In this document: positions 1 through 64,000 of the stretch, in pieces | How positions within the stretch are numbered: the stretch's first letter is position 1 | Layout of the letters: each line of letters opens with the position of its first letter | From: Erysipelotrichaceae bacterium | Lineage (GTDB): Bacteria > Bacillota_I > Bacilli_A > Erysipelotrichales > Erysipelotrichaceae | NCBI GenBank assembly: GCA_031272515.1 | Contig: JAISTR010000009.1 | Location: forward strand, 1 to 64,000 | Length of the DNA: 64,000 nucleotides | Reading direction: 5' to 3' | Notes under the pieces: model-generated | What the model saw: only the letters and a program-made list of their open reading frames with translations | The model's database searches: none | What the model was told of the DNA's origin: nothing | Position numbers and translations under genes: made by a program

Positions 1-205
1 ATGCCCTGCGAAGATCAGTCTGGAATGTTATACTGGTGTCTGAGAAAAAGAAAGAACAGGTGGCTTAAATATGGTTCGGACTAACTTTGAAACTGGACCA
101 AAGATCGGGGGCAGCCCAATAGATGGTAAAGAAACCAACTTTACTAGTATTTAGAGTAATTAGTAAGTCAAGTCAATGAAAACCATCGGTTTCAGGAGGC
201 AGGAA

Positions 206-727
206 ATGAAAAAAACTTATAAACGAATCGTCTTATGTGTTTCAATTCTTGTGTTATTTTTTGCGTGCAATTGGTTTTCAATATACAGAACGGTAACGCA
301 TTTTGACTGGACAGCAACGAAATTGTCCGGCTTTAGTGTGGACTTTTATATTCCTCAAAATTGGTCACTTGAAATTGAAGACAAATTTATATATATTTAT
401 CAAATTCAAAATGACACAAAAGAAATCATTGGTATAGGAATAATTGACGAACGATTTAATGGATCTTTTTCAATTACTAGTAAATTTGGCGACATAGTTA
501 TTTTTGGAGGGTTAATCGAGCCTGAATCGAATTTCAATAGTTCTTACCAAGCGTATACAAAATGTAATGTCATTGAGTTTTGTATAGTTTCTCAAATACG
601 GGATAAATATTTTGGTCAATCAAAGTTGTCGGATAGTAAATATGAAACGATATTATTCATTTTCTTTAATCAAGATGTATCTATTGAACAGGTAAAACAA
701 TTTATGGAATCTTTTCGGAAACAATGA
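206..727 (+). CDS. Small membrane-anchored protein of unknown function
   Basis: I do not recognise this family. The 173-residue product starts with a lysine-rich stretch and one hydrophobic segment (about residues 8-25), which suggests an uncleaved signal anchor or a signal peptide, followed by a polar, probably extracytoplasmic domain of about 145 residues. I place the start at the ATG behind AGGAGGCAGGAA rather than at an ATG ten codons upstream, because only the later one has a ribosome binding site. The gene is clearly more AT-rich than the genes to its right, which fits acquisition from elsewhere. No neighbour suggests a role. Confidence 0.55.
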   Translation: MKKTYKRIVLCVSILVLFFACNWFSIYRTVTHFDWTATKLSGFSVDFYIPQNWSLEIEDKFIYIYQIQNDTKEIIGIGIIDERFNGSFSITSKFGDIVIFGGLIEPESNFNSSYQAYTKCNVIEFCIVSQIRDKYFGQSKLSDSKYETILFIFFNQDVSIEQVKQFMESFRKQ

Positions 728-825
728 AACAGTTTTGTGAAGCACAAACTGTTAACAGACATGAAAAGATTCTTGACAATGTGATAGGTGATGGAGATTT
801 AGATTTGTGGTTATAACCATATTTA

Positions 826-946
826 AAAGCGACTGTTTATTTATGGTGATTATCAGAAGCTTCTTTTAATCATAGAAATTCATGATTGATTACAAAAGAT
901 TCATGATGCAGTGGAAGTTTTCAAACGTTATGGACTGGATAAGTAG
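826..946 (+). pseudogene. Possible decayed coding remnant
   Basis: One frame reads as a plausible protein tail interrupted by a TGA: about 20 codons ending EIHD, then the stop, then LQKIHDAVEVFKRYGLDK and a TAG. The surrounding 728-954 stretch is AT-rich and otherwise holds only a 30-codon open frame from 724. The protein family cannot be named. It could equally be chance coding in AT-rich DNA. Confidence 0.25.
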
Positions 947-954
947 TGAAAGAT

Positions 955-985
955 AACAGAGCTGATAAGAGCCCTGTTTTTTTTA
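955..985 (+). terminator. Rho-independent terminator
   Basis: AACAG-A-GCT pairs with AGC-C-CTGTT across a short loop, with one mismatch, and a run of T follows. It would end transcripts coming from the left-edge islet. Confidence 0.6.
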
Positions 986-1020
986 TGAAATGAATATTGC
1001 CGACTGTTTACACAATCCCT

Positions 1021-1671
1021 TTAAATCTTCTCCCCCTGAATCGAAATAGTCACAACCTGCCAGGGGATAAACTTACCGGAAGCTCTCAGGGCTTGTGTTG
1101 CCGCATATTCCAATCCACCGCAGCAGGGTACTTCCATCCGCAGGATGGTAAGTGAACGTATGTCATTGCCGCTGATAATCTCAGTAAGTTTTTCAGTGTA
1201 ATCAACAGGATCCAGTTTCGGACAGCCGATGATTACAATTTTGCCTTGCAGAAACTCTTCGTGAAAATTGGCATGGGCATAAGCAACACAATCCGCACAA
1301 ACTAACAGATCCGCCGATTGAAAGTACTCTGCCTGCACTGGTACCAGCTGTATTTGTATTGGCCATTGCTGCAGGGCGGAAACATTCTCGCTTTTTTCTT
1401 TCAAATTCAGCTTTGGCAATAACCTCTTTGCTTGTGACCCCGGGCAGCCGGCAGGCTTTGGCTCTACAAAAGCCGGAGCCTCTTTGTTGACCATCTTGAT
1501 GGCACTTTGCGGACAGACCGGCAGGCAGTTGCCCAGACCGTCACAATAGTCCTCCCGCAATAGTTTTGCTTTGCCATCCACAATCCCGATGGCACCTTCA
1601 TGACAGGCACTTGCGCACAATCCGCAGCCATCGCACAATGCTTCATCTATTTCGATAATATCCCGTTTCAT
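1021..1671 (-). CDS. Ferredoxin-type iron-sulfur protein with C-terminal Cys-rich domain
   Basis: An electron-transfer protein of 216 residues. The N-terminal third carries a ferredoxin fold with motif I CDGCGLCASAC and motif II CDGLGNCLPVCP. Motif II lacks the second cysteine of a classical ferredoxin; the CDGLG form is, as I recall, normal for this family. The C-terminal half holds further conserved cysteines (CADC, GCPKLD, EVPCCGG), which suggests another metal or redox site. The start is the ATG after AAGGAGG; two upstream in-frame ATGs sit on or before that site. The gene is divergent from a Crp/Fnr regulator, a pairing known in anaerobic Firmicutes, often near hydroxylamine reductase genes. 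No hcp gene is visible here. Confidence 0.8.
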   Translation of the reverse strand: MKRDIIEIDEALCDGCGLCASACHEGAIGIVDGKAKLLREDYCDGLGNCLPVCPQSAIKMVNKEAPAFVEPKPAGCPGSQAKRLLPKLNLKEKSENVSALQQWPIQIQLVPVQAEYFQSADLLVCADCVAYAHANFHEEFLQGKIVIIGCPKLDPVDYTEKLTEIISGNDIRSLTILRMEVPCCGGLEYAATQALRASGKFIPWQVVTISIQGEKI

Positions 1672-1725
1672 GGTCATCCTCCTTGTATTCACAACTCTAT
1701 TATTCTATAAAGAAGAGTGAGAGTA

Positions 1726-1741
1726 CGTTGGAAATCCAACG
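1726..1741. promoter_or_regulatory. Perfect 16-bp palindrome, candidate Crp/Fnr operator
   Basis: CGTTGGA-AA-TCCAACG is a perfect palindrome directly upstream of the ribosome binding site of the Crp/Fnr-type gene and within the short region between it and the divergent ferredoxin gene. Its length and symmetry suit a dimeric regulator, so autoregulation and co-control of the ferredoxin are the simplest reading (inference). Confidence 0.55.
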
Positions 1742-1754
1742 AAAGGGGATTGAC

Positions 1755-2417
1755 ATGCCAACTTATGAGTCCATTAAAACCTGTCCGCTCTTTGCCCGGC
1801 TGGATGATGCGGAAATAGAGATGATCCTGTGCGGTCCGGGGATTACCCGGCGCACGTATCAAAGCGGGGAGATTTTGATTCGGCCAGAGCAGACCTTATC
1901 CGCCATCGGCTTTTTGATCGATGGGGAGGTGAACCTCTATAAGATCGATTATGATGGCAATCAGAGTTTGATTGCCCGCTTTTGTGCCGGCGACCTGTTT
2001 GCGGAAACCGTCGCTCTTACAAGCCAGCCGGCACCGGTCCTGGTGCAGGCTGGCTTGTCTGCTGAGGTTTTGTGGCTGGATGTGCACCAACTTTTAAAGC
2101 AATGTCCAACAGATATCCAAGCCAAGCTGACCGGCAGCCTGCTGCAGTTATTGAGTGAGAAAATTCTGTTTCTGATGAAGCGTCTGGAGATACTCACCAA
2201 GCGCAGTATCCGCGAGAAAGTATTAACCTACCTGCAACTGCAGGCAGAAAGTCAAAAACAAAAAACGGTCCTGATTCCCCATGACCGTCAACAGATGGCG
2301 GATTACCTCTGTGTCGAATGCACGGCGCTGTCTTATCAACTGTCGAAGTTAAGACAGGAAGGAATACTGGACTATCATAAAAACCGCTTCATACTGAAAT
2401 TCAAAGATGGAACCTGA
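1755..2417 (+). CDS. Crp/Fnr family transcriptional regulator
   Basis: A DNA-binding regulator of 220 residues. The first 120 or so residues form a cyclic-nucleotide-binding-like beta barrel (IDGEVNLYKIDYDGNQ, FCAGDLFAE), followed by a long dimerisation helix and a winged helix-turn-helix near residues 150-215 (DRQQMADYLCVECTALSYQL). There is no N-terminal cysteine cluster as in Fnr, so the signal is unknown. The start is the ATG after AAAGGGG; the frame is open further upstream but lacks a binding site there. It is divergent from the ferredoxin-like gene, which suggests control of redox or nitrosative stress genes. Confidence 0.85.
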   Translation: MPTYESIKTCPLFARLDDAEIEMILCGPGITRRTYQSGEILIRPEQTLSAIGFLIDGEVNLYKIDYDGNQSLIARFCAGDLFAETVALTSQPAPVLVQAGLSAEVLWLDVHQLLKQCPTDIQAKLTGSLLQLLSEKILFLMKRLEILTKRSIREKVLTYLQLQAESQKQKTVLIPHDRQQMADYLCVECTALSYQLSKLRQEGILDYHKNRFILKFKDGT

Positions 2418-2426
2418 TTTTTCTGC

Positions 2427-3845
2427 TTATACCTGTATGCTCATCCAGTGTCCCTGCGAAAAGCGCAGGGAAGAGGAGAGGTTGCGCAGGCACTGGTCAA
2501 TTAACAGCGCCACCCAGGCACCATTTAAACCCCAGCCAAAGCCATAGCATAAAAGATAAGTTAACCCCGGTCGTACGCAGGTGACGCTGATCATCATTAA
2601 CAGGGCCACAAACTTCAAGTCACCAGCCCCCCGCAAAGCCCCAAAGGTGATGACCTGTCCGATCTGCATGGCCACGGTAACCGCAATCAGAAACATCACC
2701 GGCTCACCAAGCCGGACAATCACTTCGTTGCCCTGGGAAAACAAGGTCAAAATCGGAATCCGGAAAGTGATTTCAAAGATGGCTAACAAAGCCGCGATGG
2801 ACATGCCGATGCGGCCAATGGCCTTGCAGTAAACCATGGACAGATCCGCCCGCTTCATCCCCAGATGACTGCCCACCAAGGAGGAGGAGGCAATGGAGAG
2901 ACCATCGCCTACCGCAAAGGACAGGTTGATGACCTTCATGCAGATGTTGTGGGTCGCAAAGGCGTCGGTCCCCAATCCGGCGACCGCCCGGGTATACATG
3001 AAGAATCCGATGCGGATAAACCACTGCTCAACCAGGGAAGCCGAACTGATGCGGCTGAGCTGATGGATGGCATCCATGTTGGGTTTCCAATCCTGCTTAA
3101 GTGAGAGCTGCAGAAAGCCGCCCGGACGGGAGATGGAGTACACTGCCATAGCGAAAGACACGATGTTTCCGATCATGGTCGCCAAAGCCGCGCCGGTCAC
3201 TTCCAGTCTGGGGAAGGGACCGATGCCATTGATTAATAGATAGTTGAAAATCACATTGACGATATTGGCAGTCAGGTTGGTCTTCATCGAGATTTTGGTA
3301 TTGCCCGCACCCCTTTGGGCAGAGGTCATGGTCAGCCCCACACAGGTGAAGAAGTTTCCAATCATGATGATTTTGAAATAGCCGGTGGCGATATCCAGGT
3401 AGTCCTTGCCAGCCCCGGCCAAAGCCAGGACCGGTTTCGCAAAGAGGATCCCGAAGGCGGACAAAGCAAAAGAGAGCCCCAGACTCAAAAGAATGGCATT
3501 GCGCAAAGCGCGGTTGGCATCCTCCGGATTGTTCTGGCCTTTCCTTCTTGCGACGATGACCGTCACCCCGGTGTTTAAGGCCAGTACGGTTGCCATGATG
3601 ATAAACTTGGGCTGGTCGGTAATGCCGACTGCGGCTACTGCCGCAGAGCCAAGGCCTGAGACCATAATCATGTCCATTGAGGAAATCAGGCTGATTAAAA
3701 CGGTTTCCAGCGCTGATGGCCAGGCCATGCGAAACGCTCTGCCATAGACTTCCTTATCGCTTGGCAAGTCCCCCAAACGCTTCTCTTTGGGTATCAGATA
3801 TTCGACACCGAAGAAGCGTTTGAGGGGATTACCATTGGTTTCCAT
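2427..3845 (-). CDS. MATE family multidrug/organic cation efflux transporter
   Basis: An inner-membrane antiporter expected to expel drugs or metabolites in exchange for Na+ or H+. The 472 residues are nearly all hydrophobic, with about twelve membrane segments in two similar halves; family features include AFRMAWPSALE in helix 1 and TSAQRGAGNTKISM after helix 5. The length is usual for MATE proteins. It converges on the Crp/Fnr gene with 9 bases between stops. No strong ribosome binding site precedes the chosen ATG, so the start is less certain than the identity. Confidence 0.85.
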   Translation of the reverse strand: METNGNPLKRFFGVEYLIPKEKRLGDLPSDKEVYGRAFRMAWPSALETVLISLISSMDMIMVSGLGSAAVAAVGITDQPKFIIMATVLALNTGVTVIVARRKGQNNPEDANRALRNAILLSLGLSFALSAFGILFAKPVLALAGAGKDYLDIATGYFKIIMIGNFFTCVGLTMTSAQRGAGNTKISMKTNLTANIVNVIFNYLLINGIGPFPRLEVTGAALATMIGNIVSFAMAVYSISRPGGFLQLSLKQDWKPNMDAIHQLSRISSASLVEQWFIRIGFFMYTRAVAGLGTDAFATHNICMKVINLSFAVGDGLSIASSSLVGSHLGMKRADLSMVYCKAIGRIGMSIAALLAIFEITFRIPILTLFSQGNEVIVRLGEPVMFLIAVTVAMQIGQVITFGALRGAGDLKFVALLMMISVTCVRPGLTYLLCYGFGWGLNGAWVALLIDQCLRNLSSSLRFSQGHWMSIQV

Positions 3846-4108
3846 AGAGAATATTCTATCACAAGCATTAAAAGATGAAACCGTGAATGACCGAATTCAA
3901 AAGCAAAGAATTCAGGGATTTGACAAGCCCTTAGCACAGAAAAACCAAATTATGTTAACAATGTGTGAAAATAAACATAATAAAATGCAATCAGTTTTTT
4001 GTTTATAAGGTCATTGGTACCAACTAAAATGTAAAAATTTCCATTAATCTTTTATTTTTTTCAGAATGCTGCAGTTAAAAAAACATATTTCTAATAGTTT
4101 ACACAAAA

Positions 4109-4126
4109 AAAGCGTTTACACGCTTT
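4109..4126. promoter_or_regulatory. Palindromic operator over the maltodextrin promoter
   Basis: AAAGCG-TTTACA-CGCTTT is an inverted repeat whose centre is the -35 hexamer itself. The half-sites resemble LacI/GalR-family or CcpA (cre) sites. Bound protein would block RNA polymerase directly. No LacI-type gene lies in the window, so the repressor would be encoded elsewhere. Confidence 0.65.
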
Positions 4127-4144
4127 GCGAAATGGACGTATAAT
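4115..4144 (+). promoter_or_regulatory. Sigma-A type promoter of the maltodextrin operon
   Basis: TTTACA and TATAAT are separated by 18 bases, about 140 bases before the first gene. The rest of the 3846-4283 gap is AT-rich with a 10-bp palindrome (TTGGTACCAA, 4014-4023) and no open frame I would support. Confidence 0.75.
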
Positions 4145-4283
4145 GAAAGCAGTTCAAGGGATGAAACGAGAAAAGGTCAGAGGGGATTGATTCTGTTTTC
4201 TTGTCCCAAAAAAATGGTCAAGAATGATAGAAGCAAGCTCTGTTCTTCATCTTTTATGAACGAAAGTGAAAGGAAGGAAAGTA

Positions 4284-5480
4284 ATGAAACGTATTTTAGC
4301 ACTATGCCTTACACTGGTTCTGCTCTTGTCCATGTTGGGCGGCTGTTCAAGCAACAGCGGCAGCACCAGCTCAGGGGATACAATCGTCCTCAAGGTCTGG
4401 GGTTCGCAGGAAGACCAGGTTATTCTGGGGGTTATGATTGAATCCTTCAAGGCAGCCCATCCGGATAAGACATTTGACATTTCTCTGGGCGTAGTCGGGG
4501 AATCCGATGCCAAGAGCAAATATCTGGAAGACCCGGAGGCGGCAGCCGATGTATTTGCCTTTGCCAATGACCAGCTCAAAGACCTGGTCGCAGCCGGCGC
4601 CCTTTATGAAGTAACCAGAAACAAGGACAGCATTGTCGCTGCCAACATCGAAAGCTCGATTGCGGCGGCCACCTTGGATGGCAAACTGTATGCCTATCCG
4701 ATGACTGCCGACAACGGTTACTTCCTGTACTATGACAAGTCCGTATTCAGCGAAGCGGATATCGCCTCGCTGGACAAGATGCTGGAAGTGGCAGGAGCCG
4801 CCAACAAGAAAGTCTTCATGGATGTTTCCAATGGCTGGTATATCGCCTCCTTCTTCTTGGGCGCAGGGTTGCGCTTTGCGGATGACGGCAAGATTGACTG
4901 GAACAATGCGACCGGCGAAGCAGTCGGCGAGTACATCAAGTCCTTCACCGCCAACAAAGCCTTCTTGACCGGGGATGATGACATCCTGAAGTCCGGCTTT
5001 GCGGACGGCTCGATTGCGGCCGGCGTCAGCGGTACCTGGAATGCCGCGAACATCGCTGAAATTCTGGGTGACAACTATGGCGCTGCGAAACTGCCGACCT
5101 TCAGCCTCAACGGGGTTGAGACCCAAATGGGTTCCTTCGGCGGCTTCAAGCTGATTGGCGTGAACAGCCAAACCAAGTATCCGGTGGAAGCCATGGATCT
5201 GGCCGAATGGCTGACCAACGAGGAAAACCAAATCTACCGCTTCGAAGAACGGGCTCTGGGTCCGTCCAACATCAAAGCCGCGGAAAGTGATGCGGTAAAG
5301 GAGGATGCCGCTTTGGCAGCCCTGGCTGCCCAGGCACCGTATGCCGTGGACCAAAACAATGTCCCGGGGACCTACTGGAATCCGGCGGAAGCGTTTGGTA
5401 CGGCTCTGGAGAGCAAGGACTACAGTAAATCCATTGCGGATATGCTCAATGAACTTGTGACCCAAAGCAACAGTAATTAG
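4284..5480 (+). CDS. malE: Maltodextrin-binding lipoprotein of an ABC importer
   Basis: Solute-binding component that captures malto-oligosaccharides outside the membrane and passes them to the MalF/MalG-type permease. The 398-residue product has a lipoprotein signal peptide ending in LGGC (lipidated Cys21), then a family 1 extracellular binding domain (TIVLKVWGSQEDQ near the start of the mature part, GTWNAANI and MGSFGGFKLIGV later). The start is the ATG after AGGAAGG; an in-frame ATG six codons upstream would lengthen the signal peptide. It is first in a long same-strand operon with amylases, which supports the substrate. Confidence 0.88.
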   Translation: MKRILALCLTLVLLLSMLGGCSSNSGSTSSGDTIVLKVWGSQEDQVILGVMIESFKAAHPDKTFDISLGVVGESDAKSKYLEDPEAAADVFAFANDQLKDLVAAGALYEVTRNKDSIVAANIESSIAAATLDGKLYAYPMTADNGYFLYYDKSVFSEADIASLDKMLEVAGAANKKVFMDVSNGWYIASFFLGAGLRFADDGKIDWNNATGEAVGEYIKSFTANKAFLTGDDDILKSGFADGSIAAGVSGTWNAANIAEILGDNYGAAKLPTFSLNGVETQMGSFGGFKLIGVNSQTKYPVEAMDLAEWLTNEENQIYRFEERALGPSNIKAAESDAVKEDAALAALAAQAPYAVDQNNVPGTYWNPAEAFGTALESKDYSKSIADMLNELVTQSNSN

Positions 5481-5499
5481 TCAGACGAATACTTAAGGG

Positions 5500-5528
5500 A
5501 AACCGGAGCAGTCCTGCTGCTCCGGTTT
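5500..5528 (+). terminator. Intercistronic hairpin between malE and malF
   Basis: A perfect 12-bp stem (AAACCGGAGCAG with its complement) and a 5-base loop, followed by only three T and then the malF ribosome binding site. It probably stabilises the upstream mRNA or causes partial termination, giving more binding protein than permease, as at other binding-protein genes. Confidence 0.7.
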
Positions 5529-5542
5529 CAAAAGGAGTCTCT

Positions 5543-6925
5543 ATGAAAAAGAAACGCAGTCTACTTACCCGACTGAGTGAATCAATCTCCGGATTCTTTA
5601 GTCACTTTATCAATGGAGACGGGATAACCAAAGCTTCCTATGTCGTCATGGGGCTGGGTTGCCTCTTGCGCAAACAGCTGGTCCGGGGCTTTTGTTATCT
5701 CTTAATTCAAGTGCTCTTTATCTGGTACATGCTCAGTACCGGAATCAATAACATCATCGGTTTGAAGACACTGGGTGTCAACGCCCAGGGTCAGGTCTGG
5801 GATGAAGTCAATCAGATCTACCGTTACACCAAAGGGGACAACAGCATGCTGATGCTGCTGTTTGGCGTCCTGGCGGTCTTTGTCGTCATTGGCTTTCTCT
5901 TCATTTATGCAGCCAGTGTGAAAAACGCTTATGAGAACGAACAATTGCTCAAAGTAAATAAAACACCCTCCGATTTCAATGCGGATGTAAAACGGATGTT
6001 CAATGAGAAGTTCCATGTCACGATTCTCACGCCGCCGATCCTGATGGTGTTTTTGTTTACGCTTTTGCCTTTGGTCTTTATGATTCTGATTGCCTTTACC
6101 AACTTTGACAAGAACCATCAACCGCCGGGCAACCTGTTTACCTGGGTGGGCTTGGAGAACTTCTCCGCCGCCCTCTACAATGACCCGGTCAAGTCCCACA
6201 CCTTCTTGTCCTTATTTATCTGGACTTTGGTCTGGGCGGTCTTTGCGACCTTCCTGAACTATATCTTCGGCATGATTCTGGCAATCATGATCAACAAGAA
6301 GGGGATCCGCCTCAAGAAGTTCTGGCGGACCATCTTCGTGACCACGATTGCGGTGCCGCAGTTTGTCAGCCTGATGCTGATGTCCAAGCTCTTGCATGAC
6401 CAGGGGGCCATCAATGTCCTGTTCAAGAATTTGGGCTGGATTGAAGACTTCATACCATTTCTCTCCGACCCCTTTCTGGCGAAGGTCACCGTCATTGTCG
6501 TCAACCTCTGGGTCGGGATGCCCTATACCATGCTGATTACATCTGGGATCTTAATGAACATTCCGGCGGATTTATATGAGTCGGCCAGGATTGATGGAGC
6601 CGGGCCGGTAACCCAGTTTCTCAAGATCACCATGCCCTACATGCTCTTTGTAACCACGCCATATCTGATTACCCAGTTTATCGGCAACATCAACAACTTC
6701 AATGTGATCTACCTGCTGTCGGGAGGCGGTCCGCTCTCGCTGAATTACTTCCAGGCGGGCAATACCGACCTGCTGGTGACCTGGCTATATAAACTGACGG
6801 TGAATGAGCAGAACTACTCGATGGCTTCCACCATCGGCATCATCATCTTTATCATCTGTTCGTTTTTCACCCTGGTGGTCTTCAATAAGACTTCCAGTGC
6901 CCAAAAAGAGGAGGAATTCCAATGA
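5543..6925 (+). CDS. malF: Maltodextrin ABC transporter permease, MalF type
   Basis: Membrane subunit of the importer. The 460 residues include an N-terminal extension with two or three hydrophobic segments (residues 35-75 and 95-125), then the standard six-helix permease core. The EAA loop that contacts the ATPase is seen as SARIDGAGPVTQFLKITMP. The extension is longer than in simple sugar permeases and typical of MalF. Its stop codon overlaps the start of the MalG-type gene by four bases, so the two are translationally coupled. Confidence 0.88.
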   Translation: MKKKRSLLTRLSESISGFFSHFINGDGITKASYVVMGLGCLLRKQLVRGFCYLLIQVLFIWYMLSTGINNIIGLKTLGVNAQGQVWDEVNQIYRYTKGDNSMLMLLFGVLAVFVVIGFLFIYAASVKNAYENEQLLKVNKTPSDFNADVKRMFNEKFHVTILTPPILMVFLFTLLPLVFMILIAFTNFDKNHQPPGNLFTWVGLENFSAALYNDPVKSHTFLSLFIWTLVWAVFATFLNYIFGMILAIMINKKGIRLKKFWRTIFVTTIAVPQFVSLMLMSKLLHDQGAINVLFKNLGWIEDFIPFLSDPFLAKVTVIVVNLWVGMPYTMLITSGILMNIPADLYESARIDGAGPVTQFLKITMPYMLFVTTPYLITQFIGNINNFNVIYLLSGGGPLSLNYFQAGNTDLLVTWLYKLTVNEQNYSMASTIGIIIFIICSFFTLVVFNKTSSAQKEEEFQ

Positions 6926-7776
6926 TCCGCTCACAAAAAACCCGGACGGCTCTGGGCAATACCATCATCCACATCATCCTGGGCATCATGTCCTTTATCT
7001 GGCTGATACCGATTGGCTTTCTGCTTTTGGCCTCCTTCCGCAAGGAAGCCGGAGCCTACACCAGCTATATTCTGCCCAAGGGCTATACCCTGGACAACTA
7101 CACCAAGCTGTTCACGGAGACCTCCCTGTTCAATTATCCGCGCTGGTTTTTGAACACCCTGTTTGTGGCGGTGGTCAGCTGTATTGTGACCACTATCCTG
7201 GTGCTTTTGACCGCCTATGCGCTCTCGCGCATGCGCTTTCGCCTGCGCAGGCCGTTAATGAACTTCATCATGGTACTGGGAATGTTTCCCGGCTTCATGT
7301 CGATGATTGCCGTCTACCATATCCTAAAAGCCTTCGGTCTGACGCAATCGCTCTGGGCTTTGATCCTGGTGTATTCCGGAGGGGCGGCAATGGGCTACTA
7401 CATTGCCAAGGGCTTCTTTGATACCATCCCCAAGAGCATCGATGAATCCGCGATGCTGGACGGGGCTACCAAGAGCCAGATCTTCTGGAAGATCACTTTG
7501 CCATTGTCCAAGCCGGTGGTCATCTACACCGTCTTGACCTCTTTCATCGCTCCCTGGGTGGACTTCATCTTTGTGAGCGTCATCATGAAGGACAACTACC
7601 AGAATTACACGATTGCCCTGGGACTCTATCAGATGATCTCCCGGGAGAACATCTATCAGTACTTCACGCGCTTTTGCGCCGGGGCGGTGCTGATTGCGAT
7701 ACCCATTACGATTCTGTTTATCTACATGCAGAAATACTACGTTTCCGGTATCACCGGAGGCTCGGTCAAGGGCTAG
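6922..7776 (+). CDS. malG: Maltodextrin ABC transporter permease, MalG type
   Basis: Second membrane subunit, 284 residues with six predicted helices; the EAA loop reads SAMLDGATKSQIFWKITLP. It would form a heterodimer with the MalF-type protein and be driven by the ATPase encoded further down the operon. The ATG sits inside the end of the preceding gene, and the next gene starts three bases after its stop, so the segment is tightly packed. Confidence 0.88.
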   Translation: MIRSQKTRTALGNTIIHIILGIMSFIWLIPIGFLLLASFRKEAGAYTSYILPKGYTLDNYTKLFTETSLFNYPRWFLNTLFVAVVSCIVTTILVLLTAYALSRMRFRLRRPLMNFIMVLGMFPGFMSMIAVYHILKAFGLTQSLWALILVYSGGAAMGYYIAKGFFDTIPKSIDESAMLDGATKSQIFWKITLPLSKPVVIYTVLTSFIAPWVDFIFVSVIMKDNYQNYTIALGLYQMISRENIYQYFTRFCAGAVLIAIPITILFIYMQKYYVSGITGGSVKG

Positions 7777-7779
7777 ACC

Positions 7780-9312
7780 ATGCGCAAAGCGACCCTGTTG
7801 CTTTTGTCTCTCCTGTTATTTTGCGGCTGCACGAAAAACCCGGAACCCTCCGGGGATTTCGACTATACCGCTTTAAAAAAGAGCAGCTACAGTGCTGACC
7901 CCAGCGTCAAGACCTACTATGAGATCTTTGTGGCCTCGTTTGCGGATGGGGATGGCGATGGGAAGGGGGATTTGAAAGGTGTCACCGCAAAGCTCGATTA
8001 CCTTGAAGCTTTGGGTATCAATGGCATCTGGCTGATGCCGATACATCCCTCCCCGAGCTATCACAAGTATGACGTAACCGACTACTATCAGATCGATCCG
8101 GCCTATGGAAGCTTAGAGGATTTTAAAGTTTTGTTAAAAAAAGCACATGAAAAAGGCATCAGCGTCATCATCGACCTGGTCATCAACCATACCTCCGACC
8201 AGCATCCCTGGTTTGAGGATATGAAGCAGGCGGTACTGAACGGGGACTGCTCAAAAAGCGCCTATTGCGACTGGTATGTCCTCTCAGAGAGCAACCAGAC
8301 CGGCTATTCGCCCTTGGGGAACCTGTACTATGAAGCCCGCTTCTGGTCAGGGATGCCAGACCTTAACCTGGACAATCCGGAGGTAAGGGCAGAGATTGAA
8401 AAGATTACTGCCTTCTGGCTGGACTTGGGCGTGGATGGCTTCCGTTTGGATGCCACCACCTCCTACTATCCCTCCAACTATGACTCGATCAGCTTTCTGA
8501 CCTGGTTTATGGAGATGGTAAAAAGCCAGAAGAGCGATGTGTTTGTAGTAGGGGAGACCTGGAGCGACCAGGCTGCCATCCTGTCCTACTTCCGCAGCGG
8601 CATCGACTGCCTGTTTGATTTCCCCGACAGCGGCCCGGATGGCTATCTAATCAATGTGCTGCGCAGCGGCAATGGCAAAGCTTTGGCAGAGCACATCAGC
8701 GCACAGGTCAACAACATCGATGCCAATCAGAACTGGGGGAACTTCCTCTCCAATCACGACCAGGGCCGCAGCGGCGGCTATGTAGCGGATGAAGCCCAGC
8801 AGAAGATGCTGGCCAACCTGTATCTGCTAAGACCGGGTGTAGCCTTTCTCTACTATGGCGAGGAGATTGAGCTGAAAGGCAGCGGGGAGGATCCCAACAA
8901 GCGTCTGCCGATGGTCTGGGATAGTGACCAGCCGCTATTGGCCTTTCCCACCGGGGCGAGTCAGAGTGAGTATTACAGCATCGATGTGAAGCGTTCTTTG
9001 CAAAATGAAGACAGTTTATTAAGACACTATGCCAGTGTCATTCACCTGCGCAATTCGCTGAGTCCTTTCGGGGGCGGCAGTGTCACGGTGCTGAGTGGTC
9101 TGGATGAGGCCCTTTGTGCCTTTATCATCACCAATGAAAGCGAATGGGTCATCGTGGTGCATAACCTGAAAAGCGAAGCCAAATCGATGTCGCTGCCTGG
9201 TAATTACGCGCTTTATGGCGTAATTGAAATCGAAGGCTCCATTACCTATAAAGACGGGATCTTGAGCTTTGACGGCTTGGGCTCTGCCGTTATCATCGAG
9301 GCCAAGCCATGA
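7780..9312 (+). CDS. Lipoprotein alpha-amylase family (GH13) glycosidase
   Basis: A probable cell-surface alpha-glucan hydrolase that trims starch fragments for uptake. Of 510 residues, the first 17 form a signal peptide ending FCGC (Cys17), indicating lipid anchoring. The GH13 barrel follows, with conserved region I DLVINH, region II GVDGFRLDA (nucleophile Asp224), region III VGET (acid/base Glu259) and region IV SNHD (Asp327). A calcium-binding-like DGDGDGKGDLKG loop lies at residues 56-67. The stop overlaps the start of the following glucosidase by four bases. Exact product specificity (alpha-amylase, neopullulanase-like) cannot be read from sequence alone. Confidence 0.88.
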   Translation: MRKATLLLLSLLLFCGCTKNPEPSGDFDYTALKKSSYSADPSVKTYYEIFVASFADGDGDGKGDLKGVTAKLDYLEALGINGIWLMPIHPSPSYHKYDVTDYYQIDPAYGSLEDFKVLLKKAHEKGISVIIDLVINHTSDQHPWFEDMKQAVLNGDCSKSAYCDWYVLSESNQTGYSPLGNLYYEARFWSGMPDLNLDNPEVRAEIEKITAFWLDLGVDGFRLDATTSYYPSNYDSISFLTWFMEMVKSQKSDVFVVGETWSDQAAILSYFRSGIDCLFDFPDSGPDGYLINVLRSGNGKALAEHISAQVNNIDANQNWGNFLSNHDQGRSGGYVADEAQQKMLANLYLLRPGVAFLYYGEEIELKGSGEDPNKRLPMVWDSDQPLLAFPTGASQSEYYSIDVKRSLQNEDSLLRHYASVIHLRNSLSPFGGGSVTVLSGLDEALCAFIITNESEWVIVVHNLKSEAKSMSLPGNYALYGVIEIEGSITYKDGILSFDGLGSAVIIEAKP

Positions 9313-10982
9313 GGTGGTTTGAAAGCGGCATCGGCTATCAGATCTACCCGCAGAGCTTTCTGGATACCAATGGCGATGGCATCGGGGATATGCGAGGCAT
9401 CATTCAAAAGCTGGACTATTTCTGTGAGCTGGGTGTGACCTTTCTTTGGATTGGACCAATCTACCAGTCACCCCAGGATGATGGCGGCTATGACATCAGT
9501 GATTTCTATCATGTCGATCCCCGTTATGGCAGTGACCAGGATTTAAAAGAGCTGCTGGCTAAAGCGCATCAGAAGGGTTTGCGCATTCTCTTGGATTTGG
9601 TGATGAACCACAGCTCTGACCAGCATCCCTGGTTTCTGGAGTCAAGGGAAAGTGTCGATAATCCCAAGCGGGACTACTACATCTGGCGCAAGGGCAAAAA
9701 CGGAGGACCGCCCAATAACTGGGAGAGCTTCTTCAGTGAATCAGCCTGGCAATATGACAAGCTGACAGACATGTACTACATGAAGATCTTCTCCGCACAT
9801 ATGCCGGACCTCAACTGGGCCAACCCAGAGGTACGACAAGAGATGTTTGCCTTGGCGAAGTACTGGCTGGATTTGGGTGTGGATGGCTTTAGACTGGATG
9901 CCATCAGCCATTTGAGCCGGGATGAAAGCTTCCGTGATTCCCGCAAGAGGGCGGATGCCACCGGCTTTGTGCCGGACTGGTCGAAGTTCTCCAACCGGCC
10001 AAAGGTATTTGAATACCTCAAAGACTTCCGCCATCAGGTACTGGATAACCGTGATGTGCTGGCGGTCGGGGAGGTAGGCGGCGGTGCTTCGGTTGGCTTG
10101 GCAAGGAAGTTCAGCGATCCGCTGGATGGCGGCTTCGATCTGGTCTTTACCTTTGACCACTGCTGGCAAAACGACTCCTTTGGAAATGACACCAAAGAAG
10201 ACCAGAAGTTTGAAGTGCAGGTCGATAAGCTCAAGGCCGTCTTTGATCGCTGGTATCGGGGCATGCATCAAGATAGGATGCTGGTGGTCTACTGGCTCAA
10301 CCATGACCATCCCCGGGTGCTCTCGCAATACGGCGATACAGGAGTGTATCGCAAAGAGAGTGCCAAGATGCTGGCCAATACCCTGTATTTCCTCTATGGC
10401 ACCCCCTTTATCTATCAGGGCGAGGAAATCGGCATGAGCAATGTCACCTATCAAAAGATTTCCGATTTCCGCGATGTCAGTGCCCAAAACTATTACAAGA
10501 GTGCCAAAGACAGACTGTCGAAAGCCCAGATTCTCAAATTCCTGCAGCGAACTTCGCGCATCAATGCGCGCACGCCGATGCAGTGGGATGATGGCGAACA
10601 TGCCGGTTTTACAACCGGCAGCCCCTGGGTCAAAGTCAATGACAACTATCTCAAAGTCAATGTCAAAGACCAGATGGCAGACCCGGATTCCATCTGGCAT
10701 CACTATCAAAAGGTCCTCACATTGCGCAAAGAACCAAAGATACGCAAAGCAATTATCCATGGAAAGCTGAAATGGCTGCATCTGCGCCATCCCGACATCT
10801 TCGCTTATTCAAAGATAACCGATGAGCTGACCTTAACGGTAATATCCAATTTCCGCAACCGGGAAATTGAATTCCCCCTGGGGGAATACCGGGAAATCCA
10901 TTGTCACAACTATCCTGATCTTCTGATCAGAAATCATAAAATCGTGCTTAGACCTTATGAATCCGTTGTTGTATTTGCATGA
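9309..10982 (+). CDS. Intracellular alpha-glucosidase (GH13, oligo-1,6-glucosidase/DexB-like)
   Basis: A cytoplasmic exo-acting glucosidase expected to release glucose from imported oligosaccharides, probably acting on alpha-1,6 or mixed linkages. The 557 residues lack a signal peptide. Catalytic motifs are DLVMNH, GVDGFRLDAI (Asp197), VGEVGG (Glu255) and LNHDHPRV. The calcium loop DTNGDGIGDMRG lies near residues 19-30. Length and motif spacing match the oligo-1,6-glucosidase/trehalose-6-phosphate hydrolase group; the NHDHPRV motif differs slightly from the usual NHDQPR, so specificity is open. Coupled by a four-base overlap to the amylase gene. Confidence 0.85.
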   Translation: MRWFESGIGYQIYPQSFLDTNGDGIGDMRGIIQKLDYFCELGVTFLWIGPIYQSPQDDGGYDISDFYHVDPRYGSDQDLKELLAKAHQKGLRILLDLVMNHSSDQHPWFLESRESVDNPKRDYYIWRKGKNGGPPNNWESFFSESAWQYDKLTDMYYMKIFSAHMPDLNWANPEVRQEMFALAKYWLDLGVDGFRLDAISHLSRDESFRDSRKRADATGFVPDWSKFSNRPKVFEYLKDFRHQVLDNRDVLAVGEVGGGASVGLARKFSDPLDGGFDLVFTFDHCWQNDSFGNDTKEDQKFEVQVDKLKAVFDRWYRGMHQDRMLVVYWLNHDHPRVLSQYGDTGVYRKESAKMLANTLYFLYGTPFIYQGEEIGMSNVTYQKISDFRDVSAQNYYKSAKDRLSKAQILKFLQRTSRINARTPMQWDDGEHAGFTTGSPWVKVNDNYLKVNVKDQMADPDSIWHHYQKVLTLRKEPKIRKAIIHGKLKWLHLRHPDIFAYSKITDELTLTVISNFRNREIEFPLGEYREIHCHNYPDLLIRNHKIVLRPYESVVVFA

Positions 10983-10997
10983 AAGGAAGGAAACCAC

Positions 10998-12089
10998 ATG
11001 GCAACTGTATCACTCAGACACATCAACAAGAAGTATGAAAACGGCTTCCAGGCCGTCTACGACTTCAACCTGGAAATCGCGGACAAGGAGTTCATCGTCT
11101 TTGTCGGTCCCTCCGGCTGCGGTAAATCCACCACCCTGCGGATGATTGCGGGCTTGGAGGATATCAGCTCGGGGGAGCTTTACATCAATGACCGCCTGTG
11201 CAATGATGTAACGCCCAAGGACCGCGATATCGCGATGGTCTTTCAGTCCTACGCCCTTTATCCGCATATGTCGGTCTATGAAAACATCGCCTTCGGCTTG
11301 CGCATCCGCAAGATGCCGGCTGATGAAATCGACCGGCGGGTCAAGCATGCGGCCGAGGTGCTGGAAATCACCTCGCTTTTGGACCGCAAGCCGGCACAGA
11401 TGTCCGGCGGCCAGCGCCAGCGCGTAGCTTTGGGAAGGGCGATTGTGCGCAATCCCCAGGTGATGCTGATGGATGAACCGCTGTCCAACCTGGACGCCAA
11501 GCTCAGGGTGCAGATGCGCAGTGAAATCATCAAGCTGCACGAAGAGCTGCAGACCACCACCATCTATGTCACCCATGACCAGACCGAAGCCATGACCATG
11601 GCTTCCCGGATTGTTGTCATGAAGGACGGCTACATCCAGCAGATTGGAACACCGCGGGATATCTACCTCAATCCTGTCAACATGTTTGTGGCTGGCTTTG
11701 TCGGCTCGCCCTCCATGAACTTCATCAAGGGCTTCTATGACAACGGCTCTTTCGTGGAGGCAAACATGAAGTTCAAGGTTCCGGGCATGTTTGAGAAGGC
11801 ATTGAAACCCTATCATGGCAAGCCGCTGATTCTGGGCATCCGTCCGGAGGATCTGCACATGGAGGCGATTGTGGCCGAGACCTTCCCGAAGGCCCCGATT
11901 GACTTCACGGTCGATGTGGCGGAACTTTTAGGCCATGAGTATATCCTGCACGGCTTATTTGGCGACCAGCCCTTGATTGCCAAGGTTCCGGCTCGAAACA
12001 ATGTTGAAGCCCACCAGGTCATCAAGCTGGCGATGGATGCCGCGAAGCTGCATTTCTTTGATGCCGACAGCGAAGCCTGCATCGTCTAG
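10998..12089 (+). CDS. msmX: Sugar ABC transporter ATPase (MalK/MsmX/UgpC type)
   Basis: Energises the maltodextrin importer. The 363 residues comprise an ABC ATPase with Walker [11 protein letters not shown]-loop [11 protein letters not shown], signature MSGGQRQRV and Walker [13 protein letters not shown], followed by a C-terminal OB-fold regulatory domain of about 120 residues ([12 protein letters not shown]). In Firmicutes such ATPases often serve several sugar importers; here it is encoded with its transporter. The ribosome binding site AAAGGAAGG precedes the ATG. Confidence 0.92.
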
Positions 12090-12097
12090 GTGAGTGT

Positions 12098-14161
12098 ATG
12101 CGGGCGCTATCCAGAGTCATTTCAGAAATTGAAAAGCAAGCAAAGAAACATCCCTATCCAATCAACTATGCCGTGCCGGATATCTGGGATACAAATGACA
12201 TAGATGAAAAGCGGGTGCTGTCGGACCATCAGATTCTGGTGGACCCGTATGCTTTTTATCATTCGGCCTTAAAAAAAATTGAAGCAAAGGCACAGGCAGA
12301 TATTGATTACCAGAAGCCTTACTATCAAAGCCATAAGGTCAAACAGCAAGCCGGTCCAGGCAGCTGGATCAAAAACAGTGCCGTCTATTCGATGATGGTG
12401 CGCGCCAGCGGCGGCTGGGACCATGATCGGGACGGGAAAATCATGGTCAATAACCCCGAGGGTTTTCGGGAAGTTGGCACCTTTTTAAAGGCGATGGTGC
12501 TGTTGCCATGGATTTTGGAGATGGGCTTTGATGTGCTTTATCTCTTGCCAATTTCGAAGTATTCCAGAGCCAACAAGAAGGGGGAGCTGGGCTCACCCTA
12601 TGGCGTGGTCAACTTCTATAAGATTGATGAGGAGCTCAGCGATCCGCTTTGCGGAAATCTTGGTGTAGATGTACAATTCAAGGCTTTTGTAGAAGCCGCC
12701 CACATTCTGGGCATCAAGGTTGTCATCGACATCATCCCCCGCACCAACTCCGTGAATTCGGAGCTGATTGCCCAGCATCCTGACTGGTTTTACTGGCTGG
12801 ATGTGAAACAAGAGGACAATTACACTGTGCCGGCCGTTTTGGATGTGCCGCCGGTCACCAGCGCGAAGCCGCAGTACGCAAAGCAGATCTATGAGAGCCC
12901 GGAGGTGCTGGAACACATCAAAAAGTTCCGGGTGAATCCCAAGGACCAGGACCCGAAAAAATGGGAGCGGGTGCTCAAGCTGCACAGCGAGCATCCGGAG
13001 GTACTGCTTGGGGATTTGATCCGGGCAGAGTTTGGCCTATGCATCGCCCCGGCCTTCTCCGACTGCATCAATGACACCCAGCCGGCCTGGAGCGATGTGA
13101 CTTACTTCCGCATGTATCTGGACCATCCGGATGGTGCGAAGAAGTATCTGAAGGATTACCAGGACTATGCCCCCTATATCCTTTTTGATGTCGCCAAGTG
13201 TTCCTTCAACCCCGGTGTGGTTGTCAATCAGCCTCTGTGGGATTCTTTAAGCAACATCATTCCCTTCTTTATCAAGCACTTTGGCATCGATGGGGCAAGG
13301 ATTGACATGGGTCATGCCCTGCCTTTGGATCTGGTGGCGGAGCTTTTGGCCAAGGCGAAACAAAGCGATCCCAATTTCTGCTTCATTGCCGAAGAGCTCG
13401 ATTTGAAAAACGATACCCTGACCAAGCAAAAGGGCTACAATGTCATGATTGGTAACGGCTTCACCGCCGAACCACGGGTCTTTGAACATGAGCTCAACGA
13501 TTTTGCCTATCAGCTCTCAGAGCTTGCGATTCCGGTCTTTGCTTTGGGAGAGACCCATGACACGCCCCGCTTGGCGGGCAGACCGGGCGGGCGGGTACTG
13601 GCCAGGATGCTGAGTGTACTCAATGAATTTCTGCCCAACAGCGTGCCCTTTCTCAACTCCGGGCAGGAGGTCTTTGAGCGCCAGCCGATGAATTTGGGAC
13701 TGGATTGTGTCCCCAGCGATCAGTATCAGCTGGATCCTCAAGATCCCAATTATGGCAAGCTTGCGCTCTTTGATGCCGTGAGCTTCCACTATACCGACCA
13801 AGAGAGACGGGTGCTGCCGTCCTTATTGAAACAGTGCGCAGCCATCCGCAAAAAATACCAGGGTATGTTAAACGATGTCAAAAACACCTATCCTTTGTGG
13901 TTCTCCCATCCCTATGATTTGGCTTTGGGCTTTGCCTATCTTAAGGGGGAGAAGGGTTTGTTTGTGATTGCCAATACCGATTACAACTGCGACCGCAACC
14001 AGATCATCAACACCGGTGCGATTCCTTCTGAGCTTACTAGCGGCAAGCGGGTGCGCAAGATTTTCTCCACGCACTCTGATGAGGTGTGGGAGATGGAAAT
14101 CGGCGTCACCTTCTGGCTGTACCTCAAGCCGGGGGAAGTCGTGGTGCTGGAGAGAATCTAA
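12098..14161 (+). CDS. Large intracellular GH13 enzyme, maltosyltransferase-like
   Basis: A 687-residue GH13 protein without signal peptide, so it acts on glucans inside the cell. The barrel carries VIDIIPRTNSV in place of a standard region I, the nucleophile motif DGARIDMGH (Asp403), the acid/base in IAEELDL (Glu432-433) and GETHDTPR for region IV. The altered regions and long insertions resemble maltosyltransferases of the Thermotoga type and GlgE-related transferases more than hydrolases; this is from memory and only moderately sure. It would redistribute maltosyl units from imported maltodextrins. Last gene of the operon, with a terminator 44 bases after its stop. Confidence 0.7.
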   Translation: MRALSRVISEIEKQAKKHPYPINYAVPDIWDTNDIDEKRVLSDHQILVDPYAFYHSALKKIEAKAQADIDYQKPYYQSHKVKQQAGPGSWIKNSAVYSMMVRASGGWDHDRDGKIMVNNPEGFREVGTFLKAMVLLPWILEMGFDVLYLLPISKYSRANKKGELGSPYGVVNFYKIDEELSDPLCGNLGVDVQFKAFVEAAHILGIKVVIDIIPRTNSVNSELIAQHPDWFYWLDVKQEDNYTVPAVLDVPPVTSAKPQYAKQIYESPEVLEHIKKFRVNPKDQDPKKWERVLKLHSEHPEVLLGDLIRAEFGLCIAPAFSDCINDTQPAWSDVTYFRMYLDHPDGAKKYLKDYQDYAPYILFDVAKCSFNPGVVVNQPLWDSLSNIIPFFIKHFGIDGARIDMGHALPLDLVAELLAKAKQSDPNFCFIAEELDLKNDTLTKQKGYNVMIGNGFTAEPRVFEHELNDFAYQLSELAIPVFALGETHDTPRLAGRPGGRVLARMLSVLNEFLPNSVPFLNSGQEVFERQPMNLGLDCVPSDQYQLDPQDPNYGKLALFDAVSFHYTDQERRVLPSLLKQCAAIRKKYQGMLNDVKNTYPLWFSHPYDLALGFAYLKGEKGLFVIANTDYNCDRNQIINTGAIPSELTSGKRVRKIFSTHSDEVWEMEIGVTFWLYLKPGEVVVLERI

Positions 14162-14204
14162 AATAAAAAAGCCAAGAAAAAGACAAAACGTCTGAATTTT
14201 CTGT

Positions 14205-14252
14205 GAAGCCAAACCAGTATAACCTTCAAAGGCAGGTTTGGCTTCTTTTTTT
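14205..14252 (+). terminator. Terminator of the maltodextrin operon
   Basis: An 11-bp perfect stem (GAAGCCAAACC and complement) with a 19-base loop, followed by a T7 run. Confidence 0.9.
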
Positions 14253-14347
14253 GTGGTATGTTTAAAACAGAAACACCGGGGGGTGAGACATCATGAAAAC
14301 AAGACAGCTGGCTGAAAGGCTGTGTTTTTTGAGCAGAAGGGGATTCT

Positions 14348-15760
14348 ATGCTGCAAAATGAACGCATCCGCGTCGGCGGCATGACCTGCGTCAACTGCCA
14401 GGAGAAGATCGCAAAAACCCTGCGGGCGACCCCGGGCATCAAAGCGGCCCGGGTGAAGTGGGAGAAGGAAGCGGCGGTAGTGGTCTATGACCCGCAGGAA
14501 ATCACCCGCAAAAAAATCGAAGCGATCATCCTTGCTTTGGGCTATGAAATACCCGATCCGGCAGGCCGGAAACTCCAGGTCTTTTTAAAAAGCCTGGGTA
14601 TCTTCTGCCTGATGATTGCCCTGTTTATTCTTTTGCAGGTCAGCGGTCTTTTAAACAAGCTGGCACCCGCCATGGTGGCGGATTCCTCCATGAGTATGGG
14701 CATGCTGTTTGTGATTGGCCTTTTGACCTCAGTGCATTGCGTCGCCATGTGCGGCGGCCTCAATCTTTCCAGTACCCTGAACTATCAGGTGAGCGAAGGC
14801 TCGCCCGCTTTGCGGGCGCCGCTTCTCTACAATATGGGACGGCTTGTTTCCTATACGATGGTTGGCTTTCTGGTCGGAGCCCTGGGCTCCGTCTTGACCT
14901 TGAGCCCGTTTTTTCAGGGACTCTTGAAACTGTTTGCGGGAATTTGGATGGTGATTATGGGCTGCAACCTGCTTGGGATCTTTCCCGTACTGCGCTATCT
15001 GACCCCGCGCTTTGCGCGCATCAATAACCAGGGCAATAGCAACCCCCTGATTATCGGCTTGTTGAATGGCTTAATGCCCTGCGGTCCTTTGCAATCGATG
15101 CAATTGTATGCTCTATCCACCGGCAGCGCTTTGATGGGCGGCCTGTCTATGTTTTTGTTTGCCCTGGGGACCATTCCCCTGATGTTTTTTGTCGGGGTGG
15201 CCAGTGCCTATCTCAAGAAGCAGCACACCAAAGTTGCCATGGCTTTTGGGGCGATACTGGTGGCGGTTCTGGGCTTTTCGATGCTGAGTCAGGGCTGGGC
15301 GCTTTTGGGTTTGCCGCTTCCGAATTTCTTTCATCAAAACCACCAGATGGCGACAAGTGGCGAGCATACCGGCGATATGGTGATGAATAGTAATGACTCT
15401 GGCAATGCTGGTGAAAACATCGAAATTATCGATGGCAAGCAGTATATCAATTCCACCATGAGCGGGGAAGGCTATCCGGCGATTACGGTATTGGCCAATG
15501 TCCCGGTTGTCTGGAGCATCGAGGTCCCGGAAGGGGCTTTGACCGGCTGCAATAAAACCATGATCATTCAAGAATATGATATTGAATATGAGCTGCAGGT
15601 CGGCACCAATGTCATCGAGTTCACACCGACCAAAACCGGTGAGTTTACCTATACCTGCTGGATGGGGATGATTACCTCCACGATTACGGTGATCGAGTCA
15701 GAAAGCATGCAAATTTATAATGAAGGGCTGCTGTTTGTTGTGACTGCAGCCTTCACTTGA
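14348..15760 (+). CDS. Copper-handling membrane protein: HMA + SafE-like + cupredoxin
   Basis: A three-part fusion of 470 residues. Residues 1-70 form a heavy-metal-associated domain with GGMTCVNC. Residues 75-320 form a six- or seven-helix domain of the sulfite exporter TauE/SafE (DsbD-like) superfamily, with the start SVHCVAMCGG and the repeat-like NGLMPCGP. Residues 370-455 form a cupredoxin-like extracytoplasmic domain ending TYTCWMGMI, whose Cys and Met are likely copper ligands. It probably moves or hands over copper together with CopA encoded next door (inference). The last 15 codons overlap the tail of the convergent hxlR-type gene by 46 bases. Confidence 0.8.
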   Translation: MLQNERIRVGGMTCVNCQEKIAKTLRATPGIKAARVKWEKEAAVVVYDPQEITRKKIEAIILALGYEIPDPAGRKLQVFLKSLGIFCLMIALFILLQVSGLLNKLAPAMVADSSMSMGMLFVIGLLTSVHCVAMCGGLNLSSTLNYQVSEGSPALRAPLLYNMGRLVSYTMVGFLVGALGSVLTLSPFFQGLLKLFAGIWMVIMGCNLLGIFPVLRYLTPRFARINNQGNSNPLIIGLLNGLMPCGPLQSMQLYALSTGSALMGGLSMFLFALGTIPLMFFVGVASAYLKKQHTKVAMAFGAILVAVLGFSMLSQGWALLGLPLPNFFHQNHQMATSGEHTGDMVMNSNDSGNAGENIEIIDGKQYINSTMSGEGYPAITVLANVPVVWSIEVPEGALTGCNKTMIIQEYDIEYELQVGTNVIEFTPTKTGEFTYTCWMGMITSTITVIESESMQIYNEGLLFVVTAAFT

Positions 15761-16116
15761 TTTTCTTTTACCATCGAACAGTTGGCACTGATGCCGTTTT
15801 TCTTCAGGTAGTCTTCACCCCAGGCGTACATCGCCGTTAAAATCGGCTTGAGGCTAAAGCCGAATTCAGTCAGGGCATATTCGACCTTGGGCGGTACCAC
15901 CGGAAAGACGGTACGGGTCAACAAATTGTCCGCTTCCAGCTCCCGCAGCTGTTGGGTTAACATCTTGGGGGTTGCCTGGGGAATCAGGCGGGCGATTTCG
16001 CCATGGCGCAGGGCACCTGACACCAGATGCCAGAGGATCAGGGATTTGTATTTGCCGCCGATGAGTTTCAGGGTCGCATCGACCGGGCAGTTGACGGTAC
16101 AGTTTTTACAGGTCAT
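15715..16116 (-). CDS. HxlR family winged-helix regulator
   Basis: A MarR-like DNA-binding regulator of 133 residues. The HxlR signature follows an N-terminal cysteine cluster (CKNCTVNCPVDATLKLIGGK), then the winged helix (TPKMLTQQLRELEADNLL and TEFGFSLKPIL). The cysteines could sense thiols or metals. It sits between two copper genes and is divergent from copA, so control of copper transport is a reasonable guess, not proven. AAGGAGG lies 7 bases before the ATG. Its 3' end overlaps the HMA/SafE-like gene. Confidence 0.85.
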   Translation of the reverse strand: MTCKNCTVNCPVDATLKLIGGKYKSLILWHLVSGALRHGEIARLIPQATPKMLTQQLRELEADNLLTRTVFPVVPPKVEYALTEFGFSLKPILTAMYAWGEDYLKKNGISANCSMVKENQVKAAVTTNSSPSL

Positions 16117-16128
16117 AAAAAACCTCCT

Positions 16129-16148
16129 TACTATCTTTTTAGATAGTA
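16129..16148. promoter_or_regulatory. Inverted repeat, candidate HxlR operator
   Basis: TACTATCT-TTTT-AGATAGTA lies just upstream of the hxlR-type ribosome binding site and in the shared region with copA. Position and symmetry suit a dimeric winged-helix repressor controlling itself and perhaps copA. A CopY-type TACANNTGTA site was not found. Confidence 0.5.
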
Positions 16149-16240
16149 TAGCACAATAAAGTGCGTACTTAACAAAATGACCATAGATTGGTACGATAGT
16201 TCTGTAAGAAGAGAAGCACTCTTCTTTTGAGGGAGATTAT

Positions 16241-18709
16241 ATGGAAAAACAAGTGGTAAGCGTACAGGGAATGACCTGTGCCGCCTGTGCCTCCCGCATC
16301 GAACGGGTGGTCCGCAAACTGCCGGGGATCGTGCAGGCCAATGTCAATCTGGCCAGTGAAAAACTGTTTGTGGAATTTGACGATGCAAGTCTCAAAATGA
16401 CGGATATTCAAAGTGCGGTGGAGAAAATCGGCTACAAGCTGCCTTTGCAAAAGGAAGCGGCAGCGGTGAGTATTCCCATCGGTGGCATGACCTGCGCTGC
16501 CTGTGCAGCGCGCATTGAGCGCGTTTTGCAAAAGCTTGACGGGGTCGAGTCTGCCAGTGTCAACTTGGCATCAGAGAAAGCCAGTGTGCATTATGATGCT
16601 GATAAGATCAAGCTTGCGGATTTGCGGGCGGCGATTGAAAAAGCCGGCTATAAGGCCTTGCGTATTTCGGTGGATAACAGGGCGGAGGAAGACCGCTTAC
16701 GCAAACAGAAGGAAATCGATACACTCTGGCATAAATTTATCATTGCGGCGATTTTTGCTGTGCCTTTGCTATATTTGGCGATGGCGCCGATGATTACGGT
16801 GGTGAAGCTGCCGTTTCCGGCTTTTCTGATGCCGATGCGCTATCCGCTGCGCTATGCCTTGGTGCAGCTGGCACTGGTGATTCCGATTGTGGCGGTGGGC
16901 TATAAATTCTATACTGTGGGCTTTAAGGCCTTGATTGCGGGCAGTCCCAACATGGACTCGCTGATTGCCATTGGCACCAGTGCGGCGATTTTATACAGCC
17001 TCTACAGTGTCTACCGGATTGCGGTACTCAATAAGCACATGGCAGTGGATTCGATGTACTTTGAGTCCGCCGGCGTGATTATCACCCTGATTCTATTGGG
17101 CAAGTCATTGGAGGCGCGCTCCAAGGGTAAAACCGGGGAGGCGATTAAGCGCTTAATGGGGCTGGCACCCAAGACCGCCATCCTTTTTACGGATGGCGAG
17201 GAAAAGGAAATTGCCATTGAAGAGGTACAGCCCGGGGATGTGCTTTTGGTCAAGCCGGGCACCAAGATTCCGGTGGATGGGATCGTACAAGAGGGCAGCT
17301 CTGCGGTCGATGAATCGATGTTGACCGGGGAGAGCATGCCGGTGGACAAGGCGAAAGGCGACAAGGTTTATGGGGCTACGCTCAATACCACCGGACGCTT
17401 AGTCTTTAAAGCCCAGAAGGTCGGGGCAGACACCGCTTTGGCCCAAATCATCCAGCTGGTGGAGGATGCCCAGGGCTCCAAAGCCCCGATTGCCGCTTTG
17501 GCGGACAAGGTCTCCGGCATCTTTGTGCCGGTGGTGACACTCATTGCGATTGTTGCCGGAATCGGCTGGTATCTCTATAACCAGAACCTGGAGTTTGCCC
17601 TGACCATCTTTATCTCGGTATTGGTGATTGCCTGTCCCTGTGCCTTGGGTTTGGCAACCCCGACCGCCATCATGGTGGCTACCGGCAAGGGTGCGGAAAA
17701 CGGGATCCTGTTTAAAAGCGGGGAAGCTTTGCAGCTGGCCCATCAGGTCAAGGAAATCGTCTTTGACAAGACTGGAACCATCACCGAAGGCAGGCCGGAG
17801 GTAACGGATATCATCCCGGCAGGCAAATTTGAACCGGACCAACTGCTGGCCCTGGTAGCTTCCAGCGAGCAGTCCTCTGAGCATCCTTTGGCCAAGGCGA
17901 TTGTGGCAAACGCAAATGACCGCGGTATAAGCTTAGAGCCGACCCAGGACTTTCTTTCGCTGACGGGGCTGGGCATCAAGGCGGTGATTGATGGACAGGA
18001 AGTTTTGGTCGGCAATGAAAACCTGATGAAGGAACATAAGATCAAACTGGGGAAACTCAGTGAGGCAAGCGTTACACTAAGCGGACAGGGCAAGACCGCT
18101 ATGTTTGCGGCTGTCGACAAAAAAGCGGCGGGCATTATTGCGGTGGCGGATGTCTTAAAACCCACAAGCCGTCTGGCTTTGAGTAAACTCCACGACATGG
18201 GGATTGGCACCGTCATGATTACCGGCGACAATCAGCGCACCGCCAGAGCCATAGCTTCGCTGGCTGGCATTGATGAGGTGCTGGCGGAAGTATTGCCCTC
18301 TGACAAGGCAAAACAGGTTGAGATGTTACAGAAGAAAGGCAACAAGATTGCCATGGTTGGGGATGGCATCAATGATGCGCCGGCTTTGGCGCAGTCCGAT
18401 GTCGGCATCGCCATCGGTTCGGGAACCGATGTGGCGATGGAGAGTGCGGATATCGTACTCATGCGCAGTGACCTCTTGGATGTGGTGACCGCGATTCAGC
18501 TTTCCAAACGGACGATGAACAACATCGTGCAGAATCTCTTCTGGGCGTTTGGCTACAATGTCATCGGCATTCCGATTGCGGCCGGACTGCTCTATGCCTT
18601 TGGCGGACCCTTGTTGAATCCGATCTTTGCGGCGGCAGCGATGTCCTTGAGTTCGGTGTCGGTCTTGACCAATGCGCTAAGGTTAAGAAGGTTTAAAGCA
18701 GCTAAATAA
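16241..18709 (+). CDS. copA: Copper-exporting P1B-type ATPase
   Basis: Pumps Cu(I) out of the cytoplasm at the cost of ATP. The 822 residues contain two N-terminal metal-binding domains (GMTCAAC with Cys13/Cys16 and Cys85/Cys88), about eight membrane helices, the ion-channel CPC motif at 465-467, the phosphorylation motif DKTGT (Asp509), the SEHPL nucleotide-binding motif and [10 protein letters not shown] in the hinge. CPC together with two HMA domains points to copper rather than zinc or cadmium. The ribosome binding site GAGGGA precedes the ATG. Forms a copper module with the two genes to its left. Confidence 0.93.
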
Positions 18710-18759
18710 GAATGTTTGAAGATAAGGCTTGTTTACAGTCAAGCTGAATCTTCGTGAAG

Positions 18760-18797
18760 ACACGCTTTTTAATACAGTCAGGAAAGCGTGTTTTTTT
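18760..18797 (+). terminator. Terminator after copA
   Basis: ACACGCTTT pairs with AAAGCGTGT over a 14-base loop, followed by T7. Confidence 0.85.
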
Positions 18798-18873
18798 AAT
18801 TGTGGCAAAATCGGGAAAAAGATATGGCACAAGTAGCTTAAAAAAAGCAAAAAAAAGATTGAGAGGTAAAAAC

Positions 18874-20094
18874 ATGAACGAACAAATTTATGATGAGTTC
18901 CAAAGCGAAAAGAGCGTTTCTGAAAACGAAGTGCAGGCAAGGCAAAGTGAAACCCTTGCAAAACCAATCTTGCAAAGAACAAAAAGAAAGAAAAGCTTAA
19001 GGGCAGGTGCTATTGCTGCCATCATTGCCCTGTGTATTATCAGCGGTGGGATTGGCGGCGGTTTGGCTTTGATGTTAAGCAAAAACGGGCAAAAGGCTGT
19101 CGTACCGGATACGGTGATCATCACCAACGGCACCTCCACGGTTGAGGTGGTCAATGTTTCAGTGGAAACCGGAACCATTCTCAGTGTTCCGGAAATTGCC
19201 GCCAAGGTCACACCCGCAATCGTCTGCATTGATGTGAATATCACCAGTGTTGACCACTTTGGCAGAACCAGCGAAAGTGCTGGCAGCGGGTCGGGAATCC
19301 TGATCAGTGAGGATGGTTACATTTTGACCAACAACCATGTGGTTGAAGGGGCAAGCGCCATTACCGTCACCCTTGCCACTGGCAAGGAATATACAGCCGT
19401 GTTAATCGGTGCAGACAGCCAGACTGATTTGGCAGTGCTGAAAATTGATGACACCAATCTCCCTTATGCGATCCTGGGGGATTCGGACAGCCTGCAGACA
19501 GGGGATTTGGCGGTCGCCATCGGCAACCCCCTGGGGGAATTGGCCAACACCGTAACCACCGGCATTATCAGTGCCACCGACCGGGAGATCACGATAGATG
19601 ATGAAACGATGAATCTCTTGCAGACGGACGCAGCCATCAATCCGGGCAATTCCGGTGGGGCTTTGTGCAATCAGTATGGTGAGGTGATTGGGGTGGTCAA
19701 TGCCAAGACTTCCGCCTCCGGCATTGAAGGCTTGGGCTTTGCGATTCCCATCAACGATGTGAAAGCGGTCATTGGCGATCTTATTGAAAACGGCTATGTG
19801 TCCGACCGTGCCAGCATCGGCATCTCCGTTCAGGAGGTCACTGAGCAAACCGCTTCCTTTTATCATAGCGAAGCGGGAGTCTATGTCACGGCTGTGATTG
19901 AAGGCGGGGCGGCGGACCTGGCCGGCGTGAAGTCCGGTGACTTGATTGTGTCACTGGATGGACAGGCGGTGGATTCAGTCGCGGTACTAAAGGCCATCAA
20001 GGAAAACCACAGCCCAAATGACAAACTGGAATTGGTCGTCAAGCGTGATGGAAAGACATTGACTTTAGAGATTACCCTGCAGGAAGAGAAATAG
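18874..20094 (+). CDS. htrA: HtrA/DegP-like membrane-anchored serine protease
   Basis: Protein quality-control protease at the outer face of the membrane. The 406 residues begin with a charged cytoplasmic tail, one membrane anchor (about 44-68) and then a trypsin-like domain with the triad His155 (TNNHVV), Asp185 (QTDLAV) and Ser260 (GNSGGAL). A PDZ domain closes the protein (AGVKSGDLIVSLDGQAV). The start is the ATG after GAGAGG; upstream in-frame ATGs fall in the copA terminator. Such genes are commonly induced by envelope stress; no regulator site is recognised here. Confidence 0.92.
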   Translation: MNEQIYDEFQSEKSVSENEVQARQSETLAKPILQRTKRKKSLRAGAIAAIIALCIISGGIGGGLALMLSKNGQKAVVPDTVIITNGTSTVEVVNVSVETGTILSVPEIAAKVTPAIVCIDVNITSVDHFGRTSESAGSGSGILISEDGYILTNNHVVEGASAITVTLATGKEYTAVLIGADSQTDLAVLKIDDTNLPYAILGDSDSLQTGDLAVAIGNPLGELANTVTTGIISATDREITIDDETMNLLQTDAAINPGNSGGALCNQYGEVIGVVNAKTSASGIEGLGFAIPINDVKAVIGDLIENGYVSDRASIGISVQEVTEQTASFYHSEAGVYVTAVIEGGAADLAGVKSGDLIVSLDGQAVDSVAVLKAIKENHSPNDKLELVVKRDGKTLTLEITLQEEK

Positions 20095-20242
20095 GGTTAT
20101 AAAGGTTTAATGCTTCTGTAAAATCAGGAAAAATTGGTACACCTTGTATTCCTGCTCTTTCTTTGCCATAATGACAATAATTTTAATCCGCAGGCAAATC
20201 TGCACGAATGTTATCATTGCAGAGAAGGGGGTGAGTGTTTGC

Positions 20243-21301
20243 ATGGATTACCAAGCTGTAATAGAGCGCATCAAAGAGAAACTGCCCAAAACCAAAGAGT
20301 ATATCCTCGCCGACAATCATCTGGAATGGGATTGGGTATATGAGTTCCCCCTGCCGGCAAGAGAAGAGGAGATCGTCAAGACCGAAGAACGCCTGAAAAT
20401 CGCGATTCCCGCGGCGCTAAGAGCCTACTATGGCGGGATAGCCAATGGCGGACCGGGTCCCGGTTACGGGATGTATCCCCTGGATAAGCTTTGGGTGATA
20501 GAGGGCTATGAGTTAAGTCAGGATCCCTTGCCCCAATGCAAAACCTTGATGAAACGATTAAGCCGCAAAGAAGGAAATTCCTATCAAGCGCTTTGCTTTT
20601 TGACGCAAGGGGATGCCTATGATGTGAGCTGTCTATTGGAAGGGCCCGATCAGGGTAAGATTGTCATGAGCTGTGATGAAGAGCCCTACCTGATGGCAGC
20701 GGATGAGAATTTTCTGGACTGGTATGAGCGCTGGATTGATGAAATGCTTGCAGGGTTTGATATGAATCTGTACCCCGACCGCTACAAAGGCAGCCAGGAG
20801 GAGTTAATCCGTCTATTTAAAGACAATCAGTCAGATGAAAAAGTACAACAACAGATTCTCTTGAGCCTGAACCGCTATCCCAATTTGCTTCCGGACACCT
20901 TCACTTTTTATCTTTCGTTACTCTTTGACAGCCGGTTTGCGGATAAAACCGGGTATTACCTTTTTGTCCGCGGAATTCCGCAGGGCCGCCAACATATTGT
21001 CTCCATGTTAATAAGCAGTGACAAAGAAAAAAAAGACAGGGCGATGACCTATCTGATCTGGGCTGCACAGCACGGCTGGGGCTTGCGGGAATGGTTGATG
21101 CTTTTAAATGAACCGGAAATCAAAGAAGACGAAACCCTGTCGAAAGAGATACTGCTTAAATTAAAAGACTGGTACGCCCAGCATGTAAAAACCCTGCAGT
21201 TTATCATGTCCCAGGCCAAGAGAATTGATCCCAGTACCGAAGAACAGCTTGAACAAAGCAAACAGCTCGCTTTGAAATTCAAGGAATACCTGGCAAAATA
21301 A
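20243..21301 (+). CDS. SMI1/KNR4 (SUKH) domain protein
   Basis: A 352-residue soluble protein whose first 175 residues match the SUKH fold: the entry helix LPAREEEIVKTEERL, the AYYGGIANGGPGPGYG turn and the closing motif FLDWYERWIDEML. SUKH proteins often act as immunity proteins against secreted toxins or as general protein-interaction modules. The C-terminal half is helical with no clear family. No toxin gene is adjacent, so an immunity role is unsupported here. The start follows AAGGGGGTGA. The stop is embedded in the bidirectional terminator shared with pyrR. Confidence 0.7.
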   Translation: MDYQAVIERIKEKLPKTKEYILADNHLEWDWVYEFPLPAREEEIVKTEERLKIAIPAALRAYYGGIANGGPGPGYGMYPLDKLWVIEGYELSQDPLPQCKTLMKRLSRKEGNSYQALCFLTQGDAYDVSCLLEGPDQGKIVMSCDEEPYLMAADENFLDWYERWIDEMLAGFDMNLYPDRYKGSQEELIRLFKDNQSDEKVQQQILLSLNRYPNLLPDTFTFYLSLLFDSRFADKTGYYLFVRGIPQGRQHIVSMLISSDKEKKDRAMTYLIWAAQHGWGLREWLMLLNEPEIKEDETLSKEILLKLKDWYAQHVKTLQFIMSQAKRIDPSTEEQLEQSKQLALKFKEYLAK

Positions 21302-21325
21302 AACCGGAGACCAACCTCCGGTTTT
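21300..21325. terminator. Bidirectional terminator
   Basis: AAAACCGGAG and CTCCGGTTTT form a 10-bp stem with a 6-base loop and A/T tracts on both sides. It serves the convergent SUKH and pyrR genes and overlaps the pyrR stop codon. Confidence 0.88.
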
Positions 21326-21840
21326 TATAACAATATGGCTTCTTCCGCGTTATCGCATTCCTTCAGGTGCAGCTTGACTTCCTCACTTTTGGCCGTGGGG
21401 ATGTTTTTTCCGACATAATCAGCGCGGATCGGCAGTTCCCGGTGACCGCGGTCAATTAATACCGCGAGTTGAATCTGGCGGGGGCGGCCGATGCTCAAAA
21501 TACCGGTAAGGGCTGCCCGGACCGTCCGGCCTTTAAAAAGCACATCATCCACCAGCACCACAATCTTGTCTTCAATATCAACTTTGGCGAAATTGAGGGC
21601 AGGGGAGACTTCCGGCTGCTTTAAATCATCGCGCCAGGGACGGATGTCCAGCTCAAAGACCGGGACCATACTGCCCTCAAAGCTCAGGATATTGGTGCCA
21701 ATCCGCTTGGCTAAGTAGGCTCCTCTGGTCTTGATGCCAAAGAGTACCAAATCATTGACACCTTTATTGCGCTCCAGGATTTCATGGGTGATGCGGGTCA
21801 GGGAGCGGGTGATGCTGGTTTCATCCATCAGTACTTTCAT
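21325..21840 (-). CDS. pyrR: Pyrimidine operon attenuator / uracil phosphoribosyltransferase PyrR
   Basis: PyrR binds pyr mRNA leaders when UMP is plentiful and causes termination; many members also make UMP from uracil and PRPP. The 171 residues show the type I phosphoribosyltransferase fold with the PRPP loop VVLVDDVLFKGRTVRAAL and GIKTRGAYLAKRI. The length is typical. It stands alone between SUKH and mutY; no pyr biosynthesis gene is in the window, so its targets lie elsewhere. Confidence 0.92.
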   Translation of the reverse strand: MKVLMDETSITRSLTRITHEILERNKGVNDLVLFGIKTRGAYLAKRIGTNILSFEGSMVPVFELDIRPWRDDLKQPEVSPALNFAKVDIEDKIVVLVDDVLFKGRTVRAALTGILSIGRPRQIQLAVLIDRGHRELPIRADYVGKNIPTAKSEEVKLHLKECDNAEEAILL

Positions 21841-21902
21841 AAATCATTCCTCTTAGCGCCATTATATCACGGTGGTACAATGTTTAAGGAAAGAAGGAAA
21901 CC

Positions 21903-23741
21903 ATGAAGGTCAAAGCCATCGTCTGTGATCTCGACAATACCCTGCTCAACGATAAAAAGCGCTTGAGCCCCAACAGTCACTATGCGCTTCGCCAGGCTTT
22001 AAATCATGGGATTGCGGTGATTGTTGCCAGCGCCCGCTCCTATGGCGAGGTCAAGAAGTTCTTGCCGCAAGACATTTTCAGGCAAATCCATTTCTGCCTT
22101 CTCAATGGGACCTGGGTGAGAGTCATTGGGAAAAAACCGGTACCCTTCACCCTGTCTTTGAAGCAATCAAAGAAGGTTGTGGAAATCCTCTGGCCGCTCG
22201 ATATTGCCTTTCACTACGAAATCGGGGATGAGGTTTTTGCGAATCCCTTGGATTATCAATTGCACCTTGAGCGCAAAAAGCTTTTTCCCAAGCGCGATCA
22301 GCGCCGTTTCCACTTATGCACTAAAGCGGATTGTTTGAAGCTTCGTGCCGGCAAGATTCAATGCCGGTCTGTAGAACACTATGATTCTTTAAAAGAAAAA
22401 CTCAAGGGACTCATGCAAGTGTTCATCGTGGATGGCGGACGCAGTCTTTCCCTGATTCCAACAAACGCTGATAAAGGCAAGGGGGTCAGTTATCTCTTGA
22501 AGCAATTGGACATTTTGGAAGTGGAGGCAATTGTCTTTGGGGATGACAACAATGACCTGCCGATGTTTTTGGATGGCTTTTACAAGGTGGCGATGGGCAA
22601 TGCGGTTGCCGCTTTGAAAGAGGCTGCTGATGCGGTCTGTGAAGATTATATGCATGATGGGATCTATCATGAATTGGTGCGGATGAAGGCGATTGAACCA
22701 AATCCGATGTACGCTCTCTGGCAAAATCTAGAGCCCTGGTATCAACAAAACCGGCGCGCTCTGCCTTTTCGAAGTGACCCAACCCCCTATCACATCTGGG
22801 TGAGTGAGATCATGCTGCAGCAGACCCGGGTGAGTGCGGTTTTGCCTTTCTACCAACGTTTCCTTGAAAGTTTGCCGGATATACAAAGTTTGGCAGAAGC
22901 GGATTTGGCGCTTTTGTATAAGCTGTGGGAAGGGCTGGGTTACTACAGCCGGGTTATCAACATGCAAAAGAGCGCGAAACTTCTTGAACAATATCATCAG
23001 GGCACACTTCCGGATGAATATGATGATTTAATTTGTTTGCCGGGGATTGGGGACTATACCGCCTGTGCGATTCTCTCGATTGCCTTTAATAAGCCAGCGG
23101 TTTGTGTGGATGGCAACATCGCCCGGGTGATGGCCAGGGTACTAAAAGAGGAATTGCCAATCCAGGATAAAAGTACCAAAGACTACTTCAAAGAACAGCT
23201 GGCTCTGGCCTTGCCAGAGATGAAGCCGGGGGATTTCAACCAGGCATTAATGGAACTGGGTGCCTTAATCTGCCTGCCCGGCGGTCAGCCGCTTTGTACA
23301 AAGTGCCCCTTGGCTAAACTCTGTCTGGCTTATCAACAAAAAACACAAAGTGATTATCCCACTAAGAAAAAAGAAAAGAAAAAACCGGAGGAGTGGCTTA
23401 GTGTGGTGATATTGTCCTGTAGGGATCGCTACTACCTTGAAAAAAGGGAGAATCCGGGGGTGCTGCATGGACTTTATCAATGGTGCAACTATCCGGGAAG
23501 GCTGACCCAAAAAGAGCTGAAAGAAAAACTGGAGGCGGATGGTTTTTCGGTTTTGGGCATAAAAAATGCCGGAGTAGTCCGGCATGTGTTCACCCATAAG
23601 ATTTGGATGATCGAGGTATATTATTCAGAATGTGCGGAGAATGGATCTCATCGGGGTGGGGCGTGGAGTACCAGGGAGGAAATAAGAGAGTACTATGCTT
23701 TACCAACCGCTTTTATGCGGTGTTGGGATCTGTCAGAGTAA
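21903..23741 (+). CDS. mutY: Fusion of Cof-type HAD phosphatase and adenine DNA glycosylase MutY
   Basis: One uninterrupted 612-codon frame encodes two enzymes. Residues 1-265 are a Cof-like HAD-IIB phosphatase (CDLDNTLL with catalytic Asp, FGDDNNDLPMF). Residues from about 269 are MutY, which removes adenine opposite 8-oxoguanine: SEIMLQQTRV with the catalytic Glu, helix-hairpin-helix LPGIGDYTA, VCVDGNIARV with the catalytic Asp, an iron-sulfur loop and a C-terminal Nudix-like domain. The iron-sulfur spacing is Cx7Cx2Cx5C, one residue longer than the usual Cx6. The start follows AGAAGG. No convincing ribosome binding site precedes the MutY half, so I read it as one chain. Confidence 0.9.
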   Translation: MKVKAIVCDLDNTLLNDKKRLSPNSHYALRQALNHGIAVIVASARSYGEVKKFLPQDIFRQIHFCLLNGTWVRVIGKKPVPFTLSLKQSKKVVEILWPLDIAFHYEIGDEVFANPLDYQLHLERKKLFPKRDQRRFHLCTKADCLKLRAGKIQCRSVEHYDSLKEKLKGLMQVFIVDGGRSLSLIPTNADKGKGVSYLLKQLDILEVEAIVFGDDNNDLPMFLDGFYKVAMGNAVAALKEAADAVCEDYMHDGIYHELVRMKAIEPNPMYALWQNLEPWYQQNRRALPFRSDPTPYHIWVSEIMLQQTRVSAVLPFYQRFLESLPDIQSLAEADLALLYKLWEGLGYYSRVINMQKSAKLLEQYHQGTLPDEYDDLICLPGIGDYTACAILSIAFNKPAVCVDGNIARVMARVLKEELPIQDKSTKDYFKEQLALALPEMKPGDFNQALMELGALICLPGGQPLCTKCPLAKLCLAYQQKTQSDYPTKKKEKKKPEEWLSVVILSCRDRYYLEKRENPGVLHGLYQWCNYPGRLTQKELKEKLEADGFSVLGIKNAGVVRHVFTHKIWMIEVYYSECAENGSHRGGAWSTREEIREYYALPTAFMRCWDLSE

Positions 23742-23742
23742 A

Positions 23743-23961
23743 TCAATCTTCTTTTTTCGCAACCCAAATGCGCATCAGCAATAAACTTCCAGATAAAACT
23801 ACTAACAGCGAATAGCCTTCGATGGAGTCAGTTACACCTGCGGCTACGATTTGCTGCTCAATGCTGGCGACAGGAGCGGCTGCCGCCGTTATACATAAGA
23901 GAGACAAAGATGCGAAACCGATGAATAATGTTGAAATCCAATGAAACAGTTTTCTCTTCAC
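23743..23961 (-). CDS. Small secreted or membrane protein, unknown
   Basis: A 72-residue product with a GTG start eight bases behind GAGGAGG; the longer in-frame version has no binding site. It shows a hydrophobic signal-like segment ending in AAAAPVAS (residues 10-30), a short polar middle, and a second membrane segment (about 50-66, YSLLVVLSGSLLLMRIW) before a charged tail WVAKKED. No family recognised. The stop is almost back to back with that of the HAD-MutY gene. Confidence 0.55.
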   Translation of the reverse strand: MKRKLFHWISTLFIGFASLSLLCITAAAAPVASIEQQIVAAGVTDSIEGYSLLVVLSGSLLLMRIWVAKKED

Positions 23962-24052
23962 AAACGCTACCTCCTCAAGTGATAAGCTAAGGCGATTGTA
24001 CCGTTTGCAATACTTTGAAACAAGAGCAAAAGTGCCCATAATATCAAAAACC

Positions 24053-24089
24053 TGTGGGAAGGGCGTGTGAAATTGTCGATGTTCCCACA
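24053..24089. repeat. Inverted repeat in the 23962-24294 gap
   Basis: TGTGGGAA and TTCCCACA are 21 bases apart, about 90 bases upstream of the small secreted-protein gene. It may be an operator or leader hairpin. The rest of this gap holds no supported gene. Confidence 0.35.
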
Positions 24090-24294
24090 ATCACATGAAA
24101 TCGCCCAAAAAGCGGAATAAATGTCAAGTATTCTTGGGAATTGTCAAAGCGATATCACACCGATAAACCGCCGCAATCACATAAAGTGAAGCGGCAATGC
24201 CTGCTGTATGGTACGCCTTTGTGAATCAGGGGTATGATAGAATAAGCGGAAAGAAGAAGAATTCAAGCAGACATCTGTTTGCAGGGAGGCAGTT

Positions 24295-24747
24295 ATGAAC
24301 CTTATAAAATATTTCAGCTTAGTAATCGTCAACACCATCATCGGCTGGCTGGGATGGCTGATGCTGCAAAGTGATGCGCTTTTACGGCCAACTGTACTCA
24401 TCGTTTTCATGCATCTCTTTGCGGCCTGTCTAATCGCCCGCTTTTTAAAGCCACAACAGATCAAAACCGCAATCCTGATCAACTTCATCGTGCATCTGTT
24501 GCTGTTTGCCGGGTTTATTTGGCTGCCCAATCATTTTGATATGCTGGTTGCGGCTTTGGCCTATGGCGGATTCTTTGAATTGGGCATGGTTCTCTCAGAG
24601 ATGATTGCGGCAATCATCCAGAATTTCTATCCAATAAAAAGCGAAAGCTTCGGTTATTGGGTAGTTCTGTTTTTCAGTCTGGCAGTTCCTTTGGGGTATT
24701 TAGCCATTCAGAAATTAGCGGACCGGCTTTTGTCAGTGAAGCAATAA
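24295..24747 (+). CDS. Four-helix integral membrane protein, unknown
   Basis: A 150-residue, very hydrophobic protein with about four membrane segments (near 5-25, 32-50, 58-100 and 120-142) and short loops, ending in a basic tail. No motif suggests a transporter family. It has GGGAGG before the ATG and stands as a single gene between a divergent small protein and the cupin operon. Confidence 0.6.
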   Translation: MNLIKYFSLVIVNTIIGWLGWLMLQSDALLRPTVLIVFMHLFAACLIARFLKPQQIKTAILINFIVHLLLFAGFIWLPNHFDMLVAALAYGGFFELGMVLSEMIAAIIQNFYPIKSESFGYWVVLFFSLAVPLGYLAIQKLADRLLSVKQ

Positions 24748-24838
24748 ACGGTGTTCTGATTCAAGTGGTCTGTTTGCGGTTCTTTCTGCCTTGTCTTTTA
24801 AAGCGTTGTATACTAAAGAGAGCGGAGGAGTAAAAAAT

Positions 24839-25303
24839 ATGGCGAAAATAACGAAGACAACCTATCAGAAGTCATCCATGTTTCATGAGTGTGAGCATCC
24901 GGATTTTGAGTACTATGCCAAGTATCTGATTGCTCCGGGTGTGCCGGACTTCAAGGGCGCCCTCTATGTAATTCCGCCTGGCAAGAAAAACTATCCCTAT
25001 CACTGGCATACCAGCAATCAGGAAGCCTACTACATTATCAAAGGGACTGGGGAACTCAGAACCCCAAAGGGCTGGCAGAAAGTAGGGCCTGGGGACTTTG
25101 TGACCTTTGCGGCCGGGGAAGAGGGGGCGCATCAGATGCGCAACCCGGATGAAAAAGAGGACCTGGTGTACTTTGATATCGACACCAAAAATGATTTGGA
25201 TGTCTGTGTCTATCCGGATTCGCACAAGGTAGGGGTTTGGGGGAAGAAAATCAACCGGATTTTTGATTTCAATCAAACCAAGGAGTATTATGACGACGAA
25301 TAA
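24839..25303 (+). CDS. Cupin-domain metal-binding protein
   Basis: A 154-residue single-domain cupin. The first cupin motif gives likely metal ligands in YHWHTSNQEAYY and the second ends in HQMRNPDE. Such proteins are sugar-phosphate isomerases, dioxygenases or small-molecule binders; the exact role cannot be told. The start follows GGAGG; it overlaps the next gene by 14 bases, suggesting coupled function with the aminotransferase. Confidence 0.8.
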   Translation: MAKITKTTYQKSSMFHECEHPDFEYYAKYLIAPGVPDFKGALYVIPPGKKNYPYHWHTSNQEAYYIIKGTGELRTPKGWQKVGPGDFVTFAAGEEGAHQMRNPDEKEDLVYFDIDTKNDLDVCVYPDSHKVGVWGKKINRIFDFNQTKEYYDDE

Positions 25304-26483
25304 GAAAACCCTCAGTATCCAGGACATTGACCTGAAAACCCTTAAAGAAAGAGCTTTTAACTACCGCTGGGCGGAAGTGCCGGACGGGCATATTCCGCTG
25401 ACCGCAGCGGACAGTGATTTTCCGCCTGCCAAAGAAATCCGCGAAGACTTAATCGCCTATATTGAAAAAGGCTATTTCTGCTATACCCCCAAGACCGGCT
25501 TATCATCCGTCAAAACCGCGGTAGCCAAAGCGTTAAAAGAGCGAAAAAACGAGAATGTCAAGGAAGAGTTTGTATTGCCCATCGACAGTGCCGCCCGCGG
25601 TATGTCCATTACCGCCAAGGCGGTATTAGAGCCAGGAAGCGAGATGCTGGTGTTTGACCCGGTGGACTACCTGTTTGCGGCCAGCGCCAAAAGTGCCGGC
25701 GCTGAGGTAGTCTATTATCCCTGCATGATTAAAGACGGAAAGCTGGACTTGTCTAAGCTGGAAGAATATATTTCCCCCCGTACAAAACTGATTGGCTTTT
25801 GTAACCCCCACAATCCCTTGGGGATGTGCTATACAAAAGAGCAGCTGAAAGAGCTGTTGGATCTTGCCAATCAATATGACCTGTGGATTTTAAATGATGA
25901 GGTCTGGTCGGATATTGTCTATCCGGATGCCAGCTTTCACAGCCTTCTGGAGTTTGATGACAGCCTGATTCAAAAGGTCATCACGGTCTATGGTTTCTCC
26001 AAAAGTTTTGCGATTGCCGGTTTAAGAGCCGGGGTGATTTTGACCCAATCACAAGAAGCCTATGACATGATACTGGAAACCAGTGAAGTACTGACTACGG
26101 CGGGAGGCGTCAGCAGCCTCACCCAGGTCGCAATGATTACCTGCATGACAAAGTGCTGGTATTGGGTGGATGCCTTTATCGAAACCATGCGCATCAACCG
26201 TGATCTGGCGGTTAGCAGAATCCGGGAGATGGGCTTGTCTGTACATACCCCAGAGGCAACCTTCGTACTGTTTATTGATATCCGCAAGACCGGACTGAGC
26301 AGTGAGGACTTTGTCAAGAAAGTACAGGATGAAGGGCAGGTCGTTTTGGTGCCCGGTTCAAAGTCCTTCTTTGGCCCGGGTGCACAGGGCTATGTCCGGC
26401 TCTGCTTTGCGACCTTTGAACCGATGTTGAATGTGGCTTTAGAGCGGATGGAACGGGTTGTTAAGACCATGCTTAAAAAATGA
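25290..26483 (+). CDS. PLP-dependent aminotransferase / C-S lyase (MalY/PatB type)
   Basis: A class I/II fold PLP enzyme of 397 residues. The PLP lysine is in YGFSKSFAIAGLRAG; NPHNPLG and NDEVWSDI are the cofactor-binding motifs of the MalY/PatB group, whose members include cystathionine beta-lyases and aminotransferases. It starts inside the cupin gene after AGGAG and overlaps the following DUF1905 gene by four bases. The substrate is undetermined. Confidence 0.85.
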   Translation: MTTNKKTLSIQDIDLKTLKERAFNYRWAEVPDGHIPLTAADSDFPPAKEIREDLIAYIEKGYFCYTPKTGLSSVKTAVAKALKERKNENVKEEFVLPIDSAARGMSITAKAVLEPGSEMLVFDPVDYLFAASAKSAGAEVVYYPCMIKDGKLDLSKLEEYISPRTKLIGFCNPHNPLGMCYTKEQLKELLDLANQYDLWILNDEVWSDIVYPDASFHSLLEFDDSLIQKVITVYGFSKSFAIAGLRAGVILTQSQEAYDMILETSEVLTTAGGVSSLTQVAMITCMTKCWYWVDAFIETMRINRDLAVSRIREMGLSVHTPEATFVLFIDIRKTGLSSEDFVKKVQDEGQVVLVPGSKSFFGPGAQGYVRLCFATFEPMLNVALERMERVVKTMLKK

Positions 26484-26782
26484 TCAAAGAAACAAACGGA
26501 AACATCTTTGAATACGACAGCATCATCTATGGTTCAAATGATGGCAAAGGCGGTGCCTATGTGGTTTTTCCCTATGACATCCGTGCTCTCTTTAATAAAG
26601 GCCGAGTCAAGGTACACGCGACCTTTGACGGGGTGCCGTATGATGGCAGTGTGGTCAACATGGGAGTAAAGAACAGGGATGGCTCCGTTTGTTATATTTT
26701 GGGTATTCGCAAAGAGATTCGAAAACAAATAAACAAACAGCCGGGTGACACTGTTTTTGTGGTAGTGGAGGTTCTGCCGTAG
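26480..26782 (+). CDS. DUF1905 domain protein
   Basis: A 100-residue beta-rich protein matching DUF1905: AYVVFPYDIRALFNKGRVKV, the central DGVPYDGSVVNMG, and the closing KQPGDTVFVVVEVLP. The family's function is unknown; members occur alone or fused to other small domains. Four-base overlap with the aminotransferase gene, so it is the last gene of this three-gene operon. Confidence 0.85.
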   Translation: MIKETNGNIFEYDSIIYGSNDGKGGAYVVFPYDIRALFNKGRVKVHATFDGVPYDGSVVNMGVKNRDGSVCYILGIRKEIRKQINKQPGDTVFVVVEVLP

Positions 26783-26786
26783 AGCC

Positions 26787-28091
26787 TCACAAAAAGAAAG
26801 TCGCACCGTATTTTTTGGCAATGGACAGAATCACCTTCGGTGAAGCCCCATTCTCTGAGGTCAGCACAATCAATGGTTTGCCATTATAAATCCGGCAGGC
26901 AGCATCTAATGCTACCGGGTCATCAGACTCCAGAATCATGGGAAGTTTCACTACTTCCTGAAGCGCTTTGACTGCTTGTGGCAATAATTCCAGCTGGTCA
27001 CTTTCCATCATTCTCAAATCGATATGGAGCGCCTGGGTATTATCATCCACCAGCTCCATTGCTTCATCCTGAACAAAGCCAAAGTCCCGGTTTTTTAAAG
27101 CCTCAGCCATGCGCTGGTAGTTGCTTCCATTGACAATGGACACAACCAGTACCCCGCTGTCCGCTAATATCAGTGTATCAGTCGGAGAACTGATGTCTTC
27201 AGGGGGAATGAAGCCCTGTTTTTTGATTAAAGGATGGTTTTTCAGCTGAGCCAGTTTCTTTGTGAAATCTGGTGATGAGCCGCAGCAGGAGCCGATGATG
27301 TTCACGCCCTGATTCACGTATTTCTCCATAATCGTGGCAAATTCTTCTGCTTGTAAAGGATAAGTGGTCTTGCCATCTTTGACTACTGGCAAGCCGGCGT
27401 TGGGTTCAAGGATAATCGGCACTTGGGTATTGGCCAAAAGTTCATCAACCATCGGTGCCAAGAGATCGGGACCCAGTGAGCAATTGATGCCAAGGGCACT
27501 GACACCCATCGCCTGGGCCAATAGCGCAAAGGTCTGCGGGGTGCAGCCAGTCAGGCTTCTGCCGTTGGCGTTGAAGGTCATCATGGCGATGATGGGAAGC
27601 TCGGAGTTTTCCTTGGCGGCCAGAATTGCGGCCTTGGCTTCATAGAGGTCGGTGATGGTTTCAATCAGAATCAAGTCTGCCTCATCTTTACCGGCAAGTA
27701 TCTGGGCTTTGAAAAGATCATAAGCCTCCTCAAAGGACAGGGTTCCGGCTGGTTGTAAAAACTCACCCAAAGGGCCGATGTCCAGGGCAACATAGGCTTC
27801 TTTGTCGGCTTGTTTTATCGCCTCTCTGGCGTTTTTTATGGCTAAAGGAATCAGTACTTCAATACTGGAATCTGGATCCGTGAATTTCTTCGGGTTGGCA
27901 CCGAAGGTGTTGGTGGTGATGATATCGGCTCCAGCCAAAAGATATTGTTTGTGGATGTCGATGATTAAATCCGGATGACTTTGATTGAGGATTTCGGCTT
28001 TGATGCCTTTGATTTCCGGTTTGTTCAATAAAAGCGTCCCCATGGCGCCGTCAAATATCAGAATTTCATTTTTCAGTTTTTCTTTCAGCAT
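26787..28091 (-). CDS. Homocysteine S-methyltransferase domain protein, shortened MetH-like
   Basis: A methyltransferase that would methylate homocysteine to methionine. Of 434 residues, the first 300 form the Hcy barrel (FDGAMGTLLL, zinc ligands in GINCSLG and GSCCGSSP). Residues 310-434 look like the opening of a pterin-binding barrel (VNGSNYQRM, ILESDDPVALDAA) but stop at KYGATFFL, well short of a full domain, and no B12 domain follows. The start is the ATG after AAGGGGA; a longer in-frame version has no ribosome binding site. The methyl donor is unclear: it may need a separate corrinoid protein or be a specialised form. Confidence 0.8.
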   Translation of the reverse strand: MLKEKLKNEILIFDGAMGTLLLNKPEIKGIKAEILNQSHPDLIIDIHKQYLLAGADIITTNTFGANPKKFTDPDSSIEVLIPLAIKNAREAIKQADKEAYVALDIGPLGEFLQPAGTLSFEEAYDLFKAQILAGKDEADLILIETITDLYEAKAAILAAKENSELPIIAMMTFNANGRSLTGCTPQTFALLAQAMGVSALGINCSLGPDLLAPMVDELLANTQVPIILEPNAGLPVVKDGKTTYPLQAEEFATIMEKYVNQGVNIIGSCCGSSPDFTKKLAQLKNHPLIKKQGFIPPEDISSPTDTLILADSGVLVVSIVNGSNYQRMAEALKNRDFGFVQDEAMELVDDNTQALHIDLRMMESDQLELLPQAVKALQEVVKLPMILESDDPVALDAACRIYNGKPLIVLTSENGASPKVILSIAKKYGATFFL

Positions 28092-28310
28092 ATCTTTCCC
28101 CTTGTGCATTGGCACGGTTGAAACAGGTACTCTCTTACTTCTATTATACAGGCAGCAAGGTACTTTATGCCTACCAAACAGGATTTTATTGCTGCCTGAT
28201 TTCCGGTTGTTTTGTTGTATGAAAATGGTTGGCATTGGATATAATAAAAGCAGAAGAACATTATAGTAAAAAATACAGTGGACCCCTAAGCGGTCCGGAA
28301 AGAGGTGCGC

Positions 28311-29282
28311 ATGTATCAAATCGGAATTTTAGGAACCGGTGATATCAGTCACAGTTTCATGAAGGCGATGGAGGGCATTGGGAATGCCGGTGTCTGCGGT
28401 CTGTATGGCCGCAATCTTAAAAAGACACAGGAGTTTGCGAAACAGTATGGCATTGCCTTTTGTACCAGCAATGAGGATGAGCTGATTGGACAAAAGCCGG
28501 ATTTGATCTATATCGGCTTGCCAAACTCCATGCACTATAATAGTGCCATCAAGGCTTTGTCTGCCGGCATCAGCATCCTGATTGAAAAACCGATTGTTTC
28601 CAATGTCAAGGAACTCGATCACTTAATAGCCCTCAGCAAAAAAACCAATACCAAAATCATCGAGATTACCCGAACCCTGTCGGCACCGGGCTTAGAGATA
28701 GTCCGGGATTACCTGCCCAAGCTGGGACCCATCCGCTTTGTCCACATGTCCTTTGCCAAGTATTCCCGCAAGTATGATGCCTATCTGCGAGGGGAGGCCC
28801 CCAACGTCTTTACCACCGAGTATTCCGGGGGTGCCCTCTATGACCTTGGGGTTTATGGTGTCCATTTGGCTTTGACCTTATTTGGAGACCCAAAGAGGAT
28901 TCACTATGACTGCGTCAAACTGGACAGCGGTGTGGATGCGGCCGGGGTCTTGAATTTGACATATCCGGAGTTTCTGGTGAGTATCCAGTGCGGCAAGAAT
29001 TTCGAGCGTCCCTATGATTTATACCTGTGCGGGGAAAAGGAGACGATTACCAGCCTGTCCCCGGCTTCCACCATGACCCATATCAGCACCCTCAAAAGTA
29101 AAGAGGAATTGTTTAAAGAAGGGGAGTATGATGTCTTCCACTATGCGATTGTGGATGGATTAAGGATGATGGATGGGGACGAAGAGTTTTATCAAGCGCG
29201 TTTGGCGCACAGCCAAAAGGTTCTGGCGGTGATGTGTGAAGCCAGGGCTCAGGCGGACATTGTATTTGAAGCAGATCAGTAG
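28311..29282 (+). CDS. Gfo/Idh/MocA family NAD(P)-dependent oxidoreductase
   Basis: A dehydrogenase of 323 residues with an N-terminal Rossmann fold (IGILGTGDISHSFM), the EKP motif in ILIEKPIVSN that places the catalytic lysine, and a C-terminal alpha/beta domain (GGALYDLGVYGVHL). Family members oxidise sugars, inositol or dihydrodiols; the substrate here is unknown. The start is the ATG after AAAGAGG. It is divergent from the MetH-like gene, and its 3' end overlaps the convergent sirtuin gene by seven bases. Confidence 0.88.
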   Translation: MYQIGILGTGDISHSFMKAMEGIGNAGVCGLYGRNLKKTQEFAKQYGIAFCTSNEDELIGQKPDLIYIGLPNSMHYNSAIKALSAGISILIEKPIVSNVKELDHLIALSKKTNTKIIEITRTLSAPGLEIVRDYLPKLGPIRFVHMSFAKYSRKYDAYLRGEAPNVFTTEYSGGALYDLGVYGVHLALTLFGDPKRIHYDCVKLDSGVDAAGVLNLTYPEFLVSIQCGKNFERPYDLYLCGEKETITSLSPASTMTHISTLKSKEELFKEGEYDVFHYAIVDGLRMMDGDEEFYQARLAHSQKVLAVMCEARAQADIVFEADQ

Positions 29283-30040
29283 TTTTGTTCTTCCCAAAGT
29301 TTAACAGCCTCTGACAAGACTTCGCCAATCGGTTCGCGAATAATTAAATCGGCAGCAGAGTCCATCGCGGTCGGGGTCTTGTTGATTAACACCAACGTAT
29401 TGCCGGTAAAATAGCGCAGCAGGCCGGCCGCCGGATAGACTGCCAGAGAAGTCCCGCCGACAATGCACAGATCTGCTTTGGCAAGCTCATTGACAGCCTT
29501 GGTAAGGGTATTGCTGTCAAGGGCTTCCTCATAGAGTACCACATCAGGACGGACGACCCCCCCGCAGCTTTCACAGCGGGGGATGCCGTCTTTTTGGTTT
29601 TTCGGGTCCAAAGTATATTGAAGCGAATAGCTTTTCTTGCAATCAACACAATAGTGCCTCGCATTGGTGCCATGCAGCTCCAAAACGTTTTTCGAGCCGG
29701 CCTGACGGTGCAGGTCATCGATGTTCTGGGTGATTAAGGCGCCAAGCTTGCCAGCTTCTTCCAACTTGGCCAAAGCGATGTGGGCGCCGTTTGGTTTAGC
29801 GTCAAAAGCCAGCAGATTCTCCCGGTAATAGCGAAAGAACAAGGCCGGCCTTTCGATAAAGAAGGTATGGGAAATCAGCTCTTCAGGCGGATAGCCGTAT
29901 TCTTTCTTGGCTTTATATAAGCCGGCTTCACCGCGGAAATCGGGAATGCCGCTTTCGGTGGAGACCCCGGCTCCGCCAAAGAAAACTAAGCGCTTGTGGG
30001 TATCGATATATTGGGCAAGTTTTTGTATCTCATCGTTCAT
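29276..30040 (-). CDS. cobB: NAD-dependent protein deacylase, sirtuin
   Basis: Removes acyl groups from lysines using NAD+. The 254 residues show GAGVSTESGIPDFRG for NAD binding, TQNIDDLHRQAG, the catalytic His in LELHGT, and a zinc site made of CVDC and CESC. An Ala/Tyr/Arg set that marks desuccinylases is not obvious, so a class U or bacterial deacetylase is more likely. Single gene, convergent with the Gfo/Idh/MocA gene. Confidence 0.92.
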   Translation of the reverse strand: MNDEIQKLAQYIDTHKRLVFFGGAGVSTESGIPDFRGEAGLYKAKKEYGYPPEELISHTFFIERPALFFRYYRENLLAFDAKPNGAHIALAKLEEAGKLGALITQNIDDLHRQAGSKNVLELHGTNARHYCVDCKKSYSLQYTLDPKNQKDGIPRCESCGGVVRPDVVLYEEALDSNTLTKAVNELAKADLCIVGGTSLAVYPAAGLLRYFTGNTLVLINKTPTAMDSAADLIIREPIGEVLSEAVKLWEEQNY

Positions 30041-30174
30041 TTTTTTGTCCTCCCTTTACCCTGTTATTCTATCAAATGCAGCGTGAAATCAGGTGAAAAA
30101 GCCTGAAATTGCTCATAGTCAAAATATTGCATAAGCCAAACCACTGTGGTATTCTTAAGTTATCGGAGGCTAAT

Positions 30175-30855
30175 ATGATTTTACCCATTACAACCCACAA
30201 GTACCTGGTGCTCTCCGGAAGGCTGCAGCATCCAGATACCGTGGGGGATCTTAAGGAGCTTCAAACAAGATTAAATAATGTCCTCAAACGGATCAATAAG
30301 GGGTATTCTTTGGGCATGGTCAGTAAACTGACCCTTGTCGAAGACAGCGGTTTTTTGGGGGTACTGCAGCCGGACAGTTACATCTTGACCCTGTTGGAAC
30401 AGCTGCAAAGGGCGATGGAGCCTGATATCTATTTCTTTGGCTTGGGCTTGGGAACCATTGCCACCCAAATCAATACCGAAACACCAATCGGGGCGGATGG
30501 ACCGGCTTTCTCGCGCTGTCAGGACGCCTTAAACCGCCTGGCCTTCTTACGCAAGCACAAACCTTCTTCCCCGGCCATCCTGCGCATTGTCGCAGAGCAG
30601 TCACTCTTTATTCAGGCGGAAGCCTTGAATGCACTCTTTGAGGTGATGGCAGCGCTGCGGGATGAGTGGCAGCCAAGGCAGTCGCAAATCGCCTGGGATA
30701 TGTTATTGCACCGGGATGGACAGACAGCCTGTGCCAAACGGCTGGGGGTCAACCAGTCCACCATTGCCCGTTCCCTGGCCGGCAGCAACTTCTACGTCTA
30801 TCAGAAGGCGATGGAGGCGGCGGAGCTGGCGATCCGGGACCTTGCTGATCTATGA
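30175..30855 (+). CDS. SatD family protein
   Basis: A 226-residue soluble protein resembling SatD: an N-terminal half predicted to bind nucleotides or act as a cyclase-like fold (LTLVEDSGFLGVL, FGLGLGTIATQI) and a C-terminal helix-turn-helix-like segment (AKRLGVNQSTIARSLAGS). Function is not established for the family, which is often paired with a DUF3307 membrane protein, as here. The start follows CGGAGG. First gene of four that overlap one another by four bases. Confidence 0.7.
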   Translation: MILPITTHKYLVLSGRLQHPDTVGDLKELQTRLNNVLKRINKGYSLGMVSKLTLVEDSGFLGVLQPDSYILTLLEQLQRAMEPDIYFFGLGLGTIATQINTETPIGADGPAFSRCQDALNRLAFLRKHKPSSPAILRIVAEQSLFIQAEALNALFEVMAALRDEWQPRQSQIAWDMLLHRDGQTACAKRLGVNQSTIARSLAGSNFYVYQKAMEAAELAIRDLADL

Positions 30856-31559
30856 ATTCTGTCTTATGCTTAATCCTTCTGGCACATCTGCTGGGGGATT
30901 TTACTTTCCAGAACGATTATCTGGCGCGGCGAAAAGACGAGAACTGGATCATGCTGTATATCCATTTCGGCTTTTATGCCCTCGGTTTTTTTCTGCCGTT
31001 TCTTTTCTGGAACTTTGTCAGGTCCTGGCTGTTTATAATATTGGCAGCAGGCTTTCATGCGGCCATTGATGCCATCAAGCTGGCTTTGATCAAGAAATAT
31101 GGCATGAAGTGGAAACGCAGGCATCAGACGGTGATTTTTGTCTTGGACCAGATTTTGCATCTGGTCAGCCTGTATCTGCTGTATGTGCTTTTTGGTGGCG
31201 ACAGTTTGAAGCTGCGCACCAGCTTGTATTTTTTGCCTGATACAGTACTGAGGCTTTTATTGTTGCTGGTTGGCTATTTGAAGGTCGGCAGTCTTACAAC
31301 TTTGATTCTGCTTAAGGGACTACAGCCAAGCCACATCAAAAATGACAAGTGGCTGGGCTATAGTGAGCGGGCAATCTGCTTGTTGCCGATATGGGGGACA
31401 AATATGTATTTGTGGCTGGTTTTGGTGGCTTACATCATCTACCTCTTTTGGTATTACCGCAAAGATCAAAGCCGCCTGCGCTATCAGCTGGCTGTTACCG
31501 CTGTTTCCCTGGTCTTTATAATGTTGTGGTATTACATCAGTGTCGGAGCAATCATATGA
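30852..31559 (+). CDS. DUF3307 integral membrane protein
   Basis: A 235-residue membrane protein with about six helices. DUF3307 features are LLAHLLGDFTFQNDYLARRK at the start, the HAAIDAIK helix end and a conserved DQILHL. Its role is unknown. The conserved pairing with SatD suggests that the two act together at the membrane (inference). Overlaps both neighbours by four bases. Confidence 0.8.
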   Translation: MNSVLCLILLAHLLGDFTFQNDYLARRKDENWIMLYIHFGFYALGFFLPFLFWNFVRSWLFIILAAGFHAAIDAIKLALIKKYGMKWKRRHQTVIFVLDQILHLVSLYLLYVLFGGDSLKLRTSLYFLPDTVLRLLLLLVGYLKVGSLTTLILLKGLQPSHIKNDKWLGYSERAICLLPIWGTNMYLWLVLVAYIIYLFWYYRKDQSRLRYQLAVTAVSLVFIMLWYYISVGAII

Positions 31560-32077
31560 GTGAATTTCCCTATGTGCTGTTTGAAAGCCCCCAAGAAGCT
31601 GCCTTACAGTTTTCGAGTGAGCACCTGCCTTTGACAATTGGTGATGGCAAGGAGCGGGCTTCGATGATTTATGAAATAGATTATAGAGGTCAGACTTTTT
31701 ATTTTGTCAAACCCAGCAAGGCCTACTATCATGACAACTGCATCCCGGCAGCAGTATGGGGCTTTCTCAAAGGCAATCATCAGTGGATTCGCGGGCATTT
31801 CTACAAGACCCCGATTGCGGGTTTTGTCCATACCCATCCCTTCTGTGACTGCCATGGCTCCTCTGCTTTTTCCAAGCCGGATTATTTCCTATTGGACCTG
31901 TTTCGCTTTCGCAGCACTAAAAAGGGCTGGCCGCTTGTTTATCTGGCTTCGCCCAGCGACGGGACTTTATACCTGGCAAAGCGGCAGGACAAGCAAAATG
32001 TGCGGGTACGGCTTGAGCGCTTTATGGCTCCGGCATCCGAAGAACAGCGCTACCGCTGTCATAGGGGCAAGCGATGA
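31556..32077 (+). CDS. JAMM/DUF4329-like putative metallopeptidase domain protein
   Basis: A 173-residue protein whose middle has the pattern HTHP (His92, His94), then FSKPDYFLLD (Ser106, Asp109), matching the HxH...SxxD metal site of JAMM-like hydrolases and the DUF4329 group, though the spacing between His94 and Ser106 is longer than in canonical JAMM proteins. It could be an isopeptidase or deubiquitinase-like enzyme, or an inactive relative. The start overlaps the DUF3307 stop; a longer in-frame version lies inside that gene and lacks a binding site. Confidence 0.55.
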   Translation: MSEFPYVLFESPQEAALQFSSEHLPLTIGDGKERASMIYEIDYRGQTFYFVKPSKAYYHDNCIPAAVWGFLKGNHQWIRGHFYKTPIAGFVHTHPFCDCHGSSAFSKPDYFLLDLFRFRSTKKGWPLVYLASPSDGTLYLAKRQDKQNVRVRLERFMAPASEEQRYRCHRGKR

Positions 32078-32940
32078 ATCAGCGCTTGAAGGGAGTCCTG
32101 TATACCCTGGCAGCCGGGCTGATCTATGGCTTTACCCCGATTCTTTGTGCAATTACCTACCAAAACGGCAACGATGCCTTAAGCATGACCTTCTTCCGCA
32201 ATCTTTTGATTCTGCCATTTCTGGCATGGATGCTCTACAAGGATAAGATTTCTCTGCGCTTAGAGGGTGGGAAGGTTTTGCCGGTGCTGTTGACGGCTTT
32301 ATTTGGGACCTTGTTGACGACTTTGCTATTGTATGGCAGTTATGTCTATATCGGGGTGGGCACCGCCACCTCCCTGCATTTCTTCTATCCGGTGCTGGTG
32401 ACTTTGGTCTGCTTGTGGATTTATCATGACCGCATTGAAGCGAAACAGTGGCAGGCGCTGCTTTTGGGAACCGTCGGGGTTTTGATTCTGATTGATCCCT
32501 CCAGCAAAGCCAACCTGATCGGCATTGCCTTGGCTTTGGGCAGCGCCTGCACCTTTTCCTTGTATCTGGTCATTATTGAAAAGAAGCGGCTGTCCAGACT
32601 GCCGGGTCCGCTTTTGGCTTTTTGGCTTTGTATGTTTGTAAGTGTAGTGCTGGCAATTCAATCCTTGTTTCTGGTACCGATTGTCTGGGTGCAGCCATTA
32701 GGCAATTATCTTTTGATGCTGGTGGTTTCCTTTCTGGTAGCTTTTGTGGCCTTGAGTTTTTTGCAGAAGGGGATTGGGATTTTGGGCAGCAGTCAGGCCG
32801 CCTTGTTTTCCTTGAGTGAACCCTTGTCATCCATTGTGTTTGGGATTTTGTTTTTAAAGGAAGAGTTTTCTTTGGTGAAGCTGGCTGGCTGTGTGCTGAT
32901 ATTGGGCGGGGTGCTGCTGTTGGCAAAAAAGAAAACCTGA
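32074..32940 (+). CDS. EamA/DMT superfamily transporter
   Basis: A ten-helix drug/metabolite transporter of 288 residues with two EamA repeats, the first with AAGLIYGFTPILCAITY and LLYGSYVYIGVGTATSLHFF, the second beginning near residue 150 with ALGSACTFSLYLVIIEKK. Likely exports a small metabolite; the substrate is unknown. Four-base overlap with the JAMM-like gene makes it the last gene of the SatD operon, and a hairpin overlaps its stop. Confidence 0.88.
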   Translation: MNQRLKGVLYTLAAGLIYGFTPILCAITYQNGNDALSMTFFRNLLILPFLAWMLYKDKISLRLEGGKVLPVLLTALFGTLLTTLLLYGSYVYIGVGTATSLHFFYPVLVTLVCLWIYHDRIEAKQWQALLLGTVGVLILIDPSSKANLIGIALALGSACTFSLYLVIIEKKRLSRLPGPLLAFWLCMFVSVVLAIQSLFLVPIVWVQPLGNYLLMLVVSFLVAFVALSFLQKGIGILGSSQAALFSLSEPLSSIVFGILFLKEEFSLVKLAGCVLILGGVLLLAKKKT

Positions 32941-32953
32941 ACATCAGGTTTTC
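32931..32953 (+). terminator. Hairpin at the end of the SatD operon
   Basis: GAAAACCTGA and TCAGGTTTTC form a perfect 10-bp stem with a 3-base loop over the EamA stop codon. The T tract is part of the stem; no long U-run follows. Confidence 0.65.
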
Positions 32954-32993
32954 CATACCACACAATGAAAGTGATCGATTGAATGGTTTGTCT

Positions 32994-33404
32994 CTATGCG
33001 TACAAGTTTTTCAATAACTCCAGAAATGCTTCCGGGGTATTGCCGACCTTGGGTTCGCCCAAAGCTTGCATCATATCTAGTGGCAGGTGCTCCCTGACCG
33101 TTTCATTCAGGATGATTGGATAATTACCGCCGGGAGAATAGAAGACAAAGTTGCCGGTACTCATAATGTTGTATATCAGTTTGTATAATGCTTCGCTTAG
33201 AATCGGCCTGGTGATGGTGAGATGGCAGATGCTCTCTGCCTGTACATCCACAAAGATGGTTACATCTCCATCCGGCAGCGACAGGTCCACATAATTTTGC
33301 GATTGTTTAATCGGATATTCATTGAACAGTGACAGAATTTCAAATGTGGGAATCTGCTGTTCGTCTTCGACTTCAAAAGCCTGCAAGTACCACTCCGTGC
33401 TCAT
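32994..33404 (-). CDS. Conserved-looking small soluble protein, unknown
   Basis: No family recognised. The 136 residues are acidic and appear alpha/beta, with hydrophobic strands (DVTIFVDVQA, NFVFYSPGGNYPIIL) and no membrane segment or catalytic motif. AGGAGG precedes the ATG. It is downstream of, and on the same strand as, the first DUF1444-like paralogue, but two terminator-like hairpins stand between them, so it probably has its own promoter. Confidence 0.55.
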   Translation of the reverse strand: MSTEWYLQAFEVEDEQQIPTFEILSLFNEYPIKQSQNYVDLSLPDGDVTIFVDVQAESICHLTITRPILSEALYKLIYNIMSTGNFVFYSPGGNYPIILNETVREHLPLDMMQALGEPKVGNTPEAFLELLKNLYA

Positions 33405-33485
33405 ACAAACCCCTCCTGTTGTAAAACGAAAGTTTTACCGTCTTTCTATGGACAACGGCTGTTGTGCCTGCTTCTATTTTAAACG

Positions 33486-33509
33486 AAAAACCGGACTTGT
33501 GCCGGTTTT
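33486..33509 (-). terminator. Terminator, minus strand
   Basis: AAAACCGG and CCGGTTTT with a 7-base loop, followed on the minus strand by T5. It is the second of two terminators behind the first paralogue gene. Confidence 0.7.
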
Positions 33510-33550
33510 AGTATTTGTGAATGATTTATCGCACGCGAGCGAAAAAATCA

Positions 33551-33576
33551 ATGAAAAAATCGCTCGCGAGCGATTT
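33551..33576 (-). terminator. Self-complementary hairpin/terminator with repeated GCGAGCGA
   Basis: A perfect 20-bp palindrome (33557-33576) built on TCGCTCGCGAGCGA is followed on the minus strand by a T6 run, which makes a strong terminator for the gene ending at 33614. A third copy of GCGAGCGA occurs 24 bases upstream on the plus strand (33535-33542), and outer CGCACG/CGTGCG arms could close a larger stem. Confidence 0.65.
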
Positions 33577-33613
33577 CGTGCGATTATTGAAACGATTTGG
33601 CTTTTTACCTGTT

Positions 33614-34558
33614 TTAATTCCATTGTCCGAAGACCTCATGCAGATAGCGCTTTTTTGCCATGCGGGTAATCAGATCAGCCAGTTCACTGCTGAAGTGGTA
33701 GCTGTGGCGGCTTTGCGGCTTGAGTGTCAAGGCTGTAGTGAAGCTGTGGCGGCGATACCAGTAGATATCAGGGGTCAATGGATCAGGAAGCTTCGCATAC
33801 AGGGTGCTGATGCGAATCATCAGCTCTTTGAGCACAGCAATTAAGCGCAGCGAGTTGATTGGATAGATCCAAAGCTGGTTATAGGAAGGCATTGCCACCA
33901 GGCTGCCCTTGACCCCCAAAAGTCTGGGGTGCTTATCCAATTCAAACAGGAAGTTCACCGCAAAGCGGTGGCTGGTCTGGACTTTGAAGATGCTGTCATT
34001 GCGAAAGCCGGTTTCCTGATATTCCAGGGGATATTTCTGCCGGATGTTTTCCTTGCCCAAAGCTAACAGCTCAGAAAGAGACAGTTGCCAATGCTCTGTC
34101 TGTTTAATCCGGACCGGTTCCATCAGTGTGGGCAAATCAAAAACCAGGGTTGTCAGCAGATCTCCGCTTTGGCTATCACAGACAATCTCAGACAGGCTCT
34201 CCGGATCAAAACAGTCATGTTTATATAAGGTCGTCGCCAGATAGGGACGGATGAAGTCGAAGTCATGGTCATGGCGCTGGATTTCTTTTTCCAGCTGCAT
34301 GGTTTTCTGCAGGGTATTGAGATGCTGTTCGATGCAAATCGGGTATTCCTGGGGATTGACCTGTTCATAGCGGCGAAACCACAGGTCGAGGTCGTAGTTT
34401 TCCCCACTGTCACCGATGCTCATCCAATCACCGCGGATAATGCAGGGTACCTGCCGGCACTCGAAGTACTGCTCAATGGCATCGAGAAACAGCATGTACT
34501 TCCATTCTTTTTGGGCAGAGGCATAGCTGGCCACGCTTGGTTTGTTACGGTTTACCAT
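33614..34558 (-). CDS. DUF1444-like protein, paralogue A
   Basis: A 314-residue soluble protein of unknown function, clearly related to the gene at 38442-39374: shared landmarks include FIRPYLATTLYKHD, LVFDLPTLMEPV, LALGKENIRQ, LLGVKGSLVAMPS and IYWYRRHSF, in the same order. The C-terminal half resembles the DUF1444 pattern (the LALGKENI and VAMPSYNQLWIYP segments), which is a tentative call. No catalytic motif. The start follows AAGGAG; an in-frame ATG eleven codons upstream has no binding site. Separated from nrdG by about 140 bases. Confidence 0.6.
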   Translation of the reverse strand: MVNRNKPSVASYASAQKEWKYMLFLDAIEQYFECRQVPCIIRGDWMSIGDSGENYDLDLWFRRYEQVNPQEYPICIEQHLNTLQKTMQLEKEIQRHDHDFDFIRPYLATTLYKHDCFDPESLSEIVCDSQSGDLLTTLVFDLPTLMEPVRIKQTEHWQLSLSELLALGKENIRQKYPLEYQETGFRNDSIFKVQTSHRFAVNFLFELDKHPRLLGVKGSLVAMPSYNQLWIYPINSLRLIAVLKELMIRISTLYAKLPDPLTPDIYWYRRHSFTTALTLKPQSRHSYHFSSELADLITRMAKKRYLHEVFGQWN

Positions 34559-34698
34559 AAAAACTCCTTCCGTGAACCATTGCCTACCCATAAAGATTGT
34601 ATCATTGTGTTTTCAAAGAAAAAACGGTTTCGACAAATTATGTGAAGCCAGAAAGATGAAAATTTAAAAAAAAGGGTAAAAAAGTCTTTTTGGAAGCC

Positions 34699-35235
34699 TC
34701 AATCCGGGTGATAGCCCCAGGCTTCATCAGAAACCGGGATGGCTTTGCGCTCTTTCAAGCTGGACATAACATCCAGGATACGCTGGTTGCGGGAGCCGCG
34801 AAAGGGCAGGCTCAGGCTTTTTTGCGCCAAAACAAACGGTCCGTCAATCAGCACATCGACATACCTTAAAAGCGTCATCACATCGCTGTTGCTTTCACTT
34901 AATAACTGCTCAAAGGTATAGCCGGTGTAGACATAGAGGTTCAAGCCGGCATCCTTGACTTGTTTTGCCAGCGGTATCAAAGCCTTCGCTTGCAAGAGCG
35001 GCTCACCCCCGGAAAGGGTTACCCCGCTTAATAGGGGATTGGCCTTCACCAAAGAAAAAACAGAGGAGACCGTTTGTAAATCCCCTTTGTTTTGATCATG
35101 GGTTTGGGGGTTGTGACAGCCTGGACAGTCCAGTTGGCAGCCCTGCAGAAATACCGTCAGCCGCAATCCCGGTCCGTCAACGATGGAATCGTTGACGATG
35201 CCGGCAATACGCAATAGCGGATCCTCAGGAATCAT
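34699..35235 (-). CDS. nrdG: Anaerobic ribonucleotide reductase activating protein
   Basis: Radical SAM activase that installs the glycyl radical on NrdD. The 178 residues contain the iron-sulfur motif CQLDCPGC (Cys33, Cys37, Cys40), the glycine-rich TLSGGEPLLQ and YVDVLIDGPFV. The ATG lies within the last codons of nrdD (11-base overlap) with no clear ribosome binding site, so translation is probably coupled. Longer in-frame versions run antisense-like through nrdD and are not credible. Confidence 0.93.
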   Translation of the reverse strand: MIPEDPLLRIAGIVNDSIVDGPGLRLTVFLQGCQLDCPGCHNPQTHDQNKGDLQTVSSVFSLVKANPLLSGVTLSGGEPLLQAKALIPLAKQVKDAGLNLYVYTGYTFEQLLSESNSDVMTLLRYVDVLIDGPFVLAQKSLSLPFRGSRNQRILDVMSSLKERKAIPVSDEAWGYHPD

Positions 35236-37645
35236 TGAAGACACCGGTTGCCGGTTCCGCTTCGCTGACACTTGCGGATACCGGAGTGCCCAGGGGTTTT
35301 TGGCCCATGGTAGCCAGGCTGTGCTTGACCCGCTGGGATTCCTCCGCCCGCTTGGCGTCATTGAAGCGCTCCAGCGTCCCGACCAGGTAGCCGGTGATGC
35401 GCCGGATGCGCTCGAAGCCGACCGGTCCTTCGCTTTCATGGCGGCCGCAGCCCGGGCAGACATCTTCGATGATGCCGTTGTAGCCGCATACCGGATCACG
35501 GTCCACCGGGTGGTTGACCGAGCCGTAGCCGATGCCGGCTTCCTTCATTGCCCTTACGACCTTCTCAAAGGCTTCCAGGTTATTGGCGACATCCCCATCC
35601 AGTTCGACATAGGTGATGTGTCCGGCATTGGTGAGGTTATGGTAGGGTGCTTCAATCTCGATCTTCTCAAACGCGGAAATCGGATAGTAGACCGGTACAT
35701 GGAAGCTGTTGGTGTAGTACTCACGGTCCGTGACGCCGTCAATGATTCCGTATTTCTTTTGATCCAGTCTGACAAAGCGGCCGGCAAGACCTTCTGCCGG
35801 CGTGGCCAGCAGGGTGAAGTTCAGCTGTTGTTTCTGACTCTTTTGGTCCAGGTAGCTGCGCATGAAGCTGACGATTTCCAGGCCGAGGTTTTGGGCTTGA
35901 ACGGACTCGCCATGGTGGCTGCCGATCAAAGCTTTCAAGGCTTCCGCAAGACCGATAAAACCGACGGACAGGGTGCCGTGTTTCAGCACCTCACCGATTT
36001 CATCATCCAGCGACAGCTTGTCGGAATCAATCCAGATACCCTGGCCCATCAAGAAGGGGAAGTTGCGCACTTTCTTGGCTGCCTGGATTTTATAGCGGTC
36101 CAATAACTGCTGGGTGACCAAATCCAGTTTGCGCTCCAGTTCTTCAAAGAACCACTCGATGCTTTGGTGGCTTTTGATGGCGATGCGCACCAGATTGATG
36201 GAGGTAAAGCTGAGATTGCCGCGGCCATAGGAGACCTCGTTTTCCTTGTCATAGACATTTCCCAAGACCCGGGTCCTGCAGCCCATATAGGCGACTTCGG
36301 TTTCCGGGTGGTCAGCACGGTAATACTGCTTGTTGAAGGGGGCATCGAGGAAGGAAAAATTGGGGAACAGGCGTTTGGCGCTGACCCGGCAGGCCAGCTT
36401 GAAGAGATCGTAGTTGGGATCTTCCCGGTTATAGCTGATCCCTTCCTTGACCTTGAAGATATGGATCGGGAAGATCGGGGTTTCCCCATGTCCCAGTCCT
36501 GCCTCTGTAGCTAAAAGGATGCTCTTGGTGACCATGCGGCCTTCTTCAGAGGTATCGGTACCGTAGTTGATGCTGGAGAAGGGGGTTTGGGCTCCGGCCC
36601 GGCTGTGCATGGTGTTGAGGTTGGCGACCAATGCTTCCATCGCCTGCAGCACTTCCTTTTCGGTTTCCCTGTGGGTGGTACTATAGACAAAGTCCTGCAG
36701 GGTATAGAGCTTCTGCGGGTCTTCCCCCCAGGAACAAATCAGCTGGCTGAGTCCTTCCTGCTGCGCTTTCAAAAAGCGCTCGGAGAGTTTTATGGCTGGA
36801 TAGAGTCCGGTTTGTTTTTCGATATTGGCGAAGACTTCCTCAATCTCATCACTGTCGATTTCCTTTTGGAAATAGAGCAGCTGGATGGCTTTGGTATAGT
36901 TGGCAATATAGAATTTCTTGAAGGTTTTGGCGACACCCGGGGCCAGGCCGTAATCGAAGTTGGGAATGCTCTGACCGCCATGCTGGTCGTTTTGATTGGA
37001 TTGGATGGCGATGCAGGCCAAGGCCGCATAGCTGCGGATGCTGTTGGGCTCCCGCAAATGGCCATGGCCGGTGGAGAAGCCGCCTTGAAACAGCTTGTTG
37101 ATATCGATCTGGCAGCAGGTGGTGGTCAAGGTGTAGAAATCGAAGTCATGGATGTGGATGTCGCCGCTGGCATGGGCTTCAGACTGGGACTTGGTGAGGA
37201 TGAACTTTTCATAGTAGTCCTTCGCACTCTCCGAACCGTATTTCAGCATCGTACCCATCGCCGTGTCCCCATCGATGTTGGCGTTGTCCCGCTTCATGTT
37301 GCTGTTGGCGGCATCCTGAAAGGTCAGCTCATGCATCGTCTGCATGAGTTGGGTGTTTCTCTCCCGCATGCGGGTACGGTCCGCCCGGTAGAGGATGTAT
37401 TTCTTCGCTACCATCGGATAGCCGGAGTTCATTAAAACGGATTCCACCACATCCTGGATGGACTCCACATCCGGCGTATTATCCTGGTAAAGCTCGGTGA
37501 GCTTGGTTTCAACCTCTTTTGTCAGCTCCTGCGTCTTTTGCGGGTTGCGGCCGCTGGCAACCATCGCTTTGGCGATGGCTTTCTCAATCTTTAAAGCGTC
37601 GTAAACAACTCTTCTCCCATCCCTTTTTCTGATTTCTTTAAACAT
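35225..37645 (-). CDS. nrdD: Anaerobic (class III) ribonucleoside-triphosphate reductase
   Basis: Makes deoxynucleotides without oxygen. The 806 residues begin with an ATP-cone regulatory domain (residues 1-90, KRDGRRVVYDALKIEKAI), followed by the glycyl-radical barrel, a C-terminal zinc site with CGYNGIIEDVCPGC, and the radical site RRITGYLVG. The roughly 45 residues after the glycyl-radical segment form a Ser/Ala-rich tail. The start is the ATG after GGAAGG. As the only ribonucleotide reductase in the window, with its activase, it fits strict anaerobic growth. Confidence 0.95.
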   Translation of the reverse strand: MFKEIRKRDGRRVVYDALKIEKAIAKAMVASGRNPQKTQELTKEVETKLTELYQDNTPDVESIQDVVESVLMNSGYPMVAKKYILYRADRTRMRERNTQLMQTMHELTFQDAANSNMKRDNANIDGDTAMGTMLKYGSESAKDYYEKFILTKSQSEAHASGDIHIHDFDFYTLTTTCCQIDINKLFQGGFSTGHGHLREPNSIRSYAALACIAIQSNQNDQHGGQSIPNFDYGLAPGVAKTFKKFYIANYTKAIQLLYFQKEIDSDEIEEVFANIEKQTGLYPAIKLSERFLKAQQEGLSQLICSWGEDPQKLYTLQDFVYSTTHRETEKEVLQAMEALVANLNTMHSRAGAQTPFSSINYGTDTSEEGRMVTKSILLATEAGLGHGETPIFPIHIFKVKEGISYNREDPNYDLFKLACRVSAKRLFPNFSFLDAPFNKQYYRADHPETEVAYMGCRTRVLGNVYDKENEVSYGRGNLSFTSINLVRIAIKSHQSIEWFFEELERKLDLVTQQLLDRYKIQAAKKVRNFPFLMGQGIWIDSDKLSLDDEIGEVLKHGTLSVGFIGLAEALKALIGSHHGESVQAQNLGLEIVSFMRSYLDQKSQKQQLNFTLLATPAEGLAGRFVRLDQKKYGIIDGVTDREYYTNSFHVPVYYPISAFEKIEIEAPYHNLTNAGHITYVELDGDVANNLEAFEKVVRAMKEAGIGYGSVNHPVDRDPVCGYNGIIEDVCPGCGRHESEGPVGFERIRRITGYLVGTLERFNDAKRAEESQRVKHSLATMGQKPLGTPVSASVSEAEPATGVFNDS

Positions 37646-37683
37646 CGTCTTTCCTTCCCATAAGCATCTGATAAGCAACCTCT

Positions 37684-37695
37684 AAGCGTACGCTT
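37684..37695. promoter_or_regulatory. 12-bp palindrome in the nrdD leader
   Basis: AAGCGTACGCTT is a perfect palindrome 39 bases before the nrdD start. It does not match the NrdR box consensus I know, so its binding protein is unknown; it could also be a leader hairpin. Confidence 0.35.
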
Positions 37696-37811
37696 CCCCC
37701 CCTTAAAACACCCTTGGAAAGCGCGATACGAAACTGTATATGAAATCGAAATACTTTGCCCGACTGATTTGAATTTTTTGCTTTCAACTGCTTGGACAGC
37801 TGTGCTCTCAA

Positions 37812-37820
37812 ATTATAGCA
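37812..37820 (-). promoter_or_regulatory. Extended -10 promoter for nrdDG
   Basis: On the minus strand TGCTATAAT is a consensus extended -10; the -35 is weak (TTGCTT at short spacing). It implies a leader of about 160 bases. The rest of 37821-38044 is AT-rich with no supported gene. Confidence 0.5.
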
Positions 37821-38044
37821 TGCACACAAAAAGCAATGGATGAAATTTAGGTGAACAACAATGGGAAGAAAGGGGAGGAGTGAAAAAATTTTGAAAGAAA
37901 GGCTGAAGGGATTTGGTTGAAACTTGCATGAAGAAAAGACAATAAAAAAAAGTGATTGGTAAACCCACTTGAATCGTGTTCTTTAAAAAAGTACACTAAA
38001 TTTGCAAAATGCATAAAATCTACAAATCAGACACTTGGGAGGTA

Positions 38045-38369
38045 ATGAAAAAAAGCCAATGATCTGAATGTTGACTTGCTGGATGCCATTGATAACAATC
38101 CTATAAAATACAGTTTCATTAAAGATGAAGATGGTTCATATTTCACTTCGAATAATGTATTGCCGGATATAATAGGATTTGGTTCAAGTGAAAAAGAAGC
38201 TTTGTTGTCATTTAACGAAGCTTTAATTGCTTTTGGAAGATTCTATATGGATCAGTTTGATATGATGATTCATGCACCAAACCGTCAGCATCAAGTCCTG
38301 ATTGCTTTACGAATCTTTGTTCATACACAGACATACAGAAATGTTGATTGGCTTTTAAAGAGAATATAA
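38045..38369 (+). pseudogene. HicB-like antitoxin gene frameshifted in an A7 tract
   Basis: The frame from 38076 reads KYSFIKDEDGSYFTSNN, FGSSEKEALLSFNEAL and a helical C-terminus, like HicB-type antitoxins. It lacks a usable start of its own: the best candidate is an in-frame TTG with no binding site. GGGAGGTA stands right before the ATG at 38045, but that ATG reads only five codons. Removing one A from the A7 run (38048-38054) would join them as MKKANDLNVDLLDAID and so on. Either the gene is inactivated, or expression depends on slippage at the A tract, or the A7 is a sequencing error. No HicA toxin lies beside it. Confidence 0.6.
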
Positions 38370-38441
38370 TGCCATCATGGGAAGGTTTAAAACGCTTCTA
38401 AAGCATGATGGATGGGTATTTCAACGGCTGAAAAGATCAAA

Positions 38442-39374
38442 TCAGTTCTTTTTTTCATCCTTTTCCGCCAACCGGTTCAAGGCTTGCGTCAATTCTTCTG
38501 AAACATAGAATTGTATCTTTTCCCCATACTCGTAGTTCAGTTTTTCAAACGCCCCATCGTGATACCAGAAGATTTCATTGCTGAGTGAACCGGGACCGGT
38601 TTCGTATAGTCTTGGCACAACGTTAAACAGATGGTTGAGTACCAGAATCGCTTTGGCATCCTCCATCGGATACATCAAAAGTGTATCCCGGGTTGGAACT
38701 GCTACCAGGGTTCCTTCCCTGCCAAGCAGCTGCGGGTAGTTTTCGATTACAAAGAGCAGATTGCCGACAAAGAAGTGGCGGTCGTTGACGGTATAGATGA
38801 TATCATCCAGAAACTCAGTTTTTTCAATGGTGAAACCATAGTTGCTGCGGATATTCTCTTCGCCGATGGACAATAATTCTTCCGGGGTTTTCTCTAAGTC
38901 TTTGAGTTCCTCTGGCTTTACCGTACGAACGATTTCCGGAAAATCAAATACCAGGGTTTTATACAGATCACCGCAGAAAGGCGTTGCCACCGTCTCATCG
39001 ATTCCGGCATACTCCAAATAATTACGGTGATACAAACGGGTCGCCAGGTATGGCTTGATATATTCGAAATCATCCAGATGGGCGGAGAATTCCTTATTAA
39101 ATTCAAAATTCGCAAAGATGCGGTCAAATAATTCACGGATGGCTGCCGGATACTGTGCCGGTTTGATTTGGGCACACTTCTGCGCGATATTCGTCAGACC
39201 GAAGGTTGTGCCATTGCATTCTACAATTCCTATTTCATCATTCAGAATATAGTCGCCCTTTTTCGCGAAGTAGGCTTCGATAGCAACGATAAAAACCGGG
39301 TAGTTTTTTTCCGTGAGCTGGTTTGCCCAAAGCGGAACCTCTATCCTTTTTTTCTGGAACAGATTTCCTAGCAT
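38442..39374 (-). CDS. DUF1444-like protein, paralogue B
   Basis: A 310-residue soluble protein of unknown function, homologous along its length to the gene at 33614-34558: FEYIKPYLATRLYHRN, LVFDFPEIVRTV, LLSIGEENIRSNYG, LLGREGTLVAVPTRD and EIFWYHDGAFE align in order. The VAVPTRDTLLMYP segment is closest to the DUF1444 pattern. The two copies are well diverged, so the duplication is not recent. AGGAGG precedes the ATG. The nrdDG operon and the HicB-like remnant lie between the copies. Confidence 0.6.
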   Translation of the reverse strand: MLGNLFQKKRIEVPLWANQLTEKNYPVFIVAIEAYFAKKGDYILNDEIGIVECNGTTFGLTNIAQKCAQIKPAQYPAAIRELFDRIFANFEFNKEFSAHLDDFEYIKPYLATRLYHRNYLEYAGIDETVATPFCGDLYKTLVFDFPEIVRTVKPEELKDLEKTPEELLSIGEENIRSNYGFTIEKTEFLDDIIYTVNDRHFFVGNLLFVIENYPQLLGREGTLVAVPTRDTLLMYPMEDAKAILVLNHLFNVVPRLYETGPGSLSNEIFWYHDGAFEKLNYEYGEKIQFYVSEELTQALNRLAEKDEKKN

Positions 39375-39535
39375 TCTGACCTCCTGGTTTTTTTGAAAAG
39401 AGTGTGAGCTCTTTTTTTAAGCCATTCTAGAGAATCTAACCTTGTCCCTATTGTACCTTATTTTTTTCACAAATTGCGCTATGACACCAATTGCCAAAAG
39501 CTGCTTTGACATTCGCTTTTAGGATAGTTTTTTTA

Positions 39536-39563
39536 TTGATTTGACTTAGAAAACATGTATAAT
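39536..39563 (+). promoter_or_regulatory. Promoter of queT
   Basis: TTGATT and TATAAT are separated by 16 bases. The short leader (about 30 bases) shows no preQ1 riboswitch. The rest of the 39375-39597 gap is AT-rich and empty. Confidence 0.65.
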
Positions 39564-39597
39564 AAAGCACAAGTGATTTAGAGAGAGGTTACTATTT

Positions 39598-40125
39598 ATG
39601 ACTGTAAAACAAATTGCCCAGAATGCCCTGATTGCGGCGGTATACACCGCAGCCAGTCTATTGTTGGCGCCAATCTCCTTTGGTGCCATCCAGGCCAGGG
39701 TAGGGGAAGCCCTGACGGTTTTGCCGATTCTTTTTCCCCAGTATTTATTGGGGCTTGGCCTGGGCTGCTTTTTGACCAACCTGTTCGGGGTCTTTATGGG
39801 AATCAATGTGGCAGGAGCCCTGGATATTGTGATCGGGACCCTGGCGACGGTGATTGCCGGACTTTTGAGCATCTATTTCCGCAAGAGCACCATCAAGGGT
39901 TTTCCGCTATTGAGCTTTCTGGCCCCGGTTCTTGTCAATGCCATCATCATCGGTGCGGAATTGTATGTGGTACTGTTTCCGGACGCCGGGACGCCGGTAT
40001 TGGTGGGGACGATGCTGGAGGTTGGAATCGGTGAAGCCCTGTCGGTCTTTGTGCTGGGAACCGCGTTATGGTGGCAGTTTGGCCGTACTTTAAAGAAAAC
40101 CGGCGCAGTTGAATCCGCCAACTAA
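39598..40125 (+). CDS. queT: Queuosine precursor ECF transporter substrate-binding component
   Basis: Membrane S-component that would import preQ1 or queuine with the shared ECF energising module. The 175 residues have about five helices and the QueT landmarks FGAIQARVGEALTVLPILFP and GLGLGCFLTNLFG. The family is often under preQ1 riboswitches, but none is seen in the leader here. GAGAGAGG precedes the ATG. It is a single gene; the ECF ATPases are not in the window. Confidence 0.88.
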   Translation: MTVKQIAQNALIAAVYTAASLLLAPISFGAIQARVGEALTVLPILFPQYLLGLGLGCFLTNLFGVFMGINVAGALDIVIGTLATVIAGLLSIYFRKSTIKGFPLLSFLAPVLVNAIIIGAELYVVLFPDAGTPVLVGTMLEVGIGEALSVFVLGTALWWQFGRTLKKTGAVESAN

Positions 40126-40178
40126 AAGCACAAATAAAAATTGCCAAAAATTACCTGGGGAAATTTGTTTTAAAACTA

Positions 40179-40206
40179 TTGCAAAAGCTTAAAAAAGTTG
40201 TATGAT
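40179..40206 (+). promoter_or_regulatory. Promoter without a downstream gene
   Basis: TTGCAA and TATGAT with a 16-base spacer lie just behind queT. No plus-strand gene follows for five kilobases, so the transcript is likely the short structured RNA described next. Confidence 0.55.
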
Positions 40207-40290
40207 GTGAGTGTAAGTATTTTCAAGGGTACTTACATTCCCCCCCAAAAACCCCTTGAGTGAAGGCCAAGAAGCAATTCTTGGTTTTCG
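40207..40290 (+). ncRNA. Candidate small RNA with H-type pseudoknot
   Basis: Directly behind a promoter, stem 1 pairs 40210-40219 with 40230-40239 (core TGTAAGTA/TACTTACA). The loop bases 40223-40229 (TCAAGGG) are exactly complementary to 40253-40259 (CCCTTGA), giving a second 7-bp stem with crossing loops of 3 and about 13 bases, the second C/A-rich. This is textbook H-type pseudoknot geometry. A GCAA-capped hairpin (40267-40284) and TTTT follow. No open frame. An inverted-repeat operator at the start site is the main alternative. No known family recognised. Confidence 0.45.
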
Positions 40291-40295
40291 CCGTT

Positions 40296-40562
40296 TTAGG
40301 GGTTCAGACTCTGTTGGTACAGCTTGGAGAGGTGGATGAGCTGGCGAAACAAATCATCCAAATAAACACCCAAAGCCGGGTCGCTTAAGCGCTCCCGGTT
40401 TTTTTCCAGTACCGCCGCTTCGCGGCTTGCATCAGTCAAGGCTACACCGTTTGCCTTTTTGAATTCAGCTACCTGTTTGACTAAAGCCATGCGCTTTTCA
40501 AACAGTGCGGTCAGCGCAGCGTCAACCGCATCAATCTCTACACGAATCTCATCCAGGTTCAT
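40296..40562 (-). CDS. Chorismate mutase, AroQ type
   Basis: An 88-residue all-helical protein matching monofunctional chorismate mutase, which turns chorismate into prephenate for phenylalanine and tyrosine. Family features: IRVEIDAVDAALTALFEKRM in helix 1 with the active-site Arg, VKQVAEFKK, and a closing helix LFRQLIHLSKLYQQ. It overlaps the MFS gene upstream by four bases, an unusual partner; no other aromatic pathway gene is in the window. Confidence 0.85.
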   Translation of the reverse strand: MNLDEIRVEIDAVDAALTALFEKRMALVKQVAEFKKANGVALTDASREAAVLEKNRERLSDPALGVYLDDLFRQLIHLSKLYQQSLNP

Positions 40563-41725
40563 ACATTTCGCTCCTTACTTTTGGCGGCGAAGGGCAATAA
40601 GACCAGCGCCGCAATCCCAAAGAACACGCCGGACAGCAGGGTGATATCCACCCCGAAGCGGGTGGTGATCAGACTGTGGTACAGCGGAATCAACAAAGCG
40701 GTCAGACCATTGGCCACACTGAAGGCAACCATCTGTCCGGTGGACTTCAAATGCGCCGGGGATAAATCGAAAAACAGGTTTTTCGCCGACAGCAGCATCA
40801 GCGGGAAGGTAATCATCTGAAACAGGCTCAGCCAAACCAGTACCCCCACATCCTGAACAATAAAAAACAAAAAGAACTCAATCACATAAAAAACCGCAGC
40901 AATCGCCGCCATCAGATACATGGAGAGGTATTTGGAAAGCCACACCCCGCCGAAGAAGACCGGCAGTTCCACCACCGCCTGAATCGCCCACTTCATGCCC
41001 AGGTCGCCGTTGGTAGCCCCAAGGTTATTCATCTTGTCGACGATGGTGACGGTATTGAGGGCATTGATGCAAAAGATCAAAAAGAAGACTAAAAGGGTAA
41101 GCGTATATTTCTTGCTCGCGAAGATCTCACGGATGTTTCCCAGGTTCAGTTTCGAAGCACTGTTTTTGTTTTTGATGGCATCGGGGATGCTATTGGACAA
41201 TAACAAAAGAATGCCGACACATAAAAGGGTTGCATAGCCGATTCCGCCATACTGGAAGCGGGAGATGATGGCTGCTGTAATCAGGGAACCGATTGCCCAG
41301 CCCACCGAGCCCATGCCCCGGATCAGGCTGTAGTAGCGGGAGGTATCCTTGCCGGTCTCCATCAGCCAGGTATCGCTGGAATCATAGCAGGTCATATAAA
41401 AGCCGCCGGTCAGCCCAAACAAAAGTAAATGCAAGAGCAGGTTGCGGGAGACCATGTTGTAGTTGAAAAAGGCAGATATCGCATAGCCGGCTAAACCCAG
41501 CAGCACAAAGCGCTTGACGGTGGCATAGCGGTCAGAGAGATAGCCCAAGAGAATCTGAAAGAGGATGACGACCGCCGCCATGAAGGCCAGTATCAGCGAG
41601 CGCTCGCTGGTATTGTAGCCCAGATCCGTCAGAAACGAGACCTGCTGGGTGACGGTGAAGGAGTAGGCGATGTAGGAGATGACATAGAAGAGAACAAAGG
41701 TCACAACCGGCTTGTTTTTTGACAT
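40559..41725 (-). CDS. MFS transporter (MFS_1-like)
   Basis: A twelve-helix transporter of 388 residues. The loop between helices 2 and 3 reads GYLSDRYATVKRF, the MFS signature position, and the second half repeats the layout. It resembles the nucleoside/oligosaccharide proton symporter-like group, but the substrate is unknown. AAAGAGG precedes the ATG. Co-transcribed with chorismate mutase (four-base overlap), which might hint at an aromatic or shikimate-derived compound; that is a guess. Confidence 0.8.
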   Translation of the reverse strand: MSKNKPVVTFVLFYVISYIAYSFTVTQQVSFLTDLGYNTSERSLILAFMAAVVILFQILLGYLSDRYATVKRFVLLGLAGYAISAFFNYNMVSRNLLLHLLLFGLTGGFYMTCYDSSDTWLMETGKDTSRYYSLIRGMGSVGWAIGSLITAAIISRFQYGGIGYATLLCVGILLLLSNSIPDAIKNKNSASKLNLGNIREIFASKKYTLTLLVFFLIFCINALNTVTIVDKMNNLGATNGDLGMKWAIQAVVELPVFFGGVWLSKYLSMYLMAAIAAVFYVIEFFLFFIVQDVGVLVWLSLFQMITFPLMLLSAKNLFFDLSPAHLKSTGQMVAFSVANGLTALLIPLYHSLITTRFGVDITLLSGVFFGIAALVLLPFAAKSKERNV

Positions 41726-41784
41726 AAAGTACCTCTTTAGTACAGTTTAACACCAACCTTAAAAAAAGCCTGTTGGAACACATG

Positions 41785-41810
41785 AAAAGCCGGTGGTTTT
41801 ACACCGGCTT
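41785..41810 (-). terminator. Terminator of the lactate dehydrogenase operon
   Basis: AAGCCGGTG pairs with CACCGGCTT over a 6-base loop; the minus strand continues with TT after the stem, within a T4 tract. Confidence 0.8.
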
Positions 41811-41814
41811 AACC

Positions 41815-43224
41815 TCACTTGGCCAGATTGACAATCTTATCCGGGTTGAGTACCAGGTTGGGATCGAAGACTTTCTTAATGGCGCGGGTCAAAGCCAGCA
41901 CCACCGGCGGTTCTTCCTTGGCGAAGTATTCCACCTTCGCAAAGCCGATGCCATGCTCGCCAGAAACCTTGCCCTGTAAAGTGAAGGCTTTACTGTAGAG
42001 CTCATCAAAGATGGCATCGCGCTTTTGTTTCCAAACCTCTTCGCTCAGTTCATCCTTGAGCAGGTATATGTGCAGGTTGCCATCCCCGGCATGGCCGAAG
42101 CTCTTGATGCGCAGATTGTATTTTTCCTTTAAGGTGTAGGTGTAGTGAACCATCTCCGCCAAGTGGCTCTTGGGTACCACCACATCGCATTCATCCATCT
42201 CAGTAGTGGAGCCCTTGATGGCTTCCAAAAAGGCGCTGCGGGCACTCCAGACCGCATCCTTGCGCTCGTCGGTATCGACAATCAGCAAGTCCAAACCGCC
42301 GTTGGCAAAGCAGATATCCGCCACCGGCTGATAGGCAGCTTCAATCTCCATGCGGGACACCCCGTCATAGGTCAATAACAGGTAGGCATCGCTGGAGTGG
42401 TCGGGGAAGTTCTTGCCCAGGTATTTCTGGGCATCGAGAATGACTTCCCGTTCCATAAATTCCACCGCCGTGGGAATGATCTTGGTATTCATGATTTTGG
42501 AGACGCAGCCGATGGCGTGGTCGATATCCACAAAGGGGATCAATAAGCTGACCGACTTGGCAGGCAAAGGCAGAATTTTCAAAATCGCCTTGGTGATGAT
42601 GCCCAAAGTACCCTCGCTGCCAATCATCAAGCCCTTGAGGTCAAAGCCGGAGGAGTTCTTCACGACCTTGCCGCCCAGCTCGACAATCTCACCGGTGGGA
42701 AGGACCACTTCCAAACCGCGGACGTAGTCTTTGGTTACCCCGTACTTGACCGCCCGCATGCCGCCGGCATTGGTGGCGATGTTGCCGCCGATGGTGGCAC
42801 TCTTTTCACCGGGATCGGGCGGATAGAGATAGTCCTGCTCACTTACGTAAGCCGCCAGCTCCATTAACAGTACTCCCGGCTCTACGGTAACAGTCAGGTT
42901 CTGGGAATCGAGTTCCAGGATTTTGTTCATCTTTTGCAGGGATATCATGATGCCGCCATGGATGGCAACACTGGAGCCGACCAGGCCGGTTCCGGAGCCT
43001 CTGGCGACCACCGGGATTTTGTGCTTCTGGGCATATGCCATAATCTCTGAAATCTCTTTGGCATTCTCGGCTTCAATCAAGACATCCGGCATGCGCCGGA
43101 CTTCCGCCAGCTCATCGCGGCCGTAGTCCTCATTGATGGCTTCACCAATCAAGACCCGCTCCACCCCCACTACGCTTCTTAAGAATTCCAGATCGCTTTG
43201 ATCCAAGGTTTTGTATCTGCTCAT
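41815..43224 (-). CDS. lctD: FAD-linked lactate/glycolate dehydrogenase subunit (GlcD/LctD type)
   Basis: Oxidises a 2-hydroxy acid, most likely lactate, with FAD. The 469 residues match the GlcD family: an N-terminal FAD-binding PCMH domain (VARGSGTGLVGSSVAIHGG, PPDPGEKSATIGGNIATNAG, KVVKNSSGFDLKGLMIGSEG) and a C-terminal cap (SFGHAGDGNLH, VSGEHGIGFAKV). Encoded right behind EtfB and EtfA with a four-base overlap, as in the electron-bifurcating lactate dehydrogenase LctBCD of Acetobacterium woodii. In that complex NAD+ reduction by lactate is driven by reduced ferredoxin. Confidence 0.85.
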   Translation of the reverse strand: MSRYKTLDQSDLEFLRSVVGVERVLIGEAINEDYGRDELAEVRRMPDVLIEAENAKEISEIMAYAQKHKIPVVARGSGTGLVGSSVAIHGGIMISLQKMNKILELDSQNLTVTVEPGVLLMELAAYVSEQDYLYPPDPGEKSATIGGNIATNAGGMRAVKYGVTKDYVRGLEVVLPTGEIVELGGKVVKNSSGFDLKGLMIGSEGTLGIITKAILKILPLPAKSVSLLIPFVDIDHAIGCVSKIMNTKIIPTAVEFMEREVILDAQKYLGKNFPDHSSDAYLLLTYDGVSRMEIEAAYQPVADICFANGGLDLLIVDTDERKDAVWSARSAFLEAIKGSTTEMDECDVVVPKSHLAEMVHYTYTLKEKYNLRIKSFGHAGDGNLHIYLLKDELSEEVWKQKRDAIFDELYSKAFTLQGKVSGEHGIGFAKVEYFAKEEPPVVLALTRAIKKVFDPNLVLNPDKIVNLAK

Positions 43225-44417
43225 GATGACCTCTCTTGCAGGGCTTTAATCCACGCGGGAACAATTTGATAGAGGTCGCCGACAAAGCCCTGGTGGGCGA
43301 CATCGAAGATGGTGGCATGCTCATCCTGGTTGACGGCCAGAATCAGCTCGGCATTCTCCATGCCGGCCTTGAACTGCACCGAACCGGAGATGCCCAGGCA
43401 GACAATCAGCTTGGGCTTGACTGTTCTCCCGGACAGTCCAATCTGCAAAGACGCATCCAGCCAGCCGGCCTCTATCAAAGGCCGGGTGCAGGCCAGCTGT
43501 CCGCCTAATAGCTCAGCCAGTTCCCTGGCCATTTCCAAATCCTTTTCGGCTTTAAAGCCGCGGCCGACTGCCACCAGGATTTCCGCATCGGAAATCGAGG
43601 GTGCTTTTTCTTTGACATGCGATTTCAAAATCTCCGTGGTAATCACCAAATCGGAGGGGACATCCTGATAAACCACCTCGGGATGGTGTCCGGTCTTGGT
43701 TAAAGGCGAGAAGATCTTGTAGCGCACCGTCGCCATCTGCGGGCGGTGGTTGGGGGTGACAATCTGGGCCATGATGTTGCCGCCGAAGGCGGGTCTGATC
43801 TGTACCAGATCGCTGTTTTCCTTGATGTCCAGCTTCGTGCAGTCCGCAGTCAGCCCGGTCTTGAGTTTTGCTGCTACCCGCGGCCCCAGCGAACGGCCCC
43901 AGACCGTCGCACCCACCAGGATTACCGCCGGCTTGACGCTTTGGTTGAAAGCGGAAAAGATGGCGGTACTGGTCTCGATGCGTGCTTGCGCCAGTTTCTT
44001 GTCGTCATAGACAAAGATCTTGTCAATCGGATAGCCATCCAGCTGTTTGAGGGTCTCACTTAAATTGTGACCGATTAATAAGGCATAGAGCGGGGTGGAA
44101 ATCTTGTCCGCCAGCTCCCTGGCCTTGCCCAAAAGTTCAATCGAGACCGGATGGATTTTATCATCGTGGTTGTCGAGGTAGACCGTAATTCCCTGGTATT
44201 GGCTCTTGTCAAGCTCCTCGACCTTGTCTTCTTCAAACAGATAGACACCAGCAGGTCCCTTGCGTACGCAGGACATGCACAGGCGGCACTTGTCATTGAT
44301 GACCAGATTGCCATTGACGACCTCTATTGCCGCAAAGGGACAAAGGGCCAGGGTATCCTCTTTTTCCTTTAAGCTCAGTTTCGCTTCGGCTTTTGTGTCG
44401 ATTAAAATCTTTGCCAT
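43221..44417 (-). CDS. lctC: Electron transfer flavoprotein alpha subunit with ferredoxin-like N-terminus
   Basis: The 398 residues comprise an N-terminal iron-sulfur segment (CPFAAI near residue 26, then CRLCMSCVRKGP), giving four cysteines for one cluster, and the EtfA domain with FAD-binding C-terminus (VGRGFKAEKDLE, GLSGRTVKPKLIVCLGISGS, VNQDEHATIF). The extra cluster domain is typical of bifurcating Etf complexes such as LctBC and CarDE. It starts on the last base of the etfB stop and overlaps lctD by four bases. Confidence 0.88.
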   Translation of the reverse strand: MAKILIDTKAEAKLSLKEKEDTLALCPFAAIEVVNGNLVINDKCRLCMSCVRKGPAGVYLFEEDKVEELDKSQYQGITVYLDNHDDKIHPVSIELLGKARELADKISTPLYALLIGHNLSETLKQLDGYPIDKIFVYDDKKLAQARIETSTAIFSAFNQSVKPAVILVGATVWGRSLGPRVAAKLKTGLTADCTKLDIKENSDLVQIRPAFGGNIMAQIVTPNHRPQMATVRYKIFSPLTKTGHHPEVVYQDVPSDLVITTEILKSHVKEKAPSISDAEILVAVGRGFKAEKDLEMARELAELLGGQLACTRPLIEAGWLDASLQIGLSGRTVKPKLIVCLGISGSVQFKAGMENAELILAVNQDEHATIFDVAHQGFVGDLYQIVPAWIKALQERSS

Positions 44418-45202
44418 TACAGAAACCTCGCTTCCTTCAGGGCATTTACAAAGGCTTTTGTCAATTCCTGCGGGGTTCCCTGATGCAGGATTTTATCGGT
44501 ATTGACTGAGGGCGGGAAAATCCGCTCCACCTGGGTGGGTGAACCGTTGAGGCCATAGTGCTTGGGATCCTTGTCCTTGAGGTCCTTGACCCCCAGAATC
44601 CGGATTTCCTTGTCCTTGGTCGCCTGCAGTTTCTTATAGGAAGGAAGCCTTGGGGTATTGGCATCCTTTTCAATAGTCAACAAACACGGACGGGGCAGCT
44701 TCTGGGTCTGGCTTCCCAGTTCGGTGGTCAGGGTGATGGTGACATCAGAGTCCGTGATTTCTTCAATTTTGATTACATTGGCACCATGGGGAAGGGAGAG
44801 CCACTGGGCCAGTTCCGGACCGACCTGGGCGGTATCGCCATCGGTGGTCTGCTTGCCGCACAGAATCAGATCAAAATCTCCCAATAGGGCAATGCCCTGG
44901 GATATGGCATAGGAAGTGGCCAGCACATCGGCCCCGGCCAAAGCCCTGTCGGATAACAGCACCGCCTCATCCACCCCCATGCCAAAGGCTTCCTTGAGCA
45001 TGTCAATGGCCTGATTGGGACCCATGGAAAAAGCGGTGATGGTATCACCTTCCTGCTTTAAAGACAAAGCATACTCCAGGGCGTACAGGTCGTAGGGATT
45101 CATTTTGCTGTCGACGCCATCCCGTTTCAGCACCCCGGTCGTTTCGTCAATGTCGACCTTGGTGGAGCCGGGAACCTGCTTGAGACAAACCAGGATATTC
45201 AT
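44417..45202 (-). CDS. lctB: Electron transfer flavoprotein beta subunit
   Basis: Binds the bifurcating FAD and NAD+ together with the alpha subunit. The 261 residues start MNILVCLKQVPGSTKV and show the family landmarks MNPYDLYALEYAL, CGKQTTDGDTAQVGPELA and PRLPSYKKLQATKDKEI. AAGGAGG precedes the ATG. First gene of the three-gene lactate dehydrogenase operon; a palindrome 18 bases upstream may control it. No lactate permease gene is nearby. Confidence 0.92.
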   Translation of the reverse strand: MNILVCLKQVPGSTKVDIDETTGVLKRDGVDSKMNPYDLYALEYALSLKQEGDTITAFSMGPNQAIDMLKEAFGMGVDEAVLLSDRALAGADVLATSYAISQGIALLGDFDLILCGKQTTDGDTAQVGPELAQWLSLPHGANVIKIEEITDSDVTITLTTELGSQTQKLPRPCLLTIEKDANTPRLPSYKKLQATKDKEIRILGVKDLKDKDPKHYGLNGSPTQVERIFPPSVNTDKILHQGTPQELTKAFVNALKEARFL

Positions 45203-45220
45203 CGTTCTCCTCCTTGATAT

Positions 45221-45236
45221 ATGTAAGCCGTTACAT
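45221..45236. promoter_or_regulatory. Inverted repeat, candidate operator of the lct operon
   Basis: ATGTAA-GCCG-TTACAT sits between the predicted promoter (a TAGAAT-like -10 near 45250, minus strand) and the etfB ribosome binding site. Its size suits a GntR- or TetR-type dimer; the regulator gene is not in view. Confidence 0.5.
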
Positions 45237-45346
45237 TCTGTTCTAATTCTACCATATCACCTTTGGCTTGCCCCAGCAATTTTTTATACAAAGCGGGAAG
45301 TCGACTGGTTTTTCTTTTTGACTGGGTAAAGTCAGTTCATCGATCA

Positions 45347-45525
45347 ATGTCAAATTGGCTTGATTTCAAGGGGGTTTGCGTAGCGAAGACGATTACGAAA
45401 AAAAAACCGAAATATTGGAAATATCTTAAAGCGAAGCTGAAGCGTGAAAACAATCAAGTGGGTAGTGTGACTACCCAGTTCAAATTTATGGTGCCTGATG
45501 GTAAAAAAAGATTCAGCAGGGGCAA
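45347..45525 (+). pseudogene. Remnant of a BRO/antirepressor-like gene
   Basis: An open frame reads KKPKYWKYLKAKLKREN, then VGSVTTQFKFMVPDGKKR, which matches the core of BRO-N/phage antirepressor-type proteins (typically a YW..LK.KL motif followed by LK..A.DGK.R.TD). Both ends are missing; there is no proper start and the frame runs on into unrelated sequence. These genes are common in type I restriction loci and phages, which agrees with the restriction remnant that follows. Confidence 0.5.
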
Positions 45526-45527
45526 AA

Positions 45528-45638
45528 ATGCGAAGGGCAGTAAAGAAGTTATTGAAAGAGTATCATTATCCTCCGGAAGGTTTGGATGATGCCATTTACA
45601 CTGTGATAGGTCAATGTGAGATGTGGGTCGATCATTGA
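45528..45638 (+). pseudogene. C-terminal remnant of type I restriction subunit HsdR
   Basis: Thirty-six codons read MRRAVKKLLKEYHYPPEG, continuing LDDAIYTVIGQCEMW and a stop. This is the characteristic tail of HsdR-type subunits (VKRLLRKYGYPP followed by an Ala/Ile-rich helix with VxxQAE). The rest of hsdR and the modification and specificity genes are gone. It is the last coding trace before the tRNA-Asn gene. The remaining 45639-45722 bases are empty. Confidence 0.6.
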
Positions 45639-45722
45639 TTTAATCAGAATAATGGCTGAATCAACCTTGTTTGCGTGCTGATTTGCGAAATGCTGGTAGA
45701 GCCAAAAAATGCGAAATTTCTA

Positions 45723-45751
45723 TTGCCACCGATTTTTCTTTGTGATAATAT
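45723..45751 (+). promoter_or_regulatory. Promoter of the tRNA-Asn/tRNA-Glu pair
   Basis: TTGCCA and TAATAT with a 17-base spacer, 12 bases before the first tRNA. Confidence 0.55.
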
Positions 45752-45763
45752 GATAAAGCACTT

Positions 45764-45839
45764 GCCTCAGTAGCTCAGTCGGTAGAGCAACCGGCTGTTA
45801 ACCGGTTTGTCACAGGTTCGAGTCCTGTCTGAGGCGCCA
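45764..45839 (+). tRNA. tRNA-Asn (GTT)
   Basis: Full cloverleaf: acceptor GCCTCAG/CTGAGGC, anticodon stem ACCGG/CCGGT around loop CTGTTAA (anticodon GTT), T arm ACAGG-TTCGAGT-CCTGT, and encoded CCA. Confidence 0.97.
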
Positions 45840-45846
45840 TTTGCTT

Positions 45847-45923
45847 GGCACGTTGGAGAAGCGGCTTAACTCACATGCCTTTCACGCATGCATTCACGGG
45901 TTCGAATCCCGTACGTGTCACCA
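45847..45923 (+). tRNA. tRNA-Glu (TTC)
   Basis: Acceptor GGCACGT/ACGTGTC (one G-U pair), anticodon stem CATGC/GCATG around CTTTCAC (anticodon TTC), T loop TTCGAAT and encoded CCA. Seven bases after tRNA-Asn, so co-transcribed. Confidence 0.96.
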
Positions 45924-45933
45924 TCAAATGAAC

Positions 45934-45958
45934 AAAACGCCTTGAGCCGGCGTTTTTT
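45934..45958 (+). terminator. Terminator after tRNA-Glu
   Basis: AAAACGCC and GGCGTTTT with a 7-base loop and T6. The A tract makes it usable for the convergent MFS gene too. Confidence 0.88.
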
Positions 45959-45972
45959 ATTTTATTAACCAT

Positions 45973-47208
45973 TTAATCTTCAACATTTCGCATGGTTTGT
46001 TTCATTGCCAAAGAGATCAGTACCATCATCCCGGCACTGCATAAGGCGGGGATGTAGATGGCATTTTGGAACGTCTGCAACAACAGCCCGGACAGCCACA
46101 AACCAAGCGGGTTTGCCAGCTGGGAAATGGTGATGACGCTGCCAAGGATCTTGCCCTGCATGTTTGCCGGGGTGACTTTCTGGATGAAGGAAATCAGGAT
46201 GATGTTTAAAATGCCAAAGGCAGCGGAAACCAAAAGGAACAGAAAGCTAAACCAGCAGTAGACCGGATAAAAGCCCAGAGCCAAAAAGGAAGGTGTCAAG
46301 GCTGCAGACGCAAGAGCCAAAAGAAATCCGGCCCCGGTCAATAACAGCCAGACCTGCTTTATTTTTATTTTTTCATGGACCATCCCCGAGCCCAGGGCGC
46401 CGACGACCAACCCGATGTTGATGACTGCCACCCCCAGTCCGTAAAAGTAGTCGTTGGCTTTTAAGGTCAACCGCAAAATGACGGGGACGGCGCTGTTGAA
46501 GAAGGGTGTTACCACAAAGTTCAAAACCGCCGCCAACAGGCTGGTATGAAAGATTGCCTTGTTTTGGATGAGCAGTTTGAAGCCATCCAAAAGGTCCTGC
46601 CAGATGCCTTTGATGGCATTTCCTTCATTTTGCGAAGGATGATGGGGGATGGCAATGAAACTCTCAACCAGAACCGCCAGAAAGAAGAAGGCTGCTGATA
46701 TCAAGGCCAAGTCGCGCACCGTAAAGGTGGCATAGAGCACTCCTCCAAGCAGCGGACCGGCGATGTGCGAGACATTGGTCAAGCCATTGAGCAGGCCGTT
46801 GGCATTAGTCAAGTCTTTCTTTTCGACAATGCTGTGGATGATGGCGGAACCATTGGGTTCCTCCACACAGGTACAAAGGCCCAACAAAACCAAAATGACC
46901 AGGATCGCACTGATATCCCCATGTGACACAAAAAACAGTCCATAGGTCAGGGCAGCTATGGCATGGATAGTGTCAATCACAATCATCAGCATCTTGCGGT
47001 TATAGCGGTCGCTGATGACCCCGCCCAAAGACGCAAAGAGCATCGGTATCTCACCAATCGCCAACATGCTTGCGAATAAATCAGCGCGTTTGGTCACATC
47101 CAAAACGTGCAGCGCGAAAGCCATGCGCAGGATGCGCGAGCCAAAGACAGTAATCAGCTGCCCGCTTAAATGCAGCCGGTAGTTCCGGTTGCTCAGGATC
47201 AGTTTCAT
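45973..47208 (-). CDS. MFS exporter (macrolide/tetracycline efflux-like)
   Basis: A twelve-helix major facilitator protein of 411 residues. The MFS loop 2-3 motif reads GGVISDRYNRKML and the start NRNYRLHLSGQLITVFGSRI is typical of the MFS_3 group that includes macrolide and enterobactin exporters. The true substrate is unknown. TAGGAG precedes the ATG. It lies 24 bases downstream of an ABC exporter on the same strand, so the two efflux pumps are probably co-transcribed. Confidence 0.85.
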   Translation of the reverse strand: MKLILSNRNYRLHLSGQLITVFGSRILRMAFALHVLDVTKRADLFASMLAIGEIPMLFASLGGVISDRYNRKMLMIVIDTIHAIAALTYGLFFVSHGDISAILVILVLLGLCTCVEEPNGSAIIHSIVEKKDLTNANGLLNGLTNVSHIAGPLLGGVLYATFTVRDLALISAAFFFLAVLVESFIAIPHHPSQNEGNAIKGIWQDLLDGFKLLIQNKAIFHTSLLAAVLNFVVTPFFNSAVPVILRLTLKANDYFYGLGVAVINIGLVVGALGSGMVHEKIKIKQVWLLLTGAGFLLALASAALTPSFLALGFYPVYCWFSFLFLLVSAAFGILNIILISFIQKVTPANMQGKILGSVITISQLANPLGLWLSGLLLQTFQNAIYIPALCSAGMMVLISLAMKQTMRNVED

Positions 47209-47232
47209 GGCAATCTCCTATATGTCAGGGGT

Positions 47233-49062
47233 TCAGTTCTGATCGTTCAGGACCCGCTTGAACTGCGTTTGGTAGAGTTCCTGGTAGGTGCCTCCGGCAT
47301 CCACCAGGGTTTCATGGGTTCCGCGCTCGACAATCTCCCCGTCCTTGACCACCAGAATCTGGTCGGCGGCCATGATGGTGGAGAGGCGGTGGGCAATCAC
47401 CAGGGAAGTATGACCCTTCAATAAGGGTTCAATTGCGGTCTGGATGATGTCTTCGGAGATGGAATCCAAAGAGGAGGTCGCTTCATCAAAGATGGTAATC
47501 AGGGGATCTTTGAGAATCGCCCGGGCGATGGCCAGGCGCTGCTTCTCGCCGCCCGATAACTTCATGCCGCGGTTGCCGACGATCGTTTCTAAACCATCGG
47601 GCAGGGTTTGGATGAAGTCGTAGATGTTGGCTTCTTCACAAACCCGGATCAGCTCTGCATCGCTGGCATCCGCTTTCGCATAGAGCAGGTTTTCACGGAT
47701 GGTGCCGTTGAACAGGTAAGCCTCCTGGGAGACCATACCGATCAAGGAGCGCAGATACTTGAGGTCCAGATCGGTGATATCAACATCATCAATGGTGATT
47801 TTTCCCTTGGTCAAATCATACAGCCGCACCAACAGGTTCACGATTGTGCTCTTGCCAGAGCCGGAAGGCCCGACAATCGCGGTCATGCTTTTGGGAGGAA
47901 TCGTAAAGCTGATATTCTTTAAAGTCATGCGGTCAGCCTCGTATTGGAAGTAGACCTTGTCATATACAATCTTGCCCTTGACTTTGCTTAATACTTTCGC
48001 ATTTTCCTTGTTTGCGATTTCCACCGGCATATCGAGGTAGCCGAAAATGCGGGAGAACAGGGCCAGGGCCCGGGTGAATTCCACCTGGATGTTTAAAAGT
48101 GAGGTAACCGGACGGTACATGCGGGTCAAAAGCGAAACCATCACCGTGATGTCACCCACCGACAGGCCGGGGGTGTTCATCTTCAAAATCAGAACGGCAC
48201 CCAGAAGATAAATCAACATCGGGCCCATATTGGTGAAGGTCGAGATCGCCATGCGAAACCAGCGGCCGGCCATGCTTTCCTTGATGTTCAAATCGGTAAT
48301 GGCATGGTTCACTTCGTGGTATTTCGCGATTTCCGTCTCTTCATTGGTGAAAAGCTTGACCAGTTGCTGGCCGGACACCGAGAGGGTCTCATTCAAGATC
48401 TGATTGACCTCATCGCTTTTGGCCTGGGATAAAAGCGTCAGCTCCCAGCGCTTCTTGCCAACCGATTTGGTTGGAAGGATAAACAGCGGCAGAATCAGAA
48501 AACCGACAATAGCCAAGAGCCAGTTTTTCTGAAACATCGCAAACAGCGAGGTAGCCAGTACTGCCAGATTGGAGATGGTATTGGTCAGGGTGGAGGAAAT
48601 CGCCGAGCGCACACCGCTGATGTCGGTGGTCATGCGGGTGATGATGTCCCCCTGTTTGTTGGTGGAGAAGAAGCGCTGCGACATCAGGGTCAGATGTTCA
48701 TACATCTCATTTTTCATGTCGCGGCAGATGTGTTCGCTGACCCAGGTGTTGAGGTAGTTCTCATAGACCCCCAATAAACTGGAGGAGGTCAGCACAACTA
48801 ACGAGAGCAGAATCAGCTGAATGATCAGGTTGAAGTTGCCTTTGATAAAACCGTCATCGATGATTCTCCCGGTTAAAATGCTGGGCAAAACATCCAGTAT
48901 GGCCGCGATGATAATCGCGGCGAAGGACAGAAACAAACGCAGCCAGTAAGGCTTCAGATAAGAGAAAATCCTGACAATCAGCCCCTTGGTCATCTTCGGG
49001 GCATTCTTCTTCTCTTCCTCACTCAAATACATATTCCCGCGCATTCCTCGTCCCATGCTCAT
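47233..49062 (-). CDS. ABC-type multidrug/lipid exporter, fused membrane and ATPase domains
   Basis: A half-transporter of 609 residues: six membrane helices in the first 330 residues, then an ATPase with Walker A VGPSGSGKST, signature LSGGEKQRLAIARA, Walker B ITIFDEATSSLD and the H-loop VIAHRLST. It would work as a homodimer. A basic, Met-rich start (MSMGRGMRGNMYLSEEEKK) is common in these exporters. GGGAGGA precedes the ATG. Substrate unknown; the MFS exporter follows it in the same direction. Confidence 0.9.
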   Translation of the reverse strand: MSMGRGMRGNMYLSEEEKKNAPKMTKGLIVRIFSYLKPYWLRLFLSFAAIIIAAILDVLPSILTGRIIDDGFIKGNFNLIIQLILLSLVVLTSSSLLGVYENYLNTWVSEHICRDMKNEMYEHLTLMSQRFFSTNKQGDIITRMTTDISGVRSAISSTLTNTISNLAVLATSLFAMFQKNWLLAIVGFLILPLFILPTKSVGKKRWELTLLSQAKSDEVNQILNETLSVSGQQLVKLFTNEETEIAKYHEVNHAITDLNIKESMAGRWFRMAISTFTNMGPMLIYLLGAVLILKMNTPGLSVGDITVMVSLLTRMYRPVTSLLNIQVEFTRALALFSRIFGYLDMPVEIANKENAKVLSKVKGKIVYDKVYFQYEADRMTLKNISFTIPPKSMTAIVGPSGSGKSTIVNLLVRLYDLTKGKITIDDVDITDLDLKYLRSLIGMVSQEAYLFNGTIRENLLYAKADASDAELIRVCEEANIYDFIQTLPDGLETIVGNRGMKLSGGEKQRLAIARAILKDPLITIFDEATSSLDSISEDIIQTAIEPLLKGHTSLVIAHRLSTIMAADQILVVKDGEIVERGTHETLVDAGGTYQELYQTQFKRVLNDQN

Positions 49063-49250
49063 AAAAAAATCCTCCCTGTAATGAGTCTATTATCTGCTTT
49101 TTTTGCTTTGAGCGCAAACCGGAAAGGGGATTTGTTGCGGTTTTGTCAAAGAAACCTTTATTCTTTTGTGATTCATGAAAAGACAGGGAGAAAAGCTGTT
49201 TTAAAAAGCAAGTGCAGGTAGCTTTTTACCGGCTTTTTGCGCATTTTCTG

Positions 49251-49279
49251 TTGCATTTTTAAAGGGCCTTTGATATTAT
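49251..49279 (+). promoter_or_regulatory. Promoter of the seven-tRNA cluster
   Basis: TTGCAT and TATTAT with a 17-base spacer, 24 bases before tRNA-Arg. The rest of 49063-49303 shows nothing else I can support. Confidence 0.7.
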
Positions 49280-49303
49280 GTTATAGCACTGCCGAAAACG
49301 ATT

Positions 49304-49380
49304 GCGCCCATAGTTCAATTGGATAGAGCGTTTGACTACGGATCAAAAGGTTGGGGGTTCAAGTCCTCCTGGGCGCGCCA
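49304..49380 (+). tRNA. tRNA-Arg (ACG)
   Basis: Acceptor GCGCCCA/TGGGCGC, anticodon loop CTACGGA with ACG (to be edited to ICG by TadA, known biology), T loop TTCAAGT, encoded CCA. Confidence 0.96.
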
Positions 49381-49402
49381 TATTTATTCCCTCTAGACTG
49401 AT

Positions 49403-49479
49403 CGGGATGTAGCACAGCTTGGTAGTGCACTTGATTTGGGTTCAAGGGGTCGCAGGTTCAAATCCTGTCATCCCGACCA
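49403..49479 (+). tRNA. tRNA-Pro (TGG)
   Basis: Acceptor CGGGATG/CATCCCG, anticodon stem CTTGA/TCAAG around TTTGGGT (TGG), T arm GCAGG-TTCAAAT-CCTGT, encoded CCA. Confidence 0.96.
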
Positions 49480-49487
49480 TTACTTAC

Positions 49488-49564
49488 GGCGGGATAGCTT
49501 AGCTGGTTAGAGCGCTCGGTTCATACCCGGGAGGTCGTGGGTTCGAGTCCCACTCCCGCTACCA
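49488..49564 (+). tRNA. tRNA-Met (CAT), probably elongator
   Basis: Acceptor GGCGGGA/TCCCGCT with a terminal G-U, anticodon loop TTCATAC, T loop TTCGAGT, encoded CCA. The GGCGG start and GCTACCA end resemble the Bacillus elongator tRNA-Met as I remember it. Confidence 0.9.
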
Positions 49565-49567
49565 AGA

Positions 49568-49644
49568 GGACCCTTAGCTCAGTTGGTTAGAGCTACCGGC
49601 TCATAACCGGTTGGTCGTAGGTTCGAGTCCTACAGGGTCCACCA
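49568..49644 (+). tRNA. tRNA with CAT anticodon, probably tRNA-Ile2 (lysidine) or Met
   Basis: Acceptor GGACCCT/AGGGTCC, anticodon stem ACCGG/CCGGT around CTCATAA, encoded CCA. The body resembles Bacillus tRNA-Ile2, in which C34 becomes lysidine; elongator Met is the alternative. Confidence 0.85.
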
Positions 49645-49649
49645 AATCT

Positions 49650-49742
49650 GGAGGAATACCCAAGTGGTTGAAGGGGCCGGTCTTGAAAACCGGAAGGTCG
49701 GGTCACACTGGCGCCAGGGTTCGAATCCCTGTTCCTCCGCCA
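49650..49742 (+). tRNA. tRNA-Ser (TGA)
   Basis: Acceptor GGAGGAA/TTCCTCC, anticodon stem CCGGT/ACCGG around CTTGAAA (TGA), a long variable arm as expected for Ser, T loop TTCGAAT, encoded CCA. Confidence 0.96.
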
Positions 49743-49774
49743 TTTGCTTTAAGAAAATCGTATCATTCACTCAT

Positions 49775-49851
49775 CGCGGGGTAGAGCAGTCTGGAAGCTC
49801 GTCGGGCTCATAACCCGGAGGTCGTAGGTTCAAATCCTTCCCCCGCAACCA
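49775..49851 (+). tRNA. Initiator tRNA-fMet (CAT)
   Basis: CGCGGGG and CCCCGCA leave the initiator-specific C1xA72 mismatch; the anticodon stem TCGGG/CCCGG has the G-C pairs that initiators need; loop CTCATAA; encoded CCA. The T stem GTAGG/CCTTC has a T-T mismatch at 50:64, which is odd. Confidence 0.95.
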
Positions 49852-49852
49852 T

Positions 49853-49928
49853 GGTTCCGTAGCTCAGTAGGTAGAGCAGTGGACTGAAAATCCATGTGTC
49901 GTTGGTTCAATTCCGACCGGAACCACCA
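49853..49928 (+). tRNA. tRNA-Phe (GAA)
   Basis: Acceptor GGTTCCG/CGGAACC, anticodon stem TGGAC-TGAAAAT-CCA with GAA, T loop TTCAATT, encoded CCA. Confidence 0.95.
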
Positions 49929-49941
49929 TGAAAAACTGAAG

Positions 49942-49962
49942 AGTCCTAATCAGGGCTTTTTT
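49942..49962 (+). terminator. Terminator of the tRNA cluster
   Basis: AGTCCT and AGGGCT (one T-G pair) with a 4-base loop and T6. Confidence 0.8.
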
Positions 49963-50018
49963 GTTTGTTTTCATAGCGCTGATAGGATACACTTTGAATA
50001 AAAGAAGGGGAGGAAAGC

Positions 50019-50312
50019 ATGATGAAAACCAAAGAGGAGTATTACGAACTGGTAAAAGAAAACCGGAGACTGGCAGCAGATCCGGCCGTTACTAAGTGCC
50101 CATGTCCCCATACGCTATGCGAGTGGCACGGGTCATGCAAAGAGTGTGTCGCCCTGCACCGCTATCACAAGGATCACATTCCGGTTTGTCTGCAGCCGAT
50201 GCTGGATGACAAAATCAGGGCTTTGGCCAGGGTGGCGGAAAGCAGTGTGTCAAAGAAGGAACCGACCCCGCTGGCCTACCGGCAATATGTCAAAGAGCAG
50301 GATGCAAAATAA
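50019..50312 (+). CDS. Small cysteine-rich protein, possible zinc binder
   Basis: A 97-residue protein with a cysteine cluster in its middle: CPCPHTLC, HGSCKEC and a later VCLQP, with histidines between (WHGSC, LHRYHKDH). The spacing suggests a zinc or iron-sulfur site. Similar short proteins occur in Firmicutes without known function. Two adjacent ATGs follow AGGGGAGGAA; I take the first, but the second is as likely. Confidence 0.6.
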   Translation: MMKTKEEYYELVKENRRLAADPAVTKCPCPHTLCEWHGSCKECVALHRYHKDHIPVCLQPMLDDKIRALARVAESSVSKKEPTPLAYRQYVKEQDAK

Positions 50313-50348
50313 AAAAAAGACCGCTGTATGTGGTCTTTCACGCTAGTC

Positions 50349-50675
50349 TTATTCCTTGTCCTCCGGCTTTGGTCCGTGCGGGAAATCGCCTTTTTCCGGT
50401 TTCGGATGGTTCTTTTTGAATTCTTCGATTTCCTCTTCGCTCATTGCACTCCCGTCCTCTTTAACAAAGGGGTTGCCATGGGGTCCATGGGGATGATCGC
50501 CTTTTTCCGGTTTTGGATGGTTCTTCTTGAATTCTTCGATTTCCTCTTCGCTCATCGCACTCCCATCCTCTTTTACAAAGGGGTTGCCATGGGGTCCGCC
50601 AAAGGGCGGCTTTTTTTCTTTGTTGGCATCATCACTACTTACTGCCTCTTGATTACAAATTTCGTCCGTATTCAT
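50349..50675 (-). CDS. Acidic repeat protein with two 37-residue repeats
   Basis: A 108-residue, highly charged, low-hydrophobicity protein, probably largely unfolded. Two near-identical tandem units each contain GNPFVKEDGSAMSEEE, a Lys-rich helix IEEFKKNHPKPEKGD and PHG. No signal peptide or membrane segment. His, Asp and Glu richness could bind metal, but no known motif is present. The start is the ATG after AGGAGG; a more distal ATG lacks a site. Function unknown. Confidence 0.6.
   Translation of the reverse strand: MNTDEICNQEAVSSDDANKEKKPPFGGPHGNPFVKEDGSAMSEEEIEEFKKNHPKPEKGDHPHGPHGNPFVKEDGSAMSEEEIEEFKKNHPKPEKGDFPHGPKPEDKE
50386..50607. repeat. 111-bp tandem repeat, two copies
   Basis: Two units of 111 bp (50386-50496 and 50497-50607) differ at only a few positions and encode the 37-residue protein repeat in frame. 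Copy number could change by slippage. Confidence 0.85.
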
Positions 50676-50781
50676 ATCTTGCCTCCTGTTCATTTGGATT
50701 ATACCAGCTGAATATTTTTTAAAGACAAAAAAGGCGGGATTGTCACATTCCTGCCTTGATTGCTACGAAATATTGCCATTT

Positions 50782-51447
50782 TCAGGATTGTTCACGGCTC
50801 TTTTTGATGATGGGGATGATGTCATTCAGACTCGCACACACCCTATAGGCCTTGGCTTTGATGTCATCGGTGGCAGGCAGGGTGTCGGGAATCATGATGG
50901 TGATCGCCCCGGCGGATAGGCCGCCGTAGACGCCATTGTAGGAGTCCTCCAGAATCAGGCAGTTGGAAATCGGCACACCTATCATGTCAGCCGCCCGCAG
51001 AAAGATTTCCGGATTGGGTTTGGAATGGGTGACCATGTCCCCGGAGATGATATGGGTAAAGGGATTTTCAATCGGACACTTCTTGAAGCTTTCCAGAATA
51101 CCGGTCATGGTGGTGGAGGAAGCCAGCACCATCGGAATCTTTTCTTTTTGTAAATAAGCCAACAGTTCTAAAAAGCCGGGCATCAGCTGGATGCCGTATT
51201 GTTCGCTTTCCTTATAAAAGGTGTCGAGCTGCCACTGGTTGACTCTGTCCGCCATTTCCCTGGAGCCGCAGATTTCGGTAAATACCCGGCTGGCATCGGC
51301 ATCATTGGCTCCCAATAACAGGGGAACCAAATCCCAGTTCACCGCAAAGCCGAACTGTTCTTCCACTTTGTGCCAAGAGTCCAGAAACCAGTGCTCGGTA
51401 TTGAGCACCACCCCATCCATATCAAAAATCACGCCTTCGATCTTCAT
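50782..51447 (-). CDS. HAD-IA family hydrolase (beta-phosphoglucomutase-like)
   Basis: A phosphatase or phosphomutase of 221 residues with motif I FDMDGVVLNTE, motif II VLASSTT, the Lys in HSKPNPEIFLRAA and motif IV LEDSYNGVYGG, plus a helical cap between. The substrate cannot be fixed; beta-phosphoglucomutase or sugar phosphate phosphatase are likely. GTGAGG precedes the ATG. Confidence 0.85.
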   Translation of the reverse strand: MKIEGVIFDMDGVVLNTEHWFLDSWHKVEEQFGFAVNWDLVPLLLGANDADASRVFTEICGSREMADRVNQWQLDTFYKESEQYGIQLMPGFLELLAYLQKEKIPMVLASSTTMTGILESFKKCPIENPFTHIISGDMVTHSKPNPEIFLRAADMIGVPISNCLILEDSYNGVYGGLSAGAITIMIPDTLPATDDIKAKAYRVCASLNDIIPIIKKSREQS

Positions 51448-51581
51448 AGTCTACCTCACTTACCAGAACGATTATACGCTTTTTGGTAATATCCGACAAT
51501 CCAGGGCTTCTTGTTAATTTTTGCCATCGCCCTGTCAGTGCTTGCGCCCGGTGCTATAATGGAAACAGTTTTGGAGGTCTT

Positions 51582-52127
51582 ATGAATGATTCTGTGACTT
51601 TATTCCTGATCTTCTTTCGCATCGGAGCCTTCACCTTCGGTGGCGGCTATTCGATGCTGCCGATTTTGCAGCGGGAGCTGGTGGATAGCCGGCACTGGCT
51701 CAAGGAAGAGGAGATCATGGATTTCTATGCAGTCGGGCAATGTCTGCCCGGATTGATTGCGGTCAACACCTCGTTATTTATCGGCTATCACTTAAAGAAG
51801 CTCAAAGGCGCACTGATTGCCGTGTTTGGTTTTGTGCTGCCTTCGGTGATTGTGATTTTGGTGATTGCCGTATTCTTAAGCAACTTTATGCACTATCCCC
51901 AGGTCAAGCAGGCGTTTGCGGGTATCCGGGTTGCGGTCTGTGCCCTGGTTGCCAATACCCTGATATCGATGTTTAAGAAGGGCATCGTCGACTGGTTTAC
52001 GGCGGTGTTATTTGCGGGGGCACTGGCAGTGCTGTTATTCACTGATGTATCACCGATTTGGATCGTCTTAACTGCGGGTATCAGTGCCCTGGCTTATAAA
52101 CAAATTGGTTCAGCGAGGCAATCATGA
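51582..52127 (+). CDS. chrA: Chromate transporter half, ChrA N-type
   Basis: A 181-residue six-helix protein of the CHR family (FRIGAFTFGGGYSMLPIL, VGQCLPGLIAVNTSLFIGY). Short CHR proteins work in pairs. GGAGG precedes the ATG, and an extended -10 TGCTATAAT lies at 51551-51559. It overlaps the second half by four bases. Whether chromate is the natural substrate is doubtful; sulfate or other anions are possible. Confidence 0.88.
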   Translation: MNDSVTLFLIFFRIGAFTFGGGYSMLPILQRELVDSRHWLKEEEIMDFYAVGQCLPGLIAVNTSLFIGYHLKKLKGALIAVFGFVLPSVIVILVIAVFLSNFMHYPQVKQAFAGIRVAVCALVANTLISMFKKGIVDWFTAVLFAGALAVLLFTDVSPIWIVLTAGISALAYKQIGSARQS

Positions 52128-52678
52128 ATATCTTAATCACTCTGTTTCTGGAGTTCTTTAAAATCGGTCTGTTTTCGGTCGGGGGTGGATTGGCGACTCT
52201 TCCCTATCTGGCGGAGCTCACTGAAAAGTACACCTGGTTTACAATGAGCGAGCTGATTGATATGGTGGCAATCTCGGAGAGCACACCGGGGGCTATCGGC
52301 ATCAACATGGCAACCTTCGTCGGCTACCGTACAGCGGGGATTGCCGGGGGAATTCTGGCCTCGGTGGCCATCGTTGCGCCCGCAATACTCATCGTCGTAC
52401 TGATTGCCCGGATGCTGGAGAAATTCCGCAACAACAAGTATGTGGAATTTGTCTTCTATGGCTTAAGGGCGGCGGTTGCGGCCCTGGTCTTATCAGCCGG
52501 CTGGTCGATTGCGAAGATCACCCTGTTTCATTTGGAAAACCCGGCACTTATAGAGCGCTTCAACTGGCCGGCCTTGGCTTTGTTTTTGTTGGTATTTGTT
52601 TTAATCCGCAAGTACAAGAAACATCCGATTGTCTACCTGGCGGCTTGTGCGGTCGTGGGCTTGGTCATTCCGTTTTAG
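52124..52678 (+). CDS. chrA: Chromate transporter half, ChrA C-type
   Basis: The partner of the preceding gene, 184 residues with the matching CHR motif FKIGLFSVGGGLATLPYL and AISESTPGAIGINMATFVGY. The two half-size proteins presumably form a heterodimer with inverted topology, equivalent to a full-length ChrA. Translationally coupled by a four-base overlap. Confidence 0.88.
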   Translation: MNILITLFLEFFKIGLFSVGGGLATLPYLAELTEKYTWFTMSELIDMVAISESTPGAIGINMATFVGYRTAGIAGGILASVAIVAPAILIVVLIARMLEKFRNNKYVEFVFYGLRAAVAALVLSAGWSIAKITLFHLENPALIERFNWPALALFLLVFVLIRKYKKHPIVYLAACAVVGLVIPF

Positions 52679-52703
52679 GTTATACAAGAAAGGGGAGGTA
52701 ATT

Positions 52704-53195
52704 ATGAAGCTGTACATGAAACAAAAAGTGTTTTCCTGGCGGGACAAGTTTTCGATTTTTGATGAGCAGGGGGCAGAGCGCTGGGCTGCCAAGGGGGAGA
52801 TCCTCACGATTGGCCGCAAGCTTCACATTTATGATTTGTTGGGGAATGAGGCCGCCTTTATCCACCAGAAGGTATTGACCTTTCTGCCCCGTTATTTTAT
52901 TGATATCAAAGATAAGACCTACACGATGGTGAAGGAGCTGACCCTATTGAAACCGCGCTTTCGCATTGAGGGAACCAACTGGAAGGCCAGCGGTGACTTT
53001 CTGGCCCATGAATACCGGATTGATGATGATGTGGAATGCATCATGTCGATATCCAAACGCTGGATCAGTTTCGGGGACAGCTATGAGCTGAATATCGAAA
53101 AGGATCAAAATGAACTTTTGGCACTGTGCGTGGCTTTGACGATTGACTGCATGAATGCGGATGCGGACAATGCCAACAATGCCGGAAGTGAATAA
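52704..53195 (+). CDS. LURP-one-related (Tubby-like fold) protein
   Basis: A 163-residue beta-barrel protein similar to the LURP-one-related family: KLYMKQKVFSWRDKFSIFDEQG at the start, alternating strands (KLHIYDLLGNEAAFIHQK, FRIEGTNWKASGDFLAHEY) and a final hydrophobic helix LLALCVALTIDCMN. The function in bacteria is unknown; scramblase-related binding of phospholipids is one idea. The start follows GGGGAGG, 25 bases behind the ChrA stop, so it is probably co-transcribed. Confidence 0.75.
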   Translation: MKLYMKQKVFSWRDKFSIFDEQGAERWAAKGEILTIGRKLHIYDLLGNEAAFIHQKVLTFLPRYFIDIKDKTYTMVKELTLLKPRFRIEGTNWKASGDFLAHEYRIDDDVECIMSISKRWISFGDSYELNIEKDQNELLALCVALTIDCMNADADNANNAGSE

Positions 53196-53304
53196 GCGGA
53201 CAAAAAAACCTGGTTTTCCGGTTTGATTTTTCACCGGGAAAACTTATTCCTTGCGATTTTTAACCTCCATAAAATAAAATGGGTTCATAAAGGAGGGCAT
53301 CACT

Positions 53305-53697
53305 ATGGATGAAGTGTTAGCTTATTTGAAAAAAATCGGTACCTATTATCTGGCTACCAGTGAAGGGGACCAGCCGCGGGTACGGCCGTTTGGCACCGCC
53401 ACCGTCTTTGAGGGAAAGCTCTATATTCAAACCGGGGCCAATAAACCCGTCTTCCAACAAATATTGAAGAACCCGAAGATTGAGATCTGCGGCTATGACG
53501 GGGAATCCTGGCTGCGCATTGAAGCGGAAGCGGTGGATGATTCGCGCATGGAAGCCAAGGAAGCATTGTTTGCGGAATATCCGGAACTCCTTAGCCTCTA
53601 TGACATTCATGATGACAACACCAAGGTTCTCTATCTGAAAAATGCGACCGCAAGCTTCTGCACCTATACGGCTGCACCGCGCATCGTAAAATTCTAA
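53305..53697 (+). CDS. Pyridoxamine 5'-phosphate oxidase-like flavoprotein
   Basis: A 130-residue split-barrel protein of the PNPOx-like superfamily (YYLATSEGDQPRVRPFGTA, LYIQTGANKPVFQQI, EICGYDGESWLRI). Such small members bind FMN or F420-type cofactors and reduce small molecules. No PNPOx catalytic signature, so vitamin B6 metabolism is not implied. AGGAGG precedes the ATG. Confidence 0.8.
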   Translation: MDEVLAYLKKIGTYYLATSEGDQPRVRPFGTATVFEGKLYIQTGANKPVFQQILKNPKIEICGYDGESWLRIEAEAVDDSRMEAKEALFAEYPELLSLYDIHDDNTKVLYLKNATASFCTYTAAPRIVKF

Positions 53698-53708
53698 AAC
53701 AACGAAAA

Positions 53709-53735
53709 AAAATCGCCGTCAGGCGATTTTGTTTT
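53709..53735 (+). terminator. Terminator after the PNPOx-like gene
   Basis: AAAATCGCC and GGCGATTTT with a GTCA loop, then G and T5; the A tract allows use by the convergent tRNA-Trp as well. Confidence 0.85.
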
Positions 53736-53740
53736 TGACA

Positions 53741-53814
53741 TGGCAGGGGTAGAGGGGATCGAACCCCCATCAACGGTTTTGGAGACCGCCGCACTACCAT
53801 TGTACTATACCCCT
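53741..53814 (-). tRNA. tRNA-Trp (CCA)
   Basis: On the minus strand: acceptor AGGGGTA/TACCCCT, anticodon stem GCGGT/ACCGT around CTCCAAA (CCA), T loop TTCGATC, encoded CCA. The standard CCA anticodon agrees with TGA being a stop codon here. Confidence 0.96.
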
Positions 53815-53900
53815 GTGTGCCTGATTATGATAACATATCCGCACCTGCTTGACAATTGTTTTTGGTGTAGAATAGGGCTGTATGATGTGGGGGTGATTTT

Positions 53901-54386
53901 GTGGAAAACCAACAGAATATAGTGGTACGCCAAGCCCAAAGCTCTGATGTACCGGTGATCCTGGACTTCATTTTACAATTGGCAGCGTACGAAAAACTGG
54001 AAGACCAGGTGAGGGCTACGCCTGAGAAACTATTGGAGTCCCTGTTTGAAAGGAAACAAGCTTATTGTCTTTTGGCCTATCTTTCTGATAAGCCGGTAGG
54101 CTTCGCTTTGTACTTTTATAATTACTCAACCTTTTTGGCACAGGCCAATCTCTATCTGGAGGACCTGTTTGTTTTAGAGGACTACCGTCATCGGGGTGTT
54201 GGCAAAAAACTGTTTCAAGCCCTTTGCGAAGCCGCTTATCAGCTGGGGGCGAAGCGTCTGGATTTTTCCTGCTTACGATGGAATAAATCCGCTTTGGATT
54301 TCTACAGTGGCATCGGGGCACTACCGATGTCGGACTGGGTTACCCTGAGAATGGATGAGGACGCCATCAAGCGTTTGGGGTCATAG
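53901..54386 (+). CDS. GNAT N-acetyltransferase, diamine/thialysine acetyltransferase-like
   Basis: A 161-residue acetyl-CoA-dependent acyltransferase. The acetyl-CoA loop reads YRHRGVGKKLF and the region LAAYEKLEDQV plus LYLEDLFVLEDY matches the spermidine/spermine and thialysine acetyltransferase group (SSAT-like). The polyamine or amine substrate is inferred. The GTG start follows GGGGGTGA. The next lipoprotein gene begins five bases after its stop. Confidence 0.82.
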   Translation: MENQQNIVVRQAQSSDVPVILDFILQLAAYEKLEDQVRATPEKLLESLFERKQAYCLLAYLSDKPVGFALYFYNYSTFLAQANLYLEDLFVLEDYRHRGVGKKLFQALCEAAYQLGAKRLDFSCLRWNKSALDFYSGIGALPMSDWVTLRMDEDAIKRLGS

Positions 54387-54391
54387 GCACC

Positions 54392-55126
54392 ATGCAGAGA
54401 GTAAACAAAGTCCTGATTTGTGTACTGCTGCTTTTGGGCTTGGCTGGCTGTCAAAAACCCAAGACCGTAAGTGATTTGGCTTTATCCAATAACCCGGCAA
54501 TCACCAGTGCCAAGGATGTCGCAGCGTATTGTGAAGTGGTATTACAGTTTACCGTGCTCGACAACCTGAGTATGGCCAATTCCATTGTTTCCCGGCTCAA
54601 TAACGGCATTGTCACAAAGGCTTATTCCTTTCGCAAGGTGAAGGTTCTCAAGAGCAGTGACAGTGATCTTTTCGACAGGGTCGTGGTGTACTTTCCGGAG
54701 GCGCTGGATGAAGAGAACCGCATCTTTGTAAATGGGATACAGCCGGTAATCAAAGATGAAACCTATCTGGGCTGCTTTTCTTACAGCAGTGAGCTGATGG
54801 GCTTTGTTTTACTGGATTCTCCGCTTGCCCGCTTTTCGCTTTCGGCTAACTGCGAAGAACTGGAGCCGCAACAATCGCTGGCCTTGCTGTTTATGCTTTT
54901 GCACTTTGCGGATGATCTGCCGGCTGATTTTTCTTTGACGGCCTTAGCGCAAAGCGAGCAGAAAGACAAAGGAGATGTGCTTTCGCAAATGCAGGAATAC
55001 AGGATCACTGGATACGACCAAACGTATACAATCCTGTATTCCTATAACGCCGCAACGGATCTGGAATACTTCAGCTTCGCCAGCTATGACGGCATGGTAC
55101 AGGGAAGATTGTTTTCATCAGAGTGA
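54392..55126 (+). CDS. Lipoprotein, unknown
   Basis: A 244-residue protein with a signal peptide ending LAGC (Cys20), so it is a lipid-anchored surface protein. The mature part is alpha/beta with no recognisable domain; a Ser-rich stretch (SSDSDLFDR) and a conserved-looking DETYLGCFSYSSEL stand out. It is co-directional with the acetyltransferase and the following PASTA-transglutaminase lipoprotein, but about 155 bases separate it from the latter. Confidence 0.7.
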   Translation: MQRVNKVLICVLLLLGLAGCQKPKTVSDLALSNNPAITSAKDVAAYCEVVLQFTVLDNLSMANSIVSRLNNGIVTKAYSFRKVKVLKSSDSDLFDRVVVYFPEALDEENRIFVNGIQPVIKDETYLGCFSYSSELMGFVLLDSPLARFSLSANCEELEPQQSLALLFMLLHFADDLPADFSLTALAQSEQKDKGDVLSQMQEYRITGYDQTYTILYSYNAATDLEYFSFASYDGMVQGRLFSSE

Positions 55127-55282
55127 ATTTATTAAGAATGGTGGATTTAACTAAAATTAGATTTTTTTCAGTGAAAATATCACCATTTCGCTTGCCATAA
55201 ATGGGTTTTTCTTGTATTGTTTAAATAGATTTCCCTTTTTATTTTCTCCAAAATAATAAGAAGGGTCTGCAGGGAGGGTTTG

Positions 55283-57379
55283 ATGAAACTGGGGTTTAGA
55301 CAACGGCGGGGAAACTGCACGATTATTTTGCTTGTTTTTGTCCTGCTTTTCAGTGTAGCCTCCTGTAATAAAAAAGTACCCCGGTATGAAGTCCCCGACT
55401 TTACCAGCCAGACCGTGCAGGACGCCCGGCTCTGGGCGGATGAGCGGGACATTCAAATCGCCATCAAATACGAGTATCACGAGTCTGCGCCGGTCAATAC
55501 GGTACTGGCCCAGAACCTCGACCCCATGCAAACTGTCAGCACCGCCAATACCATCATTCTGGTGGTATCCAAAGGACCGCAACCGGTCATAAATGAAGAT
55601 GAGGAAGAGGCGGAAACGGTTTTGATTCTGCCGGACTTCGTCGGTTTGAATATTCTCGATGTCAAAAGCTGGCTGAGCAGTGAGAACCAGCAGCTGAATG
55701 TCAATGAAGTCTATATCTATCACAACACCATTGCCAAGGGTTTTATTATTGCGACCAAGCCGGCCGCCGGTACCATTCTCAATACCGATACCCTGACCCT
55801 GACGATTTCCTTGGGACAGCCGCGCCTGGATGATTTCAGTGCGAGTGACTACAGTCTTTTGGAAAGTCAGCTCAAGATATTCAATGACAATGGTGCCAAT
55901 ATCAATGAATCTTTGAGTTATGTTTATAACAGCACCGTCCCTGCCGGAAAGGTCATCTCCCAGAGCGTCTTTGGCATCCTGCCGGTTAATTCCAGCGTAT
56001 CGGTTGTGGTCTCGCTGGGGCCCAAACCCAATGTGATTGTCAAGGAAGAGACCAAGGTCGATCAAACCACTTCGAGTGTCCCTGAGCCAGCGGTACTGCC
56101 GGACTTTGTGGGCAAGAGTTTAAGCGAAGCCAAAACCTGGCTCAATGAAAACAGCTATCAGCTGGAAATCAGCTATCTTTATAGCAGCCAGGCAAAAGAT
56201 ACCATCATCAGCCAGGGCGACATTCCCAATGACAGCACCGGCAAGAAGATTGGCTTGACGGTTTCCCTGGGTGAATACAAGGTCCCGGTTTTTGAGGGAA
56301 CCCTGGAGAGCGCCAAACAGACCTTGAGTCAGGTGGCTACCCAAGGCGTCACGATTGAGCTGGTTGTCAAGGAAGCTGCCAGCAACAGCATCCCGGCCGG
56401 CAAGCTGATCGGCAGCGTACAGCAGTATGATACCGCTACGCATACCCTGACCCTGACTGTCTCTTTGGGGCCGTCAGTGGACAGTGCCAGTCAGCTGATT
56501 CTTTCCTCCACCTACCTGGGCAACAATACCAAGATCAAGATTTTGGACAAGAGCACTGCGGAATCCTGGACGCCGGATGAAGGCAAAGGCCATCCGGTCT
56601 ACATCGTAGGCGATGAAATTACCTTCCTGCGCTTGGTGAGCGAGAGTATAAGTAAAGGCGAGACTTTGATTAATGTGGAAATCAGTCAGTGGACCGGGGC
56701 CGGTCCGGACAACTTCAAGCCGCAGTTGAGCAAGGCCTTGAGCGCTTTGGATATGATCAGCGGCCGCAACTATTCGGTCAGCTACGCTTATCTGCTCTCC
56801 CCGACCAATGAAAATATCGTGATTGTGAGCCTGAGTTTCTATTCTTTGGATTCACTGGATCATAATGCGGCTGTGAGTGCCGCCAAAGAATATGTCAAGA
56901 CCTTAAGCGGCAAAACGGATAAGGAAAAAATCATTGCCATCCACAATTACCTGGTAGCCAATACCCAATACGACATGTCCGCTTTGGAGGCGTGGGAAGC
57001 CAGCGGCGGCACCTCTGAGCAGGGGGCCCTGTACTGGAATGCCTCGAGTGCCTACTGGGCTTTGATTGAGCACAAGGCCATGTGCACCGGTTATGCCCAG
57101 GCCTTCTATCTGATGGCCAAAGAAGCCGGAATCCCGGCCCTGGTTGTCTATGGCAGCGGTCCGGACAGCACCCACACCTGGAATCTGGTGCGAATCGACG
57201 GTGTCTGGTATCAGGTCGATACCACCTTCGATGATCCGGTTCCGGATGTTGCCGGGCGGATTCTCGATACCTATCTGCTGCGTCCGGTCTCACAGGGAGC
57301 GTTCTCAAACCACTATTACAACAAGACCTTCACCCTGGATGAAATGATCCAGTACGGCGATAAACTGTTTGCCAAGTGA
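55283..57379 (+). CDS. Surface lipoprotein with PASTA repeats and a transglutaminase-like domain
   Basis: A 698-residue lipoprotein (signal ending VASC, Cys28). About five PASTA-type repeats follow between residues 35 and 400, each ending in a strand like LTLTISLGQ or VVVSLGP and several starting with VLPDFVG; the fourth and fifth are less regular. After a linker domain (400-550) comes a transglutaminase-like fold with Cys601 (HKAMCTGYAQAF), His631 (STHTWNLVRI) and Asp646 (WYQVDTTFDD). PASTA domains bind muropeptides, so the enzyme is probably held at the cell wall and may crosslink or cleave wall proteins or peptides (inference). The start is the ATG behind AGGGAGGG. Confidence 0.85.
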   Translation: MKLGFRQRRGNCTIILLVFVLLFSVASCNKKVPRYEVPDFTSQTVQDARLWADERDIQIAIKYEYHESAPVNTVLAQNLDPMQTVSTANTIILVVSKGPQPVINEDEEEAETVLILPDFVGLNILDVKSWLSSENQQLNVNEVYIYHNTIAKGFIIATKPAAGTILNTDTLTLTISLGQPRLDDFSASDYSLLESQLKIFNDNGANINESLSYVYNSTVPAGKVISQSVFGILPVNSSVSVVVSLGPKPNVIVKEETKVDQTTSSVPEPAVLPDFVGKSLSEAKTWLNENSYQLEISYLYSSQAKDTIISQGDIPNDSTGKKIGLTVSLGEYKVPVFEGTLESAKQTLSQVATQGVTIELVVKEAASNSIPAGKLIGSVQQYDTATHTLTLTVSLGPSVDSASQLILSSTYLGNNTKIKILDKSTAESWTPDEGKGHPVYIVGDEITFLRLVSESISKGETLINVEISQWTGAGPDNFKPQLSKALSALDMISGRNYSVSYAYLLSPTNENIVIVSLSFYSLDSLDHNAAVSAAKEYVKTLSGKTDKEKIIAIHNYLVANTQYDMSALEAWEASGGTSEQGALYWNASSAYWALIEHKAMCTGYAQAFYLMAKEAGIPALVVYGSGPDSTHTWNLVRIDGVWYQVDTTFDDPVPDVAGRILDTYLLRPVSQGAFSNHYYNKTFTLDEMIQYGDKLFAK

Positions 57380-57468
57380 TTAATTCCCCCTGCAAGCGGG
57401 GGAGATTGTGTGAAATTTTGTGATTTATGCCATTTTATTGCGTTTTTTGTGTGGTTTCGGTATCTTTA

Positions 57469-57709
57469 TTGTGACGGGGCACTCCATTTTTGGGGGGAAA
57501 CACCGTCGCAATCATCACACAACGATATTTTCATCCAATGCCTTCACCAAAGGAGTAGATAGGGGGGGCCTATCGCATCTGATTTGTATCCGGGGGTTGT
57601 AGTAAATTGCGGATGAAAATGAACCTTTTATCGTTGTGCGTAAGGGCTTCCTTCCCGGAAGTCCTTTATAACGGACCACGTTAAACCTGCCCATTTCCGG
57701 GCTTTTTTT
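57469..57709 (+). ncRNA. Candidate structured non-coding RNA with terminator
   Basis: No credible gene fits this stretch, but it folds strongly. Stem A: 57469-57477 with 57503-57511 (9 bp) enclosing CTCCA/TGGGG. Stem B: 57518-57527 with 57629-57638 (10 bp) continued by 57528-57536 with 57611-57619 (9 bp) past a 9-base bulge, and holding GATAGG/CCTATC with a G5 loop. Stem C: 57642-57651 with 57657-57666 (10 bp). Stem D: 57669-57673 with 57679-57683. A GCCC/GGGC hairpin and T7 then end it. A weak promoter (TTGCGT, 17 bases, TATCTT) lies at 57438-57466. Four G-runs of 4-7 are unusual. It does not match RNase P, tmRNA, SRP or 6S RNA as I know them. Confidence 0.5.
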
Positions 57710-57754
57710 GTTTTTTCCCAATCATTTCCATTTATTTAAGGAAGATTTAAGGAA

Positions 57755-57785
57755 TTTTAGCACTTTCAACTTGACAGTGCTAAAA
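57755..57785. promoter_or_regulatory. CIRCE-like HrcA operator before hrcA
   Basis: TTTTAGCACT and AGTGCTAAAA, 11 bases apart, form a CIRCE element in which the innermost C/G pair of the consensus (TTAGCACTC-N9-GAGTGCTAA) is replaced. HrcA binds here to repress the operon. It overlaps the -35 box. Confidence 0.85.
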
Positions 57786-57799
57786 CCCTGGTCTATACT
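57771..57799 (+). promoter_or_regulatory. Sigma-A promoter of the hrcA operon
   Basis: Consensus TTGACA and TATACT with a 17-base spacer, inside and after the CIRCE-like repeat. Confidence 0.88.
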
Positions 57800-57838
57800 G
57801 TTAGCAGATGGAGAAAATGAGTGCCAAAGGAGGATCTG

Positions 57839-58853
57839 ATGATCAGCAAAAGAAAACTGGATATATTCAAAGCGATCGTCGAAGAATTCGTGGCTACCGC
57901 CGAACCGGTAGGCTCGAAGACTTTGGTCATTAAATATGGCATGGATTATTCCAGTGCCACCATCCGTTCAGAAATGAATGAATTGGAAAACCTCGGTCTG
58001 TTGGAGAAGACCCATACTTCCAGCGGCCGGGTGCCCTCCACCCAGGGCTACCGCTTCTATGCGGAGCATTTGATGGAATCAAAACTGGACAAGGACTTTG
58101 CCGTGGTTGTACGCTCGGTGCTCGAAGATACCAAGGCGAAGGCGGATGAAGTCATCCGCCGCAGCGTGGATATCCTCTCGCAGATGACCAACATGACTTC
58201 CCTGGTTTTGGGACCGGAAGCCAACATCCAAAGGCTGGAACACATCAAGCTTCTGCCCCTGGATAACAAGAGCGCCGTAGTCGTCATCGTGACCGACAGC
58301 GGCCATACTGAGAACAAGCTGTTCCGCTTTGAGGACAAGGTCAGTGTCACGGACTTGCAATCGTGTACCGACATCCTCAACCAGCAGCTTAAGGGAACCC
58401 GCATCGTCGATGTGGTCGACAAGATGAAGGCGATTGAGCCGATTCTGGCAGCCAAATTCCAAAGGCATGAAATTCTGTTCAAGGCCTTTCTGGATGCCTT
58501 TGTCCGCTTCGCCAATGACAACGTCTATACCAGCGGGGAGACCAACCTGCTCTATCAGCCGGATTTCGCGGATGTGGAGAAGCTGAAGTCGCTGATGAAC
58601 ATGCTGCAGAATCACCGCATGTGGCGCGATATCAGTGAAGGCAAGACCGAGATGGTCCTGCAGACATCCAAGAACTCGCAGCTGGCCTGGGTGAATGACC
58701 TGGCGGTCATCTCCAGCACCATCCGCGTGAATGATGGCGAAGAGGCGAAGCTGATGCTGGTGGGACCTTCCCGGATGGACTATGACCGGGTGGTCTCCCT
58801 GATTGACTACCTTGCCACCAGTATTGAAGAGATGTTTTTTACAGGAGGACGTG

Positions 58854-58873
<20 letters not shown>
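57839..58873 (+). CDS. hrcA: Heat-inducible transcription repressor HrcA
   Basis: Represses the dnaK operon and clpB by binding CIRCE. The 344 residues hold an N-terminal winged helix (LDIFKAIVEEFVATAEPVGS, SSATIRSEMNELENLGLLEK), a dimerisation region and the family's C-terminal domain (IRVNDGEEAKLMLVGPSRMDYD). The start is the ATG after AAAGGAGG; a GTG six codons upstream lies on that site. grpE starts 20 bases before the hrcA stop. Confidence 0.93.
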
Positions 58874-61240
<2,367 letters not shown>

Positions 61241-61248
61241 TTGAGTAC

Positions 61249-61281
61249 GGGCAACCCGGGGATTTCCCCGGGTAGTTGCCC
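61249..61281 (+). terminator. Intercistronic hairpin between dnaK and dnaJ
   Basis: GGGCAAC-CCGGGG pairs with CCCCGG-(bulge GTA)-GTTGCCC, ATTT loop. Very stable, but no U-run follows, so it is more likely an mRNA-stability or attenuation element that keeps DnaK above DnaJ. Confidence 0.75.
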
Positions 61282-61299
61282 ATAGAGAAGGAGTGTACC

Positions 61300-62418
61300 G
61301 TGGCGAATAAACGGGATTATTACGAGGTGCTGGGTCTTGGCAAGTCGGCGAGTGAAGCGGACATCAAGAAGGCCTACCGCACCCTGGCAAAAAAATATCA
61401 CCCCGATATGAACAAGGCACCGGATGCGGCTGAGCACTTCAAGGAAGTGCAGGAAGCCTATGATGTGCTGAGTGACCCGCAGAAGAAGGCGGCCTATGAT
61501 CAGTTCGGCCATGCGGGCATGGAAGGGGCAAACTTCGGCAGCGGCTTTGGTGGCTTTGGCGCCGGCGGCTTTGAAGCGGACCTTTCCGATCTGTTCGGGT
61601 CGTTCTTCGGCGGCGGTTTCACTTCCAGCCGGGCCCAGCGCAGCGGACCGCGCAAGGGCCAGGACCGGCTGATGCAGATGAAGGTATCCTTCATGGATGC
61701 CATCTTTGGCAAGGAGGAGACCATCGAGCTGGATCTGGACGAACAGTGCACTGCCTGCGGCGGTACCGGGGCCTATTCCAAAAGCGATATCAAGGTCTGT
61801 CCGGATTGCCATGGCACCGGGTATGTGACCCAGCAGCAGCGCAGTCCCTTCGGCATCTTTCAAACCCAGGCTCCCTGTCCCAAATGCCATGGTCAGGGCA
61901 AGGTCGTAGACCGGCCCTGTGACAAGTGCCATGGCAAGGGCTATGAGCACAAGCGCATCGCCGTCGATGTCACCATACCGGCCGGGATCCACTCCGGCCA
62001 GCAACTGCGCATGCAGGGCAAGGGCGAGAAGGGCAGCGGCGGCGGCCCCAATGGCGACCTCTACATTGAGGTCATCGTTGGAAGCCACCAATACTTCCGG
62101 CGCGAAGGTAGGGATATCTTTATTGAAATCCCGCTGTCGGTGCTGGATGCGACCCTGGGGGTGAAGGTGGATGTACCGACGGTGTACGGCGATGTCGAAC
62201 TGACGATTCCGGCCGGGACCCAAAACGGCACCCGCTTCCGCTTACGCGGCAAGGGGGTCAAGGACGTCCGCGGCAAGGACGGCGGCGACCAGTACGTGGC
62301 AATCAAACTGGAGGTACCGGAGAAGCTGACGCGGGAAGAGCGGGATCTCTACCAGCGCCTAAAGGAACTCTCGGCCCGGGAGTCGGTCTTCGACAAATTC
62401 AAGAAAGCATTCAAGTAA
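61300..62418 (+). CDS. dnaJ: Co-chaperone DnaJ (Hsp40)
   Basis: Delivers substrates to DnaK and stimulates its ATPase. The 372 residues have a J-domain with HPD at 34-36 (KKYHPDMNK), a Gly/Phe-rich linker ([13 protein letters not shown]), four CxxCxGxG zinc repeats ([32 protein letters not shown]) and the two C-terminal barrels. The start is GTG after AGAAGGAG; an ATG eight codons upstream lies before that site and would add an odd N-terminus. Confidence 0.95.
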
Positions 62419-62452
62419 GGGAATTGACACCTTACTTTTCTTAAGACATTGC

Positions 62453-62479
62453 TTGGCACTCTCGACTTTAGAGTGCCAA
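62453..62479. promoter_or_regulatory. CIRCE element before clpB
   Basis: TTGGCACTC-N9-GAGTGCCAA, a perfect 9-9-9 inverted repeat differing from the consensus by the paired A/T to G/C change. TTGACA at 62424-62429 may be the -35 of a clpB promoter; its -10 is weak. So HrcA controls clpB too. Confidence 0.85.
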
Positions 62480-62492
62480 AAGGAGGTGGCAT

Positions 62493-64000
62493 ATGGATTT
62501 GGAAAAAATGAGTGAAGCCTTGCGCGAGGCTTTGCAAAGAGCGGTGATGAATGCGCAGTCACGCGGCAACAGTGAAATCACGCTGCTGCACATCATTGCC
62601 GCAATTTTGGAAGGGGACAGCACGGATGGCTTACTCAAGCGCATCGGTGTTGAAAAGCCGAAGCTTATAAAACAGATCAATCAGGCAATTGAGAAATTGC
62701 CGGTGGTGACTGGCGCCAGCCAGCCGGCACTCAACAACTGGGTGCTCAAGGCATATCAGAGTGCCAAAAGCCAGAGTGAAGCCTGGGGCGACAGCTACCT
62801 CTCCAGTGCCACCTATCTGATTGAAGCGCTGTTTAGTGATTATGCCCCGGTGCAAACGATTACCCGAAGCTGGAATTTAAGTAAACAGGCGGTGCTTGCA
62901 GCGGAGGAAGCAAGGAGGAATGGTAAAGTGATGGATCAAGCCAACAGTGAAAACCAGCTGGAAGCGCTGGAGAAATATGGACGGGATTTGGTCAAGGATG
63001 TGGCGGATGGCAAGGTGGACCCGGTCATCGGACGGGATGAGGAAATCCGCCGGGTGATTCAGATTCTCTCCCGGAAAACCAAAAACAACCCGATTTTAAT
63101 CGGGGAACCCGGAGTCGGAAAGACCGCGATTGTCGAAGGGCTGGCCTGGCGGATTATGAACGGCGATGTGCCCTTGACCTTAAAGGACAAGCGGCTGGTT
63201 GAGCTGGATATGGGAGCCTTGATTGCCGGGGCGAAATACCGCGGGGAATTTGAAGAGCGCCTGAAGGCAGTCTTGAATGAAGTCAAGCAGGCAGAGGGCG
63301 GCATTGTCCTTTTTATCGATGAAATCCATAATCTGGTCGGTGCGGGGAAGACCGAAGGCTCGATGGATGCTGCCAACCTGCTCAAACCGATGCTGGCACG
63401 GGGGGAACTGCGCTGCATCGGTGCCACCACCTTCGATGAATACCGGCAGTATATTGAAAAGGATGCTGCTTTGGAGCGGCGCTTCCAGAAGATCAATGTC
63501 GATGAGCCCAGTGTCGAGGATACCATCTCGATTCTGCGCGGTCTCAAGGACCGCTTTGAATCGCACCACGGGGTGGTGATTCTGGATGAGGCTATCATCG
63601 CCGCGGCGACTTTGTCGCAGCGCTATATCACCGACCGCTTTTTGCCAGACAAGGCAATTGATTTGATCGATGAAGCCTGCGCCTCCATCCGTGTGGAAAT
63701 GGACTCCATGCCCTCTGACCTCGATGAGCTGACCAGAAAGATCATGCAGCTGGAAATCGAGGAGACCGCTTTGAAGAAAGAGGATGCGGAAAGTACCAAG
63801 AAGAGACTGGTGGAACTGCAGGAAGACCTCAAGGGCCTTAAAGAGCGCAAGGAGGAACTCTATCAAAAGTGGCAGAGTGAAAAGAGCGCTCTGGATGCAG
63901 TGAAAGAGGACAAGGCAAAACTGGAACGGGCTAGACTGGAACTCGCCCAGGCGCAAAACAATGCCCAGTATGAGATTGCCGCCAAACTGCAGTATGAGAC
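62493..64000 (+). CDS. clpB: ATP-dependent disaggregase ClpB, 5' part
   Basis: Hexameric AAA+ unfoldase that works with DnaK to dissolve aggregates. The 502 residues in view include the N-domain (1-145, [20 protein letters not shown]), the first AAA+ module with Walker [10 protein letters not shown] (204-212), Walker [10 protein letters not shown] and the arginine finger region LERRFQKI, and the start of the coiled-coil middle domain (from about 400) whose presence marks ClpB rather than ClpC. An internal ATG after residue 140 could give a shorter form, as in other ClpBs. The gene continues past the window. Confidence 0.95.

Follow-up and report, generated by a model that had tools for sequence, protein, structure and literature searches.

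The gap between a lipoprotein gene and hrcA may well encode a lineage-restricted structured non-coding RNA of ~240 nt (about 57468–57709), either a small RNA or the 3′-terminal part of the lipoprotein mRNA. The data support a structured element without a match to known RNA families, and its cluster of hairpins probably belongs to a transcript. Because nothing alike was found in any other genome searched, we treat it as an RNA candidate that is unproven and confined to its lineage, rather than as a member of a known or widespread class; a new RNA class gains no support from the present evidence.

Within the window (the whole stretch of DNA analyzed, 64,000 nucleotides), the gap measures 440 bases from the lipoprotein stop at 57379 to the hrcA ATG at 57839, and both flanking genes run rightwards, on the + strand. 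The lipoprotein gene (55280–57379) is PASTA/transglutaminase-like, with Pfam matches to PF03793 and PF01841. A first-pass annotation of this DNA had seen no plausible gene in the gap, and this holds: the listed open reading frames are short, and neither two of these frames nor a translation in all six frames gave a Pfam match. A decayed gene was rejected on the same absence of a Pfam match in the six frames. Paralogues of the lipoprotein’s transglutaminase-like C terminus are found in the same genome on contigs C29 and C51 (the best two at 41–49% identity), and PASTA relatives of the lipoprotein occur elsewhere in it as well. We inspected the regions behind the C-terminal paralogues and found no RNA like the gap element.

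Sequence and predicted fold together define a series of helices on the + strand. A C5/G5 hairpin (57386–57402; CCCCCTGCAAGCGGGGG then AGATTGTGTG) directly follows the lipoprotein stop; having no T tract behind it, it is at best a poor terminator. Hairpin A (57468–57512) has a 10-bp stem, ATTGTGACGG/CCGTCGCAAT, with one G-U pair, and in the predicted fold it contains an inner 5-bp hairpin (CTCCA/TGGGG). Arm B (57518–57638) is a Watson–Crick helix of 10 bp + 9 bp, interrupted on one side by a 9-nt bulge; inside it are further stems and a GGGGG loop (GATAGG-GGGGG-CCTATC). It is followed by hairpin C (57642–57666), whose 10-bp stem, AAGGGCTTCC/GGAAGTCCTT, exposes a TTCCC loop, and by a terminator-like GCCC-ATTTCC-GGGC followed by T7 (57689–57709). 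The long bulged arm and the 10-bp hairpin (C) described in the first-pass annotation are present in the fold, as is hairpin A.

We compared these helices with several chance expectations. The interrupted 19-bp all-Watson–Crick helix of arm B was matched in none of 1,000 dinucleotide shuffles (shuffle maximum 17) and is the longest among 830 overlapping windows from 104 kb of the contig, where the runner-up reaches 17 bp and 9–10 bp is typical. Hairpin A (z = −5.1) is equaled in stability by 11 of 6,390 GC-matched 45-nt windows and hairpin C (z = −4.1) by 29 of 6,594, placing each in the top 0.2–0.5% for its GC content. The fold of the whole region reaches z = −3.7, a value equaled by 14 of 256 windows (∼5%) of the 64-kb stretch in a rough comparison whose background z-scores come from 14 shuffles each. 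The overall structure of the region is only moderately unusual, whereas arm B and its two neighboring hairpins are exceptional.

The 19-bp repeat, consisting of Watson–Crick pairs only, could equally be an inverted repeat at the level of DNA. It would then be a pair of MITE or transposon ends that later received a 9-bp insertion on one side and that has no function as RNA, an origin that we consider unlikely. This explanation accounts for the absence of any non-Watson–Crick pair among the 19 and for the fact that the repeat is perfect once the 9-nt bulge is omitted, and it agrees with a gap upstream of hrcA that is wholly different in relatives, which points to a rearranged locus. However, the element is single-copy: the next best match in its own genome has an E value of 0.97 over 18 nt. 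Distant blastn searches against plasmids and phages returned chance pieces of 42–46 nt only, and pattern scans of viral contigs recovered only the letters of single hairpins in unrelated contexts. Moreover, a target duplication beside the arms is not obvious, the inverted repeat is internal to a larger structure, and hairpins A and C and the T7 site are left unexplained. With one copy only and no target duplication to be seen, the MITE relic suggested in the first-pass annotation is disfavored.

Another explanation is that the gap is ordinary intergenic sequence, a long stretch without function 3′ of the lipoprotein gene, in which some hairpins are there by chance and others are old terminators. 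The frequency of comparable whole-region fold energies across the window is in line with this, as are the lack of conservation in the genomes searched and a promoter at chance level (below). We nevertheless find it unlikely, since the arm B helix has no equal in the shuffles or in the rest of the 104 kb and two more hairpins, each within the 0.5% tail or beyond it, lie <200 nt from it.

The orientation of the element and its signals were considered next to the structure. The + strand folds to −84.4 kcal/mol compared with −73.6 kcal/mol for the other strand, with nearly equal z-scores (−3.5 and −3.0, respectively). Hairpins A and C each include a base pair that forms as G-U on the + strand only; read from the opposite strand, the same positions would give an A-C mismatch. 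Both flanking genes are read rightwards, and transcription in that direction fits these G-U pairs and the stabler + strand. A weak promoter had been proposed to precede the element (TTGCGT-17-TATCTT; 57438–57466, +; 7/12 match); it does not rise above chance, being equaled in 634 of 1,000 shuffles, and is absent from the listing of consensus promoters. At the other end, a GC stem and T7 are both present, but the stem is only 4 bp long (GGGC), below the 5-bp threshold of the consensus scan, which thus missed this candidate terminator. Weak matches to the element from its own genome crowd on the 3′ end (57689–57709), whose letters recur elsewhere in the genome, as is expected for terminator sequence.

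The G runs noted in the first-pass annotation exist (G4 at 57476, G6 at 57492, G7 at 57562, and G5 at 57592), and runs of at least five G are locally enriched, with 3 in this 248-nt region and 57 in 64 kb. In the predicted fold only the G7 run sits mainly in a loop; the others are mostly base-paired, so that the placement of all four in loops or linkers does not hold up. The accompanying idea of a G-quadruplex was rejected, because a pattern of four G3+ tracts is not found even when loops of up to 25 nt are allowed.

Returning to the structured RNA that we favor, it would be read rightwards and would end at the GGGC-T7 site. It is at least as likely to be the structured 3′ terminus of the lipoprotein transcript as a small RNA in its own right, for the C5/G5 hairpin lacks a T tract and lipoprotein transcripts plausibly continue to the T7 site. 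The stable arms may protect the 3′ end of the RNA, and the single-stranded loops, TTCCC in hairpin C and GGGGG in arm B, could pair with other RNAs. The element may be a new small RNA, one of the options raised in the first-pass annotation. A more specific version, an undescribed genus-restricted structured small RNA that acts on RNAs through its GGGGG and TTCCC loops and is linked to the lipoprotein or the heat-shock locus, is one that we put forward only tentatively. If it is transcribed, the element would add another orphan small RNA to a bacterial family that has been little studied, probably Erysipelotrichaceae or one near it as judged from the named relative of HrcA. Young RNAs confined to one lineage offer a way to study the origin of structured RNAs.

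Gram-positive bacteria have small RNAs that derive from intergenic regions or 3′ untranslated regions and end in an intrinsic terminator, including a C-rich type with TCCC loops. The element resembles these RNAs in being intergenic and codirectional with its neighbors, in its several hairpins and TTCCC loop, and in its 3′ GC stem followed by a T run. In contrast to them, it has no promoter above chance and no homologue, and its terminator stem is weak at 4 bp.

We also considered a riboswitch-like leader or attenuator that would control hrcA through the T7 terminator. The T7 site does lie on the same strand as hrcA, 130 nt upstream of its ATG. However, hrcA has a strong promoter of its own beyond this site (TTGACA-17-TATACT; 57771–57799, +; 11/12 match), overlapping the CIRCE operator (TTAGCACTTTCAACTTGACAGTGCTAA; 57757–57783, +), and this arrangement amounts to normal HrcA autoregulation. 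Both features are outside the element, with CIRCE marking a separate downstream transcription unit, and their downstream position makes it unlikely that the element acts as a leader or riboswitch. The gaps 5′ of hrcA in ∼30 relatives have other upstream genes and no such element, while the promoter/CIRCE block is kept in nearly all of the hrcA-upstream regions read from relatives; the element is, therefore, not a conserved hrcA leader. Taken with the end of the element before hrcA’s own promoter and CIRCE, this leaves the riboswitch-like element of the first-pass annotation disfavored, and we regard control of hrcA by the element as very improbable. At 57801–57827, the beginning of the hrcA transcript is overlapped by another CIRCE-like repeat, a degenerate one (TTAGCAGAT-N9-GAGTGCCAA). 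This second copy is better in most relatives (TTAGCAGAC-N9-GAGTGCTAA), and tandem operators thus seem to be a family trait.

Searches for homologues covered known RNA families and genomes at increasing distance. An Rfam search of the region, using the gathering score and E values up to 5, gave chance matches only, in agreement with the earlier statement that the element is not RNase P RNA, tmRNA, SRP RNA, or 6S RNA. The chance match with the best E value was SprD (RF01828), which scored 16.1 bits against a cutoff of 100 and whose aligned part extends into the CIRCE repeat of hrcA. No RNA at this locus came up in a search of the literature. Blastn of the element against 59 relatives produced nothing beyond chance; a 42-nt match in one of them (G013) was dismissed as chance and sits within an apparent coding region. 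We then built a covariance model of the element from its single sequence and searched sets of genomes in which the source genome’s genus had no other member. The element itself was the sole significant match among 273 genomes of the family (0 of 272 others), 316 of the order (0 of 315 others), a class sample of 395 (0 of ∼394 others), and a phylum sample of 392 (0 of ∼391 others). Searches of >40 genomes used stricter filters, and the 40 nearest genomes were also run with normal filters. Weak matches in three genomes (G072, G112, and G037; E values of 0.05–0.46) are no more than chance would give in a search of this many genomes.

As a positive control, a single 6S RNA served to build a covariance model by the same procedure. 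This model found 6S RNA in 36 of 40 relatives, including the element’s own genome, where it lies on another contig (C49:46981–47134; E = 7.7e-8). Since the control detects 6S RNA across the family, the method sees such an RNA at this distance, and the element is not conserved as 6S RNA is. A strongly diverged housekeeping RNA (6S, SRP, RNase P, or tmRNA) is hardly credible: the size and arms of the element are broadly in range, and it is comparable in length to 6S RNA (RF00013) and likewise has a long helix with interruptions, but Rfam yielded only chance matches up to an E value of 5, with neither sequence nor structure matching 6S RNA, and a diverged 6S RNA in particular was rejected because the genome has its own at C49:46981–47134. 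The Rfam 6S model misses this copy, which lies within C49:46700–47400. That model passes its cutoff in 7 of 21 genomes searched, compared with the 36 of 40 found by the model built from one family member.
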